This document shows positions 1-64,000 of a stretch of 64,000 bases of DNA, in pieces. Position numbers and translations under genes: made by a program. This DNA is from Streptomyces sp. CG 926 (lineage in GTDB: Bacteria; Actinomycetota; Actinomycetes; Streptomycetales; Streptomycetaceae). The DNA lies in NCBI RefSeq assembly GCF_003148825.1, contig NZ_QGGZ01000016.1, positions 62,001 through 126,000 of the forward strand. The letters run 5' to 3'. The first letter of the stretch is position 1. Every line of letters begins with the position of its first letter. The notes beneath the pieces are model-generated. The model searched no databases. It was not told the origin of the DNA and saw only the letters and a list, made by a program, of their open reading frames with translations.

Positions 1-767
1 AGCCCCGCCTGCCGCCGGTAGTGCCACAGGGCCTTCAGCGTGCCGCGCGTGCTGTCGTCGTGGGCCTCCTCGCCCGGCGCCGATGCCGTCTCCTCCTTGA
101 AGGCGTCCGTCTCCTGGAGCCGGCGCCGCAGCCAGAAGACGACCACCGCGAACAACGCCCCGACGAGGAACGGGATCCGCCAGCCCCAGCTCTCCAACTG
201 AGCCGTCGTCAGGGTGTGCTGAAGGGTGATCAGGATGCCCAGGCCGAGCAGCTGGCCGCAGGTCATCGAGACGTACTGGAAGGACGAGCCCAGGCCGCGC
301 CGGTTTCGGGCCGACGCCTCGGTCAGGTAGGTGGCGCTGGCCGCGTACTCGCCGCCGATGCTCATCCCCTGGAGCAGCCGCGCGAGCAGCAGAACCAAGG
401 CGCCGAAGTACCCGGCCTGCCCGTAGGTCGGGGCGACGGCGATCAGCAGGGCGGCCACCGACATCATGGTGACGGTGAGGGTGAGCGCGCTCTTGCGCCC
501 GTGCCGGTCGGCTGCGCGCCCCAGGATCCACCCGCCGACGGGACGCATCAGGAAGCCGACGGCGAAGATACCGGCCGTGTTCATCAGCTGGGTGGTGGGG
601 TTGTCGCCGGGGAAGAAGGAATCGGCGAAGTAGATCGCGAAGCTGGCGTAGACGAACCAGTCGTACCACTCGACGAGATTGCCGAGCGAGCCGCCGACCA
701 GGGCCAGACGGCGCTTCCTGCGCTTGTCCCCGGGCGGCGACGCGGGCATGACGACGGACGAGGACAT
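1..767 (-). CDS. MFS transporter, metabolite:H+ symporter type (3' end outside window)
   Basis: The first 255 codons are present, starting from ATG at 767; the gene runs off the left edge. The product is an inner-membrane secondary transporter. The opening matches the metabolite:H+ symporter (alpha-ketoglutarate/proline/shikimate permease) branch of the MFS: GNLVEWYDWFVYASFA in the first helix, the loop signature GRAADRHGRK after helix 2, and the branch-typical RLLQGMSIGGEYA segment. Hydrophobic helices alternate with short charged loops throughout. The gene is divergent from the phytase gene. The substrate cannot be read from this part; dicarboxylates, amino acids or betaines are all possible in this branch. 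Confidence 0.9.
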   Translation of the reverse strand, partial: MSSSVVMPASPPGDKRRKRRLALVGGSLGNLVEWYDWFVYASFAIYFADSFFPGDNPTTQLMNTAGIFAVGFLMRPVGGWILGRAADRHGRKSALTLTVTMMSVAALLIAVAPTYGQAGYFGALVLLLARLLQGMSIGGEYAASATYLTEASARNRRGLGSSFQYVSMTCGQLLGLGILITLQHTLTTAQLESWGWRIPFLVGALFAVVVFWLRRRLQETDAFKEETASAPGEEAHDDSTRGTLKALWHYRRQAG

Positions 768-1103
768 GGCGGCTCCAGAGAGAAGTCCCTGATGAGGGAC
801 GGCAGAACTGCCCCGGCGATGGGGGAGTGTCCAGAGCATGCGGCGGCCGTTGTACCCGGACAAGGTCCGCCACGCAGATCTAACGTTCCGCTAAGGAAGC
901 TCCTGGGGAGGCCTCGGGGCCGCCGGATTTCACCATTCAGTCATGCGCACGTCATGCCTGCTCCATGGCCGTCACCCGAACGTGGCCCACGGTGGGGGCG
1001 GCCCGTCGCGGGACGCCGGCAGATCCCGGGGTTCCCCGGGCCCCTTGGAGGACCCCGGCGCACCACCCGGCCGGCCCCACCCAGTACCCCAACAGGAGGC
1101 AAG
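768..1103. other. Divergent intergenic region, transporter / phytase
   Basis: These 336 bp hold the promoters for both flanking genes. I see two short perfect stem-loops, GGCAG-AA-CTGCC (801-812) and CGGAC-AAG-GTCCG (857-869), and the phytase ribosome binding site AGGAGG at 1094-1099. No clear -35/-10 pair and no convincing PHO box was found. Confidence 0.5.
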
Positions 1104-2447
1104 ATGCGCGTGATCCCGAGCAGGCGGACCCCGATCGTGGCCGTCGCGGCCATGGTGGCCCTGGGGGCCGTCGCCGGACCGGCGCACGCCCACGCGGACC
1201 ACGGCGGCACCGCACCCTCGCTGCCGCGGGTGACGGCCTCCGTCGAGACGCCCTCCCTCTTCGACGACGAGGCCGGCGGCAACGCGAACGCCGACGACCC
1301 GGCGATCTGGCGCAACGCCGCTAACCCCGACGCCAGCCTGGTCATCGCCACCGCCAAGGAAGGCGGCCTGCGCGTCTACGACCTGGACGGACGCCAGGTG
1401 CAGTCCCTGCCCGCGCCCGCGCCGCCGAGGGACGGCGACAAGCCCGGACGCTTCAACAACGTCGACCTGATCAGCGGACTGCGCTTCCCGGACGGCCGTC
1501 ACGACGTCGCCGTCGTCTCCGACCGCGGCCGTGACCAGCTGCGCGTCTACCGGATCGACCCGAAGCGGCCCACCGCCCCGCTGGTCGACGTCACCGACGA
1601 GACGGCCGCCCCACAGGTCTTCTCCAGCGGCCAGGACGAGGTCAACGACCAGCGGACCGCCTACGGCCTGGCCGCGTACACCGACCGCCGCAGCGGCCGC
1701 TCGTACGCGGTCACCAGCCGGCGCCACGCCACCGACCTCGCGCTGGCCGAACTGCGGCCGAACGCCCAGGGCAAGGTCGGCTACCGCACCGTCCGCACCA
1801 CCTCCCTGCCCGCCACCTTCACCCTGCCGAACGGCAAGACCTGGACCCCGTGCGGCGAACCGGGCGAGCGGCCCCAGGTCGAGGGCATGGTCGTCGACCC
1901 CGACACCGGAGACCTCTACGCGGGTCAGGAGGACGTCGGCATCTGGAAGCTCGACGCCGACCTGCGTTCCCCCGCCCGCCTCGTCGAGAAGGTCCGCTCC
2001 TTCGGCGTGCCCGGCACCTGGAACCCCGGGACCGAGGAGTGCGACGCGGGCGTCGACCCCGGCTTCGGCGGCCGGCACGTCTCCGCCGACGTCGAGGGCC
2101 TGACCATCTGGCGCGACCCGAAGCAGCCCGGCCGCCGCGGCTACCTGCTCGCCTCCAGCCAGGGTGACGACACCTTCGCCGTCTTCGACCGCGAGCACGG
2201 CAACGCCTACGTCAGCGGGTTCCGCATCGGTGACGCCGCGAAGCCCGGGTCGCCGGACGGCTCGCAGGAGTGCGACGGCGCCGCCGTCACGACCGCCCCG
2301 CTGGGCAAGAGGTTCCCCGACGGCCTGCTGGTCGTCCAGGACGGCCACAACACCCCCGCGACCACCGGAGCCGACGGCGAAGCCCGCACCGACACCGACT
2401 TCAAGTTCGTCGACCTCGGCCTCCTGAAGCGGGCCGCCCACCTCTGA
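1104..2447 (+). CDS. Secreted beta-propeller phytase (3-phytase family)
   Basis: A 447-residue extracellular enzyme expected to release phosphate from phytate with bound calcium. The start is ATG at 1104, four bases after AGGAGG. Residues 1-30 form a Sec signal peptide (basic start, hydrophobic core, Ala-x-Ala at AHA). The mature part has the family's acidic hallmark ADDPAIW (about residue 61) and repeated blade motifs with many Asp/Glu likely to bind Ca2+: NNVDL, DRGRDQLRVY, VEGMVVDPDTGDLY and DTDFKFVDL near the C-terminus. Length fits the family. It stands alone between divergent and same-strand genes, so it is probably monocistronic. Family assignment is firm; activity on phytate itself is inferred. 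Confidence 0.93.
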   Translation: MRVIPSRRTPIVAVAAMVALGAVAGPAHAHADHGGTAPSLPRVTASVETPSLFDDEAGGNANADDPAIWRNAANPDASLVIATAKEGGLRVYDLDGRQVQSLPAPAPPRDGDKPGRFNNVDLISGLRFPDGRHDVAVVSDRGRDQLRVYRIDPKRPTAPLVDVTDETAAPQVFSSGQDEVNDQRTAYGLAAYTDRRSGRSYAVTSRRHATDLALAELRPNAQGKVGYRTVRTTSLPATFTLPNGKTWTPCGEPGERPQVEGMVVDPDTGDLYAGQEDVGIWKLDADLRSPARLVEKVRSFGVPGTWNPGTEECDAGVDPGFGGRHVSADVEGLTIWRDPKQPGRRGYLLASSQGDDTFAVFDREHGNAYVSGFRIGDAAKPGSPDGSQECDGAAVTTAPLGKRFPDGLLVVQDGHNTPATTGADGEARTDTDFKFVDLGLLKRAAHL

Positions 2448-2531
2448 ACCCGCCACCGGGGACCGTGACCTGGGCGGAACCGCATTCGCCCAGGTCGATA
2501 GGATCGCCACCGCATACGACGGAAGGCGATC

Positions 2532-3359
2532 ATGGCGGACAGTCCCCTCAGGCCCAGCTCGTTGATCAACACGGTCTACGGGGCGTTCCTGCGACGCCTC
2601 GGAGGCTGGATCTCGGTCGCCGACCTGATCACCCTGATGTCCGAGCTGGACGTGGACGCCCCGGCGGCGCGTTCGGCGATCTCCCGGCTCAAGAAGAAGG
2701 GCGTCCTCGAACCGGAACGTCGGGGCGCCACCGGGTACCGGCTCAGCCCGGGCGCGCAGCCCGTCTTCGACGAGGGCGACCGGCGCATCTTCGGCAGCCT
2801 GGAACCGGCGAAGCTGAGCGACGGCTGGGCCATGGCCGTCTTCTCCGTACCGGAGTCGGAGCGTTCCCACCGCTACCAGCTGCGCACCCGGCTGACCTGG
2901 CTGGGCTTCGGGAACATCGCCCCGGGCGTCTGGCTGGCGCCCGGCCGCCTCCTCGCGGACGCCCGCGACATGCTCGTCCGGCTCGGGCTCAGCGAGTACG
3001 TGCACCTGTTCGCCGCCGAGTACGCGGCCTTCAGCGACCTGCCCGGCACGGTCAGCTCCTGGTGGGACTTCCCGGCGATCGAGGAGCAGTACGCCGGCTT
3101 CACCGAGGCCTACGCCCCCGTCGCCGCACGCCTCGCCGAACGGCCCACCATCGACGGCGCCGAGGCCTTCCGCCACTACGTCCCGATGCTCACCCAGTGG
3201 CGCCGCCTGCCCTACCTCGACCCCGGACTGCCCGCCGAACTGCTCCCGGCGGACTGGAACGCGGTCGCCGCCCGACAGATCTTCCAGCAGTTGAACGAGG
3301 TGCTCGCCCCGCCCAGCCTGCGCCACGTACGGGAGGTCACGGGCCTGACCGAGGCCTGA
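2532..3359 (+). CDS. PaaX-family transcriptional regulator
   Basis: A 275-residue DNA-binding regulator of the PaaX type. The N-terminal third is a winged helix (LINTVYGAFLRRLGGWISVADLI through SAISRLKKKGVL, residues 12-60). The central region (VFSVPESERSHRYQLRTRLTWLGFGNIAPGVWLAP) and C-terminal region match the PaaX central and C-terminal domains. The start is ATG at 2532 with GGAAGG a few bases upstream. PaaX itself represses phenylacetate degradation genes and responds to phenylacetyl-CoA, but no such genes are nearby. The target and ligand are therefore unknown. Confidence 0.9.
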   Translation: MADSPLRPSSLINTVYGAFLRRLGGWISVADLITLMSELDVDAPAARSAISRLKKKGVLEPERRGATGYRLSPGAQPVFDEGDRRIFGSLEPAKLSDGWAMAVFSVPESERSHRYQLRTRLTWLGFGNIAPGVWLAPGRLLADARDMLVRLGLSEYVHLFAAEYAAFSDLPGTVSSWWDFPAIEEQYAGFTEAYAPVAARLAERPTIDGAEAFRHYVPMLTQWRRLPYLDPGLPAELLPADWNAVAARQIFQQLNEVLAPPSLRHVREVTGLTEA

Positions 3360-3450
3360 GGCCGCACCACCGGGCGGGTGAGCCGGCCGGGTCGGCCGAC
3401 ACCGGCCGAGGGTGCGTGCCCTGGGGGAGCCCGGGCGCGAGGATGCGGTC

Positions 3451-3876
3451 ATGGCCGACACCTTCGTTTCACGCACCATCGACGTGACGACCGGGGACCG
3501 GGAGACCGTCCATGACCTCACCGACGCCTGCGCGTCGTTCCTCGGGGAGGTGGCGCGGGGCCGGAGCGGACTGCTCAACATCTTCACGCCGCACGCGACC
3601 GCCGGGCTCGCCGTCATCGAGACGGGCGCGGGCAGCGACGACGATCTCCTGAAGGCCCTTGCGTCCCTGCTGCCGGCCGACGACCGCTGGCGGCACCGGC
3701 ACGGCTCTCCCGGCCACGGCCGGGACCACGTACTTCCCGCGATCGTCCCGCCCCACGCGACACTGCCCGTGATCGACGGACTGCTGGAGCTCGGAACCTG
3801 GCAGTCCGTCACCCTCGTGGACACCAACCGCGACAACCCCCGACGTCAGGTCCGCTTGACGTTCCTCGGCTGCTGA
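3451..3876 (+). CDS. YjbQ / UPF0047 family protein
   Basis: A 141-residue soluble protein of the YjbQ family, annotated in some genomes as secondary thiamine-phosphate synthase; the physiological role is unsettled. It carries the family's hallmarks: IFTPHATAGLAVIE (about residues 48-61), the metal-site run RHRHGSPGHGRDH (about 82-94) and the C-terminal VTLVDTNRDNPRRQV. The start at 3451 is chosen because homology begins there; only a few unrelated codons lie upstream in frame. An A/T-containing hexamer (GAGGAT, 3439-3444) six bases before the ATG could be a -10 for a leaderless transcript. It sits alone between the PaaX and hydrolase genes. Confidence 0.9.
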   Translation: MADTFVSRTIDVTTGDRETVHDLTDACASFLGEVARGRSGLLNIFTPHATAGLAVIETGAGSDDDLLKALASLLPADDRWRHRHGSPGHGRDHVLPAIVPPHATLPVIDGLLELGTWQSVTLVDTNRDNPRRQVRLTFLGC

Positions 3877-4014
3877 CCCTGTTGGCCTGATGGCGTATCC
3901 GCCACCAGCGCCCGGGGCCGAGGGGCTGCGACTCCCGGTCCGGCAATGCCGGGCCCGCGGGCCCTCGTGCCGGATGATCGGGGGAGGGGCGCCGACGAGG
4001 GACCCGGAGAGCCG

Positions 4015-4977
4015 ATGCGACACCGGAGTGCGCTGCTGTGCGTCCTTCTGACGGCGGCTCTGCCGGCGGCCGTTCCCGGGTGCGGAGGTCCTTCCGCCCT
4101 GCACGGCACACCGCCCGCGCCCTCATCCGTACCGGCCACCGGCGACTTCTCCGGCCAGGTCGAGGTGGGCGGCGGCCGGAAGATCTACCTGAGCTGCAAG
4201 GGCAGCGGCAGCCCCACCGTCATCCTGGAATCCGGGCTGCACGACTCCTCCGACACCTGGACCATCACGGACACCCGGCCGCCCGTACCGAAGGCCCCGG
4301 CGGTGTTCCCCGGCGTCGCGGCCTTCACCCGGGTCTGCGTCTACGACCGGCCCGGGACCGTCCGGTACACCGAGCCGCCGGCGCTCACCACCCGCAGCAC
4401 TCCCCTCGACGGCATCCGCACCCTCACCGCGATGGCCGACGACCTCGACAAGCTGCTGACATCCGCACGGGTGCCGGGCCCCTACGTGCTGGTCGGCCAC
4501 TCCTTCGGCGGGATGATCACCCGGCTCTACGCCCAGCGGCACCCCCGCAAGACCGCGGGGCTGGTCTTCGTCGACGCGTTCGGTACGGACATCCGCGCCC
4601 TCTTCGGCACGCGCTGGGCCGCGTACCGCGCGCTGTTGAACAGGCCCGGCACCCCCTTCGACACGCGACCCGCGTTCGAGAGGGTGGACATCGACGGCGC
4701 GATCGACTCCGTCACCACCGCGCCGCCCCTGCCGGCGGTACCCATGGCCGTGCTCAGCAAGACGGAACCGTTCGCCGCCGCGCCCGGAACCCCGAAGGAC
4801 CTCCTTGACACCCTGGAGCGGGCCTGGCCCCAGGTCCAGCAGAAGCTGGTCGAGCTGGGGAACCAGACCCCGCAGTTCCTGGCCACCGGGAGCGACCACT
4901 ACGTACAGGTGCACGACCCCGACCTGACGATCGACGCCGTCCGGCTCGTCGTGGGCCGCGTCCACGCGAAGCAGTAG
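4015..4977 (+). CDS. Alpha/beta hydrolase, probable lipoprotein
   Basis: A 320-residue alpha/beta hydrolase. The N-terminus has a basic start, a hydrophobic core and VPGC at about residues 14-17, which resembles a lipobox, so it is probably anchored outside the membrane. The nucleophile elbow is VGHSFGG with Ser163. The other catalytic residues are likely Asp in VFVDAFG or a later Asp, and the His in GSDHYVQVHDP. An upstream segment (ILESGLHDSSDTW) forms the oxyanion region. The start ATG at 4015 follows GGAG (4006-4009). The substrate is unknown; an esterase or lipase-like role is the family default. Confidence 0.85.
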   Translation: MRHRSALLCVLLTAALPAAVPGCGGPSALHGTPPAPSSVPATGDFSGQVEVGGGRKIYLSCKGSGSPTVILESGLHDSSDTWTITDTRPPVPKAPAVFPGVAAFTRVCVYDRPGTVRYTEPPALTTRSTPLDGIRTLTAMADDLDKLLTSARVPGPYVLVGHSFGGMITRLYAQRHPRKTAGLVFVDAFGTDIRALFGTRWAAYRALLNRPGTPFDTRPAFERVDIDGAIDSVTTAPPLPAVPMAVLSKTEPFAAAPGTPKDLLDTLERAWPQVQQKLVELGNQTPQFLATGSDHYVQVHDPDLTIDAVRLVVGRVHAKQ

Positions 4978-5000
4978 ACCGGGCTCCCGGTGCGGGACGT

Positions 5001-5028
5001 CCGGGCCGGCCGCGCGCGGCCGGCCCGG
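5001..5028. terminator. Perfect 28-bp palindrome, likely bidirectional terminator
   Basis: A perfect inverted repeat with 14-bp arms (CCGGGCCGGCCGCG and its complement) lies in the 60-bp gap between the convergent hydrolase and katG genes. No T-run follows on either strand, which is usual for high-GC actinobacterial terminators. Confidence 0.7.
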
Positions 5029-5037
5029 AGCTCAGGA

Positions 5038-7293
<2,256 letters not shown>

Positions 7294-7310
7294 TCACGGT
7301 GTTCAGGAAC

Positions 7311-7340
7311 TGAATGCGACTGATTGCGACCGATTGCGAT
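7311..7340. promoter_or_regulatory. Three tandem 10-bp repeats upstream of katG
   Basis: On the + strand TGAATGCGAC, TGATTGCGAC and CGATTGCGAT follow each other without a gap. The spacing is one helical turn, so a protein could bind the same DNA face three times. The position 42-71 bp before the katG start fits an operator or activator site. Assignment to the adjacent Fur-family protein is inference. Confidence 0.5.
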
Positions 7341-7535
7341 GGAACAGCCGGGGCGCGGGGCCCCGAGCGCATGGACTCGGCGTCGTCGATCGCCACGAAG
7401 CCGAGGTGTCACCGTCCCGGACGGTTGCGAGAAGTGGGACGCCGGCGGCGGGTGTGCGCGGGTCGGCGCCGAGCAGCGCCCCGGCGGTGATCCGTCGCGT
7501 CTTCGTCACCTGCCGCTCCGGAGTCTTCCTGTCTC

Positions 7536-7564
7536 TTGGCTATCTACGAAACCGATCCTACGAT
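7536..7564 (+). promoter_or_regulatory. Candidate promoter of the Fur-family gene
   Basis: TTGGCT (7536-7541) and TACGAT (7559-7564) are separated by 17 bp, matching a SigA/HrdB-type promoter. Transcription would begin near 7571, leaving a leader of about 100 bases. It lies in the 401-bp katG/fur intergenic region; the rest of that region shows nothing else I can name. Confidence 0.5.
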
Positions 7565-7670
7565 GGACGGAATCCAAGTCAAGAAGGACACCAGGTCCAC
7601 ATTCGTTCGGATCCCGGATGTCGGCCGACAACCTTCGGAGCACCCGTCGAAGCTGAAGAGGTGGGCCCAT

Positions 7671-8081
7671 ATGAGTGACCTGCTGGGGCGTTTGCGCGGG
7701 CGTGGCTGGCGGATGACCTCGCAGCGGCGCGTGGTCGCGGAGGTCCTGGACGGTGACCACGTGCACCTCACGGCGGACGAGGTGCACGCCCGTGCGGCGC
7801 GGCGGTTGCCGGAGATCTCCCGGGCGACCGTCTACAACGCGCTGGGCGAACTGGTCGCCCTCGGCGAGGTCGTCGAGGTGAACACCGACGGCCGGGCCAA
7901 GCGCTACGACCCCAACGCGCATCACCCGCACCAGCACCTGGTGTGCTCCGCCTGCGGACTCATCCGTGACGTCCACCCGACGGACGACCCGCTGGCCGGC
8001 CTCCCGGCGGACGAGCGCTTCGGATTCGCCGTGTCCGGGGTCGAGGTCACCTACCGGGGCCTGTGCCCGGACTGCGCGTAG
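7671..8081 (+). CDS. Fur-family (FurA/CatR-like) metal-dependent or peroxide-sensing repressor
   Basis: A 136-residue Fur-family repressor. The winged helix covers residues 1-80 (LRGRGWRMTSQRRVVAEVL, RATVYNALGELVALGEV). The metal-binding half has the His-rich HHPHQHLVC run and two CxxC pairs (CSAC and CPDC), typical of a structural zinc site. The start is ATG at 7671 with AGAGG upstream. A longer frame upstream is rejected because it covers the likely promoter. Divergence from katG points to peroxide control of the catalase-peroxidase, as for CatR/FurA/FurS proteins of Streptomyces. Which of those it matches best cannot be decided by eye. Confidence 0.9.
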   Translation: MSDLLGRLRGRGWRMTSQRRVVAEVLDGDHVHLTADEVHARAARRLPEISRATVYNALGELVALGEVVEVNTDGRAKRYDPNAHHPHQHLVCSACGLIRDVHPTDDPLAGLPADERFGFAVSGVEVTYRGLCPDCA

Positions 8082-8141
8082 CGCACCCGCCGGATACTTC
8101 CCGCCCGACGCCCGACGCCCGCCCGCGCCCCTGCCCGTGCC

Positions 8142-8705
8142 CTATCCCTGTCCTTCCTGCTCCACCTCGTCCACGTGCCGGGCGCCGCGCCAGGCCGCCT
8201 CGAACTCCTCCTCGCCGATCTCCATGCCCACCAGTTCGGGGTCGAAGAGGTCGAAGAGCGGCGGGTTGAAGGCCCAGTCGTCCGGATCGCTGCGCACACC
8301 GCGGCCGTCCGGGCCCCGTTCGACCTGACGCAGCCTGCGACCGTCGGACCCGACCTCCAGCAGGTACAGGGTCCGGCCCTCGCCGTCCTCCTCGTCCCAG
8401 GAGCGCCGCAGCCACACGATCTCCCGGTCGGCGAGCGCCCCGAAGCCGTCCAGGCCGCGCTGGGCCTCCCGCAGGGCCCGCAGGTCCGCCAACCCGGCGG
8501 GCGTGCTCGCCCCGTCGACCCGGACCTCCTCCAGATCCCAGCCCTCGGCCTCCGCGACCGTCTCCTGGGTCTCGACGACCTCCACCTCCGCGAACGTCTC
8601 GCGCACCTCCCGTACCGATCGCGCGTGGACCCACCACCACAGGCCGCCCATGCCGTAGTCGTGGAGCACGAGAAAGCGCTGCGTGGGCGCAAAGTGATCC
8701 TTCAT
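8142..8705 (-). CDS. Conserved hypothetical protein
   Basis: A 187-residue soluble acidic protein with no signal peptide, membrane helix or catalytic motif I recognise. Notable stretches are the aromatic N-terminus (LHDYGMGGLWWWVHARS), a Glu-rich helix (REVRETFAEVEVVETQETVAEAEG) and a Trp/Asp-rich C-terminal half (DDWAFNPPLFDLFDPELVGMEI). It reads like a small cytoplasmic protein of the kind widespread in Streptomyces. It is convergent with the Fur-family gene and divergent from the pls-like gene. Coding is supported by codon bias and a clean ATG at 8705. The function is unknown. Confidence 0.75.
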   Translation of the reverse strand: MKDHFAPTQRFLVLHDYGMGGLWWWVHARSVREVRETFAEVEVVETQETVAEAEGWDLEEVRVDGASTPAGLADLRALREAQRGLDGFGALADREIVWLRRSWDEEDGEGRTLYLLEVGSDGRRLRQVERGPDGRGVRSDPDDWAFNPPLFDLFDPELVGMEIGEEEFEAAWRGARHVDEVEQEGQG

Positions 8706-8952
8706 ATCGGCCGACGATAGGCGAGCCGCCGATCACGGTCCGTGCCGCCCCGGCAACGGCCCGACGGTCTGAATTCCCCCTTGCAGCGTGGCGCTAATAC
8801 CGTCTCTTACCGGCCATGCGCAAGGCTTCAACAAGAAAATCCTTGATGGCGCACTAGACTGGTGGGTTGTTTGGCGCTGGGCCGGAACAACCTGGGCAGA
8901 CCCGGGCTCCGCCGGCGACCCGGATGCTGCCGGGAACGAGACGCGAGGGCCG

Positions 8953-11900
8953 ATGGCAGTCACACCTGAGCACGGTGAACTCACTCTGCTCGACGACGGG
9001 GAGACGCTGGAGGAGTCCGGCAAGTCCGCCCGGTTCACCTCGGGGCCCGCCGCCCCCACCCGCACCCTCGTCGACATCTTCGAGGCCACCGTACGGACCT
9101 ACCCCGACGAGCTCGCCCTCGACGACGGAACCACCCGATTGACCTACCGGGCACTCGCCGTCGAGGTCGAACGCCGGCGCCGGGCCCTCGCGGCCGCCGG
9201 GGTAGGACTCGGCGACCGGGTCGGCGTCCGCGTGCCGTCCGGGACCAACGAGCTGTACGTGGCCGTCCTCGCGGTCCTCGCCGCCGGCGCCGCCTACGTA
9301 CCCGTCGACGCCGAGGACCCGGACGAGCGGGCCGACCTGGTCTTCGGCGAGGCCGGGGTCCGCGCCGTCCTCGGCGGCGGGCAGCGCATCCACCCCGGCC
9401 GCACCCCGGAGCCCGGCGCCCGCGCGGCCGCCTCCCGCCCCGGCCCCGAGCACGACGCGTGGATCATCTTCACCTCCGGCTCCACCGGCAAGCCCAAGGG
9501 CGTCGCCGTCAGCCACCGCAGCGCCGCCGCCTTCGTGGACGCCGAAGCCGCGCTGTTCCTCACCGAGGAGCCCATCGGCCCCGGCGACCGCGTCATGGCC
9601 GGACTGTCCGTCGCCTTCGACGCCTCCTGCGAGGAGATGTGGCTGGCCTGGCGCTACGGCGCCTGCCTCGTGCCCGTGCCCCGCTCCCAGGTCCGCAGCG
9701 GCGCCGACCTCGGCCCCTGGCTCGTGGAGCAGGAGATCACCGTGGTCTCCACCGTGCCGACCCTGGCCGCGCTCTGGGAGCCCGAGGCGCTCAACGAGGT
9801 CCGACTCCTGATCTTCGGCGGTGAGGCCTGCCCGCCCGAGCTCACCCAGCGCCTGGTCACCGAAGGCCGCGAGGTCTGGAACACCTACGGCCCCACCGAG
9901 GCCACCGTCGTCGCCTGCGCCGCCCTGCTGACCGGCGAGGAGCCGATCCGGATCGGCCTCCCGTTGAACGGCTGGGAACTGGCCGTCGTCGACGAGTCCG
10001 GCGAACCGGTGGCCATGGGCGGCAGCGGCCAGCTCGTGATCGGCGGGGTGGGCCTCGCCCGCTATCTGGACCCCGACAAGGACGCCGAGAAGTACGCCCC
10101 GCTCGAGACCCTCGGCTGGCAGCGCGCCTACCGCAGCGGCGACCTCGTACGCGCCGAACCGGAAGGCCTCGTCTTCCTCGGCCGCGCCGACGAGCAGATC
10201 AAGCTCGGCGGCCGCCGGATCGAGCTCGGTGAGGTGGACGCCGCGCTCCAGGCGCTGCCCGGCGTCGCGGGCGCGGCCGCCGCCGTCCGCACCGCGCGCA
10301 GCGGCAACCAGCTGCTCGTCGGCTACCTCGTCACCCAGGACGGCTGGGACCACGCGGCTGCCGTGACCCGGCTGCGCGCCGAGCTGCCCGCCGCGCTCGT
10401 ACCGCTGCTCGCACCCGTCGCCGAGCTGCCCACCCGCACCTCCGGCAAGGTCGACCGGGCCGCACTGCCGTGGCCGCTGCCCGACCTGGAGACCTCCGGC
10501 CCCACCGAGCAGCTCTACGGGACCGAGGCCTGGCTCGCCGAGCAGTGGAGCGAAACCCTCGGCGTCACCGTCGCCGGCGCCACCGACGACTTCTTCGCCA
10601 TCGGCGGCGGCAGCCTCGCCGCCGCCCAGCTCACCACCCGGCTGCGCACCCGCTACCCGAGCGCGGCCGTCCTCGACATCTACCAGCAGCCCACCCTGCG
10701 CAAGCTGGCCCGGCACCTGGAGAAGTCCGCCCAGGGCGACGGCGCGGCCCGCACCGTCGCACCGGTGCCGCTGCGTTCCCAGGTGGCCCAGTCGCTGCTG
10801 CTGATCCCGCTCTTCACCCTGGTGGGACTGCGTTGGACGGTCGCCCTGCTCGCCCTGGGCAACGTACTGCACCACTTCGGGCCCTTCCCGTGGGCGCCGA
10901 CCGCCTCGTGGTGGCTCGTCGCCGCCGGAGCGCTGCTGCTCCACAGCCCGCCCGGCCGGCTCGCGATCGCCGCCGGCGGAGCCCGCCTCCTGCTGCGCGG
11001 CGTGCACGCCGGACGCCACCCGCGAGGCGGAAGCGTCCACCTGCGGCTCTGGACCGCCGAACGGCTCGCCGAATGCGCCGGCGCCACCTCCCTCACCGGT
11101 TCCTGGCTGGAACGCTACGGCCGGGCCCTCGGTGCCAAGATCGGCCCCGAGGTGGACCTGCACTCCCTGCCCCCGGTCACGGGCATGCTCAAACTCGGCC
11201 GAGGCTGCGCCGTGGAATCCGAGGTGGACCTCTGCGGCCACTGGCTGGACGGGGACCACCTGGAGATCGGCGCGATCAAGGTCGGCGCGGGCGCGGTGGT
11301 CGGCACCCGCAGCATCCTCTTCCCCGGCGCGCGGGTCGGAAAGCGCGCCGAGGTGGCCCCCGGCTCCGCCGTCGTCGGACAGATCCCGACCGGCCAGCGC
11401 TGGGCCGGCGCACCCGCCGGGAAACTCGGCAAGGCCAAGCACAACTGGCCCACGGAACGCCCGCCGCGCGGGCTCCCCTGGCGGGCCGCTTACGGAGCGG
11501 CCGGCTTCGGCCTCACGGCCCTGCCCGTGCTCGCCGCACTGCCCGCCCTGCTCGTCGTCAGCCGCTTCGTCCCCGCCGACGCCGGGCTCACCGAAGCACT
11601 GCGCGGAGCGCTGCTCGCCGTGGTGCCCGCGGCGCTCGCCTACGGGTTCGCGTACGCGGGCCTGCTGCTGGTCTCCGTACGCCTGCTCAGCCTGGGCCTG
11701 CGGACCGGCACCCATCCGACGCACAGCAGGATCGGCTGGCAGGCCTGGACGGTCACCCAGCTGATGGACCTGTCCCGCGAGACGCTCTTCCCGCTGTACG
11801 CCGGACTGATCACCCCGGTCTGGCTACGGCTGCTCGGCATGAAGATCGGCCGGGGCGCCGAGGTGTCCACCGTGCTCGCCCTGCCCAGCCTCACCACCGT

Positions 11901-12864
11901 CGGCGAAGGCGCCTTCCTCGCCGACGACACCCTGACCGCCCCCTACGAGCTCGGCGGCGGCTGGATGCGCATCGGACACTCCGAGATCGGCCGCCGCGCC
12001 TTCCTCGGGAACTCCGGCATGACCGCCCCGGGCCGCACCGTGCCGGACGACGGACTGGTCGGCGTCCTGTCCGCCACCCCGAAGAAGGCCAAGAAGGGCA
12101 GCTCCTACCTGGGTCTCCCGCCGGTCCGGCTGCCCCGGTCCACCGCGGACGCCGACCAGAGCCGTACCTACGAGCCGCCCGCGCGGCTGCTGTGGGCGCG
12201 CGGCCTCGTCGAACTGTGCCGGCTCGTCCCGGTCTTCTGCTCGGCGGCCCTGGCCGTGCTGACCGGGGCGGGCCTCTGCGCCCTGATCATGCGGAGCGGT
12301 ACGGGGATCTGGGGAGCCGCGCTGCTGTCCGGAGCGGTCCTGCTCGCCGCCGGCACGGCCGCCTGCGCGGTCGCGGTGACCGCCAAATGGCTGCTGGTGG
12401 GTCGGCACCGGACGGGGGAGCACCCGCTGTGGAGCGGCTTCGTGTGGCGCAACGAACTGGCCGACACCTTCGTCGAGGTCCTGGCCGTGCCGTGGCTGGC
12501 CGGCTCGGTCCCCGGTACCCCGGTGCTGGCCCTGTGGCTGCGCGCGCTCGGCGGCCGGATCGGCCGGGGCGTCTGGTGCGAGAGCTACTGGCTGCCCGAA
12601 ACGGACCTGGTCGTGCTGGGCGACGGGGTCAGCGTGAACCGCGGCTGTGTGTTGCAGACACACCTCTTCCACGACCGGATCTTGAGGACGGATACTGTGG
12701 TGCTCCGTGAGGGCGCCACCCTGGGCCCGGGCGGAATCGTCCTGCCCGGGAGCACGGTAGGGGCCCGCAGCACACTGGGCCCCGCATCCCTCGTGATGGC
12801 CGGGGAATCCGTCCCCGCCGACACCCGCTGGCTGGGCAATCCGATCGAGGCGTGGCGGTCCTGA
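8953..12864 (+). CDS. pls-like: Pls-type membrane non-ribosomal peptide synthetase (epsilon-poly-lysine synthetase-like)
   Basis: A 1303-residue single-module NRPS with the architecture of poly-lysine synthetase (about 1319 residues in S. albulus). Order: adenylation domain, residues about 40-530 (A3 [12 protein letters not shown]5 NTYGPTE, A10 SGKVD); carrier domain about 531-600 with the phosphopantetheine serine in FFAIGGGSL; then three pairs of membrane helices (about 610-660, 845-915, 1095-1150) separating three soluble domains with left-handed beta-helix, acetyltransferase-like repeats. There is no condensation or thioesterase domain; in Pls these tandem C-terminal domains form the peptide bonds. 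The ten-residue A-domain code read by alignment to PheA is D-A-E-S-I-G-T-V-V-K, close to the known lysine code. The start at 8953 follows GAGGG. The M1 peptidase gene follows 95 bp downstream. Confidence 0.88.
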
Positions 12865-12959
12865 CCGGGCCGTTCCCGCCGCGATAGGCAGCAGGGCGGC
12901 ACCGGCACACCGGTACACCAGCACGTCGTACGAGCACAGCGCAGGGAGCGGAAGCGGCA

Positions 12960-14366
12960 GTGAGCGGCCAGAGAACAGAGCCATCGGACCCGTACTTCCC
13001 GGCCAACGGCGACTCCCGTTACCGAGTGCACCGGTACGAACTCGCTCTGGAGTACCGGCCCGGGCCCAACCGGCTCGCGGGCACGGCCCGGCTCAGCGCG
13101 ATCGCCGGTCGGGCGCCGCTCACCGAATTCCACCTGAACCTGGCCGAATTCAGAATAGGCCGGGTCCTGGTGAACGGCCGGGCGCCGCAGTACACCCACC
13201 GCGGCGGCAAACTCCGGATCCGCCCGGCCAAGCCGCTGCCCGCCGGCTCCGCTTTCACCGTCGAGGTGCACTGGGCGGGCAACCCCAAGCCGGTGCGCAG
13301 CCCGTGGGGCGGACTCGGCTGGGAGGAACTGACCGACGGCGCGCTGGTGGCCAGCCAGCCCGTCGGCGCGCCCTCCTGGTACCCGTGCAACGACCGGCCC
13401 GCCGACAAGGCCTCGTACCACATCTCGGTCAACACGCCGTCCCCCTACACGGTCGTGGCCGGTGGCCGGCTCCTCACGCGCACGACGAAGGCCAGCACGA
13501 CCACCTGGGTCTACGAGCAGTCCGCGCCGACCTCCAGCTACCTGGTCGGCCTGTCCATCGGCATGTACCAGACGGTGCTCCTCGGCGATCCAGGCCTCGG
13601 CGGTGTGCCGCAGAGCGCGCATGTCCCGGCGCACCTGCTGCCGCGGTTCTCCCGGGACTTCGCCCGGCAGCCCGCCATGATGGCGTTGTTCGAGGAACTC
13701 TTCGGGCCCTACCCCTTCGGCGAGTACGTGGTGGTCGTCGCCGACGAGGAACTGGACGTCCCGGTGGAGGCGCAGGGCCTGTCCACCTTCGGCGCCAACC
13801 ACGTGGACGGCGTCCGCGGCTCGGAACGCCTCGTCGCCCACGAGCTCGCGCACCAGTGGTTCGGCAACAGCGTGACCATCGCCGACTGGCGGCACATCTG
13901 GCTGAACGAGGGCTTCGCGAAGTACGCCGAATGGCTCTGGTCGGAACGCTCCGGCGGCCGCACCGCGCACGAAAAGGCGGCGGCGGCGCACCGTCTGTTG
14001 GCCACACAGCCGCAGGACCTGCGGCTGGCCGACCCCGGCCGCAAGCTGATGTTCGACGACCGCCTGTACCAGCGCGGCGGCCTCACCGTGCACGCGATCC
14101 GCTGCGCGCTCGGCGACAGCGCGTTCTTCCGCATGCTGCGCGACTGGGCCACCGTGCACCGCCACGGGGTGGTGTCCACCCTGGCCCTCACCCAGCACGT
14201 CGCCCGCTACACGGTCGAGCCGCTCGACGACCTGTTCGCCGCCTGGCTGCACACGCCGGCCCTGCCACCCCTGCCGGCGCCGCCCCGGCCGCCGATACCG
14301 GCGAGGCCCGGCTATCCGCCGACGAACGGCGGCTCCAAGGGCGGCCGGGGCAAGACCTCGGCCTAG
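12960..14366 (+). CDS. M1-family zinc metallopeptidase
   Basis: A 468-residue cytoplasmic peptidase. The zinc site is HELAH (His294, Glu295, His298) with the third ligand Glu317 in WLNEGFA. A Tyr in DRLYQRGGLTVH fits the catalytic tyrosine. The N-terminal beta domain (RYRVHRYELALEY...) is normal. The usual GAMEN exopeptidase motif appears only as VEAQGLSTF, so N-terminus recognition may differ. The C-terminal helical domain of large M1 enzymes is missing, giving the short actinobacterial form, and the protein ends in a Pro/Gly/Lys tail. The start is GTG at 12960. Its place just after the Pls-like gene suggests it trims or degrades the polymer, as reported for poly-lysine-degrading M1-type enzymes of producers; this is inference. 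Confidence 0.9.
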   Translation: MSGQRTEPSDPYFPANGDSRYRVHRYELALEYRPGPNRLAGTARLSAIAGRAPLTEFHLNLAEFRIGRVLVNGRAPQYTHRGGKLRIRPAKPLPAGSAFTVEVHWAGNPKPVRSPWGGLGWEELTDGALVASQPVGAPSWYPCNDRPADKASYHISVNTPSPYTVVAGGRLLTRTTKASTTTWVYEQSAPTSSYLVGLSIGMYQTVLLGDPGLGGVPQSAHVPAHLLPRFSRDFARQPAMMALFEELFGPYPFGEYVVVVADEELDVPVEAQGLSTFGANHVDGVRGSERLVAHELAHQWFGNSVTIADWRHIWLNEGFAKYAEWLWSERSGGRTAHEKAAAAHRLLATQPQDLRLADPGRKLMFDDRLYQRGGLTVHAIRCALGDSAFFRMLRDWATVHRHGVVSTLALTQHVARYTVEPLDDLFAAWLHTPALPPLPAPPRPPIPARPGYPPTNGGSKGGRGKTSA

Positions 14367-14386
14367 TCTCGGCTCGGCCTAGGCCG
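14359..14386. terminator. Hairpin shared by convergent genes
   Basis: CGGCCTAG (14359-14366) pairs with CTAGGCCG (14379-14386) around a 12-base loop. The stop codons of the M1 peptidase gene (+) and the kinase gene (-) both lie inside the stem. Likely a bidirectional terminator. Confidence 0.55.
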
Positions 14387-15560
14387 GGCGGGGTGTGGTG
14401 AGAGGCATCCGGGCCCGTACCTGCCAGTCGCCCTCGGCGGTGGCCTCCGCCCGGAAGGTGCCGCCGGCCAGGGTGACGCGTTCGCCGATGCCCTTCAGGT
14501 CGTAGCCCGAGAGGGCGGTCCGGTGGGCCGTCCCGTCGTTGGTTATCCGTACGGCTGCCTCGTGGGGCCGGACGCGCACATGGACGCTGACGTGGCGGCA
14601 GTGGCGGGCGGGCTTGCGGGTGTTGGTCAGGGACTCCACCGTCACCCGGTGCAGGGTCGCGGCCACCTCGGGCGGCACGGTGTCCGTCGGTCCTTCCTCG
14701 GTGAGGTACGCCGGGACCCCGTTCAGGGCGAACCCCCGCACCAGGGCCCGTAGGTCGTCCATACCGGCGGGCGCGGCCGGCGGTACGTCGCTCTCGCCGG
14801 CCCCGAGCCCGGCGACCATCCGCCGCATGGACGCCAGGGTCTCGGCGCCCGTCTCCTCGATGCGCTGCAGAGCCGGCGGGACCAGGTCGGGCCGCCTCGC
14901 GGCGACCGCCCGGGCGCCTTGGGCCTGCACCACGATGCCGGTCACGTGGTGGGCGACGTAGTCGTGCAGATCCCTGGCCAGCTCGATCCGTTGTTCGAGC
15001 CGGGTACGGTGTGCGCGCTGCCGCCGGACCGCCACCACCATGCGCGCCGTCACACTCGCCCCCGCCACCACGACGGTGGCCAGGGTGAGGCCGAACGCCG
15101 CGAGCAGACCGTCCTCGCGCACGCCGGTGGACAGGGGACGCAGAACGACGGCCGCCGCCAGCAGCAGGGCGACCGGCGGGCCGGAGGTGACTGGGCCCCG
15201 CCTGATGACGAAGGCCAGCACCACCAGGAGGGCGACCGGCTCGAACGCCTCGTGGGCGGACGCGGCGCCGGCGGCGTCGTGGCCCAGGTGCAGGGCCGCC
15301 GAGCAGACCAGCGAGGCCGTGGCGGCGGCGCCCCCGACGTAGACGAACGACCGAGCCCGTTCGAGCAGGGGCAGCGGGAGCAGAGCGGCGCCCACGACGG
15401 CGGCCGACAGCGCGAGCAGGCCCTGCGAGGCCGGTCCGGTGTACACCCCGGCCCGTACATCCGCCCAGGCCGCGGCCGCGAGCACACAGGCTGCGAGGGA
15501 CCGCAGCAGGACCGCCGCCTTGCCGGAAGCGGCGAGGAAGCGGAGGAGAGGAGACCACAT
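14379..15560 (-). CDS. Orphan sensor histidine kinase (HisKA_3/NarL-type)
   Basis: A 393-residue membrane kinase. Residues 1-190 hold about six hydrophobic segments without a recognisable sensor domain. The dimerisation/H-box is RIELARDLHDYVAHHVTG with the phosphorylated His near residue 209. The ATPase domain has an N-box reading VTVESLTNTRKPARH, where the family normally has ALTNAxKHA, and a weak G-box GYDLKGIGERV in place of GxGLxGMRERV. The kinase may therefore be weakly active or divergent. No response regulator gene is adjacent on either side. The start is ATG at 15560. The signal and partner are unknown. Confidence 0.85.
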   Translation of the reverse strand: MWSPLLRFLAASGKAAVLLRSLAACVLAAAAWADVRAGVYTGPASQGLLALSAAVVGAALLPLPLLERARSFVYVGGAAATASLVCSAALHLGHDAAGAASAHEAFEPVALLVVLAFVIRRGPVTSGPPVALLLAAAVVLRPLSTGVREDGLLAAFGLTLATVVVAGASVTARMVVAVRRQRAHRTRLEQRIELARDLHDYVAHHVTGIVVQAQGARAVAARRPDLVPPALQRIEETGAETLASMRRMVAGLGAGESDVPPAAPAGMDDLRALVRGFALNGVPAYLTEEGPTDTVPPEVAATLHRVTVESLTNTRKPARHCRHVSVHVRVRPHEAAVRITNDGTAHRTALSGYDLKGIGERVTLAGGTFRAEATAEGDWQVRARMPLTTPRPA

Positions 15561-15714
15561 AGCGCGCAGATTAGATCATCGGCAGGCCCGGTCCCTCCGC
15601 CAAAAGTCGTAGTCGTACGGACCGGGATCCGCGGTTCGCGCGCTACGCTTCCGGACGCTCGCGGGGAGTGATCGAAGCCCCCCTCCGCCGGGCCCTGGGC
15701 CCGCCGTCACGACC

Positions 15715-15728
15715 GGTCGGTACCGACC
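15715..15728 (-). terminator. Short perfect palindrome after a VOC gene
   Basis: GGTCGGTACCGACC, a 14-bp perfect palindrome, begins three bases beyond the stop codon of the minus-strand VOC gene. A weak terminator or a protein site; nothing further supports it. Confidence 0.35.
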
Positions 15729-15730
15729 TC

Positions 15731-16111
15731 TCAGGTCGTCGCGGCGTGATCGGACTCGCCGCGCAGGACGCAGAATTCATTGCCTTCAGGATCGGCGAGC
15801 ACCGCCCAACCCGTGCCGTCGGGCTGCCGGCGATCGACGACCAGGGTGGCTCCGAGCTTCAACAGCCGCTCGACCTCCTCCTCGCGCGAGGCCGTCGGAC
15901 GCAGACAGAGGTGGATCCGGTTCTTGACGGTCTTCGGCTCCGGGACCTGGTTGAAGTAGAGCAGCGGGCCCTCCGCGAGCATCACCACGGTCTCCTGGTC
16001 GCCCGGTCGGACCTCGGGATGCAGCGGAGAACCCGTCACTTCGCTCCAGAACCGAGCCAACTCATACGCATCCGAACAGTCGATCGCCACGTTCTGCACC
16101 ACTGAAACCAT
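15731..16111 (-). CDS. VOC-family (glyoxalase/bleomycin-resistance-like) protein
   Basis: A 126-residue vicinal-oxygen-chelate fold protein. It shows the two paired beta-alpha-beta units: VVQNVAIDCSDAYELARFWSEVTG at the start and RIHLCLRPTASREEEVERLLKLGATLV followed by AVLADPEGNEFCVL at the end. The DPEGNEFCVL ending is diagnostic. His/Glu metal ligands are only partly conserved, so it could bind a ligand rather than catalyse. It sits upstream of the orphan kinase gene on the same strand with a 170-bp gap. The substrate is unknown. Confidence 0.9.
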   Translation of the reverse strand: MVSVVQNVAIDCSDAYELARFWSEVTGSPLHPEVRPGDQETVVMLAEGPLLYFNQVPEPKTVKNRIHLCLRPTASREEEVERLLKLGATLVVDRRQPDGTGWAVLADPEGNEFCVLRGESDHAATT

Positions 16112-16175
16112 GGCGCACAGCCTGCCCGAGCTCCGGACCGCCCGGCAAGATCCGCCCTGATCCGAAGGACGCGCC

Positions 16176-18056
16176 CTAGCTCTGCTTCGTCCAGCGCTGC
16201 GACGCCTCCCCGCCGCACGTCTTGGTCACCAGGCCGCTGCTCATGCCCAGGTCGAGACAGCCCCCGCTGAAGTCGTTGCGGAGGCTGCCTCCCGAGCCCG
16301 TACGCCACAGCTGCGCGGTGCCGCCCGAGCAGTCCCCGACGAAGACCGCCTGGCCGAGCATGTTGGCGTACAGGCAGCCGCCGCCCTGCTGGTTCTCCAG
16401 CTTGAAGCTGCCGTCCGGCCTGCTCCGGACGGTCCATCGGGTGCTGGCGTCCGCGCAGTCGCCGTAGTCCGAGGCGCCGAAGACCTGGGTGATGCACTTG
16501 CCGTTGTTGCCGTTGCGGAAGCGGTAGGTGCCGGATGCGGGAGGCGCCGGGGGCGCCGCGGTGGTGGGTGCGGTGGAGGTCCCGCCGTTGGAGGGGCGCG
16601 TACCGCCGGAGCCGCCCGCGTTCGCGGGGTTGCCTGCGTTGCCGGAGTTTCCGGGGTTTCCGGCGCTGCCCGAGCCGGGCTGTGCGCCGCCGGAGCCGGG
16701 ACGGTTGCCGGGGTCGGTCCCGGGGGCGCCGCCCACGCCTCCTGCGGCCTCGGCCGGGGGAGCGCCCGTCCCGCCCTGTGCCGGGTCCTGGCCCGGTGGC
16801 TGCGTGGGCGCCGCCGTCCCGGAAGGGCTGCCGCCGGCCGCCGAGGCCGTCGGGTCGGCCGGCGCCGTGACCGGGGTGGACGGGGAGTTCGCGGCCCCGG
16901 CCTGCGGCGCGGAGGTGTACGGCAGGTGCTGGATGGCGAGGGTCGTACCGCCCGCGACCACGACGACGGGCAGGACGGCGAGCAGGACACGGGTCCGGCG
17001 CCGGCGCTCGGCCCGTTCCGGCCGGACCGTGGCCGGGGGAGCGGGGGCCGCGGGCGCGACGGGGGCCGGTGACCTCCCGGGCTCCGGCTCGGCTTCCGTC
17101 TTCTCCCCGGTGAGCGGGATCGTCGGTACGTCGGGCTCCTGCACGTGCGCGGCGAAGGCGGCCCGCTCGGTCAGGCGCTCGGTGACGGCCGCAGGCCACA
17201 GCGGGTCGGTGAACGGGCCGTGCGCGGAGGCCTGTGCCAGGAGTTCGGTGGCGGTGGGCCGACCCTCGGGGTCTTTGTCGAGGCAGGCCGCGACGAGCTC
17301 GGCTAGGTCCGGCTCCAGATCCCGCAACGGCTCCAGGTCGGGCTCCTCGTGGACGATGCGGTACAGCACCCCGTGCCCCGACTCGTCGCCGAACGGCGGC
17401 TGACCGCAGGCCGCGTACGCCAGTACGGAGCCCAGCGCGAACACATCGGTGGCGCCGCTCAACCGCTTGCGACCCGAGGCCTGTTCGGGTGCCATGTAGG
17501 CGGGTGTACCCACGACCATGCCGGTCCGGGTCAGTTGGCTCTGCTCGGCGGCCCGGGCCACGCCGAAGTCGATGAGCGTGAGACCGCCGAGGGTCAGCAT
17601 GACGTTGGAGGGCTTGAGGTCCCGGTGCACCATGTCCAGCGCGTGCACCGCGGCCAGTCCCGCCGCGGCTTCGCGCAGCAACAGCCACAGTGCGCGGGCG
17701 GGCAGCGGACCGCCGTGCAGTGCGATGGCCTCCCGCAGGGTGAGCCCGGGGATGTAGGCGGTGGCGAACCACGGGGGAGTGGCGGTGCGATCGCTGTCGA
17801 GCAGCGGCGCGGTGGCGCCCGCGGGGAGCCGGGCGAGGTTGTCCAACTCGTGCCCGAATCTGCGCAGGAAGTCCTGGTCCTCACCGACGACCGAGGTCAG
17901 CAGCTGTTTGACAGCGACGTACCGCCCGTCACGGACCCCCAGGTAGACGCGCCCCATGCCGCCGGCCCCGAGCCGGCCCGCGAGCGGGATCGACCCGATC
18001 CGGCGTGGATCCTCCGCCGCCAGCGGTTCGGCGCCGCTCCCCGTCAGCTCTAACAC
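16176..18056 (-). CDS. Membrane Ser/Thr protein kinase with extracellular ricin-type lectin domain
   Basis: A 626-residue Hanks-type kinase. The catalytic domain covers residues 15-280: glycine loop GAGGMG (30-35), Lys50, HRDLKPSN (144-151), DFG (163-165) and GTPAYMAPEQ. After a Pro-rich juxtamembrane stretch comes one helix (LLAVLPVVVVAGGTTLAI, about 348-366). A 140-residue Gly/Pro/Ala/Thr-rich linker and a C-terminal ricin B-like beta-trefoil (about 510-626; CITQVF, GGCLYAN, GGCLDLG and QRW motifs) lie outside the cell. The lectin half may sense glycans. The only possible start is GTG at 18056, as a TAG lies 11 codons upstream; this makes codon 2 a TTA, the rare bldA-dependent leucine codon. 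Divergent from the CHAT protease gene. Confidence 0.92.
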   Translation of the reverse strand: MLELTGSGAEPLAAEDPRRIGSIPLAGRLGAGGMGRVYLGVRDGRYVAVKQLLTSVVGEDQDFLRRFGHELDNLARLPAGATAPLLDSDRTATPPWFATAYIPGLTLREAIALHGGPLPARALWLLLREAAAGLAAVHALDMVHRDLKPSNVMLTLGGLTLIDFGVARAAEQSQLTRTGMVVGTPAYMAPEQASGRKRLSGATDVFALGSVLAYAACGQPPFGDESGHGVLYRIVHEEPDLEPLRDLEPDLAELVAACLDKDPEGRPTATELLAQASAHGPFTDPLWPAAVTERLTERAAFAAHVQEPDVPTIPLTGEKTEAEPEPGRSPAPVAPAAPAPPATVRPERAERRRRTRVLLAVLPVVVVAGGTTLAIQHLPYTSAPQAGAANSPSTPVTAPADPTASAAGGSPSGTAAPTQPPGQDPAQGGTGAPPAEAAGGVGGAPGTDPGNRPGSGGAQPGSGSAGNPGNSGNAGNPANAGGSGGTRPSNGGTSTAPTTAAPPAPPASGTYRFRNGNNGKCITQVFGASDYGDCADASTRWTVRSRPDGSFKLENQQGGGCLYANMLGQAVFVGDCSGGTAQLWRTGSGGSLRNDFSGGCLDLGMSSGLVTKTCGGEASQRWTKQS

Positions 18057-18216
18057 GTCAGCCCCGCTCGAATTGGAGAAGTTTCCAGGAATCTAACCCT
18101 GAAGATCCCGGGACGGCAACGCGGGTCGCCGAACGCCGAGTTGATCCCGATTTCGCCGTGGGACGAGGAATCGCCGGGCAGGGCCGACGTGTCCTGCTCG
18201 CCGGGCCCGCCCCGGT

Positions 18217-18249
18217 TCGGACCCGGCTCGGACCCGGCTCGGACCGGGC
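18217..18249. repeat. Three 11-bp direct repeats between kinase and CHAT genes
   Basis: TCGGACCCGGC occurs twice in tandem (18217-18227, 18228-18238), followed by TCGGACCGGGC (18239-18249), about 105 bp before the CHAT start. The spacing is close to one helical turn, so an operator is possible. Confidence 0.45.
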
Positions 18250-18352
18250 GCAGGCCCCACTGGCCGCCCCCGTCAGTAGTGGGATAATCCAGTTGGGGAG
18301 ACAGATGTGACGCACTCGGATCGAGAAGCTCGGGCGACTCGAAGGGAGGAGC

Positions 18353-20599
18353 GTGGTGAGCACCCCCGCCGCCGCTCGCATCGCTGACCTGCTGGAGGAC
18401 GTGCCGACGGCCTCCAACCCGCCCGCGCGGTTCCCCGCTCCCGCCCCCGACCGGCCGCCTCGCACCGATGGTCCAACGCTCAACATCACGGTGATCTGGG
18501 GTGACATCGCGCAGATCGCGGCCGATCTGCACGTCACGGGCCATTACCAATCGGTAGTGCCCGCCGCGGCGGAACTCGCACTCGACCGGGCCATCTCCGT
18601 AGACCCCCGCCGGGTCATCACGGAGCACACCAAGCTCGGCTGGATCGACGCCCAGTTGGGCGAGGTCACCTACTTCCCCTGCAAGGAGGGCCCCGTGCGG
18701 TGCGCCGCCGTCGTCGGCATGGGACCGATGGGCACCTTGACGGAACGCCGTGCCGTCCAGATGTACGCCTCCCTGCTCGGGGAAGCGCTCGGGCTCGGCC
18801 ATGTCGGGACCATGACCACCGTGCTCATCGGCTCCGGCACCGGCAATCTGACCGTCAAACAGGCGGCCCGCGCCCTCGTCCGGGGCTTCGCCGACGCCCT
18901 CGCGCCGCTCGGGCCGCCCGCACCGCCGCCCGGGCTCACCGACGTACTCGTCATGGAGGTCGACCGGCTGCGTGCGGAGCAGCTCCACCTCGCCCTCACG
19001 GACTCCGCCTCGAAGCTTCCGCAGCTGCGGATCGTCCCCTGGCTGCGGGAGGAGAGCGGCGGCGAGTTGTTCGGGCCCTCCGCCGCGGTGTACGCCCTGT
19101 CGGCGCTCACCCGCCTCGCCGGTACGGTGGGCGCGGCCGCAGGTGACGGCACCCCGGGCAGCTCCGGAGCCGGCCCGGACCCGCCGGCCGGGGCGGACGT
19201 CCTGCAGACCGTGCTAGCCGGCTTCGACGCCGACATCCAGGGGATGATCCGTGAGCAACTGGCGGACCTGGCCTCGGTGGAACGTACTGAGCTCTCCCTG
19301 GCGGTCCGTAGACCCGCGGAGGCCCAGGACGACGCGGTGCCCGTCCGGATGTCCGTCCAGTCGGGGGTCGGCGGCCTGCGCTGGGCGGCGCTGACCGGGC
19401 GGGCCACCGTACCGGAACGGCTCGTGCCGGTGGACATGGACCTGCTGCGGGAACTCGTCGACCGGCTGACGGAACCGAGCGTCAAGGACGCGTGCGAACT
19501 GCCCGACCTGCTGTCCCGGTTCGTGGTGCCGCAGGACTTCCAGCGGCTGCTGACCGACGATTCGACCGTGCTGCTGGAACTGGACCGGGACACGGCCTCC
19601 GTCCCCTGGGAGTTCCTGGCCGAGATCCAGCAGGCGGGGGCGGACAAGCGCGATCCTCTGGCGATCCGCACCCAGCTCTCCAGACAACTGCGCACGACCT
19701 ACTCGCGGGTGATGACCGAGAGCCTGGCGGACGGACCGCTGCGCGCCCTGGTGATCGGCGACCCGGGAGACCCGGAGAAGGGCTTCCACCTGCCGGGAGC
19801 CCGCCAGGAGGCCTTGGCGGTGGCCTCCCGGCTCAAGGAGCTCGGGGCCAAGGTCAGTCTCTTCGTCGGCGCGGCGAACTCGCTGCGTCAGCCGGGCGTC
19901 GATCCCGCCCGGCGCCTGGACGTCCTGCGGGTCCTGCTGTGCGGAGGCAACCACATCGTCCACTACTGCGGACACAGCGACTTCGACCTCTCCGGCACGG
20001 GGCGGCGCTCGGGCTGGGTCTTCGCGGACGGCCTGCTGACCGCCCAGGAACTGGCCCTGCTCGAACGCCCGCCGCTGATCGTCGTCGCCAACGCCTGCTA
20101 CACGGCCCGGCTCGGTGACGCCGCCGGCCCCGGCACCCCGGCCACCGAGCCCGCACTCGCGGGCCGCAGTCCCTGGGGGAACCCACAGGCCGCGCTCGTG
20201 CCGAGTCTCGCCGACGAGTTCCTGCGCATGGGGGTGGGGCACTACATCGGGGCGGCCTGGCGGATCCCCGACGACCAGGGGATCTCCTTCGCCGATCAGT
20301 TCTACACGCACCTGTTCCAGGGCGGGCCCGGCGAGGCGACCCCGACCGTGGGCGGCGCCGTCCGCGCGGCGCGCCGGCGCCTCTACGGGCTGCGCGCCGC
20401 GGACGGGCAGGAGCAGGGCGCCGACAGCACGGCCGATCCGAGCGCTCCGAGCACTCCGAGCGGCCCGAACGGCGCCGCCGGTCCCGTCGGCCCCGCCGGC
20501 CGGGACGTCACCTCCGGCGGGCAGCGCTGGAGTTCCTGGGCCGCCTACCAGCACTACGGGGACGCGGCCGACCCGTTCGTCCGACCTGGGGGCAGCTAG
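18353..20599 (+). CDS. CHAT-domain (caspase-like) protease with macro-like N-terminal domain
   Basis: A 748-residue cytoplasmic protein. The C-terminal half is a CHAT peptidase: LVIGDPGDPEKGFHLPGA opens the domain, His541 lies in VHYCGHSDFD and Cys582 in VANACYT, the order and spacing of the catalytic dyad of CHAT caspases. Residues about 43-190 (LNITVIWGDIAQIAADLHVTG..., then CAAVVGMGPMGTLTERRA) resemble a macro / M17-N-type alpha-beta fold that could bind ADP-ribose or nucleotides; this is a resemblance only. A short Pro/Ser/Gly tract near 680-720 precedes the end. The start is GTG at 18353 or the adjacent GTG at 18356, after AAGGGAGG. An LCAT-like lipase gene follows; a divergent lectin-kinase precedes it. 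Possibly a conflict or signalling protease. Confidence 0.85.
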   Translation: MVSTPAAARIADLLEDVPTASNPPARFPAPAPDRPPRTDGPTLNITVIWGDIAQIAADLHVTGHYQSVVPAAAELALDRAISVDPRRVITEHTKLGWIDAQLGEVTYFPCKEGPVRCAAVVGMGPMGTLTERRAVQMYASLLGEALGLGHVGTMTTVLIGSGTGNLTVKQAARALVRGFADALAPLGPPAPPPGLTDVLVMEVDRLRAEQLHLALTDSASKLPQLRIVPWLREESGGELFGPSAAVYALSALTRLAGTVGAAAGDGTPGSSGAGPDPPAGADVLQTVLAGFDADIQGMIREQLADLASVERTELSLAVRRPAEAQDDAVPVRMSVQSGVGGLRWAALTGRATVPERLVPVDMDLLRELVDRLTEPSVKDACELPDLLSRFVVPQDFQRLLTDDSTVLLELDRDTASVPWEFLAEIQQAGADKRDPLAIRTQLSRQLRTTYSRVMTESLADGPLRALVIGDPGDPEKGFHLPGARQEALAVASRLKELGAKVSLFVGAANSLRQPGVDPARRLDVLRVLLCGGNHIVHYCGHSDFDLSGTGRRSGWVFADGLLTAQELALLERPPLIVVANACYTARLGDAAGPGTPATEPALAGRSPWGNPQAALVPSLADEFLRMGVGHYIGAAWRIPDDQGISFADQFYTHLFQGGPGEATPTVGGAVRAARRRLYGLRAADGQEQGADSTADPSAPSTPSGPNGAAGPVGPAGRDVTSGGQRWSSWAAYQHYGDAADPFVRPGGS

Positions 20600-20733
20600 G
20601 GGGTGTCTTGCCGATCAGGGCGGGCTCGCGGTGGTCGGTGCCGCGCCTCGCCGCGTTGTCCTCGGTCGGCCTTGCGTTCCACGGCACCGACCACCGCTCG
20701 CCGATCCGCCCTGATCGACAAGACACCCTCTAG
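20596..20733. mobile_element. MITE-like inverted-repeat element with CTAG target duplication
   Basis: A 130-bp element (20600-20729) is flanked on both sides by CTAG (20596-20599 and 20730-20733). Its ends are long imperfect inverted repeats of about 45 bp: left begins GGGGTGTCTTGCCGATCAGG, right (reversed) AGGGTGTCTTGTCGATCAGG, and both continue to GGTGGTCGGTGCCG. It is too short to code for a transposase. Removing the element and one CTAG copy would restore AGCTAGGAGG, placing the lipase ribosome binding site directly on the CHAT stop codon. Target CTAG/TA and end sequence suggest mobilisation by an IS5-family (IS427-like) transposase elsewhere; that is inference. Confidence 0.8.
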
Positions 20734-20744
20734 GAGGTCCGCTC

Positions 20745-22199
20745 ATGGCCAGGATCCCGATGGCCGATGTCGTCGTACTGCTCCCCGGAATCGGCGGGAG
20801 CGTGCTGACCAGGAACGGCAAGGACGTCTGGGCGCCCTCCGCCTCGGCGGTACTGGGCGCGCTGGCGAGCCTGGGCGGGTCGCTGGAGTCCCTCGAACTC
20901 GCCGATGACGACTGGCTCGTGGACGATCTCGGCGACGGCGTCGCCGCCGACCGCCTCGTGCCCGATCTGCACACCCTGCCCGGCCTGTGGAAGATCGACG
21001 GCTACTCGGCGATCGAGAAGTTCCTGTTGGCGCGCTTCGACCTGCAGAAGGGCAAGAACTACTTCCCGTTCCCGTACGACTGGCGGCGCGACAACCGGGC
21101 CGCGGCCCGGGGGCTCGCCGAGCGGAGCGCCGTCTGGCTGCGGGACTGGCGCGCGGCGAGCGGCAACTCGGCGGCCCAGCTCGTCCTGATCGGGCACTCG
21201 ATGGGCGGGCTCGTCTCCCGCTACTTCGTCGAGGTGCTGGGCGGCTGGAAGGACACCCGGGCCATCGTGACCTTCGGGACCCCGTACTACGGCTCGCTCA
21301 ACGCCGTCGAGTTCCTGTGCAACGGCTTCCACAAGCGGATCGGCCCGTTCGAGAAGGACCTCACGCGCCTGCTGCGCTCCTTCACCGGCCTGCATCAGCT
21401 CGTACCCGTCTACAAGTGCGTGTTCGGGCCGGAGGGCGAGGCGTCCACCCCGGCCAAGGCCGGCCTGCCCGGCTGGCAACCGCAGTGGAGCAGCCACCTC
21501 ACCGACTTCTTCGGCGAGATGGAGACGGCGGCCACCGCCAACCGGCAGCAATCCGCCTGGGAGTCCAACCAGGTGGTCTACCACCCCATCGTCGGCATGG
21601 ACCAGCCCACCCGGCAGTCGGCCCGGCTCACCGATCACAAGGTCGAGACCCTGATGCTCCGTGGGGAGGCGGACGAGGGGGGCGACGGCACCGTGCCCAA
21701 GCTCTCCGCGGCGCTCTCCGGCACCGAGGACGCCCGCACCTTCGTCCCGCAGAAGCACGGGAGCCTGCAGAACCAGGACGCGATGCTCGACCACCTCGGG
21801 GGCATCCTCCAGTCGCTGCACGACGTACGCATCGACGATCTGCGCGCCGCCGTGACCTCGTGGTTCAGCTACCTCGGTGACGATCTCTACCTCGTCGACG
21901 AACCGGTCGCCTGTGAGGTCGGTGCCATCAGCGCGCTCAGCGAGGGGGAACTGCCCGAGGTGCCGGCGCGACTCTCGGTGACCGACCGGACCACCGGCCG
22001 GCCGGTGGTGGCCCGCGATCTCACGGTCGCGCGGCGGCGGCAGCGGGTCGACATCGGCGTGCTGCCCCCCGGCACGTACGACCTGCTGATCAGCGCGGGC
22101 GCGGACACGGCACCGCTGTCCGACGTGTTCGTCGTCGCCGGCCCGGAAGGTACGGACGGCGTGGGCGGCACCGGAGGTGTGGGCGCGGCGCAGGGCTGA
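20745..22199 (+). CDS. LCAT-like lipase/acyltransferase (alpha/beta hydrolase)
   Basis: A 484-residue lecithin:cholesterol acyltransferase-like protein. It opens with VVVLLPGIGGSVL, the family's oxyanion region, then YFPFPYDWRRDNRAAARGLA, which is typical of LCAT-type enzymes. The nucleophile is Ser152 in IGHSMGGLVSRYF; the acid is likely the Asp in GGDGTVPKLSA and the base the His in QKHGSLQNQD. A C-terminal beta-rich extension (about 385-475) ends in a Gly/Thr tract. No signal peptide is seen, so it should act inside the cell on phospholipid or acyl esters. The start ATG at 20745 follows AGGAGG. It was probably translationally coupled to the CHAT gene before the MITE-like insertion. A membrane-damaging effector is one possible role. 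Confidence 0.88.
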   Translation: MARIPMADVVVLLPGIGGSVLTRNGKDVWAPSASAVLGALASLGGSLESLELADDDWLVDDLGDGVAADRLVPDLHTLPGLWKIDGYSAIEKFLLARFDLQKGKNYFPFPYDWRRDNRAAARGLAERSAVWLRDWRAASGNSAAQLVLIGHSMGGLVSRYFVEVLGGWKDTRAIVTFGTPYYGSLNAVEFLCNGFHKRIGPFEKDLTRLLRSFTGLHQLVPVYKCVFGPEGEASTPAKAGLPGWQPQWSSHLTDFFGEMETAATANRQQSAWESNQVVYHPIVGMDQPTRQSARLTDHKVETLMLRGEADEGGDGTVPKLSAALSGTEDARTFVPQKHGSLQNQDAMLDHLGGILQSLHDVRIDDLRAAVTSWFSYLGDDLYLVDEPVACEVGAISALSEGELPEVPARLSVTDRTTGRPVVARDLTVARRRQRVDIGVLPPGTYDLLISAGADTAPLSDVFVVAGPEGTDGVGGTGGVGAAQG

Positions 22200-22233
22200 G
22201 AGCCGCCGAGTGAGCCGCTGCCGCCGAGGCGAG

Positions 22234-22249
22234 AATCGTGACAACGATT
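22234..22249. promoter_or_regulatory. Interrupted palindrome upstream of VanW-domain gene
   Basis: AATCGT and ACGATT flank a 4-bp centre (22234-22249) within an unusually AT-rich 80-bp stretch, about 115 bp before the VanW gene start. A regulator site is plausible; no known box fits exactly. Confidence 0.35.
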
Positions 22250-22363
22250 ACATTCATCCCCAAATCGCACGTCCAGCAGGGATCATTATTTCCCGTAATT
22301 GTCGTATATGGCTGCCTTGCGGCCCGCGCCGCCTGAGTGACCGGTGGGCGCCACGGGAGAGAT

Positions 22364-24220
22364 ATGGGACGCGTGCGCAGCTGGACTGTCAACCGACGGA
22401 TCGCTCTGCCGGTGGTGGTGGCAGGAGGCGTCGTACTCGGGCTGGGCGGCCTCTACGGAACCGCCCTCGCGGTCGGAGGCGACATAGACCAGGGCACACG
22501 GGTCCTGGGGGTGGACCTCGGTGGCATGAGTCGGGCCGAGGCACGCCGGACGCTGACCCGGGAGCTCGGGGCCGCCGCCGCGGCGCCGATCACGGTGAAG
22601 ATCGGCGAGCGGGTGGAGAAGGCCGATCCCGCCGCGCTGGGGCTCTCCCTGGACACCGAGGCGACCGTCGACCGCGCCGTACGGGCCGGATCCGGCCCCG
22701 TCGCCGTCGTCGGCAGCCTCTTCGCCTCGGGCAGCCGCGAGGTGGCACCCGTGATCGGCATGAACGAGCAGACGGCGCGCGCCGCGGTGGACCGCCTCGG
22801 CAAGGCCGCCGAGCAGCAGGTCCGCGACGGCGCGATCACGTTCGAGCACGGCACGGCCAAGGCCGTCGCCCCGCTCCCCGGCGTCTCCCTCGTCGAGGAC
22901 CGGGCCGTCGACGCCCTCCGCGACGCCTACCTGCGGCCGGACAAGGGCCCCGTGGTCCTGCCCGTCGCGCGCACCGAGCCGCGTGTCGGCGCGGAGGAGA
23001 CCGGACGGGCCATGCGGCAGTTCGCCGAGCCCGCGATGTCCGGGCCCGTCACGCTCACCGTCGCCGGCAAGACGATGTCCATCACCCCCACCGTCCTCGG
23101 CGAGCACCTGAAGATGCGGGCCGACGGACAGGGCCGCCTCGTGCCCGCCCTCGACTCCAAGAGCCTGCTCACAGACCCCGCCGTGGCGCCCACGGTCCAC
23201 GCGGTCACCCGCTCGCCGCGGGACGCCGTACCCGGCCTCGCCGCGGACGGCCGTGTGGTGATCGCCGACCAGGGCCGTACGGGGCGCCAGGTCACCCAGG
23301 AGGCGCTCGGTCAGGCCGTCCTGCCGCTGCTGACCCGCTCGGGTGCGGCCCGTAGCGGCGAGCTGGCCACCGTGGCGGTCCAGCCGGAGCTCACAGCCGA
23401 CGAGGCGCGGGGGCTCGACCTCAAGGAGAAGGTCTCCTCCTTCACCGTGGAGTTCCCGGCCGCCCCGTACCGCACCACCAACATCGGACGCGCCGTGGAG
23501 CTGATCAACGGCTCCGTCGTCATGCCGGGCCAGGAGTGGAGCTTCAACCGCACGGTCGGCGAGCGCACCCCCGAGAACGGCTTCGTCGACGGCATCATGA
23601 TCAATGACGGCCAGTACGTGAAATCGCCCGGTGGCGGTGTCTCGGCGGTCGCCACCACCATGTACAACGCCGCTTTCTTCGCGGGCGTCAAGCCCGTCGA
23701 GCACGGCGCGCACTCCTTCTACATCGAGCGCTACCCCGAGGGCCGGGAGGCCACCGTCGCCTGGGGCACCCTCGACCTGCGCTGGCTCAACGACTCCGGC
23801 CACCCGCTCTACATCCAGGCTCGGTCCACCGACACCTCGCTGACGATCTCCTTCCTCGGTACGAAGAAGTACGACGAGATACGGGCGACCAAGGGGCCGC
23901 GCACCAACATCACGCCGCCCGGGAAGCGGACCGGCAGTGGTGAGAGCTGCGAGGTCCAGACCCCGCTGGAGGGCTTCGACGTCACCGTCGGCCGGACCTT
24001 CGTGCAGGGTGGCAAGGAAGTCGGCCACGAGGACTTCAAGACCCACTACACGCCGCGCGACGAGGTCACCTGCACCCCGGAAGGCACCCCGGAAGGCGCG
24101 CAGGAGCCCTCCGCGGGGGCCACCCCGGGCGCCACCCCGCAGCCCTCGGGCACCCCGCAGACCCCGTCCGTCCCGGCCGCGCACGCCGTCCCCACCGCGA
24201 CCGGCAGCCACGCCGACTGA
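22364..24220 (+). CDS. VanW-domain, peptidoglycan-binding-like membrane protein
   Basis: A 618-residue protein anchored by one N-terminal helix (ALPVVVAGGVVLGLGGLYGTALAV, about residues 12-36), with the rest outside. Two YoaR-type putative peptidoglycan-binding domains follow (about 40-160 and 180-300), then the VanW domain (about 345-480; EFPAAPYRTTNIGRAVELINGSVVMPGQEWSFN, VKSPGGGVSAVATTMYNAAF). The last 40 residues are a Pro/Thr/Gly/Ala tail. The start is ATG at 22364 after GGGAGAG; a GTG nine codons upstream is less likely. VanW proteins accompany some glycopeptide-resistance clusters but most, like this one, stand alone; the molecular role is unknown. A cell-wall role is inferred. Confidence 0.9.
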   Translation: MGRVRSWTVNRRIALPVVVAGGVVLGLGGLYGTALAVGGDIDQGTRVLGVDLGGMSRAEARRTLTRELGAAAAAPITVKIGERVEKADPAALGLSLDTEATVDRAVRAGSGPVAVVGSLFASGSREVAPVIGMNEQTARAAVDRLGKAAEQQVRDGAITFEHGTAKAVAPLPGVSLVEDRAVDALRDAYLRPDKGPVVLPVARTEPRVGAEETGRAMRQFAEPAMSGPVTLTVAGKTMSITPTVLGEHLKMRADGQGRLVPALDSKSLLTDPAVAPTVHAVTRSPRDAVPGLAADGRVVIADQGRTGRQVTQEALGQAVLPLLTRSGAARSGELATVAVQPELTADEARGLDLKEKVSSFTVEFPAAPYRTTNIGRAVELINGSVVMPGQEWSFNRTVGERTPENGFVDGIMINDGQYVKSPGGGVSAVATTMYNAAFFAGVKPVEHGAHSFYIERYPEGREATVAWGTLDLRWLNDSGHPLYIQARSTDTSLTISFLGTKKYDEIRATKGPRTNITPPGKRTGSGESCEVQTPLEGFDVTVGRTFVQGGKEVGHEDFKTHYTPRDEVTCTPEGTPEGAQEPSAGATPGATPQPSGTPQTPSVPAAHAVPTATGSHAD

Positions 24221-24264
24221 CACCATCGGGGGACCAGGCGTGACATTCCGGGCGCGTACCGTGC

Positions 24265-27030
24265 ATGCCGGGGGCCGTCGGCGCCCGGAAGTGCTACAAC
24301 TGGGTTCGTGACCATTCCTCGCCACCCGTGCCGGGCACGTCGGTGCGGTCACCTCTAGGCAACCGGAAGAAGAGCGTCGCCGGACAGGTATTCGTCCTCC
24401 AGGTGGCGATCGTGGTGTTGCTCGCGGCCGGGGCCCTGCTGGCCCTGGTCCTCCAGTCGCGGCACGACACCGAACGTGAGGCACGTAACCGCTCGGTGTC
24501 CGTCGCCCAGACCTTCGCCCACTCCCTGGGCCTCCAGGACACCCTGAAGACGTCCGACCCGTCCGCGACGCTCCAACCCCTCGCCGAGACCACGCGCAAG
24601 GCCGCCGGCGTGGACTTCATCGTGGTGATGGACACCGACGGCATCCGGTACAGCCACCCGCAGCCCGACCGCATCGGTAAACGCTTCGTCGGCAACATCG
24701 AGCCCTCGCTCAAGGGCCAGGTCCACACCGAGAGCGTCGACGGGCCGCTCGGCAAGGAGATCCAGGCGGTGGTCCCCGTCACCGGGGCCGACGGCAAGGT
24801 CGTCGCGCTGGTCTCGGCCGGCCTCACCGTCAAGAACGTCACCGGCGTCGTCGACCGCCAGCTCCCCGTCATCCTCCTGGCCATCGCCACCGGCCTGGCC
24901 CTCGCCACCGTGGGTACGGCGCTCATCAGCAGACGCCTGCGCCGCCAGACCCACGGGCTCGGCACCCAGGAGATGACCCGCATGTACGAGCACCACGACG
25001 CGGTGCTCCACGCCGTCCGCGAAGGGGTGCTGATCACCGACGGCGAAGGCCGGCTCCTGCTGGCCAACGACGAGGCCAAACGCCTGCTCGGGCTGCCCGA
25101 GGACGCCGACGGACGCGAGATCGCCGACGTACCGGGCCTGGACCGCCGGATGGCGGACCTGCTGCTCTCCGGCCGCGAGGCCACCGACGAGGTCCTGGAG
25201 AGCGGGGACCGGCTGCTCGTCGTCAACCAGCGGCCCACCCACCCCAGGGGTCGGCCGGAAGGCGCCGCCATCACCATCCGCGACTCCACCGAGATGCAGG
25301 TCCTGACCACCCGGGCGGAGACCGCCCGCAGGCGCCTCAAGCTGCTCTACGACGCGGGTGGCGACATCGGTACCAGCCTCGACGTGGTGCGCACGGCCGA
25401 GGAACTCGCCGCCGTGGCCGTCCCCCGTTTCGCGGACTTCGTCACCGTCGACCTGGCGGACCAGGTCATCGACGGCGAGGAGCCCCGCGCGGGCTCCGAC
25501 ATGCGGCGCACCGCCGTCAGCGGCATCCGCTCCGACCATCCCCTCTACCCCGTCGGCCGGCTGATCGACTTCCTGCCGTCCACGCCCCAGGCGCGCGGCT
25601 ACGGCACCGGCCGGGCCGAGCTGGTGCCCCACCTGGCCGACGCACCGGGCTGGCAGGCCCAGGACCCGCCGCGTGCGCAGGCCATCGTGGACTACGGCAT
25701 CCACTCGCTCATCGCGGCCCCGCTGATGGCCCGGGGCGTCGTCCTCGGCGTGGTCAACTTCTGGCGGTCGCAGAAACAGGAACCCTTCGACGAGGACGAG
25801 CTGTCCCTGGCCGAGGAGCTCGTCGCCCGCGCGGCGGTCAGCATGGACAACGCCCGCCGCTACACCCGGGAGCACGCCCTCGCCGTGACCCTCCAGCGCA
25901 GCCTGCTGCCGCGCGCCCTGCCCGAGCAGAGCGCCATGGACGTGGCGCACTTCTACCTGCCCGCGCAGTCCGGGGTCGGCGGGGACTGGTTCGACGTGAT
26001 CCCGCTGGCGGGCTGCCGCGTCGCGCTGGTCGTCGGAGACGTCGTCGGGCACGGCCTGCACGCCGCCGCCACCATGGGGCGCCTACGCACGGCCGTGCAC
26101 AACTTCTCCTCCCTCGACCTGCCGCCCGACGAGATCCTGGCGCGCCTGGACGACCTCGTACAGCGCATCGACCACGACGGGGAGGGCGACGGCGCGAACG
26201 GCGGCGTGCTGGGTGCGACCTGCCTGTACGCCATCTACGACCCGGTGTCCCAGCGCTGCACCATGGCGCGGGCCGGCCACCTGCCACCCCTGGTGGTCGC
26301 CCCCGACGGCACGACGGAGATCGTGGAGCTGCCGGCCGGACCCCCGCTGGGGCTCGGTGGCATGCCGTTCGAGACGGCGGAGCTGGACCTCGCGGAAGGC
26401 AGCCAGCTCGTCCTCTACACGGATGGACTGATCGAGGAGCGCACCCGGGACATCAGCGAGGGACTGGAACTGCTGCGGGTGGCGCTCAGCCATCCCGACC
26501 GGGACCCGCACGAGAGCTGCCGGGCCGTGCTCGACATGCTGCTGCCGCCCCGACCCACCGACGACGTGGCGCTGCTCATCGCACGGACCCGGACGCTCGG
26601 CCCGGACCGGGTGGCCCAGTGGGACGTACCGTTCCAGCCGAGCGCCGTCGGAGCCACCCGCAACGCCGCGGCCAAGAAGCTCGACGAGTGGGGCCTGACC
26701 GACCTCGGCTTCGCCACGGAACTGATCCTCAGCGAGCTGATCACCAACGCCCTGCGGCACGGCAGCGGGCCCGTACGGGTGCGTCTCCTCCACGACCACA
26801 ACCTGACCTGCGAGGTGTGGGACGGCAGCAGCACCGCCCCCCACCTGCGCTACGCCGCCACCACGGACGAGGGCGGACGCGGCCTGTTCCTGGTCGCGCA
26901 GCTCAGCGAGCACTGGGGCACCCGCTACACGCCCGAGGGCAAGGTCATCTGGGCGGAGCTGGCCCTGCCCGGCGCCGCGGGCGGCACGGAGGCCGCCCTC
27001 GCGGCCTTCCTCGAAGTGGACCCCATCTGA
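24265..27030 (+). CDS. SpoIIE-type PP2C phosphatase with sensor, PAS, GAF and anti-sigma kinase domains
   Basis: Up to 921 residues. Order: helix 1 (VFVLQVAIVVLLAAGALLALVLQ), an extracytoplasmic cache-like sensor, helix 2 (LPVILLAIATGLALATVGTALI), a PAS domain, a GAF domain, a SpoIIE-type phosphatase (about 560-770; GGDWFDVIPL, GDVVGHGLHAAATMGRLR, DDVALLIART) and a C-terminal HATPase of the anti-sigma (RsbW/SpoIIAB) kind (LSELITNALRHG, DEGGRGLFLVAQL). It should control a sigma factor through an anti-sigma-antagonist: phosphatase and kinase in one chain. Acidic Mg-binding residues are present. The true start is uncertain: ATG 24265 or GTG 24328, since homology begins only near the first helix. 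Confidence 0.92.
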   Translation: MPGAVGARKCYNWVRDHSSPPVPGTSVRSPLGNRKKSVAGQVFVLQVAIVVLLAAGALLALVLQSRHDTEREARNRSVSVAQTFAHSLGLQDTLKTSDPSATLQPLAETTRKAAGVDFIVVMDTDGIRYSHPQPDRIGKRFVGNIEPSLKGQVHTESVDGPLGKEIQAVVPVTGADGKVVALVSAGLTVKNVTGVVDRQLPVILLAIATGLALATVGTALISRRLRRQTHGLGTQEMTRMYEHHDAVLHAVREGVLITDGEGRLLLANDEAKRLLGLPEDADGREIADVPGLDRRMADLLLSGREATDEVLESGDRLLVVNQRPTHPRGRPEGAAITIRDSTEMQVLTTRAETARRRLKLLYDAGGDIGTSLDVVRTAEELAAVAVPRFADFVTVDLADQVIDGEEPRAGSDMRRTAVSGIRSDHPLYPVGRLIDFLPSTPQARGYGTGRAELVPHLADAPGWQAQDPPRAQAIVDYGIHSLIAAPLMARGVVLGVVNFWRSQKQEPFDEDELSLAEELVARAAVSMDNARRYTREHALAVTLQRSLLPRALPEQSAMDVAHFYLPAQSGVGGDWFDVIPLAGCRVALVVGDVVGHGLHAAATMGRLRTAVHNFSSLDLPPDEILARLDDLVQRIDHDGEGDGANGGVLGATCLYAIYDPVSQRCTMARAGHLPPLVVAPDGTTEIVELPAGPPLGLGGMPFETAELDLAEGSQLVLYTDGLIEERTRDISEGLELLRVALSHPDRDPHESCRAVLDMLLPPRPTDDVALLIARTRTLGPDRVAQWDVPFQPSAVGATRNAAAKKLDEWGLTDLGFATELILSELITNALRHGSGPVRVRLLHDHNLTCEVWDGSSTAPHLRYAATTDEGGRGLFLVAQLSEHWGTRYTPEGKVIWAELALPGAAGGTEAALAAFLEVDPI

Positions 27031-27085
27031 GGGGCCTGGCCTCCTGAGAGCCCCTGAGCAGGCCTGAGCTGAGGCGGCGAGGAGG

Positions 27086-27973
27086 TCAGACGCCCGCCTG
27101 GACGGCCTTGAGCGCGGTCTCCAGTGCCTGCTCCGCCGGCACCGCGACGTCGGGAACGACGCCCACGCCCTCCCAGTTGCCGCCCGTGACGGTGTTGATC
27201 GTCCGAGCCGTCGGTACGGTCACCAGAACGTGCTCGGCGACCGCGTGCCGGGCCGTCGGATGGGCGCCGCCCCGCGTCGTCTCACCCACCACCACGGCCC
27301 GGCCCCGGGCCTGCAGGGTGTACGCCACGTCCTCGCCCCCGGAGAAGGTGCTCGCGCTGGTGAGGATGTGGACCGGCCGGTCCAGGTAGCGGGGAGCGGG
27401 AAGGTGCGCGATCGTCCAGTACTGCCGGGTGCTGTCCGAGCCCCGGTCGTAGATGTCGTTCAGGTGCACCTGGTCGTCGGGGAAGAAGTAGCTGCACCAC
27501 ATCGCGGCCCCCTCCGGCATCCCACCGCGGCAGCCCCGCAGGTCCAGCACGAGGGCCGAGCTGTTCGCGACCAACTGCATCGCCGCCCCGATCGCGCTCG
27601 CGCCCTCGATGGCGCCCGCGATGAGGCGGATCTCTATGAGCCCGATGTTTCCTTCCAACTGCTCGACGCGCCGGATCCCCTGGTTCTCGGCCCGGAGCAG
27701 TGCCGAGAAGGCGGCCTGTCCGCCGTCCTCGTCGACCGGGTCGAGCGACTGCGGCTCGTCCGTCCACAGCAGGCGCAGGTGCTTGTCCGGGCACACCTCC
27801 TGAAGGTGGGCCGTCACCGCCTCGCAGAGCGCCGGCCCCTCCAGGCCTGTATACGCACCCGCTGCGAGCCGGTCCCGGATACCGGCCTCGATGACGATGG
27901 CCTTGTCCGGGAAGACGTAACCCGCGGTGATCCGGTCCAGAGCGTGTTCGATGATCTTTTCATTGGTAGGCAT
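27086..27973 (-). CDS. S41-family (C-terminal processing-like) peptidase
   Basis: A 295-residue protein with an N-terminal helical cap (NEKIIEHALDRITAGYVFPDKA) typical of IRBP/Nsr-like S41 members, followed by the S41 core: GLIEIRLI, ALVLDLRGCRGG and the serine region TSASTFSGGEDVAYTLQ, where the nucleophile is the Ser before GGE or its near neighbour, and GETTRGGAH. No signal peptide and no PDZ domain are present, so it is a short cytoplasmic form. I choose the ATG at 27973; a TTG twelve codons upstream is open too. No strong ribosome binding site is visible for either. Convergent with the SpoIIE-type gene. The substrate is unknown. Confidence 0.88.
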   Translation of the reverse strand: MPTNEKIIEHALDRITAGYVFPDKAIVIEAGIRDRLAAGAYTGLEGPALCEAVTAHLQEVCPDKHLRLLWTDEPQSLDPVDEDGGQAAFSALLRAENQGIRRVEQLEGNIGLIEIRLIAGAIEGASAIGAAMQLVANSSALVLDLRGCRGGMPEGAAMWCSYFFPDDQVHLNDIYDRGSDSTRQYWTIAHLPAPRYLDRPVHILTSASTFSGGEDVAYTLQARGRAVVVGETTRGGAHPTARHAVAEHVLVTVPTARTINTVTGGNWEGVGVVPDVAVPAEQALETALKAVQAGV

Positions 27974-28030
27974 GGGACGGATGCTAGGGGCCAACTCCGC
28001 AGTGATCAAAAGGGTTCACGCTCGACCCGG

Positions 28031-28354
28031 TCACGGTCCGGGAGTCGCGCCCGAGAGCCGGCCGGGTTCCGCGAGCAGGTCGTCGACGAGCTCCATACGG
28101 ATCTCCGGCAGACGCTCCGCGATCGCCTCCACCATCATCGCGATCCCCTGCGGGTCGGGCACGGCGCAGCGTTCCCGCGACTCCTCGTCGGGCCAGCGCG
28201 CATACGCCACCCAGGTACCGTCGTCCGCCCGGTGCAGCCGGGACCCGTAACTGCCGCACCGTGCGTGGATGGCCACCGTCACCCGGTGCCAGCCCTCGGT
28301 GAACTGCCGCTCCATGCCCGGACGGAGCCGCCACCGGTAGATCACAGCGAACAT
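28031..28354 (-). CDS. Small monooxygenase-fold (ABM-like dimeric alpha-beta barrel) protein
   Basis: A 107-residue protein that starts MFAVIYRWRLRPGMERQF, the first strand-helix of the antibiotic-biosynthesis-monooxygenase / dimeric alpha-beta barrel fold, followed by GSRLHRADDGTWVAYARWPDEESRERC, the strand-turn-strand typical of the fold. No haem or metal ligands can be assigned. It lies between the S41 peptidase (same strand) and the divergent RNA ligase gene, and may share an mRNA with the peptidase (57-bp gap). The function is unknown; such proteins are often stress-related or quinone-binding. Confidence 0.75.
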   Translation of the reverse strand: MFAVIYRWRLRPGMERQFTEGWHRVTVAIHARCGSYGSRLHRADDGTWVAYARWPDEESRERCAVPDPQGIAMMVEAIAERLPEIRMELVDDLLAEPGRLSGATPGP

Positions 28355-28466
28355 GCCTGGATCCCCCCCGCATCAAAATGTGGATCTTTCCCGGCCACCC
28401 TACGGGTGCGTCCCGCGGGCAGGAAAACCCTGGGTCCTGCGCGGACGCGCTCGCTACGATCGCCCG

Positions 28467-29468
28467 GTGCACCCCGAACCTCGCCCCTGGACCCCGTATC
28501 CCAAGATCCCCTCGAACACCCGGCTGGGCGAGGCGCGCGGGCGGAACTGGGTCGCCCACGAGAAGATCCACGGCGCCAACTTCGCCGTCGTGTGCGACAC
28601 CTCGGGCGCGCATCCCGCCAAGCGGCGCGAACTGCTCGCGGACGGCGGGCTGGACGACTTCTTCGGCGTCGGCAGGATCTGGCCCGCGCTGGCGGTGGCG
28701 GCGACCCGCTGCGCGCAGAGCCTGCGCGAGGCGACGGCGGCCCCGGCCTCCGCGGTCGTCACCGTCTACGGCGAACTCGCCGGTGGCCGCTACCCCCACC
28801 CCGACGTACCCGCCACGCCCGGAGCCGAGCCCGTACAGACCGGCGTCTGGTACGCGCCCGAACTCATCTGGCTGCCCTTCGACGCCACCGTCACCGACGA
28901 GGGCGGCCCGCGCTGGGTCGGGGACCGGACGCTGCGCGCGGCTGCCGCCGAGGCCGGGCTGCGCTGCGTCCCGCTGCTCGCCGAGGGCCCGCTCGCACGC
29001 CTGCAGGAGCTGCCGACGGTCTTCCCCACCCGGCTGCCCGGACTGTTGGGCCTGCCCGCGCTGCCCGACAACCTCGCCGAGGGCCTCGTCGTCAAACCCG
29101 CCGACGGATCCCGCGAAACGGGGCGACCCATGGCCAAGTTCAAGCAACCCGCCTTCGCCGAGGACGAGCGGTTCGACGGCTCGCGCCCCTACCGGGCGCC
29201 GGCCGAAGGCGCGGCAGGAGTCCCCGGCCGGCTGCTCGCCCACGGCACCGGCCTGCTCACCCCGGCCCGGGCCGCGTCCGCCGTGAGCAAGCTGGGACCC
29301 CGTACCCCGCCCGCAGACCTGGCCGGCGAGATCGCCCGGGACGCCACCGAGGAGGTGGCGCAGGCACTGGGCGGCCTGGACCGGGCGACGTACCGCGCGC
29401 TGGAGGAGTGCCTGCGCGCCGGAGCCCTGGCCCTGGCGCGCCTCGACGCCGCCGACCGCCGTGCCTGA
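28467..29468 (+). CDS. RNA ligase family protein (Rnl2-like nucleotidyltransferase)
   Basis: A 333-residue ATP-dependent RNA ligase-type protein. The nucleotidyltransferase motif I is EKIHGANFAVV with the AMP-accepting Lys33. Later motifs are VTVYGELAGGR (motif III-like), EGLVVKPADGS (motif IV) and MAKFKQPAFAED (motif V), all as in T4 Rnl2-type ligases. A helical C-terminal part (about 230-333) contains DLAGEIARDATEEVAQALGG. The start is GTG at 28467; TACGAT at 28455-28460 ends six bases before it, so transcription should begin at the GTG itself and the mRNA would be leaderless. RNA repair is the likely role; the substrate and partners are not visible nearby. Confidence 0.87.
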   Translation: MHPEPRPWTPYPKIPSNTRLGEARGRNWVAHEKIHGANFAVVCDTSGAHPAKRRELLADGGLDDFFGVGRIWPALAVAATRCAQSLREATAAPASAVVTVYGELAGGRYPHPDVPATPGAEPVQTGVWYAPELIWLPFDATVTDEGGPRWVGDRTLRAAAAEAGLRCVPLLAEGPLARLQELPTVFPTRLPGLLGLPALPDNLAEGLVVKPADGSRETGRPMAKFKQPAFAEDERFDGSRPYRAPAEGAAGVPGRLLAHGTGLLTPARAASAVSKLGPRTPPADLAGEIARDATEEVAQALGGLDRATYRALEECLRAGALALARLDAADRRA

Positions 29469-29534
29469 CACCACCGGGTGCGGGGCGGCACGCCGGGTTC
29501 CCCCCGCGCCGACGGCCCTGTGCATACTGCTGCC

Positions 29535-30035
29535 ATGAAGTCCCCGTTCGGCTCGCGCATCCACCTGATGATCACCTTCGTCCTGGTGACCTGCGGCACG
29601 GTCGCCGGAGCCTGCCTCGGTCTGCTCGTGTCCGGCCGGCTGATGGCCGTGGTCTTCGCGGCCGTGGCCGGCCTCGGCGCCGGGCTGGGGTCGTACTTCT
29701 CCCGGCGGCAGGTCCTCGCCCTGTTCGAGCCCGACCGCGAGACCGTCCCGGCCGACGGCTACGCCGAGGGCCTCGCGGATGCCGCGCTCGTCTGCATCGC
29801 GACCTACCAGGCGGCCGTCTTCCCGCTCACCCCCGACGGGGTGAGCGAGGCCGAGCGGGCGGCCCGCCGCACGATGGCCTACCGGATCTCCGCCTACGAG
29901 GGCCTGCCGTACCCGGTACAGACCTCCGCGGCCGCCGCCCTCGAAGCCATCGACCACGGCGCGGACCCCAAGCGGGCGGAGACCGCGATGAAGGAACTCT
30001 GCCTCACCATCTACGACAACCGCCGCGGCCGGTGA
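29535..30035 (+). CDS. Hypothetical two-helix membrane protein
   Basis: A 166-residue protein with two closely spaced membrane helices near the N-terminus (HLMITFVLVTCGTVAGACLGLL and RLMAVVFAAVAGLGAGLGSYF). A cytoplasmic, mainly helical domain of about 115 residues follows (REAERAARRTMAYRISAYEG-like helices). No catalytic motif is evident. The start is ATG at 29535; CATACT (29523-29528) lies six bases upstream and fits a -10 element for a leaderless mRNA. No strong ribosome binding site is seen. It may follow the RNA ligase gene functionally but has its own apparent promoter. The function is unknown. Confidence 0.75.
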   Translation: MKSPFGSRIHLMITFVLVTCGTVAGACLGLLVSGRLMAVVFAAVAGLGAGLGSYFSRRQVLALFEPDRETVPADGYAEGLADAALVCIATYQAAVFPLTPDGVSEAERAARRTMAYRISAYEGLPYPVQTSAAAALEAIDHGADPKRAETAMKELCLTIYDNRRGR

Positions 30036-30157
30036 TCCGGCGCGCACCGGGGCCCTCCGGTGCGCTCAGCGCATTGTCCGATCGGCTGGTCGGCAACGGT
30101 TGGGCCTCGGTCCGGTCTCCGGCAGTGGCCTGATGCGGATCATGGCGTTGTCCGGTT

Positions 30158-30394
30158 ATGGAATCTGACGGGATGCTGTTCGCTCGGGCGCCGCTCGACG
30201 GTGTCGTCTGGCTCGACACACTGATCCACGATCCGGCCTGCGGGTCGTGTCCGCGCCGGCGGGAGCCGGAGGAGGAATCCGAGGAGGACGACCCCGACGG
30301 GATCCCGGTACTGACGGGCCGGGCCCGGAACTGGATGGTGGCCGCGTCCGCGGTCACGGTCGTCTCGGCCGTACTGACCGTCGTGGCGAACTGA
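30158..30394 (+). CDS. Possible small membrane protein
   Basis: A 78-residue frame with an acidic middle (REPEEESEEDDPDG), a CGSC motif and one C-terminal hydrophobic helix (WMVAASAVTVVSAVLTVVA). The composition change from acidic to a clean transmembrane helix is unlikely by chance, but no ribosome binding site is visible and either Met1 or Met6 could be the start. It lies between the two-helix protein and a minus-strand hypothetical. The function is unknown. Confidence 0.45.
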   Translation: MESDGMLFARAPLDGVVWLDTLIHDPACGSCPRRREPEEESEEDDPDGIPVLTGRARNWMVAASAVTVVSAVLTVVAN

Positions 30395-30438
30395 CGGCCT
30401 GTCCCCACCGGCATCTCGGCAACCGGACCCGCGCCGGT

Positions 30439-31290
30439 TCAACCGCCCGGGTGGAGGGTCAGCGTCCAGGTCCGGTGGGTGTGCTTGCCGGGCCGGTCGG
30501 GGTGCTGTTCGGTGATGGTCACGGTGATGTCGTCACCGGAGCGGTGGAGCGCGCCGTGGTGACGCCACGCCTCCTCGGGGGCGATGGCCTGCAGCTCGGC
30601 GAGGACCTGCTCCTCCAACCGGCGGCCCACGGCGCGCAACACCCCGGCGTCGAGCACCAGGATGGTGCCGTCCGCGAGGACGAGCGGCTCCGGGGCCTGC
30701 GGGTCGGTGAGCGCCGGTCCGCGCTCGACGTTGCCACCGGGCAGCAGCCGCACGACCCGGCTCCCGGTGGGGATGTTGCGGTCGGTCTCGACGACGCGGA
30801 TGCCGGTCCCGACCACGTAATGACCGTAGCTGCGCCAGGAGTCGTACAGGGTGCCGTCGCGGTCGTAGGCCCACGTGTCGAAGACGTCGTAGCCCTCCAG
30901 ACCGAGCACGAACCGGCCACCGCCCAGCGCCGCGCCGCGTGCGCCGCGCAGTTCGGCGATCCGGCTGCCGTCCGCCAGATCGAGAAGCACGGCCGGGCCG
31001 AGATGGCCCCACGGCGTGTACGCGAGCGAGTCCGTCGTGACGAGGACCCGCCCGCCGGAGATGTGCGCGGCGTTGGGAACGCCGGAACAGGGTGAGGTCC
31101 AGTGGGTACGGCCCGAGTCGTCCACGCAGCTGATCTTCCCGGCGGTGCCGTGGATCCGTAGATCCTGCCGACGGGCGAGCGGTCGGCCGGGACGGTCCTG
31201 ACCGTCCGGCGGCAGACCGGGCCTGCGCCCCCGCGCCCGTACCGTGACCCGCCACGCGCCCGCACGGCCGTTCCCTTCCGATGTCCCCAT
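30439..31290 (-). CDS. Hypothetical protein, possibly beta-propeller-like
   Basis: A 283-residue protein rich in short beta segments with repeated Gly-Arg turns (ISGGRVLVTTDSL, GGGRFVLGLEGYDVF, VLADGTILVLDAG), resembling PQQ/WD-type propeller blades though no full blade consensus can be marked. The first 45 residues are basic and low in secondary structure. No signal peptide or membrane helix. A long helix and a beta ending (WTLTLHPGG) close it. The minus-strand ATG at 31290 is clean. Convergent with the small membrane protein and divergent from a lipoprotein gene. The function is unknown. Confidence 0.7.
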   Translation of the reverse strand: MGTSEGNGRAGAWRVTVRARGRRPGLPPDGQDRPGRPLARRQDLRIHGTAGKISCVDDSGRTHWTSPCSGVPNAAHISGGRVLVTTDSLAYTPWGHLGPAVLLDLADGSRIAELRGARGAALGGGRFVLGLEGYDVFDTWAYDRDGTLYDSWRSYGHYVVGTGIRVVETDRNIPTGSRVVRLLPGGNVERGPALTDPQAPEPLVLADGTILVLDAGVLRAVGRRLEEQVLAELQAIAPEEAWRHHGALHRSGDDITVTITEQHPDRPGKHTHRTWTLTLHPGG

Positions 31291-31458
31291 GGACCCAGAT
31301 GCTAAGGGCTGTCCCGTGGTCCCCGGCGGGTCGGCAACCGTGGTCGATCCGACGACACACCGTCACCAAGCTGTGAAGCTTCTACGGGACGCTGGTGCTC
31401 AGCCAGCCCGGCCCAGCCCGGCGCGTTCCACGCGCATTCCCCAGGGGGGACCACCATC

Positions 31459-32121
31459 ATGAGCACCGTACGCAAGGCAGCCGTCGCTCTCGCCGCAGTA
31501 TCCGCACTGGCCCTGACGGCCTGTGGACCCACCGACGACGGCGCGGCGGGCGGGCCCGGGACACCGAGCGCGAGCCCGACCACGAGCCCCGGCGGGAGCG
31601 CGACCGCGACCCCGGCCCCGAGCGCGACGCCGTCGAAGTCCGGCGCGCCGAAGAAGACCGCGACCCCCACGAAGCCGCCGAAGCCGGGCTCGACCGACCC
31701 CGACTACGACGTCTTCCCCTGCAGCACGTTCGACGTGACGTTCACCGCGAGCCTGGCCGAGCCCACGACCAGCAGCTACCTGCTGAAGATCACCAACAAG
31801 GGCACCAAGGCGTGCCGGGCGCTCGGGCACCCGATCGTCACCTTCGGCGATCTGGACGGCCAGGCCACGGAGCGCGGCGCGGCCCCCGGCATCGAGGACG
31901 CGCTGCGGCTGGAGCCGGGCCAGTCGGCATACGCCGGGCTCATGGGCGGTGCCAATGACGGCAAGGGCAAGACCGTCAACTCGATCGCGCTGACCATGAG
32001 CACCGAGTCCGACCTGACGCAGACACCGCTGAAGGCATCCACCCCGGGGCTGTACGTCTCGCCCACCAAGAACTCCGTGACCGCCTGGATGAACAACGCG
32101 GAGGACGCACTGAGCCTGTAG
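31459..32121 (+). CDS. DUF4232-type secreted lipoprotein
   Basis: A 220-residue exported lipoprotein. The signal peptide ends in a clear lipobox (LALTAC, Cys22). A 60-residue Ser/Thr/Pro/Ala/Lys linker follows, then the DUF4232-like domain (about 90-220; CSTFDVTFTASLAE, LLKITNKGTKACRALGHPIVTF, EPGQSAYAGLMG). Domains of this type are common on the outside of streptomycetes; their role is unknown. A GGGGGGA-type ribosome binding site lies a few bases before the ATG at 31459. The next gene encodes a second small lipoprotein and may be related in function. Confidence 0.88.
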   Translation: MSTVRKAAVALAAVSALALTACGPTDDGAAGGPGTPSASPTTSPGGSATATPAPSATPSKSGAPKKTATPTKPPKPGSTDPDYDVFPCSTFDVTFTASLAEPTTSSYLLKITNKGTKACRALGHPIVTFGDLDGQATERGAAPGIEDALRLEPGQSAYAGLMGGANDGKGKTVNSIALTMSTESDLTQTPLKASTPGLYVSPTKNSVTAWMNNAEDALSL

Positions 32122-32250
32122 GCCGGCGGGCCGTCGCCGCCATCCGGTCGGCCGGTCATCCGGTCGGCCGAGCAACGGAGGACGGCCGCGCCCCACCGGG
32201 TCAGGCTGTGGACAAGGACCGTCACCACCGCACAGACGAGGACCGAGCCC

Positions 32251-32601
32251 ATGCCCCACAGCCGACGTATCAGCACCATCGTGGGCGTCGCAGCACTGCT
32301 GCTGACGGCAAGCGCCTGCTCGGGCCTGGGCCGGAGCACCGTCGGCATGCTGACCTTCCGCGGGCACGACTCGCCGGTCGAGCTGAGCTACTCCAACACG
32401 CTGGTCGTCGGTTGCCACAAGATCGGCATCCCGAAGGGCGCCACGCACGTCGAGAACAACACCCTCGTCGATGTCGTGCTGTACCGGACCCCGGACTGCC
32501 AGAAGACCGACAAGGCCGACGGGATCTACGTGGCCACCACCCTCTCCAACGTCACGGCCCCCGTGAGCCTGCCCTGGCGCAGTTTCAGCGTCATCCACTG
32601 A
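32251..32601 (+). CDS. Small secreted lipoprotein
   Basis: A 116-residue exported protein. The signal peptide has a basic start, hydrophobic core and lipobox TASAC at about residues 19-23. The mature part has two Cys (VVGCHKIG and DCQKTD), which could form a disulfide, and short beta strands throughout. Related to no family I can name; its size and position after the DUF4232 gene suggest an envelope protein. The start ATG at 32251 is supported by the perfect signal peptide. Confidence 0.8.
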   Translation: MPHSRRISTIVGVAALLLTASACSGLGRSTVGMLTFRGHDSPVELSYSNTLVVGCHKIGIPKGATHVENNTLVDVVLYRTPDCQKTDKADGIYVATTLSNVTAPVSLPWRSFSVIH

Positions 32602-32632
32602 CGCGGAGTCCTCCTGCCCTCCTGCCCGCCGC

Positions 32633-32661
32633 TTGCGGGCGGGCGGGGTCTGTCCCATAGT
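32633..32661 (+). promoter_or_regulatory. Promoter of the PLP decarboxylase gene (leaderless)
   Basis: TTGCGG (32633-32638) and CATAGT (32656-32661) are 17 bp apart. The ATG at 32669 begins seven bases after the -10, where transcription should start, so the mRNA is probably leaderless. Confidence 0.6.
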
Positions 32662-32668
32662 CCGAGGT

Positions 32669-34075
32669 ATGGACGAGCGCGAGGCGGCGCTCCGACAGGC
32701 GCACGGTCATGCCGTCCGCTGGCTGGCCAGCCTGTCCGACCGCCCGGTTCCCGCCCGCGCCACGGTCGACGAGATCGTGCGCGCGCTCGGCGCCGAGCTG
32801 CCCGACGCGCCGAGCACACCCGCCGACGTCGTCGACCTGATGGCCACGGCCTGCGAGCCGGGGCTCACCGCCTTCCCCAGCGGTCGCTTCTACGGGTTCG
32901 TGGTCGGCGGCACCGAACCGGCCGCGCTCGCGGCCGACTGGCTCGTCAGCGCCTGGGACCAGAACTGCGTGATGCGCGCGGTCACGCCCGCGTACACGGC
33001 GGCGGAGGAGATCGCCGGCGCCTGGCTGATCGACCTGCTCGGCCTCCCGCCCGACAGCGCCGTCGGCTTCACCACCGGTGCCACCATGGCGAACTTCACC
33101 TGCCTCGCCGCCGGGCGCGACACGGTGCTGCGGCGGGCCGGATGGAGCGTGGCCCACGACGGACTCGCCGGCGGACCGCCCGTGCGCGTCATCACGGGTC
33201 AGGACCGCCACATGGCCATCGACCTGGCCCTGCGCTACCTCGGACTCGGCCGGCCCGAACTCGTCGAGGCGGACGCGCAAGGACGCATGGACCCCGAGGC
33301 GCTACGCCGCACCCTGGCGGCCCCCGGCCCCGTACGCGGTGCCGTCCCCGTCCCCGTCCCCGTCCCCACGATCGTCGTCCTGCAGGCCGGTGACATCCAC
33401 TCCGGTGCCTTCGACCCCTTCCCCGAGACGATCCGCGCCGCCCGCGAGGCCGGCGCGTGGGTGCACGTGGACGGCGCCTTCGGCCTGTGGGCGGCCGTCT
33501 CCCCGACCCACGCCCACCTCACCGCAGGCTGCGCCCAGGCGGACTCCTGGGCCACGGACGCCCACAAGACCCTGAACGTCCCCTACGACTGCGGCCTCGC
33601 CCTCGTCCGGGACGCCGCCGCACTCCGGTCGGCGATGGGTCTGCAGGGCGACTACCTCATCCAGCACGAACACGGCGACCCGATCGACAAGGTCCCCGAG
33701 CTCTCCCGCCGAGGACGCGCCTTCACCGTCTGGGCCGCCCTCCGCTCCCTGGGCCGTCAAGGCGTGGCCGACCTCGTCGACCGGCTGTGCCGGCACGCCC
33801 GCGCCTTCGCCACCGGCATCGAGGCCATCGACGGCGCGACCGTCCTCAACGACGTGGTCTTCACCCAGGTCTGCGCCGAGTTCGGCGACGACGAACGCAC
33901 CGACCGGGTGCTGGCCCGCCTCCTCGACGAGGGCGCGTCCTGGATCAGCGGCTCCACCTGGCACGGCCGCCGCGTCATGCGCATCTCGGTGAGCAACTGG
34001 TCGACGACCGACGGGGACGTGTCCCACACCCTGGACGCGATCCGCCGTGCCTCCTCGGGGCCGATCCGCTCGTGA
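32669..34075 (+). CDS. PLP-dependent decarboxylase (group II, DOPA/tyrosine decarboxylase-like)
   Basis: A 468-residue aspartate-aminotransferase-fold enzyme. Lys300 in TDAHKTLNVPYDCG is the Schiff-base lysine; HVDGAFG contains the Asp that contacts the pyridine nitrogen; FTTGATMANFTCLAAGRD binds the cofactor phosphate; TPAYTAAEEIAGAWL is the usual substrate-side loop. Order and length match the group II amino-acid decarboxylases, but specificity residues cannot be read, and a related non-decarboxylating activity is possible. A PVPVPVPT run near residue 228 comes from a short GTCCCC repeat. The start ATG at 32669 fits the leaderless promoter; a longer frame upstream lacks support. It stands alone. 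Confidence 0.9.
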   Translation: MDEREAALRQAHGHAVRWLASLSDRPVPARATVDEIVRALGAELPDAPSTPADVVDLMATACEPGLTAFPSGRFYGFVVGGTEPAALAADWLVSAWDQNCVMRAVTPAYTAAEEIAGAWLIDLLGLPPDSAVGFTTGATMANFTCLAAGRDTVLRRAGWSVAHDGLAGGPPVRVITGQDRHMAIDLALRYLGLGRPELVEADAQGRMDPEALRRTLAAPGPVRGAVPVPVPVPTIVVLQAGDIHSGAFDPFPETIRAAREAGAWVHVDGAFGLWAAVSPTHAHLTAGCAQADSWATDAHKTLNVPYDCGLALVRDAAALRSAMGLQGDYLIQHEHGDPIDKVPELSRRGRAFTVWAALRSLGRQGVADLVDRLCRHARAFATGIEAIDGATVLNDVVFTQVCAEFGDDERTDRVLARLLDEGASWISGSTWHGRRVMRISVSNWSTTDGDVSHTLDAIRRASSGPIRS

Positions 34076-34134
34076 GGGCAGCGGTCGCGGAGGTGGTGTG
34101 CGCACGGCCCGCGGCGGCGACTCTCGCCGACCCC

Positions 34135-35460
34135 TCAGCGGGTGAGTGTGACGGGCGTCGGGCCGTCGGGGCGCACGGTGATGCTGTACGCCGCCCGGCT
34201 GGGCACCGACCGGAAGAACGGGACGTGGGCGGGCAGCAGGAGTTCGAGGAGGGCGACCGACTCCCGCAGGGCGAACTGCTGGCCGAGACAGGCTCGGGGG
34301 CCGATGCCGAACGGCAGGTAGGCGCCGGGCCGGGTGGGACGGCCGCCCGCGACGGTGAAGCGTCGGGGGTCGAAGTGCTCGGGATCCGGCCACAGTTCGG
34401 GATCCCGGTGCGTGAGGTAGGGGCAGACCAGCAGATCCGTGCCCGCCTCGACGTGGTAGCCCGCCAGGACATCGGCCTCGGGGGCGTGCCGGGGCAGGAT
34501 CCACGCCGACGGGTAGAGCCGGAGCGTCTCGCCGACCAGCGCCTGGAGGGCTTCGCGTCGCTCCGGTGAGCCCTCACGACCTGCCGCCAGCGCCTCCTCA
34601 CGGGCCTCGGGGTGGCGGTCGAGGAGCAGGTACAGCCAGGTCAGCGTGGTCGCGGTGGTTTCGTGCCCGGCGACCAGCAAGGTGACGAGCTCGTCGCGCA
34701 CCACCCGGTCCGTGTACTCGGGGCGCTCCGCCGACGCGTCGACCAGCACTTGGAGCAGCCCCGGCCCGTCGGGGCCGGGAGAGCCGTCGCGGGCCGCGGC
34801 CACCGCGCGTCGGGCGACCTCGTCGATCCTGGCCAGGTCGTCGGCGACGGCGTCCCGGGCGTCCACCTGGTCGGCGGGCAGACTCGGCAGCGCGGCCACC
34901 ACCGAGGCCACGGCCGTCAGTTCGTGTGCCGTGGCGTCGTCGAGCGGGTGCCCGGTGAGCGCCCGCCAGATGGTGTCGAGGGCGAAGCGGCGCATCTCCT
35001 CGCCGAGGTCGAAGGTCCGCCCGGTGCGCGCGTGGTCGGCCCATCGGGCGGCCGTGGTCCGGGCCGCCCCGACGATCCGCTCCTCGTAACGGCGCATCCC
35101 CTTCCCGGTGAACTGCGACTGCAGCAGCTTGCGTTGGGTCTTCCAGGCCTCGCCGGTCGCGGCGAGCACCCCGTCGCCGATGAGCAGGCGGGCGCGGTGG
35201 GAGCGCTTGACGTACCGGTCGGGGTGCAGGGCGAGGACGTGTCGCACGGCCTCGGGCTCGGTGACCAGCACGGTGGGTCGCGGCCCGACTCGGAACGCGG
35301 CGACCCCGCCGAGCCGTTCCCGTACCTGCGTCAACAGGTCGACCAGGTCACCCTGGTGAGCCCGCCACCGCTCCGCGCAGCCGGCGTCGGCCTCCGGGAG
35401 CGGCCGCCCCGTCCCGGACCTCCGCGCGGCGGGCGGCTCGCTCCTGGCGTCGATGGACAC
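34135..35460 (-). CDS. Cytochrome P450
   Basis: A 441-residue soluble P450. The I-helix has AGHETTATTLTW, the K-helix ETLRLYPSAW (ExxR), and the haem loop PFGIGPRACLGQQFA with the ligand Cys. The N-terminal YVKRSHRARLLIGDGVLAATGEAWKTQRKLLQSQF resembles class II-like, terpene-oxygenase-type bacterial P450s (the CYP183/pentalenene oxygenase type) rather than the CYP105 family. No ferredoxin or terpene cyclase gene is adjacent, so redox partners must come from elsewhere. The start is GTG at 35460 after AGGAG. The substrate is unknown. Confidence 0.93.
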   Translation of the reverse strand: MSIDARSEPPAARRSGTGRPLPEADAGCAERWRAHQGDLVDLLTQVRERLGGVAAFRVGPRPTVLVTEPEAVRHVLALHPDRYVKRSHRARLLIGDGVLAATGEAWKTQRKLLQSQFTGKGMRRYEERIVGAARTTAARWADHARTGRTFDLGEEMRRFALDTIWRALTGHPLDDATAHELTAVASVVAALPSLPADQVDARDAVADDLARIDEVARRAVAAARDGSPGPDGPGLLQVLVDASAERPEYTDRVVRDELVTLLVAGHETTATTLTWLYLLLDRHPEAREEALAAGREGSPERREALQALVGETLRLYPSAWILPRHAPEADVLAGYHVEAGTDLLVCPYLTHRDPELWPDPEHFDPRRFTVAGGRPTRPGAYLPFGIGPRACLGQQFALRESVALLELLLPAHVPFFRSVPSRAAYSITVRPDGPTPVTLTR

Positions 35461-35571
35461 GGCTCATCTCCTGTCCGGCTGTCGGGACGGTGCCCGAGGG
35501 TCGCTGCGACATCACGGACTGTACGGGGACGGACGTGCGCGGTGACAGAGCCGGACGATCGATGGCCCGAA

Positions 35572-37659
35572 TCACCCGGGCGGTGGGTGGTCGGGTACGC
35601 CGATACGAGCCGCCAGGAGCGCGATGTCGTCGTCGGCGGAGGCGGGCACCAGATGGGCGATGAGGGAGTCGCAGAGGTGGTCGAGCGATTGCTGGGGCTC
35701 GGTGAGCAATCCGGTGAGCTCGCTCAGACGTTCGTCGATGTCGCGCCTGCGCGCCTCGATGAGGCCGTCGGTGTAGAGGACGAGCGTACTGCCGGGCGGC
35801 ACGGCGATGTCGGTGGTGGTGAAGGAGATGCCGCCGACGCCGAGCGGGACGCCCGGCGGGGTCTTGACGAGGTAGACGGTGCCGTCGGGCTGGACCACGG
35901 CCGGGGGTGGATGTCCGGCGCGCGTGACCGAGCAACGCCCGGTGGCGGGATCGCAGACCACGTAGAGGAACGTCGCGAGCATCGGGTCCGACAGGTCGGC
36001 GAGCGTGGCTTCGAGCTGGTGCAGCAGGGCGGTGGGAGGCATGTCGAGGCGGCCGAGGGCGCGGACGGTCGCGGAGAGCCGTCCCATCACGGCGGCGGCC
36101 GCGATGCCGTGGCCCATGACGTCGCCGATGAGGAGCGCGGCCCGGCCGCCGCTGAGCGGCAGGACGTCGTACCAGTCACCACCGACCTCGTTGACATCGC
36201 TGGCCGGCAGGTAGCGGTGGGCGATCTCGATCCCCGGCGGCGGAGTGACATGCTGGGGGAGCATGCTGCGCTGGAGGACGACCGCGGTCTCGTGCTCGTG
36301 GTGGTACAGGCGCGCGTTGTCGATGCTGATGGCGGCGCGGGCCGCCAACTCGGTGGCGAGGGTGACGTCGTCCGAACCGAAGGGGCCGGTGCGTCCGGTG
36401 CGGTAGAAGGTGGCGACGCCGAGCACCATGTCGCGGGCGATGAGCGGGGTCATCATGAACGAGTGCACGCCCAGCTCCAGGAGTTGGTCCGGCTTGGGGG
36501 AGTGCCGGGCCGCGGGGGCGACGCTCCGTTCGTCGAGCTGGGCGATCAGGAACGACTGACGGGCCGCCAGAGCCTGGGTGTAGGGGGCGGTCGCCGGGAA
36601 GATCAGGGTCCGACCCAAAGGCGCCAGCATCTGGGTGACGGCGGATCCGGTCAGCGGTGCCTTGCCCAGCCGGCGCAGGGCCACGCCCCCGGCCAGCCCC
36701 GTGCCCGGCTCGATGCCACGGGCGAGGGAGTCCAGGACGTCGACCGTGACGGCGCTCGCCAGGTGCGGGACGGCGAGGTCGGCGAGCTCCTGCGCCGTGC
36801 GCTCCAGGTCGAGGCTGGCGCCGATACGCGAACTCGCCTCGCTGAGCAGGGCCAGGCGGCGCCGGCCCGCCTCGGCCTCGGTGTGGTCACGCTGCTGCCT
36901 GGTGATGTCGAGGAGCGAGGCGATCACACCGATCGGCCGACCGCCGGGGTCCTCGACGCGCACGTACGAGCACGACCACACATGGTCGTGATCCGGGTCG
37001 GCCGGGGTCCTGCCGGTACGGCGCCGGTCGAGGACCGGCTCACCCGTGTCCAGGACCTGGCGCATCGCCTCCTCCATCTCGTCGGCGTTCACCTCGGGCA
37101 GCAACTCGGCCAGCCGACGCCCCACATGCGCGGACTCCGCGAGCCCGTTCATCGTTTCGAGTGCCGGATTGACCTGGAGGAACCGCAGCTGCGTGTCGAG
37201 GACCCCGATCCCGACCGGCGAGCGGGCGAACAGCCCGTCCCAGACCGCCGAGGAACCGCGGATACGGCGGGCCGCGTGCGCGTCCGCGGCGAACACCAGC
37301 ACCGCCGAGGCGCCGTGGCGGCGGTCGGGGACCGGGCAGGCCCAGATCTCCAGCTCCAGCGGGTGCCCCTTGCTGTGCCAGGCGGTGACCGTACCCATGA
37401 CCCCGCGCCCGGTGGCGGCCGTCTCCCACAAGGATCGGCCCAGGCTGCGATCGGCTCCCGGATGGAGGAGGTCGGAGATGTGCCGCCCCAGCACCTCGGG
37501 CGGCGCGTAGCCGAGGAGCTGCTGCGCGCCGTGGTTCCAGCGCACGATCATCCCGTCGCCGCTGGTGGCCACGAGCGCGACCGGCAGGGCGCCCAGCCAG
37601 CCTCCGGCGTCCTGGGCGGCGCTGCTGATCAGGTCGTCGAGCGGCATCTCCTCATGCAT
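35572..37659 (-). CDS. SpoIIE-type PP2C phosphatase with two PAS domains and GAF domain
   Basis: A 695-residue cytoplasmic phosphatase without membrane helices. Order: PAS 1 (about 15-125; VRWNHGAQQLLGYAPPEVLG), PAS 2 (about 140-255; FARSPVGIGVLDTQLRFLQVNPALE), GAF (about 270-440) and the SpoIIE phosphatase (about 455-690; GGDWYDVLPLSGGRAALLIGD, GHGIAAAAVMG, STLVLYTDGLIEARRR, DDIALLAARI). It should dephosphorylate an anti-sigma antagonist in response to a small ligand or redox signal. Unlike the gene at 24265, it has no anti-sigma kinase domain. The start ATG at 37659 follows GAGGAG at a long spacing. The LCP gene follows on the same strand 52 bp upstream. Confidence 0.92.
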   Translation of the reverse strand: MHEEMPLDDLISSAAQDAGGWLGALPVALVATSGDGMIVRWNHGAQQLLGYAPPEVLGRHISDLLHPGADRSLGRSLWETAATGRGVMGTVTAWHSKGHPLELEIWACPVPDRRHGASAVLVFAADAHAARRIRGSSAVWDGLFARSPVGIGVLDTQLRFLQVNPALETMNGLAESAHVGRRLAELLPEVNADEMEEAMRQVLDTGEPVLDRRRTGRTPADPDHDHVWSCSYVRVEDPGGRPIGVIASLLDITRQQRDHTEAEAGRRRLALLSEASSRIGASLDLERTAQELADLAVPHLASAVTVDVLDSLARGIEPGTGLAGGVALRRLGKAPLTGSAVTQMLAPLGRTLIFPATAPYTQALAARQSFLIAQLDERSVAPAARHSPKPDQLLELGVHSFMMTPLIARDMVLGVATFYRTGRTGPFGSDDVTLATELAARAAISIDNARLYHHEHETAVVLQRSMLPQHVTPPPGIEIAHRYLPASDVNEVGGDWYDVLPLSGGRAALLIGDVMGHGIAAAAVMGRLSATVRALGRLDMPPTALLHQLEATLADLSDPMLATFLYVVCDPATGRCSVTRAGHPPPAVVQPDGTVYLVKTPPGVPLGVGGISFTTTDIAVPPGSTLVLYTDGLIEARRRDIDERLSELTGLLTEPQQSLDHLCDSLIAHLVPASADDDIALLAARIGVPDHPPPG

Positions 37660-37711
37660 CGTGCACCCGCTCCTCGGGAACGGCCTCGTGACTGTGCGTG
37701 GTCCGCATCTC

Positions 37712-39088
37712 TCATCGTCGCCCGGACGGCTCCACGGCGCTCCCCGGCCGGGAGGCTCCGGCCGCGGCCGGAGCCTCGGCGCAGCGGAGGCGGTCACCGG
37801 TCACGGGGGCGCCGTCGGCCACGTTGCGGTCGAAGGTGACGGCCTGGACCTGGACGGGCCGTGCGCCGACGGTGACCTCGACGACCCCGTCGAGCTCCGG
37901 GTCGGCCTGCAGGCGGGCGCCGGGCAGCGCCGCGGCGACGGTTGCCGCGTTCTCCTCCTGGCCGGTGGCGTAGCGGATGACCGGCGGGCCGGCGGGGCGC
38001 TCCGGCGGCGCGGTCGCCGAGGTGTCGGTGACGACGAACCCGTTGCCGCGCAGGGCGGCGGCGACGTCGGCGTCGTCCACGCGGACGGAGAACCGGGCCG
38101 GGTCGGTCGGGGCCGGATTCTTCGCGACCGGCTGGATCCGGGTGTCGCCCGTGATCGGGCGGTCCGCGCCGAGCGCCGCCCACAGAGCCGCGGAGCGGGC
38201 CTCGTCCCACACCAGGGTGGAACCCACACCGGGGACGCGATGGTCGAAGAGCCGGATGGGGACGGTCGCGAACTCCGTCCGGTCCGCGCGGAGGCGACCG
38301 AGCGCCCAGCCGATGCGGACCAGATCGTCCAGGCCGGTGCGCTCGTCGGTGCGTACGGTCTTCAGCAGGGCGCGGACGGTCCGAGCCGTGCTGATGGGGC
38401 CGGCCAGGGCGCCCTCGGCGGTGAGCCGGGCCAGCAGGTCGTCGACCAGCCGCTGCTGGCGGCGGACCCGGCCCAGGTCGCCGGGCCGGAGGTTGACGTG
38501 CCGGGCCCGGACGTAGCGCAGCGCCCGGTTCCCGTCGGTGAGGTGGCGGCCGGCGCCGATGTCGAGCCCGGAATTCTCGTCCTTGAGCGGCTTGTCGGTG
38601 CACACGGTGGCGCCGCCGAGGTTGTCGACGGTCCGCTCGAAGCCCGTGAAACCGGTCTCCAGGTAGTGGTCGATGTGGAGTCCGGTGGCCTTCTCCACGG
38701 TGGCCACGGTGAGCGGGCCACCGCCGGCCGCGTAGGCACCGTTGATCTTGCCGCTGCGGGCCGGGGCGGTGGCGGTGGTGCCCGCGTACTCGACGTAGGA
38801 ATCGCGGGGGATGGAGACGATGCTCGCGCGCCGCCGGTTCTGGGACAGGTGGACGAGCATCATCACGTCGGTGCAGTTGCACCCCTTGCCGCCCACATGG
38901 AGCCGCCGCTTCTCGGCCGCGGAGAGCCCGGCGCGGCTGTCGATGCCGACGACCAGGATGTTGGTGCCCCGGCCGGTGCCACCGCCGCTGCCCGCGGACG
39001 CGCTCGCGGCCGAGACGGCCTGCGAGCCCACGAAGGAACCGCAGGACAGGGCGGTCAGCAGGGTCAGAGCGACAGCGGTACGACGCAA
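37712..39088 (-). CDS. LytR-CpsA-Psr (LCP) family wall-polymer ligase
   Basis: A 458-residue exported protein. After a short signal sequence comes the LCP domain (about 40-230): TNILVVGIDSR, DVMMLVHLSQ, ASIVSIPRDSYVEY, INGAYAAGGG, VDNLGGATVCT, LRYVRARH and GDLGRVRRQQRL. These include the acidic and Arg residues that hold the polyprenyl pyrophosphate substrate. A LytR_C domain lies at about 335-430 (FSVRVDDADVAAALRGNGF). LCP enzymes attach teichoic or related polymers to peptidoglycan. The reading frame starts with TTG at 39088 after TTGGGGA; a nearby ATG is out of frame. Its upstream region has a 9-bp direct repeat. Confidence 0.92.
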   Translation of the reverse strand: MRRTAVALTLLTALSCGSFVGSQAVSAASASAGSGGGTGRGTNILVVGIDSRAGLSAAEKRRLHVGGKGCNCTDVMMLVHLSQNRRRASIVSIPRDSYVEYAGTTATAPARSGKINGAYAAGGGPLTVATVEKATGLHIDHYLETGFTGFERTVDNLGGATVCTDKPLKDENSGLDIGAGRHLTDGNRALRYVRARHVNLRPGDLGRVRRQQRLVDDLLARLTAEGALAGPISTARTVRALLKTVRTDERTGLDDLVRIGWALGRLRADRTEFATVPIRLFDHRVPGVGSTLVWDEARSAALWAALGADRPITGDTRIQPVAKNPAPTDPARFSVRVDDADVAAALRGNGFVVTDTSATAPPERPAGPPVIRYATGQEENAATVAAALPGARLQADPELDGVVEVTVGARPVQVQAVTFDRNVADGAPVTGDRLRCAEAPAAAGASRPGSAVEPSGRR

Positions 39089-39111
39089 GGCGCATCCCCA
39101 AGATCGAACGA

Positions 39112-39129
39112 ACCGGATTAACCGGATTA
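39112..39129. repeat. 9-bp tandem repeat upstream of LCP gene
   Basis: ACCGGATTA occurs twice without a gap, 24-41 bp before the LCP start, in an AT-rich spot. Read on the minus strand it gives TAATCCGG-type units that overlap the expected promoter. Confidence 0.4.
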
Positions 39130-39237
39130 AATGGGGAATGTACTGGCCTTGCGTGCGGGCGCCCGGGCCGTACGCGCCGGGATTCCACCCCGCAGGGGGC
39201 CGGCTTGGTACATCTGCCCGCCCCCGCGGGGTACCCG

Positions 39238-39252
39238 GGCGCCTTCGGCGCC
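39238..39252 (-). terminator. Terminator-like hairpin after VOC gene
   Basis: GGCGCC-TTC-GGCGCC forms a 6-bp stem with a 3-base loop just beyond the VOC stop on the minus strand. The flanks (CGGG/CCCG) can extend it imperfectly. Confidence 0.5.
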
Positions 39253-39259
39253 GACCCGG

Positions 39260-39691
39260 TCAGCGCTCGGACAGCTCCGAGGGGGCCTCCTGGACGACCC
39301 AACTGTTGCCGTCCGGGTCGTCGAAGGTCATGAAGGAGTTCCAGGTCCCGCCCTTGCCCTCCTGCCAGCCCGATTCGCCCACGTTCCGTACGGGCGACAC
39401 GTCCACGCCCCGAGCCACCAGCTCCTCCCGGGCCGCCTCGATGTCCGTGACGCACAACTGCAGGCCGTGCAGTCTGCCGGGCTCCATGACCCGACCCCCG
39501 GGCACCTCGGGCATCCCCTGGAGCATGGCGATGGAACACCGGGAACCGGGCGGGGTCATCTGGATGATGCGCACGCCCGGGGAGACCTCGTCGTCGAGGT
39601 CGACGCCGAAGCCGACCTGGTCGGCGTAGAAACTCTTCGCGCGATCCATGTCGGTGACAGGGACGGGGACGACTTCGAGCGTCCAGTTCAT
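39260..39691 (-). CDS. VOC-family (glyoxalase-like) protein
   Basis: A 143-residue VOC protein. It has the two beta-alpha-beta units: LEVVPVPVTDMDRAKSFYADQVGFGVDLD at the start, and HGLQLCVTDIEAAREELVARGVDV with SFMTFDDPDGNSWVVQE at the end. Members with this profile are often called glyoxalase superfamily enzymes or antibiotic-binding proteins; metal ligands cannot be verified by eye. The start is ATG at 39691. Three 12-bp repeats lie 27-62 bp upstream. It is unrelated in position to the other VOC gene at 15.7 kb. Confidence 0.92.
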   Translation of the reverse strand: MNWTLEVVPVPVTDMDRAKSFYADQVGFGVDLDDEVSPGVRIIQMTPPGSRCSIAMLQGMPEVPGGRVMEPGRLHGLQLCVTDIEAAREELVARGVDVSPVRNVGESGWQEGKGGTWNSFMTFDDPDGNSWVVQEAPSELSER

Positions 39692-39717
39692 GGGTGTCTC
39701 CCTCGGTCGGGCATCAG

Positions 39718-39753
39718 CGGGTCGCACAACGGGTCGCGCAGCGGGTCGCGAGC
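39718..39753. repeat. Three 12-bp direct repeats upstream of VOC gene
   Basis: CGGGTCGCACAA, CGGGTCGCGCAG and CGGGTCGCGAGC are head to tail in the expected promoter zone of the minus-strand VOC gene. A regulator site or replication slippage product. Confidence 0.4.
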
Positions 39754-39842
39754 GGGGCGGGTCCACCGTTTCCCATGGAGGACGGTCGCGCACGTCGAAA
39801 CGCCCGGCGGAAGCCGACTTCCCCGGGAAGGACCGAGCCGGG

Positions 39843-40937
39843 TCACGGTCGGTCGTCGGGAAGGACGCGCCCGTCCTCGTCGAGCGTGAGATGGATCCGC
39901 GCGGGCTCCTGGCTGTTGACGTCGGACGGCCGCGGGCCCTCCGGGCCGTCGGGCCCCCAGCGCAACAGACGGCGCGTCCGGACGATCTGGTACACGGTGT
40001 CCTGGAACTCCAGCCGGTTGACGCGTCCGACCCGGAGCGTATCGGCGGCCCCGGCGTACGCCGCCAGCTTCGCGGCACGCACGTCGGCGGAGTCGGCGGC
40101 GCCCGCGGCCGTCCCCGTACGGGCGTCGGTGCGCGGATCGGCGTCCTCGGGGATGTGCCCCCGCATCCGCGGCCACATCCACGTCAGGGCGAAGTCCAGC
40201 GACTTGCGGGCGGCGTGCGGGGTCGCGTGCGGTCCGCTGACCGGTCGCCAGCCGTCCGTGGTCCGCTCCACGACGCTGAACGTCGGCGGCATCACCAGCA
40301 CGTCCGGATGGGTGTCCAGGGCCCGCCGCGAGTCGTCGCGCACCTCCTCGGGGAACCGTCCGCCCGTGTAGCACAGCTCGCGCAGGGCCAGCTGTTCGAA
40401 CGCCTGCGTCGGAGTGACCGGCGCGTCGGGATCCATGACCAGAGCGTCATCGATCCCCGGCTCCCGGACGGCCCGGTCCCAGTCGGGGACCGGGGGCTCC
40501 GGATCCGTCGGGCGGGGCGCCTCGATGCCGCCCGGGCCCGAGGCGGCGTACTCCTCGGCGCGCACCACCCGGTACCGGGTTCCGGACACCAGGAGTTCGT
40601 CGACGCGCTCGCGCTCCAGCCGGGCGACCGCCGCCAGCAGCTCGCGCCGCTCGGCCCGGTCCCGCGCCTCGTCCTTCGCCTGGAACCACAGCCGCGAGTT
40701 CAGCCCGTCCCGAGCCTGCTGCGGGCAGCCGGACGTCACCTCGAGCACCACCCGCCACCGCGGCCCGTCTTCGGGGGACTGCGCCGCCACCCCGAACAGC
40801 GGGCCGCGCACCACCACATCGCTCGCACGCGCCACGGCGTCGACCGCGTCGGCCTCCTGCGCGGCCTCCACCGGTTCCACCGGCACCCGCACCACCACCC
40901 GCCGCGACCCGCTCGGCCTCATGTCCCCACGGTCCAT
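39843..40937 (-). CDS. DUF5954-family hypothetical protein
   Basis: A 364-residue soluble protein of unknown function. The opening VVVRVPVEPVEAAQEADAVDAVARASDVVVRGPLFGVAAQ matches the actinobacterial DUF5954 family. A charged helix (FQAKDEARDRAERRELLAAVARLERERVDELL) and a Trp-rich region (SLDFALTWMWPRMRGHIP) follow. The C-terminal third is beta-rich (VNRLEFQDTVYQIVRTRRLLRWG). No catalytic residues are apparent. I start it at ATG 40937, although the frame stays open further upstream. Neighbours give no clue to its role. Confidence 0.75.
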   Translation of the reverse strand: MDRGDMRPSGSRRVVVRVPVEPVEAAQEADAVDAVARASDVVVRGPLFGVAAQSPEDGPRWRVVLEVTSGCPQQARDGLNSRLWFQAKDEARDRAERRELLAAVARLERERVDELLVSGTRYRVVRAEEYAASGPGGIEAPRPTDPEPPVPDWDRAVREPGIDDALVMDPDAPVTPTQAFEQLALRELCYTGGRFPEEVRDDSRRALDTHPDVLVMPPTFSVVERTTDGWRPVSGPHATPHAARKSLDFALTWMWPRMRGHIPEDADPRTDARTGTAAGAADSADVRAAKLAAYAGAADTLRVGRVNRLEFQDTVYQIVRTRRLLRWGPDGPEGPRPSDVNSQEPARIHLTLDEDGRVLPDDRP

Positions 40938-41139
40938 GGGCCCATCCTGCCGACCGGTCCGGGGCGCCGCCCCCGATTCACCGATTCCCCGGCCCCGGGG
41001 CCCCCGGTGGCGGTACCGTCCGCCCACCTCCTGCATGTCCCGGCCGATCCCTGACCACCACCGTCCCTTCCGTCCCACCCGCGCGAGCCCGAACGATGAG
41101 CCTCGACGACTGAGCAGATGCCGACGAGTTCTGACGCGG

Positions 41140-41571
41140 ATGCCGACGCCGTGGCTGCCTCGGGGAGTGGAGGCCAAGAACATGTGCGTGCTCGCGACGC
41201 CGGTGCGGTACTTCCACCTCGACTTCGCGGTGACGTTCAGCACCGCCCCGGGGTCGCCGAAGATGAGGAACCTGGCCGCGGACCCCCGGGTGTCGGTGGG
41301 GATCTTCGCACCGCTGGTCGGCCGGGCCAGTAGCCGAGGGGCGCAGCTCTTCGGGCGAGCCCGCGTACTGTCGGAGGAAGACCCCGATTTCGCGCACTAC
41401 CGGCCGGCGTTCCGCCGGCAGTCCGACCACGTCGAGCGCTCGCGTTCACTCGACGAGCCCCCGTCGGGACCTGTCGTCGTGGTCGAGGCCGAGCGGATCG
41501 TCTATACGGAGCACTGGCTGCGGCGCGATGGTTTCGCGCCGCGTCAGTTCTGGACCAGGTCGGGTCTGTAG
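41140..41571 (+). CDS. Pyridoxamine 5'-phosphate oxidase-like protein, apparently shortened N-terminus
   Basis: A PPOX split-barrel-type protein, 143 residues from ATG 41140. The later part is complete and typical: YFHLDFAVTFSTAPGSPKMRNLAADPRVSVGIF, then RGAQLFGRARVL and IVYTEHWLRRDGFAPRQFW. The usual first strand pair of the barrel (an LATVDxxGxPxxTPV segment) is contracted to LATPVRYF, as if about ten residues had been deleted in frame. The region before it (WLPRGVEAKNMC) has little similarity to the family. It may be non-functional or use another start (ATG 41182). A flavin- or haem-binding role is possible in the family; here uncertain. Confidence 0.6.
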   Translation: MPTPWLPRGVEAKNMCVLATPVRYFHLDFAVTFSTAPGSPKMRNLAADPRVSVGIFAPLVGRASSRGAQLFGRARVLSEEDPDFAHYRPAFRRQSDHVERSRSLDEPPSGPVVVVEAERIVYTEHWLRRDGFAPRQFWTRSGL

Positions 41572-41656
41572 CCCGGATTCCGGCCGGCCGACCACCCCGT
41601 CGACCGGCCGGAATCTTTGAGAAGTGGTCCGTCGCCTGTCGCTTGGGCTGCGTCGA

Positions 41657-41672
41657 GCTGCCGGGAGGCAGC
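41657..41672 (+). promoter_or_regulatory. Stem-loop before a hypothetical gene
   Basis: GCTGCC-GGGA-GGCAGC forms a 6-bp stem with a 4-base loop, ending 17 bp before the ATG at 41690. It could end the upstream transcript or act in the leader; CAGGAT (41678-41683) just after it resembles a -10. Confidence 0.4.
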
Positions 41673-41689
41673 CCTGACAGGATGACGCA

Positions 41690-42196
41690 ATGTTCGATTT
41701 TGGCATCGCGGGCTACCAGCCGTTGTGGCTGAACCGCCGTAGTGACGTCGTGCGGGAGCATGCGCATCGCCTCCGCGGTCTTGCCGGCCGGACTCTGACG
41801 AGAGTCTGGATGGTCTGGGACCGTCAGGCCGACGAGTGGTTCTGTGACTGCCCGGTCTTGTTCGACTTCGAGGGCGAGCAGGTCGAGATCAATCATCAGA
41901 AGTTCGACGATCTTTCCCTCACGTGGAACACGATCGACCCCGGTGACCCTGTCCGGTGGCCCGACTTCGACCTGCAGTGGCGTTCCGAGCCTCTTCCCGG
42001 GCTTCCGGATCTGAAGGGCCTGTCTCTCAAAGGGGTCGAACTGCTCGAATGGACAGGCAGGGATCTGGCTCAGGGCAACGTCGACGTCAGCTTCGTCTTC
42101 GAGACGGGTCGGGTGACCGTCTTCAACGCTCTCGACGAGAACGGGCTGAGCATGGCCCCGCCTGATCGGCATCTACGGGTCCACCCGCTCCACTGA
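41690..42196 (+). CDS. Hypothetical protein of lower GC content
   Basis: A 168-residue soluble protein with no family I recognise. It is rich in Trp and Asp (VWMVWDRQADEWFCDCPVLFDF, DPVRWPDFDLQWRSEPLPGL) and short beta strands, with a CDC motif near residue 53. Codon third positions contain more A/T than in its neighbours, and the base composition drops visibly, so it may have been acquired. The start ATG at 41690 has CAGGAT six bases upstream, compatible with a leaderless mRNA. Small acidic proteins like this often serve as immunity proteins, but no toxin gene is adjacent; that role is not claimed. Confidence 0.7.
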   Translation: MFDFGIAGYQPLWLNRRSDVVREHAHRLRGLAGRTLTRVWMVWDRQADEWFCDCPVLFDFEGEQVEINHQKFDDLSLTWNTIDPGDPVRWPDFDLQWRSEPLPGLPDLKGLSLKGVELLEWTGRDLAQGNVDVSFVFETGRVTVFNALDENGLSMAPPDRHLRVHPLH

Positions 42197-42349
42197 AGCC
42201 TCTGGAGTCAGGCGTACCGAGGTGCGCCCGACCGCTCAGTGGATCTTGCCCAGGCCGGATCAGTGTCGAAGTCGCAGCCGCGGTCGGCGAAGAGCCGGGC
42301 CGGCCGCTCGGGCCCTTCCGGGATCTGCCCGGGGAGGTGCAGGGGGTGC

Positions 42350-42910
42350 TCACCGGGTACCGGCTTCGGCTTCGGCCCGGGCGGCGGCCACGTAGCGGAC
42401 GGTGAAGAGCATCGGGACGGCGAACCCCGCGACCTGGACGAGCGTCGCCCCCGTCGAGTGCCCGTGCCCGGCGTGGGCGAGGGCCGCGAGTGCGCCCGCC
42501 GTCACGGCGAAGGCGGCGGTCCACGAGGCGGTGATGACCACGTTGATGCGGACGAAAGGCTTGAGGCTCCAGACCTCGCGCGGGGTGGTGCGCTTGGCGA
42601 TGCCCAGCGTGAACGGTTTGCGCACGAGCAGCGAGGCCCCGGCGATGAGGGCCAGGGTGGCCGAGGAGAGGGCCCCCGAGTAGGCGTGCACGGCCGAGTG
42701 GGGATCGGCGTAGGCGATGGCCGCCAACCCCGCGAAGAAGACCGCCGAGCCGATTTCCATGATCAACGCGTCGAATCCGGCCCCGGCCCGGCGCTGCTGG
42801 ACGGTCACCGCCACCGCCGCCAGCAGAGCGGCGAGCGCGCCCCACTGCCATTGGGCGGACGGGAGCACCGCGAAGACGATCCACGGAAGAAAAGTGCGGA
42901 CGTATGACAT
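42350..42910 (-). CDS. Six-helix membrane protein, PadR-linked
   Basis: A 186-residue integral membrane protein with about six hydrophobic helices (LPWIVFAVLPSA, GALAALLAAVAVTV, GSAVFFAGLAAIAYA, SSATLALIAGASLLV, INVVITASWTAAFAVTAGALAALA, LVQVAGFAVPMLFTVRYVAA). Between helices 4 and 5, VRKPFTLGIAKRTTPREVWSL is a polar loop that recurs in an unnamed actinobacterial family. A His-rich AHAGHGHS turn lies near residue 146. It is divergent from the PadR gene across an 88-bp region with two palindromic operators, so it is very likely the PadR target. The function is unknown; an exporter role is possible. Confidence 0.8.
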   Translation of the reverse strand: MSYVRTFLPWIVFAVLPSAQWQWGALAALLAAVAVTVQQRRAGAGFDALIMEIGSAVFFAGLAAIAYADPHSAVHAYSGALSSATLALIAGASLLVRKPFTLGIAKRTTPREVWSLKPFVRINVVITASWTAAFAVTAGALAALAHAGHGHSTGATLVQVAGFAVPMLFTVRYVAAARAEAEAGTR

Positions 42911-42936
42911 CGGGGCCCCCGGTGAGATTCCAGTTC

Positions 42937-42982
42937 TGACATGTCGAAACTAGAACCTCCACTCTCGACATGTCAAGAGTGG
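42937..42982. promoter_or_regulatory. Two PadR-type operators in divergent promoter
   Basis: TGACATGTCGA (42937-42947) and its exact reverse complement TCGACATGTCA (42965-42975) lie 28 bp apart centre to centre, each around an ACATGT core. The right copy sits in a 24-bp palindrome (42959-42982; arms CCACTC/GAGTGG) with only one mismatched pair. Location between the PadR gene and a membrane protein gene points to PadR binding. Confidence 0.75.
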
Positions 42983-42998
42983 AATGTAGGGTGGGGGT

Positions 42999-43511
42999 AT
43001 GAGCCTTCGACACGCCCTTCTCGGACTCCTCTCCGAACGCCCGGCCAGCGGCTACGACCTGCTGAAGCGCTTCGAGACCTCGCTGGCCAACGTCTGGCCC
43101 GCCACGCAGAGCCAGATGTACACAGAACTGTCCAAGCTCGCCGAAGCCGAGTTGATCAACGTCTCGGCGCAGGGCCCGCGCGGCCGCAAGGAGTACACCC
43201 TCACCGGCGAAGGGCTGACGGAACTACGCCACTGGCTGACCGAGACCAAGCCTCAGCGCAACACCCGCAGCGACATCCTCCTGCGGGTCTTCTTCCTGAA
43301 CGTGATCACCCCCGACCAGGCGCGCGGCTACCTCACGGAGCTCATGGAGATGTCGGAGCGCGAGCACGAGGACCTGCGCCGGCTGACCGACTCCATCGAC
43401 TGGGGCGACGACCCGCTGTCGGTGAACGGCAAGATCGCCCTCGAGTACGGCCTCCGCTTCAACGCGATGCGCCGCGAGTGGGCCGCCTGGGCAGCCGACC
43501 AGATCCGCTGA
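42999..43511 (+). CDS. PadR-family transcriptional regulator
   Basis: A 170-residue repressor of the PadR/vir-type family. The N-terminal winged helix begins directly at MSLRHALLGLLSERPASGYDLLKRFE, continues through SQMYTELSKLAEAELI, and the wing carries GPRGRKEYTLTGEG. The C-terminal helical dimerisation part (about 85-170; LLRVFFLNVITPDQARGYL) matches the longer, VirA-like subgroup. The start is ATG at 42999 shortly after GTGGGGG. It probably represses itself and the divergent membrane protein through the operators in between and would be released by a small hydrophobic ligand. A hairpin terminator lies about 110 bp downstream. Confidence 0.95.
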   Translation: MSLRHALLGLLSERPASGYDLLKRFETSLANVWPATQSQMYTELSKLAEAELINVSAQGPRGRKEYTLTGEGLTELRHWLTETKPQRNTRSDILLRVFFLNVITPDQARGYLTELMEMSEREHEDLRRLTDSIDWGDDPLSVNGKIALEYGLRFNAMRREWAAWAADQIR

Positions 43512-43905
43512 ATCAGCCACCTCTGGGCTGCGCCCGGCCGCCCGCTCTCGTTCCACATCGCCCCTGCCGGGCCCGAGCCCGGCCGGGCGGCTCCCGCCTG
43601 GTCGGCGGGGCCGCGCGCCACCCCACCGGTCGCTGTCCCCCGAGGGGGTCCGGTGGGGCGGGATCATGCAGCGAGGCAGCCCGCCTCAACCCTTGAATGG
43701 GATGGTTCGCACTGTAGGGCGAGCCACTGACAACGCCCGGAACGTCGAGGTCGAACCCGCCCGCACATCGGCGAAAGACTTGGTCAGGTGGGCTCGCCAT
43801 GCTGGACCCGACCGTCCGGCGCACTCTGGATGTGCGGGACGGTACCGAAGGCGTCCCGCCCGGCGCCGCCCGCCGGCGGCCCCGACGCGTGGGGAGGCTG
43901 GACCG
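43512..43905. other. Gene-free region after PadR
   Basis: This 394-bp gap holds a strong nested stem-loop near 43640 and the GGGGAGG ribosome binding site (43891-43897) of the next gene. An in-frame extension of that next gene to 43666 has weak coding character and is not accepted. Nothing else is seen. Confidence 0.5.
43621..43658 (+). terminator. Nested stem-loop terminator of PadR gene
   Basis: CCCCACCGG (43621-43629) pairs with CCGGTGGGG (43650-43658), and the loop contains a further perfect hairpin CCCCC-GA-GGGGG (43637-43648). A strong candidate for factor-independent termination without a T-run. Confidence 0.65.
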
Positions 43906-44259
43906 ATGGCCAAGTCCGACGAACCGAAGGGCTGGGGGCCCGTCCCGGAACCGCCCCCGGAACTGTTCTACGCACCCCCGGGCGAGCCGCTCGACGACGC
44001 GCGGCGCACCGCGATCCTCGACTGGACGGTGAACCAGTACGTCGTCCTCGGCTGGCGCGTCGAATCACGCTCCCCGACCCAGGCCGTGCTCGTACGCGGC
44101 GGGAACGTCAACCACCTCCTGCACGCGATCCTGACCATCTTCACCTGCCTGCTGTGGGGGGTCGTCTGGATCGTGCTGGCCATGGCGAACAAGATCGAGC
44201 GCGTCGCCCTCACCGTCGACCCGCTCGGCAACGTCCAGACCGTGCACGGTCCGGGCTGA
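43906..44259 (+). CDS. Small hypothetical membrane protein
   Basis: A 117-residue protein: a Pro-rich cytoplasmic N-terminus (PKGWGPVPEPPPELFYAPPGEP), a central domain (ILDWTVNQYVVLGWRVESRSPTQAVLVRGG) and one long C-terminal helix (LLHAILTIFTCLLWGVVWIVLAMA). The helix is followed by KIERVALTVDPLGNVQTVHG. This layout is common among small streptomycete membrane proteins of unknown function. The start is ATG at 43906 behind GGGGAGG. Convergent with the TetR gene after 28 bp. Confidence 0.8.
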   Translation: MAKSDEPKGWGPVPEPPPELFYAPPGEPLDDARRTAILDWTVNQYVVLGWRVESRSPTQAVLVRGGNVNHLLHAILTIFTCLLWGVVWIVLAMANKIERVALTVDPLGNVQTVHGPG

Positions 44260-44287
44260 CCCGAACCGGACACACCGAACACACCGG

Positions 44288-44899
44288 TCACACCTGCGGG
44301 AACTGCGGATCGATGCCCAGGGTGGGGGCGATGGCCCGCCAGATCGTCGCCCGGGCCGTCGCGAGATCCACCCGGGGGTCGTCCAGCATCAGCCGGATAC
44401 CGAGGCCGTCGCACAGGGCCAGCACAAGAGTGGCGAGCGCGGCGACGTCGCACGCGGCGAACTCCCCCGAGCGGATGCCCCGTTCCACGGCCCCGCCGAC
44501 CCAGGCGTGCAGCTGGTCGTACAGGTCGACGGCCAAGTGCCGGGCCGCCGTGTCGCGCTGGGCCCGCACCCACAACTCCTGCCAGAGCTTCCAGTCCTGG
44601 CGCAGTTCCGCGTCCGTCGGCAGCATGCTCCGCAGGATGCGGGCCAGGACCACCGCCGAGGACACCGAGTCGGGAACGCCCTCGGTGTCCGTACCGGTCT
44701 GGGCGAAGGAGTGCGTCATCGCCTCGGCGAAGAGCTTCTCCCGCGTGTCGAAGTGGTAGTGCAACAGGGCCTTCGACACACCGGCGTGCTCGGCGACCTT
44801 GCGCATACTGACGTTCTCGAAGCCGATGTCGGCGATGACTTCGCACGCGGCGATAAGGATGCGCTCACGCGTCTCGAGTGCGCGCTCGGCCTTGGTCAC
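44288..44899 (-). CDS. TetR-family regulator (last gene of the acyl-CoA operon)
   Basis: A 203-residue repressor. The helix-turn-helix is at residues 10-55 (RERILIAACEVIADIGFENVSMRKVAEHAGVSKALLHYHFDTREKLF). The C-terminal ligand domain (DWKLWQELWVRAQRDTAARHLAVDLYDQL) resembles BetI/TetR_C_6-type members, which often respond to choline-like or acyl compounds. The start GTG at 44899 overlaps the stop codon of the upstream dehydrogenase gene (GTGA), so the two are translationally coupled. It is the likely owner of the palindromic operators 7.7 kb away at the head of its own operon. Confidence 0.93.
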   Translation of the reverse strand: MTKAERALETRERILIAACEVIADIGFENVSMRKVAEHAGVSKALLHYHFDTREKLFAEAMTHSFAQTGTDTEGVPDSVSSAVVLARILRSMLPTDAELRQDWKLWQELWVRAQRDTAARHLAVDLYDQLHAWVGGAVERGIRSGEFAACDVAALATLVLALCDGLGIRLMLDDPRVDLATARATIWRAIAPTLGIDPQFPQV

Positions 44900-45858
44900 G
44901 TCGGCTGCTCCCCGTGTCGGCGCCCGTGGACCGGGCGGGTGGGCCCGGTTGCCGTGGCCACCACACCACCATCCTCGCGCATCGCACCGCTCCCGTGGTC
45001 GCCGTACGTGTGGAAGCCCCGGCCCGTCTTGCGGCCCAGGCGGCCCGCGTCGACCATCCGGGCCAGCAGCGGCGGTGGGGCGTACAGCGGCTCCCGGTAC
45101 TCCGCGTACATCGACCGCGCGATGGCCTGCACCGTGTCCAGGCCGATCAGATCGGCCAGGGCGAGCGGTCCCAGCGGGTGCGCGCAGCCCAAGGTCATGC
45201 CCCGGTCGATGTCCTCGGGCGACGCGGCCCCGTACTCGGCCATGCGCACGGCGGCCAGCAGGTACGGCACCAGGAGCGCGTTCACGACGAACCCCGCCCG
45301 GTCGCGGGCGCGGACGACCTCTTTGCCCAGCACCTCGGAGGCGAAGGCGTGCGCCCGCCGGACGGTCTCGTCACCGGTGAGCAGCGAGGGCACCAGCTCG
45401 ACCAGCGGAAGGACCGGTACGGGGTTGAAGAAGTGCAGGCCGATGACCTGCTCCGGCCGCGAGACGGCCGCCGCCAGCCTGATGACGGGGATCGAGGAGG
45501 TGTTCGTCGCGAGGACCGCGTCCCGCCGCTCCACCACCCGGTCGAGCAGGGCGAAGACCTCCAGCTTCGCACGCTCTTCCTCCGCCACCGCCTCGACCAC
45601 GAGGTCCCGGTCCGCGAGGCGCGCCACGTCCGTGGTCACCGCGATCCGGGCGACGGCGGCGTCCCGTTCGGCGGCCGTCAGTTTCCCGGACGCCGCCGCG
45701 CGGTCCAGGGAGCGGGTGATCCGCTCCAGGCCTCCGGCCGCGGCCGGAGGGGCCGTCTCCAGCACCACGACGTCCCGCCCGGCCCGGGCACAGACCTCGG
45801 CGATACCGGACCCCATCAGTCCGCAGCCCACGATCCCGACCCGTTCGACATCGGTCAT
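44896..45858 (-). CDS. 3-hydroxyacyl-CoA dehydrogenase (3-hydroxybutyryl-CoA dehydrogenase-like)
   Basis: A 320-residue NAD(P)-dependent dehydrogenase. The Rossmann motif is VGIVGCGLMGSGIAEVCARAG (GxGxxG, residues 9-14) with the acidic Glu after the second strand (VVVLET). The catalytic region LHFFNPVPVLPLVELV supplies the His; Glu follows in that segment. The C-terminal helical domain has FVVNALLVPYLLAAVRMAEYGAASPEDIDRGM and LGRKTGRGFHTY. It would oxidise a 3-hydroxyacyl-CoA to the 3-keto form; carnitine dehydrogenases belong to the same superfamily, which matters given the amine genes on the other arm. Overlaps the TetR start by four bases. Confidence 0.95.
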   Translation of the reverse strand: MTDVERVGIVGCGLMGSGIAEVCARAGRDVVVLETAPPAAAGGLERITRSLDRAAASGKLTAAERDAAVARIAVTTDVARLADRDLVVEAVAEEERAKLEVFALLDRVVERRDAVLATNTSSIPVIRLAAAVSRPEQVIGLHFFNPVPVLPLVELVPSLLTGDETVRRAHAFASEVLGKEVVRARDRAGFVVNALLVPYLLAAVRMAEYGAASPEDIDRGMTLGCAHPLGPLALADLIGLDTVQAIARSMYAEYREPLYAPPPLLARMVDAGRLGRKTGRGFHTYGDHGSGAMREDGGVVATATGPTRPVHGRRHGEQPT

Positions 45859-45972
45859 CGATCGGTCCTCCCTCCTCTGATGCTTCTGACGCTCACAGGG
45901 CCCCTGCTGATACCGCCGCGCTGGGTGCGGGGGACGGCCCGGACCGCCGGCCCGGGCCGTCCCCGACCGTCA

Positions 45973-47142
45973 TCACGCGGACGGCATCCGCAGCACGCCC
46001 GTACCGCGCTTGACCAGTTCGCCCGCGATGATCAGGCGCTGGATCTCGGAGGTGCCCTCCCAGATCCGGTCGACGCGCAGCTCCCGGTAGAGGCGTTCCA
46101 CCGGGTACGAGCGGTCGTAGCCGCGCCCCCCGAAGATCTGCAGGCACCGGTCCACGACACGGCCCGACGCCTCGCTCGCCGCCAGCTTGGCGATGGCCGC
46201 CTTCGCGTGCAGCGTCTTGCGGTCCAGGACGCCCTCGTCGACCTCCCAGGCCACCTGGTGGGTGTAGGCGCGGTTGACGGCGATGTCCACGGCGCTGTCG
46301 GCGAGCATGCCCTGGATCAGCTGGAAGTCGGCGATGGGGGAGCCGAACTGGCGGCGCTCGACCGCCCAGTCCCGGGCGAGTTCCAGGGCCCGCTCCGCCG
46401 CCCCGATCGTCCGCGCGGCGATCATCAGCCGCTCCTCGGTGAACCAGGAGCGCGTGATGTCGTAGCCCTGGCCCACTTCACCGAGCACCGCGTCGTCGGG
46501 CACGAACACCTCGGTGAAGGTGAACTCGGGGTGCTCGTAGACGAAGGTGTGCATCCAGCGCGGCACGCGGGTCATCTCGATGCCCGTGGTGTCCTTGTCG
46601 ACGAGGAAGAGGGTCGGCGCGCGCTCCTCTCCGGCGGCCGCCAGCACGATCATGAAGTCGGCGTGGTCGCCGACGGTCACGAACCACTTCTCGCCGTTCA
46701 GCACCCAGCCGCCCGCGGTCCGCGTCGCCGTGGTCCGCAGGTTCTGCGGGTCGGAGCCGGCCTCGGGCTCGGTCACCGCGTAGCAGTCACGGCGCTGCCC
46801 CCGGATCACCGGGACGAGGTAGCGCTCGCGCTGCTCGGGCGTGCAGTAGGACAGAGCGTTGGCCGGGCGCCACACCATGTCCCACAAGGCCCCGGTGAGC
46901 CGGCCGAGCTCCGCCTGGACCGTGACCTGCTCCAGGATGGTGAGGCCGGCGCCGCCCCACTCCTTCGGCATGTTGACGGCCTGCAGCCCGCTGTCGAGGA
47001 CGGCGTCGCGGATCTCGATGTGGGCCTGCGGCGGCAGCCCGTTGTTCTCCTCGCAGTCGAGCTCGTACTTCTCGATGAAGTCGGTGAGCGCGCGCGCCGC
47101 GCTCCGGAGCTCTTCCTGACGGGCGGTGAGGCGGAAGTCCAT
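45973..47142 (-). CDS. Acyl-CoA dehydrogenase (downstream paralogue)
   Basis: A 389-residue flavin-dependent acyl-CoA dehydrogenase. It has the N-terminal helical part (MDFRLTARQEELRSAARAL), the middle beta domain (YAVTEPEAGSDPQNLRTTATR, GEKWFVTVGDHADF) and the C-terminal helical domain (ERRQFGSPIADFQLIQGMLADSAVDI, RYELRV-like RELRVDRIWEGTSEIQRLII). In the IWEGTSEIQ loop, the second Glu position would be the catalytic base in many members. It is a close paralogue of the next gene upstream, at least at the C-terminal half; probably specific for a different chain or branch. The start is ATG at 47142. Confidence 0.95.
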   Translation of the reverse strand: MDFRLTARQEELRSAARALTDFIEKYELDCEENNGLPPQAHIEIRDAVLDSGLQAVNMPKEWGGAGLTILEQVTVQAELGRLTGALWDMVWRPANALSYCTPEQRERYLVPVIRGQRRDCYAVTEPEAGSDPQNLRTTATRTAGGWVLNGEKWFVTVGDHADFMIVLAAAGEERAPTLFLVDKDTTGIEMTRVPRWMHTFVYEHPEFTFTEVFVPDDAVLGEVGQGYDITRSWFTEERLMIAARTIGAAERALELARDWAVERRQFGSPIADFQLIQGMLADSAVDIAVNRAYTHQVAWEVDEGVLDRKTLHAKAAIAKLAASEASGRVVDRCLQIFGGRGYDRSYPVERLYRELRVDRIWEGTSEIQRLIIAGELVKRGTGVLRMPSA

Positions 47143-47180
47143 GTGTGTCTGTCCTCTGGGTCGTGGTGGGGGAGCGGTCG

Positions 47181-48395
47181 TCAGGAGGTGGGGGCGGAGG
47201 TGGGGGTGGAGGTCGGGGTGGAGGAGGAGGTGGGCAGGGCGAGCGCCCGGGTGCCGCGCTTGATCAGCTCGTTGGCGATGATCAGGCGCTGGATCTCGGA
47301 GGTGCCCTCCCAGATCCGGTCGACGCGCAGCTCGCGGTACATGCGCTCGACGGGGTACGTACGGTCGTAGCCGCGCCCGCCGAAGATCTGCACGCACCGG
47401 TCGATGACCCGGCCCGCCGCCTCGCTCGCCGCGAGCTTCGCCGTCGAGGCCTTCGCGTGCAGCGTCTTGCGGTCGGTCTCCGGCCGGTCGGCCTCCCAGG
47501 CGACCTGGTGGGTGTAGGCCCGGTTGACCGCGATGTCCACGGCGCAGTCGGCGAGCATGCCCTGGATCAGCTGGAAGTCGGCGATGGGGGAGCCGAACTG
47601 GCGGCGCTCGATCGCCCAGTCCCGGGCGAGTTCCAGGGCCCGCTCGGCGGCCCCGACCGTCCGGGCGGCGATCATCAGCCGCTCGTCCGTGAACCACTCC
47701 TTGGTCAGCTCGTAGCCGTTGCCGACACCACCGAGCACGTCCTCGTCGGGGACGAACACGTCGGTGAAGGTGAACTCGGGGTGCCCGTTCACCGCGGAGT
47801 GCATGAACCGCGGGACCCGCGTCATCTCGACCCCGGGCGCCTGCTTGTCCACGAAGAACAGCGTCGCCGCCCGCTCGGGCCCCGCATCCGCCTGCACCAG
47901 CAGGAAGTCCGCGATGTCCCCACAGGTCACGAACCACTTCTCGCCGTTCAACAACCAGCCGCCGGCGGTACGGGTCGCGGTACTCGTCCCCGAACCGGGA
48001 TCGGAACCGGCACCGGGCTCGGTCACCGCGAAGGCATCGAACCGCTCGCCCCGGATCACCGGCAGCAGATACTTCTCCCGCTGCGCCTCGGTCCCGTAGG
48101 CCAGCACGTTCGCGGGCCGCCACGGGATGTCCCACAGGCAGTTGGTGACCTTGCCGAACTCCTCCTCGACGATGACCTGATCCAGCAACGACAGCCCGGC
48201 CCCGCCCCATTCCGCGGGCATGTTGATCGCGTAGACACCGGCGTCGACGGCGGCGCGGGTCAGTTCACGGACCGTTTCGACGGGCAGCGGGCCACCGGCC
48301 TCCTCGGACCGGTCCTCGTAGGTCATCAGGAGCCGCGCGTAGGCGGCGGCACGGGCCTTGAGATCGGCCTGCTCGGGTGTGTAGCGGAAGTCCAT
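47181..48395 (-). CDS. Acyl-CoA dehydrogenase (upstream paralogue)
   Basis: A 404-residue flavin-dependent acyl-CoA dehydrogenase with the same layout as its neighbour: PEQADLKARAAAYARLL at the start, AVTEPGAGSDPGSGTSTATR in the FAD/substrate region, ERRQFGSPIADFQLIQGMLAD and RELRVDRIWEGTSEIQRLII at the end. Long stretches near the 3' end are almost identical in DNA to the downstream copy, a sign of tandem duplication with gene conversion. The last 20 residues are a Ser/Thr/Pro tail encoded by a repetitive run at 47181-47240, absent from the paralogue. The start is ATG at 48395. The gap to the downstream gene is 38 bp. Confidence 0.95.
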   Translation of the reverse strand: MDFRYTPEQADLKARAAAYARLLMTYEDRSEEAGGPLPVETVRELTRAAVDAGVYAINMPAEWGGAGLSLLDQVIVEEEFGKVTNCLWDIPWRPANVLAYGTEAQREKYLLPVIRGERFDAFAVTEPGAGSDPGSGTSTATRTAGGWLLNGEKWFVTCGDIADFLLVQADAGPERAATLFFVDKQAPGVEMTRVPRFMHSAVNGHPEFTFTDVFVPDEDVLGGVGNGYELTKEWFTDERLMIAARTVGAAERALELARDWAIERRQFGSPIADFQLIQGMLADCAVDIAVNRAYTHQVAWEADRPETDRKTLHAKASTAKLAASEAAGRVIDRCVQIFGGRGYDRTYPVERMYRELRVDRIWEGTSEIQRLIIANELIKRGTRALALPTSSSTPTSTPTSAPTS

Positions 48396-48438
48396 GTGAA
48401 GTCAGTCCTCCAGAGCACAGGGGGTGGGGGTGGAGCGG

Positions 48439-50514
48439 TCAGCGCAGGACGGCCCGCGCGTCCAGGGCGAGTGCGCCGTCCGGGCGCACCAGCAGGGGGT
48501 TGACCTCCAGTTCGGCGATCTCCGGGTGCGCCGCGGCGACGGTGGTGATGCGCTCGACGACGGCCGCCGCCGCGGCCACGTCGACGGCCGGCCGGCCGCG
48601 TACGCCGTCCAGCAGCGCGGCGCTGCGCAAGCCCCGCAGCAGTGCCTCGGCCCGCTCCGCCGGTACGGGCGCGAGCGCGAAGGCGACGTCGCGGAGCGAC
48701 TCGGTGAGGACGCCGCCGAGCCCGACCAGGGCGATCGGCCCGAACCGCGGGTCCTGGTTCACGCCCACGATCAACTCGATGCCGTCCGTGAGGTCGGCCA
48801 TCGCCTCGACCGAGTAGGCGGGCGCGCCGAGCCGGGCACGCATCTCCCGGTACGCGGCGAGCAGCGCGTCCCGGTCGGCCAGGCGCAGCGCCACCCCGCC
48901 GGCGTCGGACTTGTGCAGCACGTGCAGGGCCTTGAGCACGTACGGGCCGTCGAACTCCGCGGCCGCTGCCAGCAGCCCGGCCTCGTCCGTGATCTCGCGC
49001 GCCGCCGGGAACGGCACCCCGGCGGCGTCGAGCAGTGCCCGCACCCCGTGGTAGCCCGGGTCCGCCAGCGGAGCGGCCACGCTCGGCAGCGGGGGCACAC
49101 CGGCGGCGTCCACCGGATTCCGCCGCCCGGTCATCGCCGCGAGCGCCCGGGCGGCGTCCTCGGTGGCGTCGAACACCGGCACCCCGGCCTCGGCCAGCAC
49201 CCGGCAGCTCGGCGATCCGGGGTACATCGACTGCACGACCAGCGGCTTCGCAGCCGCGGACGCGAGGTGCGCGACGATCTCCTTGGCGGCCCGGGCCTCG
49301 CCCTCCGCCAGTACGGACCCACCTGCCGGGCCGCCGCCCAGACCGCCCTCGGCGGCGGCGTAACCGCCGAAGTAGCCCGTCATCAGGACGGCGTCGACCT
49401 CGTCGGCGGCCAGCAGTGCCCCGACCGTGTCGGCGTAGGAGAGGGGCCGTTGTTCGCCCATCCCCGCCAGGTCGACAGGGTTGGCGACCGAGGACTGCTC
49501 CCACAGCACGGTCCGCAGTCGGTCCTGCGTGGGTCCGCCGAGCTCCGGTACCTCGAGCCCGGCGTCCTCGGTCGCGTCGGCGGCGATCGCGCCGTGGCCG
49601 CCGCCGTCGGTGAAGACGGCGGTACGGCGGCCCCGCGTACGCACCCCCGCGCCCAGTCCGGCCAGCACGACCGTCATCTCCCGCGGCGTACGGACGAGTT
49701 CGACCCGCGCGTCGCGGCAGGCGGCGGCCACCACGTCGGCCGAGGTGGTGAGCGCCCCGGTGTGGGACTGGGCGCTGCGGGCGGAGGCGGTGCCCCGGCC
49801 GGCCGTGAGCAGGACCACCGGCTTGCCCGCCGCGGCGGCGGCCGCCGCGAAGGCCCGGCCGTCACCGAAGTCCTCGGCGTACACGGCGATGGCCGAAGTG
49901 GCCTCGTGGCGGGCACAGTCCTCGACGAGGTCGACGAGGGTGACGTCGGCCTGGTTGCCGAGGGAGACGAAGCGGGAGAAGCCCAGGCCGTGCGGCTCAC
50001 CGCGGAGCTGGAGTTCGAGGGCGAGGTTGCCGCTCTGGCTGAGCAGGGCGACCCCGCCGGGGGCGAAGCGGTCCGAGGCGAGGTAGAGCTCGGTGGTGTT
50101 GTCCGCGATGCCCAGGCAGTTGGGGCCGACGAGGACGGCTCCGGCGGCCCGTACCCGGTCGGCGACCGCACGCTGCCGGGCCAGGCCTGCGCGGCCGGCC
50201 TCGGCGAAGCCCGCGGTGATGGCGACGATCGCCTTCGCCCCGCAGGCCAGGGCCTCGTCGACGGCGGTCTCGAACCCGCTGCCGGGTACGGAGATCACCA
50301 CCAGGTCGACGGGTTCGCCGACGGCCGTCAAGGAGGTGGCCGCGGCACGGCCGAGAACGGTGCCGCCGCGCCGGTTGACCAGGTGCACGGGCCGCCGGTC
50401 GGGGGCGCGCAGCGCCTGGGCGGCCACCGCGTGGCCGTACTTCGCCGGGTCGTCGCTGGCACCGACGACGGCGACCGAGCGGGGGTCGAAGAGGGCGGTC
50501 AGGTCACGTCCCAT
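48439..50514 (-). CDS. NDP-forming acyl-CoA synthetase (acetate-CoA ligase family)
   Basis: A 691-residue fused alpha-beta acyl-CoA ligase. The N-terminal CoA-binding domain begins DLTALFDPRSVAVVGASDDPAKYGHAV. The succinyl-CoA ligase-like part has VGPNCLGIADN and SQSGNLALEL and the phosphohistidine loop SHTGALTTSADV with the His. The C-terminal ATP-grasp domain has ALHVLHKSDAGGVALRL and NQDPRFGPIALVGLGGVL. It would make an acyl-CoA from a free acid, ATP and CoA, supplying the acyl-CoA dehydrogenases that follow in the operon. The start is ATG at 50514, one base after the ferredoxin stop. Confidence 0.93.
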   Translation of the reverse strand: MGRDLTALFDPRSVAVVGASDDPAKYGHAVAAQALRAPDRRPVHLVNRRGGTVLGRAAATSLTAVGEPVDLVVISVPGSGFETAVDEALACGAKAIVAITAGFAEAGRAGLARQRAVADRVRAAGAVLVGPNCLGIADNTTELYLASDRFAPGGVALLSQSGNLALELQLRGEPHGLGFSRFVSLGNQADVTLVDLVEDCARHEATSAIAVYAEDFGDGRAFAAAAAAAGKPVVLLTAGRGTASARSAQSHTGALTTSADVVAAACRDARVELVRTPREMTVVLAGLGAGVRTRGRRTAVFTDGGGHGAIAADATEDAGLEVPELGGPTQDRLRTVLWEQSSVANPVDLAGMGEQRPLSYADTVGALLAADEVDAVLMTGYFGGYAAAEGGLGGGPAGGSVLAEGEARAAKEIVAHLASAAAKPLVVQSMYPGSPSCRVLAEAGVPVFDATEDAARALAAMTGRRNPVDAAGVPPLPSVAAPLADPGYHGVRALLDAAGVPFPAAREITDEAGLLAAAAEFDGPYVLKALHVLHKSDAGGVALRLADRDALLAAYREMRARLGAPAYSVEAMADLTDGIELIVGVNQDPRFGPIALVGLGGVLTESLRDVAFALAPVPAERAEALLRGLRSAALLDGVRGRPAVDVAAAAAVVERITTVAAAHPEIAELEVNPLLVRPDGALALDARAVLR

Positions 50515-50515
50515 G

Positions 50516-50707
50516 TCATCCCTCCACGCGGAGGGCGGAGTTGGGGCAGCTCTCGGCGCAGGCGCGGGCGGCGTCCTCGGTGCCGGCCGGGACGACGACG
50601 GCGATGACGTTCGCGTAGCCCCATTCGTCGAGTTCGACCAGCTCGGGGGCGGGTTCCTGGCACAGCCCGTAGCCCTGGCAGCGGGTGGAGTCCAGCAGGA
50701 GTTTCAT
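50516..50707 (-). CDS. Small [3Fe-4S]/[4Fe-4S]-type ferredoxin
   Basis: A 63-residue single-cluster ferredoxin like those that serve P450s and oxygenases in actinobacteria. Cluster ligands sit in the first loop RCQGYGLCQ and the C-terminal SCPNSALRV; only three Cys are visible, which suggests a 3Fe-4S cluster. The middle DEWGYANVIAVVVPAG is typical. Its start ATG overlaps the stop of the NuoF-like gene (ATGA), so the two proteins are made in step, pointing to an electron-transfer pair. The likely final acceptor is the Rieske oxygenase encoded on the opposite arm. Too short for easy detection, but certain. Confidence 0.92.
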   Translation of the reverse strand: MKLLLDSTRCQGYGLCQEPAPELVELDEWGYANVIAVVVPAGTEDAARACAESCPNSALRVEG

Positions 50708-52008
50708 GATGTTCCTTTCAGCACGGGCACGGGGTTGCCCGGGGCGGCGGCGGTGAGCGGGGAGGCGACCTCCGGCACGGCCACCGTGAGGCGGTGGCGA
50801 CCGTCCGCGGGTGCGGCGGCCGCGCACACCGGGCAGGAAGCGGCGAGATGGGAGCGGACGTGTCCGGGGAAGGCGCGCAGCAGGCTGCCCGCGATCCCCG
50901 CGGCGGCGTCCAGGAGTCCGCAGGCGCCGCGCCCGGTGAGGCCTTGGGACCAGCGGAGCAGGCTGTCCGCGGTGTCCGGGCCGGCGGTGCCTGCGGCCAG
51001 GCCGTTCAGCGCCTTGCCCACGGCCGAGGTGCCGGACACGCACACCCCGCACTGCCGGGCGCTCTCGGCCGCGAGGTGGGCGGCCGCGTCGGCCGCGGTG
51101 GTCACCGGGCAGCGGGTGGGGGCGAGGAAGTGGACGGCCCCGCATCCCAGGGCGGTGCCCGCGGCGGTGAGCGCGCCGGGCTCCAGGGGGAGGTCCAGGG
51201 CGTCGGCGTCGACGAGGCCGCCGAACAGCCCTCCCATCAGGGCGCCGGCCGCCTCCGGGGCTCCGTACCGGGCCGCCAGGGTGCGCAGCGGGATGCCGTA
51301 GGGGACCTCGGTGAGCATGGGTGCGGCCGGGCCGCCGGACAGGGTCACCAGGGTGCTGCGGGCGATGGCGCGCCGCAGGTCGGGCCGGGTGGCGGTGAGG
51401 GCGATACGGGCGAGCGTCTCGACGTTGGAGACGAGGGTCGGCGCACCGCCGACCCCACGCTCGAACGGGCGGGGCGGCTTGGCGGTGGGCAGCGCCGGGC
51501 CGCCGTCGATCCGGCGCACCACCGCGCTCTCCTCACCGGCGACGTAGGTGTGGCCGGTCTCGACCACCTCGACGGGCAGCGGCGGCGGGTGTTCGGCGAG
51601 GGCCCGGCGCACGCTCTCGCCCGCCGCCGCGTCCGAGAGGTACACGTAGCCGCGTACGGCCCCGGTGACGGCGGCGGCACGGACGAGGCCGTCGAGCACC
51701 AGGTGCGGCCGGGCCCGTAGCAGCCAGCGGTCCTTGGCCGAGCCCGGCTCCCCCTCCTCGCCGTTCGCCACGACGACGGGGGAGTCGTCGCGGCCGCGTA
51801 CGGAGCGCAGTTTGACGGCGGCCGGGAAGCCGGCCCCGCCGCGACCGCGCAGCCCGGAGGCGGCGAGGTGGGCGAGCAGCTCCTCCGGGTCGACGGCCGG
51901 GTCGTAGCCGCCGGTGGCGCGGTAGGCGTCGGCGCTCTCCGTGAGGTGCGGCGCCGCTCCGAGGACGGTGCCCGGCGGCGGCGCCGTCGGGAGTCGGATC
52001 GTGGTCAT
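50704..52008 (-). CDS. NuoF-like FMN/NADH-binding flavoprotein, probable ferredoxin reductase
   Basis: A 434-residue protein related to the 51-kDa subunit of complex I. FMN/NADH motifs are clear: GLRGRGGAGFPAAVKL (about 53-68), NGEEGEPGSAKDR (about 82-94) and YVAGEESAVV. An SLBB-like segment follows. The cluster domain is altered: QCGVCVSG has only two of the usual three clustered Cys, with the fourth in RGACGLLD, and an extra SCPVC pair lies near the C-terminus. It is outside any nuo cluster. Coupled to the ferredoxin gene below (ATGA) and to the hypothetical above, it most likely passes electrons from NADH to the ferredoxin. Confidence 0.88.
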   Translation of the reverse strand: MTTIRLPTAPPPGTVLGAAPHLTESADAYRATGGYDPAVDPEELLAHLAASGLRGRGGAGFPAAVKLRSVRGRDDSPVVVANGEEGEPGSAKDRWLLRARPHLVLDGLVRAAAVTGAVRGYVYLSDAAAGESVRRALAEHPPPLPVEVVETGHTYVAGEESAVVRRIDGGPALPTAKPPRPFERGVGGAPTLVSNVETLARIALTATRPDLRRAIARSTLVTLSGGPAAPMLTEVPYGIPLRTLAARYGAPEAAGALMGGLFGGLVDADALDLPLEPGALTAAGTALGCGAVHFLAPTRCPVTTAADAAAHLAAESARQCGVCVSGTSAVGKALNGLAAGTAGPDTADSLLRWSQGLTGRGACGLLDAAAGIAGSLLRAFPGHVRSHLAASCPVCAAAAPADGRHRLTVAVPEVASPLTAAAPGNPVPVLKGTS

Positions 52009-52421
52009 CGGCCGGCTCCTGTCGTGGTGTGGGTGCGTAGGGTCCGTACGGCGCTCTCCAGCGCGGTGCGGTCCTCGGCGGTGCGGCCGTATCCGGGGCC
52101 CGGGAGGCCGATGAGCATGCGGTGGTGATCGAGGACGACCTCGCCGGCGAGCAGGGCGGCGGCGGGGTCGCCCGGACGGGACCCGGCGGCCACCGACGTC
52201 ACCAGGTCGGTGACCTCGGCGAGGTAACGGAGCCAGCTGTGCCGGCTGCCGCGCAGGATCAGGCGCTCCACGCGGCGCCGTTCGCCGGCCGCCAGGTCCT
52301 GTGGGGGGAGCCCTGCGGTCGCACCGTGCGAGGAGGCGCGCAGGGCGGCGACCGCGGTGGGGAGTTCGCGCTCCGGTTCGGGGGTGAGCCCGAGCCAGTC
52401 CAGACGCCGATGACCGCTCAT
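52005..52421 (-). CDS. Hypothetical protein, first gene of the acyl-CoA operon
   Basis: A 138-residue, mainly helical soluble protein without a recognised domain. Features are GERRRVERLILRGSRHSWLRYLAEVTDLVTSVAAG and AALLAGEVVLDHHRMLIGLPG, which suggest a small helical bundle. The start ATG at 52421 has GGAGG just upstream; the open frame continues further but crosses the operator. Its stop overlaps the start of the NuoF-like gene by four bases, so it is part of the same redox unit. It could be a chaperone or regulator of the flavoprotein; no evidence decides. Confidence 0.75.
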   Translation of the reverse strand: MSGHRRLDWLGLTPEPERELPTAVAALRASSHGATAGLPPQDLAAGERRRVERLILRGSRHSWLRYLAEVTDLVTSVAAGSRPGDPAAALLAGEVVLDHHRMLIGLPGPGYGRTAEDRTALESAVRTLRTHTTTGAGR

Positions 52422-52572
52422 GCGTGCCTCCGGGGAGATCAGGAGATCGAGGAGATCGGGAGATCCGGGGTGCGGGCCCGGGACGGCCCGGGCGGGCCGC
52501 ACGGCCTGGTCCGCCCCCATGAGCTGGGCGAACGGGGAACGGGGCCGGTGCGGCGACAGGAAAGCACGTTTG

Positions 52573-52677
52573 CTGACCGATCGGTCAGGCAAGAATTACG
52601 CTAGCTGACCGATCGGTCAGTGAACAAGTCTTGACCCGGCGGAAATCAGCCAGCAATGTGGCTGTCCAATCGGTCAG
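52573..52677. promoter_or_regulatory. Three TetR-type operators (16-bp palindrome)
   Basis: CTGACCGATCGGTCAG is present twice as a perfect palindrome (52573-52588 and 52605-52620; centres 32 bp, three helical turns, apart). A third copy, CTGTCCAATCGGTCAG (52662-52677), differs at two bases. On the minus strand CTGACC and TAATTC (16-bp spacing) could form a promoter running into the left operon, overlapped by the first two sites. Confidence 0.85.
52631..52659 (+). promoter_or_regulatory. Candidate promoter of the Rieske/ABC operon
   Basis: TTGACC (52631-52636) and CAATGT (52654-52659) are 17 bp apart, between the second and third operator copies. Repressor at either site would block it. Confidence 0.55.
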
Positions 52678-52820
52678 CCCGGTCCGGGTCTCCCGCCCCG
52701 ACCGCCTGTCCGTCGCCGGGCAGCCCTGCCCTGTCCCGGCCCTGCCCCCCGCCCCACCCGCCTTGCCTCGCCATCGAACGCCGACACCGATCGCCGCACG
52801 CCGGCACGGAGGAGTCACCG

Positions 52821-54089
52821 ATGCACTCAAGAGCTCCCGAATCACCGACCGGCCCTGCCGACCGGACCGAGCACACCCCCGGCATCGCCGGCACCGCCCG
52901 TACCGACCCGGGCGGACCACCGGGCCACGCCTCGACCGTCGGGCCGGCCGGCCGAGAGGGCGCCGAACCCACCGACATCCCCGGGCCCGCCCTTCCGGCC
53001 CGCTACTACACCGATCCCGAGACCGCCGCCGCCGAGACCCGGCACGTCTTCGGCAGGTCGTGGCAGCTGGTCTGCCACGAGTCCGACCTGCCGAACCCCG
53101 GAGCGCGGCTCGCCGCCACGGTCGCCGACCGTGAGGTGCTGGTGGTCCGCACCGAGGACGGCGGCCTCGCCGCGCACCTCAACGTCTGCCGCCACCGCGG
53201 AACCCGCCTGGTGACCGCCCCCGAGCCCGACGGCAAGGCGATCCGCTGCCCGTACCACGGCTGGACGTACCGCCTGGACGGAAGCCTGGTCGGCGCCCCG
53301 GAGGCCCGCCAGATCCCCTGCCTCGACAAGCCGAAGCTCGGTCTCTTCCCGGCCCGCGTCGAGTCCTTCCTCGGCTTCGTCTTCGTCAACCTCGACCCCG
53401 ACGCCGTTCCGCTGGCCACGAGCTGCGCCGGCCTCGCCGAGGCGGTCGGCCACTACGCCGGGGCCGACCTCGTGCCCATCGGCCGCGCCCGTATCCACGA
53501 CCTGGCCGCCGCCGAGGTGCAGCAGGCCAATTGGAAGGTGGCGGTCGACAACTACCTGGAGGGCTACCACGTACCGGTCGCCCACCCCGGCCTGATGCGG
53601 CTGCTCGACTACCAGGGCTACACCTGCGACATCGAGGAGTCCTACGCGCTCTTCGCCTCGCCGCTGCGCGACAAGCCCTCCTCGAACTGGGCCGAGCGCC
53701 TCTACCAGCGCATCGCCGCACCGATGCCGGGCCTCGGCGAGGCCGACCGGCGGATCTGGCGGTACGCGGTGATCTACCCGAACACCCTCATCGACTTCTA
53801 CCCCGACCACGTACTGGCCTGGACCGCGATCCCCACGGCGGTGGACCGCGTGGCCGTACCGGGAGCGTTCTACACCCGGCGCGGCACCAGCCTGCGCACC
53901 CGCCTCGCGCGGCGCCTGAACATCCACATCGGCTGGATCACCAACGACGAGGACGCCGAGCTGGTCGCCCGCGTGCAGAAGGGGCTCTCCACCCCCGGGT
54001 TCGAGCCCGGACCGCTGTCACGCCGTGAGTCGGCGGTCGGCTGGTTCGCGGGCCGCATCCGGTCGGACCTCGACGGCGCCGCTCCGTAG
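52821..54089 (+). CDS. Rieske-type ring-hydroxylating/amine oxygenase, alpha subunit (GbcA-like)
   Basis: A 422-residue oxygenase. The Rieske [2Fe-2S] ligands are in NVCRHRGTRLV and RCPYHGWTYR (two Cys, two His). The catalytic domain holds the mononuclear iron site in WKVAVDNYLEGYHVPVAHP (Asn/Asp bridge plus two His). Length and the C-terminal half (YPNTLIDFYPDHVLAWTAIPT) match the glycine-betaine/choline/carnitine-type oxygenases rather than aromatic dioxygenases. The N-terminal 60 residues are Pro/Thr/Gly-rich and dispensable-looking. The start ATG at 52821 follows GGAGG. Electrons probably come from the ferredoxin and NuoF-like protein of the opposite operon. The substrate is probably a quaternary or other amine; inferred from neighbours. 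Confidence 0.92.
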   Translation: MHSRAPESPTGPADRTEHTPGIAGTARTDPGGPPGHASTVGPAGREGAEPTDIPGPALPARYYTDPETAAAETRHVFGRSWQLVCHESDLPNPGARLAATVADREVLVVRTEDGGLAAHLNVCRHRGTRLVTAPEPDGKAIRCPYHGWTYRLDGSLVGAPEARQIPCLDKPKLGLFPARVESFLGFVFVNLDPDAVPLATSCAGLAEAVGHYAGADLVPIGRARIHDLAAAEVQQANWKVAVDNYLEGYHVPVAHPGLMRLLDYQGYTCDIEESYALFASPLRDKPSSNWAERLYQRIAAPMPGLGEADRRIWRYAVIYPNTLIDFYPDHVLAWTAIPTAVDRVAVPGAFYTRRGTSLRTRLARRLNIHIGWITNDEDAELVARVQKGLSTPGFEPGPLSRRESAVGWFAGRIRSDLDGAAP

Positions 54090-54132
54090 CCGGCCGCGAC
54101 CACTGCGTCCCCACCGCCGGACGACAGCAATG

Positions 54133-54250
54133 CCGCACGACCGCACCGCCCGGCCGCACCGCACGACCGCGCCACACCGCACGACCGCACCGCACGACCG
54201 CGCCACACCGCACGACCGCACCGCACGGCCGCGCCACCGCACCGCACCGC
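54133..54250. repeat. Tandem repeat array with 31-bp and 13-bp periods
   Basis: Units CCGCACGACCGCGCCACA (18 bp) and CCGCACGACCGCA (13 bp) alternate. The 31-bp unit is perfect at 54159-54189 and 54190-54220, then partial with one change; 13-bp units precede it from 54133. It lies between the Rieske gene and the binding-protein gene. There are no unique spacers, so it is not CRISPR. It may be replication slippage or an mRNA-stabilising or attenuating structure. Confidence 0.7.
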
Positions 54251-54346
54251 ATCGCGGCACCCCCGGAGCCGCGCCCGCCGCACGACCGAGCCCCCACGTA
54301 CCGCTCGTTCCCGCCGTCCCCCTGCGGCCCCTACGGAGAGGACCCC

Positions 54347-55477
54347 ATGTCCCCCGAGGCACTCCCCCCGACCAGACGCTCGTTCCTCCGCGCCGGCACC
54401 GCCGCCGCCCTCGCCCTCACCGCCGCCGGCTGCGGCTTCGCCACCTCCGACGACCCGGCCGGCAAGGCGAATGCGGAAGCACCCATCGACGTCAAGGTCG
54501 ACGGCGACCTCGTCTACTTCAACTGGGCGGACTTCGTCGACCCCACCGTCTTCGAAGGCTTCCAGAAGGAGTACGGCGTCAAGGTCGTCCAGTCGAACTA
54601 CGACTCCATGGAGGGCATGGCCGCCAAACTGAACGCCGGCAACCGCTACGACATCATCTTCCCCACCGCGAAATGGGCCGAGCGCCTCGCCACCGGCGGC
54701 CGGCTCCGTACGATCGACCACTCCCGGCTGCGCGGCGCCGAGGCCGTGTTCGGCGGCTACCACTACTTCGCGGACCCCTGGTACGACCCCCGCTCCGCGC
54801 ACACCGTCCCGTTCACCATGTACAAGACGGGCATCGGCTGGCGCAGGGACCGGCTCGGCGACCTGACCGGTTCCTGGGAGGACCTGTGGAACGAGAAGGC
54901 CAAGGGCAAGGTCTTCGTCCTCGACGACCGTGACGAGGTGCTGGGCCTCGGCGCGCTCAAACTCGGCCTCGGCCTCACCACCGGCGACCACGGTGACCTC
55001 GCCCGCGTCACGGACACCCTGCGCTCGCTCCGCCCCCGCCTGCGCGGCTTCTCCAGCGACAGCTACAACAACCTCCTCAACGGCAACGCCGACATGACCC
55101 AGGCCTGGAGCGGAGACATGGCCGCCATGCTCGCCCAGGCCGAGGACCCGTCCGTCTTCGGCTTCGAGGTCGCCCGCGAAGGCGCCCCCGTCAACTCCGA
55201 CTGTTACGCCATCCCGGCCAACGCACAGCACCCCGGCACCGCGATGCTCTTCATCGACTACATGCTCCGCCCGGAGAACGTGAAGAAGAACATCGAGTAC
55301 ATCGGCTACCCGATGCCGGTCCGTGGCACCGAGGACACCTACGCCGCGCTCGTCGAGCCGTTCCCCCAGTGCCTGGTGACCGCCGACGACCTGGCGGCAG
55401 ACCTCTTCTTCCGCAACGGCGACGCGGGGACCGAACGGGCCCGCGACGCCGCCTGGACCGACGTGAAGGCCGGCTGA
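54347..55477 (+). CDS. Polyamine-type ABC transporter substrate-binding lipoprotein (PotD/F-like)
   Basis: A 376-residue periplasmic-type binding protein. It has a twin-arginine signal (TRRSFLRAG) with a lipobox (TAAGC, Cys near 29), so it is exported folded and lipid-anchored. The mature part is a PotD/PotF-like fold: LVYFNWADFVDPTVFEGFQKEYGVKV, then YDIIFPTAKWAERLA, PFTMYKTGIGWRRD and NNLLNGNADMTQAWSGD. Ligands of such proteins are spermidine, putrescine or other cationic amines. The start ATG follows an A-rich purine run (GGAGAGG). It is followed by both permeases and the ATPase in an operon. Confidence 0.95.
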   Translation: MSPEALPPTRRSFLRAGTAAALALTAAGCGFATSDDPAGKANAEAPIDVKVDGDLVYFNWADFVDPTVFEGFQKEYGVKVVQSNYDSMEGMAAKLNAGNRYDIIFPTAKWAERLATGGRLRTIDHSRLRGAEAVFGGYHYFADPWYDPRSAHTVPFTMYKTGIGWRRDRLGDLTGSWEDLWNEKAKGKVFVLDDRDEVLGLGALKLGLGLTTGDHGDLARVTDTLRSLRPRLRGFSSDSYNNLLNGNADMTQAWSGDMAAMLAQAEDPSVFGFEVAREGAPVNSDCYAIPANAQHPGTAMLFIDYMLRPENVKKNIEYIGYPMPVRGTEDTYAALVEPFPQCLVTADDLAADLFFRNGDAGTERARDAAWTDVKAG

Positions 55478-55478
55478 C

Positions 55479-56450
55479 ATGGCGACCCGCACCAACCGCA
55501 CCGGGACCGCGCCGCGGCCGCCCCAGGACCCGGACACACCGACAAAGCCGTCACCGGACCGGACACGGACCGGGGCCATCCCCCGCGGCGGCGCCCGGAC
55601 CCGGCAGCCACGCCTGTGGACCTGGCTCCTGCTCCCCGGCACGCTCTGGATGACCGGCTTCCTCGTCGCCTCCCTCCTGCTCGTGGCCACCCTCGCGCTC
55701 GGCACCACCGACCCCCTCGGCAACCCGCGCTTCGGACTCAACTTCGCCAACCTCACCGCACTGGCCGACCCCGCCTACAGCACCGTCCTGCTGCGTTCCC
55801 TCGGATACGCGCTGATCACCTGCCTCATCAGCCTGGCCGTGGCCTACCCGGTCGCCTACGCCATCGCGCTGCGCGGCGGCCGCTTCAAGAACCTGCTGAT
55901 CGCCGCGATCGTCGTCCCGTTCTTCGCCAACTACCTGGTCCGGATGTACGGCTGGTCCGTCGTCCTCTCCGACGACGGACCGCTGCTCAAGGCCCTGCGC
56001 GCGATCGGTCTCGCCGACGGCGACACCAAGATCCTGCAGACCGGGGTGGGGGTCATCGCCGGACTCGTCTACGGCTTCGTGGTCTTCATGATCATCCCGC
56101 TGTACGCGGCGATGGAGCGCATGGACACCTCGCTCATCGAGGCCGGCCGCGACCTCTACGGCGGCCCCCTGCGCACCTTCCTCTTCGTCACCGTCCCCGC
56201 CACCCGGCAGGGAGCGGCCGCCGGCTGCGTCCTTGTCTTCCTGCCCGCCATGGGGGACTTCGTCAGCGCCCAGCTCATGGGAGGACCCGACCAGATCATG
56301 ATCGGCAACCTGATCCAGGACAAGTTCTTCCAGGGCCAGAACTGGCCGCTGGGCTCCGCCCTCACCATGCTGCTGATGGCGGTCCTGTTCCTCGGAATGC
56401 TCGGCTACCTGCGCCGCACCCGCAAGGACGAGGCGGAGGCCGCCCGATGA
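55479..56450 (+). CDS. Polyamine-type ABC transporter permease (PotB-like)
   Basis: A 323-residue inner-membrane permease. After 45 polar residues rich in Thr/Pro/Arg come six helices (WLLLPGTLWMTGFLVASLLLVATLAL is the first). The coupling motif for the ATPase is EAGRDLYGGPLRTFLFVTVPATRQG (EAA loop), and the pair GMLGYLRRTRK closes the protein. It begins one base after the binding-protein stop. Its TGA overlaps the next gene's ATG. The long disordered N-terminus is unusual for PotB but common in streptomycetes. Confidence 0.95.
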   Translation: MATRTNRTGTAPRPPQDPDTPTKPSPDRTRTGAIPRGGARTRQPRLWTWLLLPGTLWMTGFLVASLLLVATLALGTTDPLGNPRFGLNFANLTALADPAYSTVLLRSLGYALITCLISLAVAYPVAYAIALRGGRFKNLLIAAIVVPFFANYLVRMYGWSVVLSDDGPLLKALRAIGLADGDTKILQTGVGVIAGLVYGFVVFMIIPLYAAMERMDTSLIEAGRDLYGGPLRTFLFVTVPATRQGAAAGCVLVFLPAMGDFVSAQLMGGPDQIMIGNLIQDKFFQGQNWPLGSALTMLLMAVLFLGMLGYLRRTRKDEAEAAR

Positions 56451-57364
56451 GCGCCAGCACCAGCACCAGCGGTACGACCGTGAGCAGCGCCACCAGCAGC
56501 GAAACCGGCACAGGCCCCGCCACCGGTACCGGAAGCCCGCGGCGCCGCCGGCGCGGCGCCGATCGCCGCCCCCGCTTCGCCATCGCCGTCACCGCCCTCT
56601 TCTTCGCGCTCCTCTACCTCCCCGTCGGCGTCGTCGTCCTCTTCTCCTTCAACTCCCAGAAATCCCTCACCGTCCTCGACGGCGTCAGCCTCCGCTGGTA
56701 CACGGCCCTCCTGCACGACGAGGTACTCCTCGACTCGCTCGGCATGAGCCTGCGGGTGTCCCTGGTCGCCATGGCCGGCTCGCTCGTCCTCGGCGTGGCC
56801 CTGGCGCTGGGCCTCGTACGCAGCCGCAGCCGCCTCGGCTCCTTCGCCGGCCTGATCATGCTCGTCCCACTGATCACCCCGGAGATCGTCACCGGCGTCG
56901 CGGCGATGCTCCTCTTCAAGGGCCTCGGCATCACCCTCTCCACCACCACCGTGATGCTCGCCGAGATCACCTTCTCCATCTCCTACGTGACGGTCATCCT
57001 CCGCTCCCGCATCGCCGCACTCAACCCGGAGGTGGAAGAGGCCGCCATGGACCTCGGCGCCACCCGGGGGCAGGCACTGCGCCTGGTGACCCTGCCCGCG
57101 CTGCTACCCAGCATCCTGGCGTCCGCGGTGCTGATCTTCGCCCTCGTCTTCGACGACTTCGTCCTCGCCTACTTCACCACCGGCGTCGACCCGCAACCGC
57201 TGTCCGTGCGCATCTACTCGGCGATCAGGTTCGGCGTGCAGCCCACCATCAACGCCGTCGGCACCCTGATGCTGGTCGGCTCCATCGGCCTCATCGTCCT
57301 CGCCCTCGCCATCCCGCGCCTCTTCGGGCGCAAAGGCGGCCTCGACCTGCTCTCCGGGAAGTGA
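56447..57364 (+). CDS. Polyamine-type ABC transporter permease (PotC-like)
   Basis: A 305-residue inner-membrane permease. A 35-residue Ser/Thr-rich tail precedes the first helix (AIAVTALFFALLYLPVGVVVLFSF). The EAA loop reads EEAAMDLGATRGQALRLVTLPALLPS. The LPVG and FNSQKSLTVLDGVSLRWYTALL segments are typical of PotC. The start ATG overlaps the stop of the upstream permease (ATGA), so the two are made one-to-one. The gene ends with a stop that overlaps a GTG three codons before the next gene's ATG. Confidence 0.95.
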   Translation: MSASTSTSGTTVSSATSSETGTGPATGTGSPRRRRRGADRRPRFAIAVTALFFALLYLPVGVVVLFSFNSQKSLTVLDGVSLRWYTALLHDEVLLDSLGMSLRVSLVAMAGSLVLGVALALGLVRSRSRLGSFAGLIMLVPLITPEIVTGVAAMLLFKGLGITLSTTTVMLAEITFSISYVTVILRSRIAALNPEVEEAAMDLGATRGQALRLVTLPALLPSILASAVLIFALVFDDFVLAYFTTGVDPQPLSVRIYSAIRFGVQPTINAVGTLMLVGSIGLIVLALAIPRLFGRKGGLDLLSGK

Positions 57365-57369
57365 CACCC

Positions 57370-58527
57370 ATGCCCGCGACACCCGAGCACCCGACCACCC
57401 ACGCGCAGACCTCCTCGACGTCCCCGACCCCCCTGACCCCGACACCCATCCACCCCACCCCCGCCGTCCGGCTCGACCGCGTCAGCAAGCAGTACCCCGC
57501 CGCGGGCGGCACCTACGCCGTACGCGACGTCGAACTCGACATCGCGCCGGGCGAGTTCTTCTCCCTCCTCGGCCCCTCCGGCTGCGGCAAGACCACCCTC
57601 CTGCGGATGATCGGCGGCTTCTCCGACCCCAGCACGGGAAGCGTCCTCCTCGACGGTCAGGACGTCACCGGCCTGCCGCCCAACAAGCGCAACGTCAACA
57701 CCGTCTTCCAGAGCTACGCCCTCTTCGACCATCTCTCGCTCGCCGACAACGTGGCCTTCGGACTCAAGCGCAAGGGCGTCGGCCGCGCCGAGATCCGCGA
57801 ACGGGTCAGCGACATGCTCGACCTCGTCCAGCTCGGCCACCTGGCCGCCCGCAAGCCGACCACGCTCTCCGGCGGCCAGAAACAACGAGTCGCCCTCGCC
57901 CGCGCCCTCGTCAACCGGCCCCAGGTGCTGCTCCTCGACGAACCCCTGGCCGCCCTCGACCTCAAACTGCGCCGCCACATGCAGGTCGAGCTCAAGCAGA
58001 TCCAGCGCGAGGTCGGCATCACCTTCGTCTTCGTCACCCACGACCAGGACGAGGCACTGACCATGTCGGACCGCCTCGCCGTCATGAACGAGGGCCGAGT
58101 CGAGCAGTGCGGTACGCCCGAGGACGTCTACGAGCGCCCCACGAGCAGCTTCACCGCCTCCTTCATGGGCACCTCCAACCTCGTCCCCGGCACCTACCGC
58201 GCCGGCCGGGTCGTCCTCGACGACGGCCCCGAGCTGCCCGTCGGGCAGCGGCCCGCCGTCGCCGAGGGCAGCAGGGTCAACCTCTCGATCCGCCCAGAGA
58301 AGATCTGGCTGTCCGACCTGGAGCCGGACATGGCGCGCGCCGCCGGAGTCGTCCGCGAGACCGTCTACTGCGGCCCCACCACGACCTACCTCATCGAACT
58401 GGCCCCCGGCATCACGGTGTCCGTACTGGAGCAGAACACCGTCCGCTCCCGCCGGGAGGACCGCTGGAGCGGCGGCGAGCGCGTCGAGATCGGCTGGAAG
58501 CCCGAACACTGCCTCGTCCTGGACTGA
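57370..58527 (+). CDS. Polyamine-type ABC transporter ATPase (PotA-like)
   Basis: A 385-residue ATP-binding subunit. Walker A is GPSGCGKTTLLRM, the Q-loop FQSYALFDHLSL, the signature LSGGQKQRVALARAL, Walker B LLLDEPLAALDLKLR and the H-loop VTHDQDEALTMSDR. The C-terminal TOBE-like regulatory domain (about 265-385; VNLSIRPEKIWLSDL, VYCGPTTTYLIEL) matches PotA. A 35-residue Thr/Pro-rich extension precedes the fold. I choose ATG 57370; GTG at 57361 overlapping the permease stop is equally open. It powers the two permeases upstream. Confidence 0.95.
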   Translation: MPATPEHPTTHAQTSSTSPTPLTPTPIHPTPAVRLDRVSKQYPAAGGTYAVRDVELDIAPGEFFSLLGPSGCGKTTLLRMIGGFSDPSTGSVLLDGQDVTGLPPNKRNVNTVFQSYALFDHLSLADNVAFGLKRKGVGRAEIRERVSDMLDLVQLGHLAARKPTTLSGGQKQRVALARALVNRPQVLLLDEPLAALDLKLRRHMQVELKQIQREVGITFVFVTHDQDEALTMSDRLAVMNEGRVEQCGTPEDVYERPTSSFTASFMGTSNLVPGTYRAGRVVLDDGPELPVGQRPAVAEGSRVNLSIRPEKIWLSDLEPDMARAAGVVRETVYCGPTTTYLIELAPGITVSVLEQNTVRSRREDRWSGGERVEIGWKPEHCLVLD

Positions 58528-58603
58528 AGCCGCCCCGGCCCCCCGGCTCGGCCCGGCCCGCCCCGGTTCCGAGCCCACCGCGCCCTCACCGAAGGACACC
58601 CCC

Positions 58604-59920
58604 ATGAACCACGACGTCATCGTGCTCGGCGCCGGCCTGGCCGGCCTCGCCGCCGCACGCGACCTCGCCGCCGGCGGAGCCGACGTCCTCGTCGTCGAGG
58701 CCCGGGACCGGGTCGGCGGACGCGTCGAACAGACCGAACTCCCCGACGGCCGGCTGGTCCAGCTCGGCGGCGAGGTCGTCGGCCGCGCCCACACCGCCTA
58801 CCTGGGTCTCGCCGCCGAACTCGGCCTCACCCTGGTCCCCAGCTACGTCGCCGAGCCCGGCACCCTCACCCGCGCCACGCCCGAAGGGGTCTCCGCCGGC
58901 GATGCGCCGCACTGGTTCGGCCCCGGGGACGACGCCTGCCACGAGAAGGTCACCGCCGCCTTCTGCGCGCTCGCCCGGACCGTCGACCCGACCGACCCCT
59001 GGTCCCACCCCGACGCCACGACCCTCGACAGCACCTCCGTCGGCGCCTGGCTACGTGCCCAGGGCGCGACCCCGGCCGTCGTCCGCCTCTGGGAGATAGG
59101 CCAACTCGCCCTCGCCGACGGCTCGTGCGAGCGCACGTCCCTGCTCGCCGCCCTGCGCAAGCACGCGGCCGTCCCCGGCCCCGACGCCTACGACTACGAA
59201 GCCTGGGAGGGCCTGCGGGTCGCCGAGGGCTCCGCCACGGTGGCCCTGCGCATGGCCGCCGCCCTCGGCGGACGTGTCCGCACGGGCGCACCCGTCGAGG
59301 CCGTCACGATCCGCCGACCCGGCCGGTGCTCTGTACGACTGGCCGGCGGCGAGACCCTCACCGCCGACGCCGTCGTCAGCGCCCTGCCCGTCGGCCCGTT
59401 CCGCCAGGTTTCCGTCACCGGCGTCTCCGACGGGCGACTGGCCTCCTTGTACCGCCAACGCCAGGCACTCGCGGCGAAGTTCGTGGCCGCCTACGACCGG
59501 CCGTTCTGGCGCGACCTCGGCCGCAACGGCCTCTCCGAATGCGAAGGGGTCCTCGGCAGCACCTGGCCGCAGAGCGACGGGATCCTCTCCGCCCTGGTAC
59601 CGCCGGAGAGGCTCGGCGTTCTGCTCGGAGCACCCACCTCGCTGCGCACCCGTGAACTCCTCGCCGACATCGCCCGCCTCTACGGCGACGCGGCGTACGG
59701 GCCGTTGGCCACGTACGTCCGGATGTGGGGCACCGACCCGTGGACCCAGGGGTACGTCACCCAGTGGACCCCGGGCGACGTCATGGCCGTCGGCCCCCTC
59801 CACGGCACCCACGAGCCACCCTTCTACGTCTGCGGATCCGACCAGTGGGTGGCCGGCTACATGGAAGGCGCCGTACGCACCGGACGCGACGCCGCCGAGG
59901 AGGCGCTGCGCCGTGGCTGA
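58604..59920 (+). CDS. FAD-dependent amine oxidase (monoamine/polyamine oxidase family)
   Basis: A 438-residue flavoprotein oxidase. The N-terminal dinucleotide-binding motif is DVIVLGAGLAGLAAARDLAAGG, followed by VVEARDRVGGRV, the family's second FAD motif. The middle region (DPWSHPDATTLDSTSVGAWL) and the C-terminal part (YVCGSDQWVAGYMEGAVRTGRDAAEEALR) match the monoamine-oxidase/putrescine-oxidase class, whose product is an aldehyde plus ammonia or an amine. The aromatic-cage residues cannot be checked by eye. The aldehyde dehydrogenase gene begins within its last codons (GTG at 59913), so aldehyde is passed on directly in the pathway. Confidence 0.94.
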   Translation: MNHDVIVLGAGLAGLAAARDLAAGGADVLVVEARDRVGGRVEQTELPDGRLVQLGGEVVGRAHTAYLGLAAELGLTLVPSYVAEPGTLTRATPEGVSAGDAPHWFGPGDDACHEKVTAAFCALARTVDPTDPWSHPDATTLDSTSVGAWLRAQGATPAVVRLWEIGQLALADGSCERTSLLAALRKHAAVPGPDAYDYEAWEGLRVAEGSATVALRMAAALGGRVRTGAPVEAVTIRRPGRCSVRLAGGETLTADAVVSALPVGPFRQVSVTGVSDGRLASLYRQRQALAAKFVAAYDRPFWRDLGRNGLSECEGVLGSTWPQSDGILSALVPPERLGVLLGAPTSLRTRELLADIARLYGDAAYGPLATYVRMWGTDPWTQGYVTQWTPGDVMAVGPLHGTHEPPFYVCGSDQWVAGYMEGAVRTGRDAAEEALRRG

Positions 59921-61337
59921 CACCGACCCCGTGCTCAACCACATCGCGGGCACGGACCTGCCGGCCGCCTCGGGGGAGACCATGGAACTGGTCGACCCCG
60001 CCACCGGCGCCGTGCACGGCCACGCCCCACGCTCCGGCAGGGCCGACACCGACGCCGCCTGTACGGCGGCCGGGGCGGCCTCCGCGCACTGGTCCACGAC
60101 CACACCGGCCGAACGCCAGCGCGCCCTGCTCGCCATCGCCGACGCCATCGAGGAGCACGCCGAGGCCTTCGTGGCGGCCGAGACCGGCGACACCGGCAAA
60201 CCGGCCCGCCTGTTCCGGACCGAGGAACTGCCCGCGATCGTGGACACCGTACGCTTCTTCGCCGGAGCCGCCCGCAACCTGCCGGGCCTGGCCGCGGCCG
60301 AGTACACCGAGGGCCGTACCTCCGTACTGAGGCGCGAACCCGTCGGGGTCTGCGCCCAGATCACCCCGTGGAACTACCCGCTGATGATGGCCGTGTGGAA
60401 GATCGCCCCCGCGATCGCCGCCGGTAACACGATCGTGCTCAAGCCCGCCGACACCACCCCGTCGTCGTCCGCGCTGCTGGCCCGCGTCGCGGCCGAGCAC
60501 CTCCCGCCCGGCGTGTTCAACGTGGTGTGCGGCGACCGCGACACCGGCCGCACCCTCACCGCCCACCCCGATGTCGCCCTCATCGCGGTCACCGGCAGCG
60601 TTCGCGCCGGCCGGCAGATCGCCGCCGCCGCGGCCGCCGACCTCAAACGGGTCCACCTGGAGCTCGGCGGCAACGCCCCCGTCCTGATCCACGACGACGT
60701 GGACATCGAGGCGACCGCCGCCGCCCTCGCCGCGGTCGCCTACTACAACGCGGGCCAGGACTGCACGGCACCCACCCGGCTGCTGGTCCACCAGCGGGTG
60801 CACGACGCGTTCCTCGCGGCCTTCGCGGCCGAGGCGGGCACACTGCGCACGGGCGGCCCGGACGAGCCGGACGCCGACTTCGGCCCGCTGAACAACGCGG
60901 CCCAGCTGGCCTCCGTACGGTCGCTGCTCGACCGGCTGCCGCGACGCGCCGACGTCGTCACGGGCGGCGCCCGCCTCGACCGGCCGGGCTTCTTCCACGA
61001 ACCCACCGTCGTCGCCGGTGTGCGTCAGGACGACGAGATCGTGCAGGAGGAGATCTTCGGCCCCGTCGTGACCGTGCAGTCCTTCGCGGACGAGGCGGAG
61101 GCCCTGTACCTGGCCAACGACGTCCGTCACGGTCTGGCCGCCAGTGTGTGGACGAGGGACCACGACCGTGCGATGCGCGCGACCCGTGCCTTGCACACCG
61201 GCATCGTCTGGGTGAACACCCACGGCACCACCGTCTCCGAGATGCCTCACGGCGGGGTCAAGCACTCGGGCTACGGCAGCGACCTCTCGATGGCGGGCCT
61301 CCTGGACTACACGCAGGTCAAGCACGTCATGCTGTGA
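59913..61337 (+). CDS. NAD(P)-dependent aldehyde dehydrogenase (aminobutyraldehyde/betaine-aldehyde type)
   Basis: A 474-residue aldehyde dehydrogenase. Catalytic Cys lies in [15 protein letters not shown], general-base Glu in [10 protein letters not shown], cofactor motif [11 protein letters not shown] and the oxyanion Asn in [11 protein letters not shown]. The sequence style fits gamma-aminobutyraldehyde or betaine-aldehyde dehydrogenases, as expected after an amine oxidase. The start is GTG at 59913 behind GAGGAGG (59896-59902), overlapping the oxidase by eight bases. The gene ends the rightward operon and is followed by a 9-bp tandem repeat and the convergent aldo/keto reductase. Confidence 0.95.
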
Positions 61338-61340
61338 TGC

Positions 61341-61367
61341 CGTCCGGGGCGTCCGGGGCGTCCGGGG
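61341..61367. repeat. Three perfect 9-bp tandem repeats
   Basis: CGTCCGGGG repeats three times (61341-61349, 61350-61358, 61359-61367) in the gap between the convergent dehydrogenase and reductase genes. Probably replication slippage. Confidence 0.6.
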
Positions 61368-61415
61368 CGTGCGGCGTACGCCCCCGGACCGGCCCGGATC
61401 CGTACCCGGACAGGA

Positions 61416-62400
61416 TCAGCCGTTCAGGGAGGCCATCAGCTCCGGCGCGTAGCGGTCGCCCGAGGCCACGCCGTGCGGCGCCACCGCGTCGATGGCGGCC
61501 AGCTCCTCGGGGGTGATCGTCACCGCGGTGGCGGCGATGTTCTCCTCCAGGTAGCGGCGCCGCTTGGTGCCCGGGATGGGAACGGCGCCCTGCTGGAGGG
61601 TCCAGGCCAGGGCGAGCTGGGAGGGGGTGAACACCCTTCTCGGAGGCGAGCCTGCGCACCTGGTCCACGACGGCCAGGTTGCGGTGGAAGTTCTCACCCT
61701 GGAACCGGGGGTCGGTGCGGCGGAAGTCGTCGGCGGCGAAGTCGTCGGGGCTGGTGATGGCGCCGGAGAGGAAGCCGCGTCCGAGCGGGGAGTAGGCGAC
61801 GAGGCCGATGCCGAGGTCGCGCAGGGTGTCGAGGACGCCGTCGTGCTCGATGCCACGCTCGAAGAGGCTGTACTCCGTCTGTACGGCGGCCAGCGGGTGC
61901 ACGGCGTGGGCGCGGGCGATCGTGGTGGGGGAGACCTCGCACAGCCCGATGTGGCGGACCTTGCCGGCCTCGACCAGCTCGGCCAGGGCGCCGACGCTCT
62001 CCTCGATCGGCACGTTCGGGTCGACGCGGTGCAGGTAGTAGAGGTCGATGTGGTCGGTGCCCAGGTGACGCAGGGAGCGGTCGGCCGACCGGCGGATGTA
62101 CTCAGGGCTCGCGTTGTGGCCGAGGAGGGCGCCCTCGTCGGAGAACTCGACGCCGGTCTTCGTGGCGACCACGGCGGCCTCCCGGCGGCCCGCCAGCGCC
62201 TTGCCGAGCAGCTGCTCGTTGCGGAAGGGACCGTAGCCCTCGGCGGTGTCGAGCAGGGTGACGCCCAGCTCCAGGGCTCGGTCGATGGTGGCGAGGGATT
62301 CGGTCTCGTCGGTGGCGCCGTAGTGGGCGCTCATGCCCATCAGGCCGAGGCCTTCGGCGCCGACCTTCAGCCCCTGACGGCCCAGTGCGCGGATCTCCAT
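61416..62400 (-). pseudogene. Aldo/keto reductase with single-base frameshift
   Basis: An aldo/keto reductase (about 327 residues intended). The catalytic Asp/Tyr/Lys/His region is intact: [28 protein letters not shown] and LYYLHRVDP. The frame breaks near 61630: after [13 protein letters not shown] the coding frame gives nonsense ([12 protein letters not shown]), while the -1 frame continues correctly with [23 protein letters not shown] and [22 protein letters not shown] to a stop at 61416. Removing one of the two A at 61630-61631 restores the family sequence (GVTPSQ). Unless the base is a sequencing error, the C-terminal NADPH-binding part is lost. The start is ATG at 62400; divergent from a TetR gene. 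Confidence 0.82.
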
Positions 62401-62426
62401 GGCGTGCTCCTCGTGCAGAAGTAACT

Positions 62427-62484
62427 AACTGGATAGTTCGAGTCTGCGACGCGTCGACCCTGTTTGTCAATAACTGGATAGTTA
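62427..62484. promoter_or_regulatory. Paired TetR-type operators and promoters
   Basis: AACTGGATAGTT occurs at 62427-62438 and again at 62472-62483, the second inside TAACTGGATAGTTA. Each has AACT/AGTT half-sites. The pair lies between the divergent reductase and TetR genes. TTGTCA (62464-62469) and TAGGCT (62490-62495) may be the TetR promoter, putting the right site between -35 and -10. Confidence 0.7.
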
Positions 62485-62502
62485 CTTGCTAGGCTGCGGT
62501 CC

Positions 62503-63096
62503 ATGGCACGGGATTCCCACGCGACCAAGGCGCGTCTGCTCGACGCGGCCTTCACCGAGTTCGCCACGTACGGCATCGCGGGCGCGCGCGTCGACCGCAT
62601 CGCCGAGACGGCGCAGGCGAACAAGCGACTCATCTACGTCTACTACGGCAACAAGGAGCAGCTTTTCGACGCCGTGCTCCAGCGGGCCCTCGCGACGGGC
62701 TCGGAATCCGTCGCCTTCGACGTGGAGGATCTGCCCGGCTATGCGGGGGCGGTCTTCGACCACCTCGTCGAGCGGCCCGAGCTGATGCGCCTCGTGCTGT
62801 GGAAGCAACTGGAGCGCCCGGGGTCCACCGACGAGGAGACCTCGTCCTACGACGGCAAGATCGCGGCGGTTCGACGGGCGCAGGAAGCGGGCCGGATCGA
62901 TGCCGGGGTGCCCGCGGCCGATGTGCTGACGCTGGTCATGGGCCTGTCGCAGGCCTGGTTCGGCGCGGTGGGAGGTCCGGCGGCCGGCGCGGCGGGCACC
63001 GGCTGGGCCGCCGAGCGGCTCGCCGAGCACCGCGCGGCGGTGGTGGAGGCCGTCCGCCGGATCACCACGCCCGCACCCCCGACCGACGAAGCCTAG
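62503..63096 (+). CDS. TetR-family regulator, divergent from aldo/keto reductase
   Basis: A 197-residue repressor. The helix-turn-helix covers residues 8-50 (TKARLLDAAFTEFATYGIAGARVDRIAETAQANKRLIYVYYGNKEQLF). The C-terminal ligand domain (LPGYAGAVFDHLVERPELMRLVLWKQLERPG) resembles TetR_C_17-like members. The -10 hexamer TAGGCT ends seven bases before the ATG at 62503, so the transcript is probably leaderless. It should repress the divergent reductase, which it may no longer do usefully now that the reductase frame is broken. Confidence 0.95.
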   Translation: MARDSHATKARLLDAAFTEFATYGIAGARVDRIAETAQANKRLIYVYYGNKEQLFDAVLQRALATGSESVAFDVEDLPGYAGAVFDHLVERPELMRLVLWKQLERPGSTDEETSSYDGKIAAVRRAQEAGRIDAGVPAADVLTLVMGLSQAWFGAVGGPAAGAAGTGWAAERLAEHRAAVVEAVRRITTPAPPTDEA

Positions 63097-63110
63097 GCCG
63101 TCGGCCTAGG
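63092..63110. terminator. Perfect hairpin containing the TetR stop codon
   Basis: CCTAGGCC-GTC-GGCCTAGG: 8-bp perfect stem, 3-base loop, between convergent genes. The TetR stop (TAG) is part of the stem. Confidence 0.65.
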
Positions 63111-63127
63111 GCGGAGTCGGTCGACGG

Positions 63128-63685
63128 TCAGCGGTACGGCCCGGCGAACTCCATCAGGGTCCGCTCGTACCGCCCGCCGAAGCCCACTCGGGTGACGACC
63201 TCGAACGGGAACTTCGACAGCTCCGGGAGCCACCGAGCCTCGGTGTCGACCTCCCGCAGCCGCAGCGACTTCGGCCGTACCCCGGCCACTTCGCCGATCC
63301 AGCAGGCGTCCGGCGCGTCCCGCTCGGTGTGCAGGGACACCAGCCCGAAGGCCCGGGAGGCACCCTGCGCGAGCTCCGCCAACCCGTCGAGGTCGAGCGC
63401 CGGTTCGGGCGCCCTGGCCGGCCAGCGACCGCGCCGCCGCAGCGCCCGGACGGTCAGGCAGTCCGTACCGCCCCGCCACCCGACCTTCGTGATGTCCGAG
63501 GTACGGACCGCCGCCCAGCCGTCGAGCTGGATGTCACTGCACAGGGCGATCAGCGTCCACGCCGCGCCGGCGCCGACGACAAAACCGTCGAGCCGGTCCC
63601 CGTCCCGGATCCCGGAGCGGTGAACGCGGACCGGAGCACCCGACGACAACGCCTCGGCGAGCCGTGTCATGACCTTGTTGTCCAT
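63128..63685 (-). CDS. Hypothetical protein
   Basis: A 185-residue soluble protein of unknown function. Beta strands alternate with short turns in the N-terminal half (PVRVHRSGIRDGDRLDGFVVGAGAAWTLIALCSDIQLDGWAAVRTSDITKV), suggesting a small barrel of the SH3 or Sm kind. The C-terminal half (SLHTERDAPDACWIGEVAG, LRLREVDTEARWLPELSKFPFEVVTRVGFGGRYERTLMEF) may be a second domain. Similar two-part proteins are annotated only as hypothetical in Streptomyces. The start is ATG at 63685; the frame is open further but crosses the next promoter. Convergent with the TetR gene. Confidence 0.72.
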   Translation of the reverse strand: MDNKVMTRLAEALSSGAPVRVHRSGIRDGDRLDGFVVGAGAAWTLIALCSDIQLDGWAAVRTSDITKVGWRGGTDCLTVRALRRRGRWPARAPEPALDLDGLAELAQGASRAFGLVSLHTERDAPDACWIGEVAGVRPKSLRLREVDTEARWLPELSKFPFEVVTRVGFGGRYERTLMEFAGPYR

Positions 63686-63739
63686 GGATCGATCCTGCCC
63701 CGTCGCGGGGCACGCGGTCACCGAGTTTTCCGCGCTCCT

Positions 63740-63769
63740 TGACCTCAAGCGTGGTTGAGGGTCCAAGAT
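63740..63769 (+). promoter_or_regulatory. MerR-type promoter of a leaderless gene
   Basis: TTGACC (63740-63745) and CAAGAT (63764-63769) flank an 18-bp spacer holding the dyad CCTCAA-N6-TTGAGG, the hallmark of a MerR-family operator. The ATG at 63777 lies seven bases beyond the -10, where transcription should start. Confidence 0.7.
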
Positions 63770-63776
63770 CGTGTCC

Positions 63777-64000
63777 ATGAACACGGAACAGGCGGCCAGG
63801 ACCGCTTCCCTCGACGCGATCGCGCAGGTCGTCGCCACGGTCGAACGGACACAACGCACCAAGGACGCCGAGGGATTCCTCGCGCTCTTCCATCCCGAGG
63901 CCCTGTGGACCACCGCCCACGGAAAGGTCCTCATCGGTTTCGAGGCGATAGCGCAGTTCACGCGGGCGGTGCTGCCGACGGCGAGCTGGGACGGGGAGGT
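63777..64000 (+). CDS. DUF4440/SnoaL-like (NTF2-fold) protein, partial
   Basis: The first 74 codons of a gene cut by the right window edge. The opening LDAIAQVVATVERTQRTKDAEGFLALFHPEALWTTAHGKVLIGFEAIAQF matches SgcJ/EcaC- and DUF4440-type NTF2-like proteins (helix-helix, then the FHPEALWTTA strand). Such small cone-shaped proteins are isomerases, lyases or ligand binders. A GTG two codons upstream is also possible. Its promoter looks MerR-controlled; no MerR gene is within the window. Confidence 0.8.
   Translation, partial: MNTEQAARTASLDAIAQVVATVERTQRTKDAEGFLALFHPEALWTTAHGKVLIGFEAIAQFTRAVLPTASWDGE

Follow-up and report, generated by a model that had tools for sequence, protein, structure and literature searches.

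The gene pair at 8953-14366 of the window, by which we mean the whole 64,000-nucleotide stretch of Streptomyces sp. CG 926 analysed here, is very probably a pls-pldII pair whose first member encodes a predicted epsilon-poly-L-lysine (epsilon-PL) synthetase. The assignment is made because of the domain layout, the identity of the adenylation code to that of the crystallised A domain of epsilon-poly-L-lysine synthase (7WEW), the conserved pairing with a downstream peptidase gene, and the placement of the protein in a tree of its relatives. Because of the code and domain evidence, the A domain is proposed most likely to adenylate L-lysine with ATP and to load it onto the carrier serine. The C-terminal units, embedded in the membrane, would then most likely link the lysines one by one via the epsilon-amino group, giving epsilon-PL without condensation or thioesterase domains, and the neighbouring M1 peptidase most likely cuts the polymer, either for self-protection or for length control. 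We infer the lysine substrate, the chemistry, the polymer and the role of the peptidase from published work on Pls and PldII.

The window enzyme belongs to a known family and is unremarkable within it. No new principle is involved, as earlier publications already cover the family and its code, the accompanying peptidase and how widely such genes occur in Streptomyces (PMC8117764, PMC9223678, PMC10522769, PMC11734326). For example, a Streptomyces pangenome is reported to hold 730 epsilon-PL clusters at >80% similarity, which rank with the most frequently recurring of the known clusters there (PMC11734326). Likewise, the NAPAA cluster of Streptomyces antarcticus, which is near S. avidinii by 16S rRNA, is reported to match epsilon-PL perfectly (PMC12451607). 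Given this assignment, the strain probably carries an epsilon-PL pathway, a point that may be of use in annotation and in the choice of polylysine producers.

Domain organization of the predicted synthetase

The pls-like gene is an open frame at 8953-12864 (+), in a genome of 8,513,506 bases on 46 contigs, and its translation is a protein of 1303 amino acids of the Pls/PosA family of non-ribosomal peptide synthetases (NRPS). The matches of the best relatives start from residue 1 of the protein that begins at the ATG at 8953; an alternative GTG lies upstream at 8788. Pfam places an AMP-binding domain at residues 43-370 and a carrier (PP-binding) domain at residues 527-589 (10531-10719, +), the latter with a GGGS motif from residue 551. 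The adenylation domain extends over residues 25-511 (9025-10485, +) and is 66-69% identical to 7WEW, the figure varying by alignment. The NCBIfam profile TIGR02353 (Pls/PosA family non-ribosomal peptide synthetase) covers residues 611-1298 (10783-12846, +) at 843.2 bits, the curated cut-off being 423.1. A Pfam scan of the 1303-residue protein detected no condensation or thioesterase domain, and its Hexapep match is sub-threshold.

Pls is described as having three tandem acetyltransferase-related domains with six membrane segments between them (PMC8117764), and the C-terminus, as modelled, agrees with this layout. The AlphaFold2 model of residues 601-1303, with 25 sequences as input, has a mean pLDDT of 79.4 and a pTM of 0.84; parts of it are weak, and model residues 421-467 fall below a pLDDT of 50. 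It comprises three consecutive units on the + strand, each with a pair of helices ahead of a beta-helix. The first unit consists of helices at residues 607-642 and 653-680 (10771-10992) and a beta-helix at about 746-827 (11188-11433), the second of helices at 841-872 and 879-912 (11473-11688) and a beta-helix at about 964-1018 (11842-12006) that is followed by a low-confidence stretch, and the third of helices at 1091-1113 and 1118-1148 (12223-12396) and a beta-helix at about 1202-1294 (12556-12834). A hydropathy scan alone recovers five of the six membrane helices that the layout calls for, namely both helices of pairs 2 and 3 and the first of pair 1, the second helix of pair 1 being under the threshold; two segments outside the six, 100-121 and 1176-1194, also pass it. 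Foldseek comparison of the C-terminal model with the PDB gives 40 matches at E <= 0.001 (best E about 1e-4), and the matches listed are serine, galactoside, maltose and related hexapeptide-type acetyltransferases, each covering only part of the model; none of the 50 listed exceeds a TM-score of 0.14 by query length.

The protein thus combines an A domain, a carrier and three C-terminal tandem domains, with neither a condensation nor a thioesterase domain. An earlier sequence-only reading had proposed this very layout, with its three helix pairs and three beta-helix domains, and the family profile, Pfam and the structure prediction bear it out. The same reading called the layout rare, which does not hold: the idea of a rare enzyme was rejected, as 229 of the 392 sampled Streptomyces genomes exceed the TIGR02353 cut-off, A-less members counted too.

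Adenylation code and peptidase partner

The code residues obtained by alignment are D223, A224, E227, S266, I287, G289, T311, V319 and V320 (9619-9912, +) and K499 (10447-10449, +), which read DAESIGTVVK. The same ten letters had been read by eye and taken as lysine-type, and both points stand, since the code is identical to that of 7WEW at all ten positions. Two of these positions had been held to be a possible sign of another basic monomer, a doubt which arose because the yardstick was a bacitracin-synthetase code and not 7WEW; both match the Pls A domain, and the suspicion is rejected. A phmmer search of the PDB gives 7WEW as the top match at 665 bits (E 1.9e-198), the second best being at 408 bits and PosA (8G95) at 185 bits. 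Chance is therefore excluded as the source of the likeness to epsilon-poly-L-lysine synthase.

Code position 2 is reported to be Ala in Pls (lysine), Met in PosA (ornithine) and Phe in the Dap/Dab synthetases, the beta-lysine code to be DGESISVVNK, and some few homologues to depart from these groups (PMC10522769). The window protein, with Ala224, has neither the Phe of the PDAP/PDAB enzymes nor the Met of the PosA code DMEHNGTVSK, and DAESIGTVVK is also distinct from the epsilon-poly-beta-lysine code. A literature search for the exact string DAESIGTVVK and for the model name TIGR02353 found no match to either, which carries little weight. Among 108 code rows, made up of the window, its 80 best relatives and 27 further loci (a few rows being duplicates of one sequence), 106 read DAESIGTVVK and two (L153, L157) read DAESVGTVVK. 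Likewise, 26 of the 30 Streptomyces loci L091-L120 have an A domain, each with DAESIGTVVK, the other four being A-less, and the code is the same in all 23 loci of L164-L186, the window's gene included. Phe-type members of the family also occur in Streptomyces, with DFECLSVVTK at L201 and L202 and DFEYVGTVTK at L205; L204, L206 and L208 end before code position 2, and the remainder reads YMGTVTK. All six have a C-terminal identity of 23-33% to the window protein and no M1 gene in the flanks examined. The members with Phe at position 2 are clearly separate from the window protein.

Directly downstream of pls lies a pldII-like gene (12960-14366, +) for a predicted M1 zinc metallopeptidase of 468 amino acids (PF01433, E 3e-26) with the motif HELAHQW...(18)...E. 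An M1 gene is found in the same position and strand in 80/80 best relatives and in 106 of the 108 code rows, the exceptions being L146 and L148. It also adjoins every one of the 26 full-length loci of L091-L120 and 21 of the 23 loci of L164-L186, the two without it being L173 and L180. The occurrence of pldII beside pls is described as the context of pls, the other three synthetases being reported to be without it (PMC8117764), and in S. albulus pldII, which encodes an epsilon-PL-degrading enzyme, is said to be translationally coupled to pls (PMC9223678). The peptidase of the window starts 95 bases past the pls stop codon, and overlap coupling as in S. albulus is therefore not evident here. 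Judged by sequence and position, the gene would occupy the place of pldII, and the adjacency is independent evidence for pls.

The locus may be compared with the characterized systems as follows. S. albulus Pls is alike in layout, in the ten-residue code and in the M1 gene directly downstream, but the window protein differs from it in the A-domain identity of 66-69% given above, in belonging to a sister clade and in the 95-base gap before the peptidase. S. albulus PldII is likewise encoded by a metallopeptidase gene beside pls (PMC9223678), that of the window being of M1 type with an HExxH...E motif; the comparison was made through proxies, the peptidases beside the S. albulus-type loci L133 and L134, which score 374 and 377 bits against the window peptidase (self 1088). 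The C. variabile Pls is likened to the window by its published description, which gives the same layout and peptidase gene context (PMC8117764). PosA, the delta-poly-L-ornithine synthetase of Acinetobacter baumannii (8G95-8G98), shares the TIGR02353 family and the layout; unlike the window gene, it has the Met-type code and is described as a single-gene operon with no co-transcribed neighbour (PMC10522769). Similarly, the poly-diaminopropionate and poly-diaminobutyrate synthetases share family and layout but are reported to have Phe at code position 2 and another gene context (PMC10522769, PMC8117764).

Relatives and alternative readings

The closest named relative is a protein of Streptomyces avidinii JCM 4726, with 95% identity. 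Matches to the 7WEW A domain at E <= 1e-120 are present in 168/392 Streptomyces genomes, and in a class-level sample 30 of 148 genomes lie above the TIGR02353 cut-off. A C-terminal tree of 166 rows, built by a quick method with a midpoint root and several long branches flagged, puts the window protein and that of S. avidinii together in a Streptomyces group within a set of 156 rows, which stands apart from the A-less members and from L180 and L187. A clade of its own, with a support of 100, is made up of the 18 rows of S. albulus type (L133-L149 with L151). The reference for this type is a pair of proxies, L133 and L134, in place of a named proven full-length enzyme; their A domains are 95 and 94% identical to 7WEW, and the window protein is 57-58% identical to them over its length. 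PMC8117764 sets its cut-off at an identity of 40% or more to a confirmed full-length Pls, over 80% of the latter. In support of the assignment, a C. variabile homologue just 51% identical to S. albulus Pls is reported to make epsilon-PL when expressed in S. coelicolor (PMC8117764). As the window protein falls outside the S. albulus-type clade, it is therefore a distant orthologue or an old paralogue.

Of the two types, that of the window is found more widely in Streptomyces. Two A-domain matches at E <= 1e-120 occur in seven of the 168 genomes, and in the five two-copy genomes with both copies in the tree each pair is divided between the window-type and S. albulus-type clades. It is conceivable, if unlikely, that the window-type clade makes a lysine polymer of another length or destination, for example one that is cell-attached or developmental and not a secreted antimicrobial. 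The S. albulus-type pls of L146 and L148, which belong to two of the five two-copy genomes, have no M1 gene in the 8.5 kb examined, and each of the two genomes carries a second, window-type pls with its own M1 gene. L180 (G412), which has the code DAESIGTVVK, a C-terminus 27% identical to that of the window protein and no M1 gene, groups with the A-less members on a long branch.

A homopolymer synthetase for some other basic monomer (ornithine, diaminobutyrate, diaminopropionate or beta-lysine) is a very improbable reading of the gene. The family is reported to make such polymers (PMC10522769, PMC8117764) and the A domain is just 66-69% identical to 7WEW; however, the full code identity, free of the Phe, Met and DGESISVVNK signatures, argues against it, as do the low C-terminal identity of the Phe-type L201, L202 and L205 and their flanks, in the part examined, with no M1 gene. 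Moreover, no Dap/Dab supply gene was found among the neighbours scanned, which are part of the window's genes. We give almost no credence to an ordinary NRPS A-carrier protein fused to an unrelated membrane acyltransferase tail that would synthesize no polymer. The beta-helix units do resemble acetyltransferase folds in the Foldseek comparison, and A domains encoded elsewhere in this genome do match the A region, but the entire C-terminus belongs to TIGR02353, far above the cut-off, and in the own-genome search the best matches off the locus reach at most 256 bits vs 2898 for the protein itself.

The reading to be taken most seriously beside these is that of an intact epsilon-PL synthetase which is silent or gives very little polymer in ordinary culture, and it is quite possible without being the expected case. 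The large share of Streptomyces genomes with this gene type is in keeping with it, and C. variabile offers a precedent, since it is itself described as having the gene with no detectable epsilon-PL or Pls protein (PMC8117764). Hence the presence of the gene is not proof of production. Against silence stand the open frame and its high conservation among relatives.

Flanking genes and other Pls/PosA-family loci

A larger biosynthetic cluster around the predicted pls-pldII pair was considered and rejected, because just 3/80 relatives share the katG-like and Fur-like genes that flank the pair (as seen in flanks of up to 7 kb, a number of which end with the contig); the contig of the window (C16) also has no other match among the 71 own-genome matches.

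Elsewhere in the genome, L089 (G000:C4:374000-392000) contains a second Pls/PosA-family locus at its positions 4216-13094. An A-less protein of 938 amino acids with a carrier and TIGR02353 at 725.7 bits (5423-8239) lies there beside a separate A-carrier protein (8335-10854), whose code, from one pairwise alignment, reads DIWQSTADDK. Also encoded there are a dioxygenase of TauD type, an SbnB-type protein (411.6 bits to TIGR03944) and, on the opposite strand, a PALP enzyme, so that SbnB/SbnA-like genes accompany the A-less protein. The arrangement resembles a split Pls-type polymerase equipped with a diaminopropionate supply. A-less TIGR02353 proteins recur in Streptomyces at L161, L162 and L163, all three with a separate A-carrier gene. 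TauD and SbnB homologues are present at L161 and L163 and a PALP homologue at L161; the 12 kb of L162 hold none of the three, and an M1 peptidase homologue is present.

Upstream of the pair, at 5038-8078 of the window, a KatG-type peroxidase (PF00141, -) lies beside a Fur/PerR-type regulator (+, 7536-8078). Downstream, a Ser/Thr protein kinase that carries a ricin-type lectin domain (16176-18056, -) is followed by a CHAT-domain protein (18353-20599, +).
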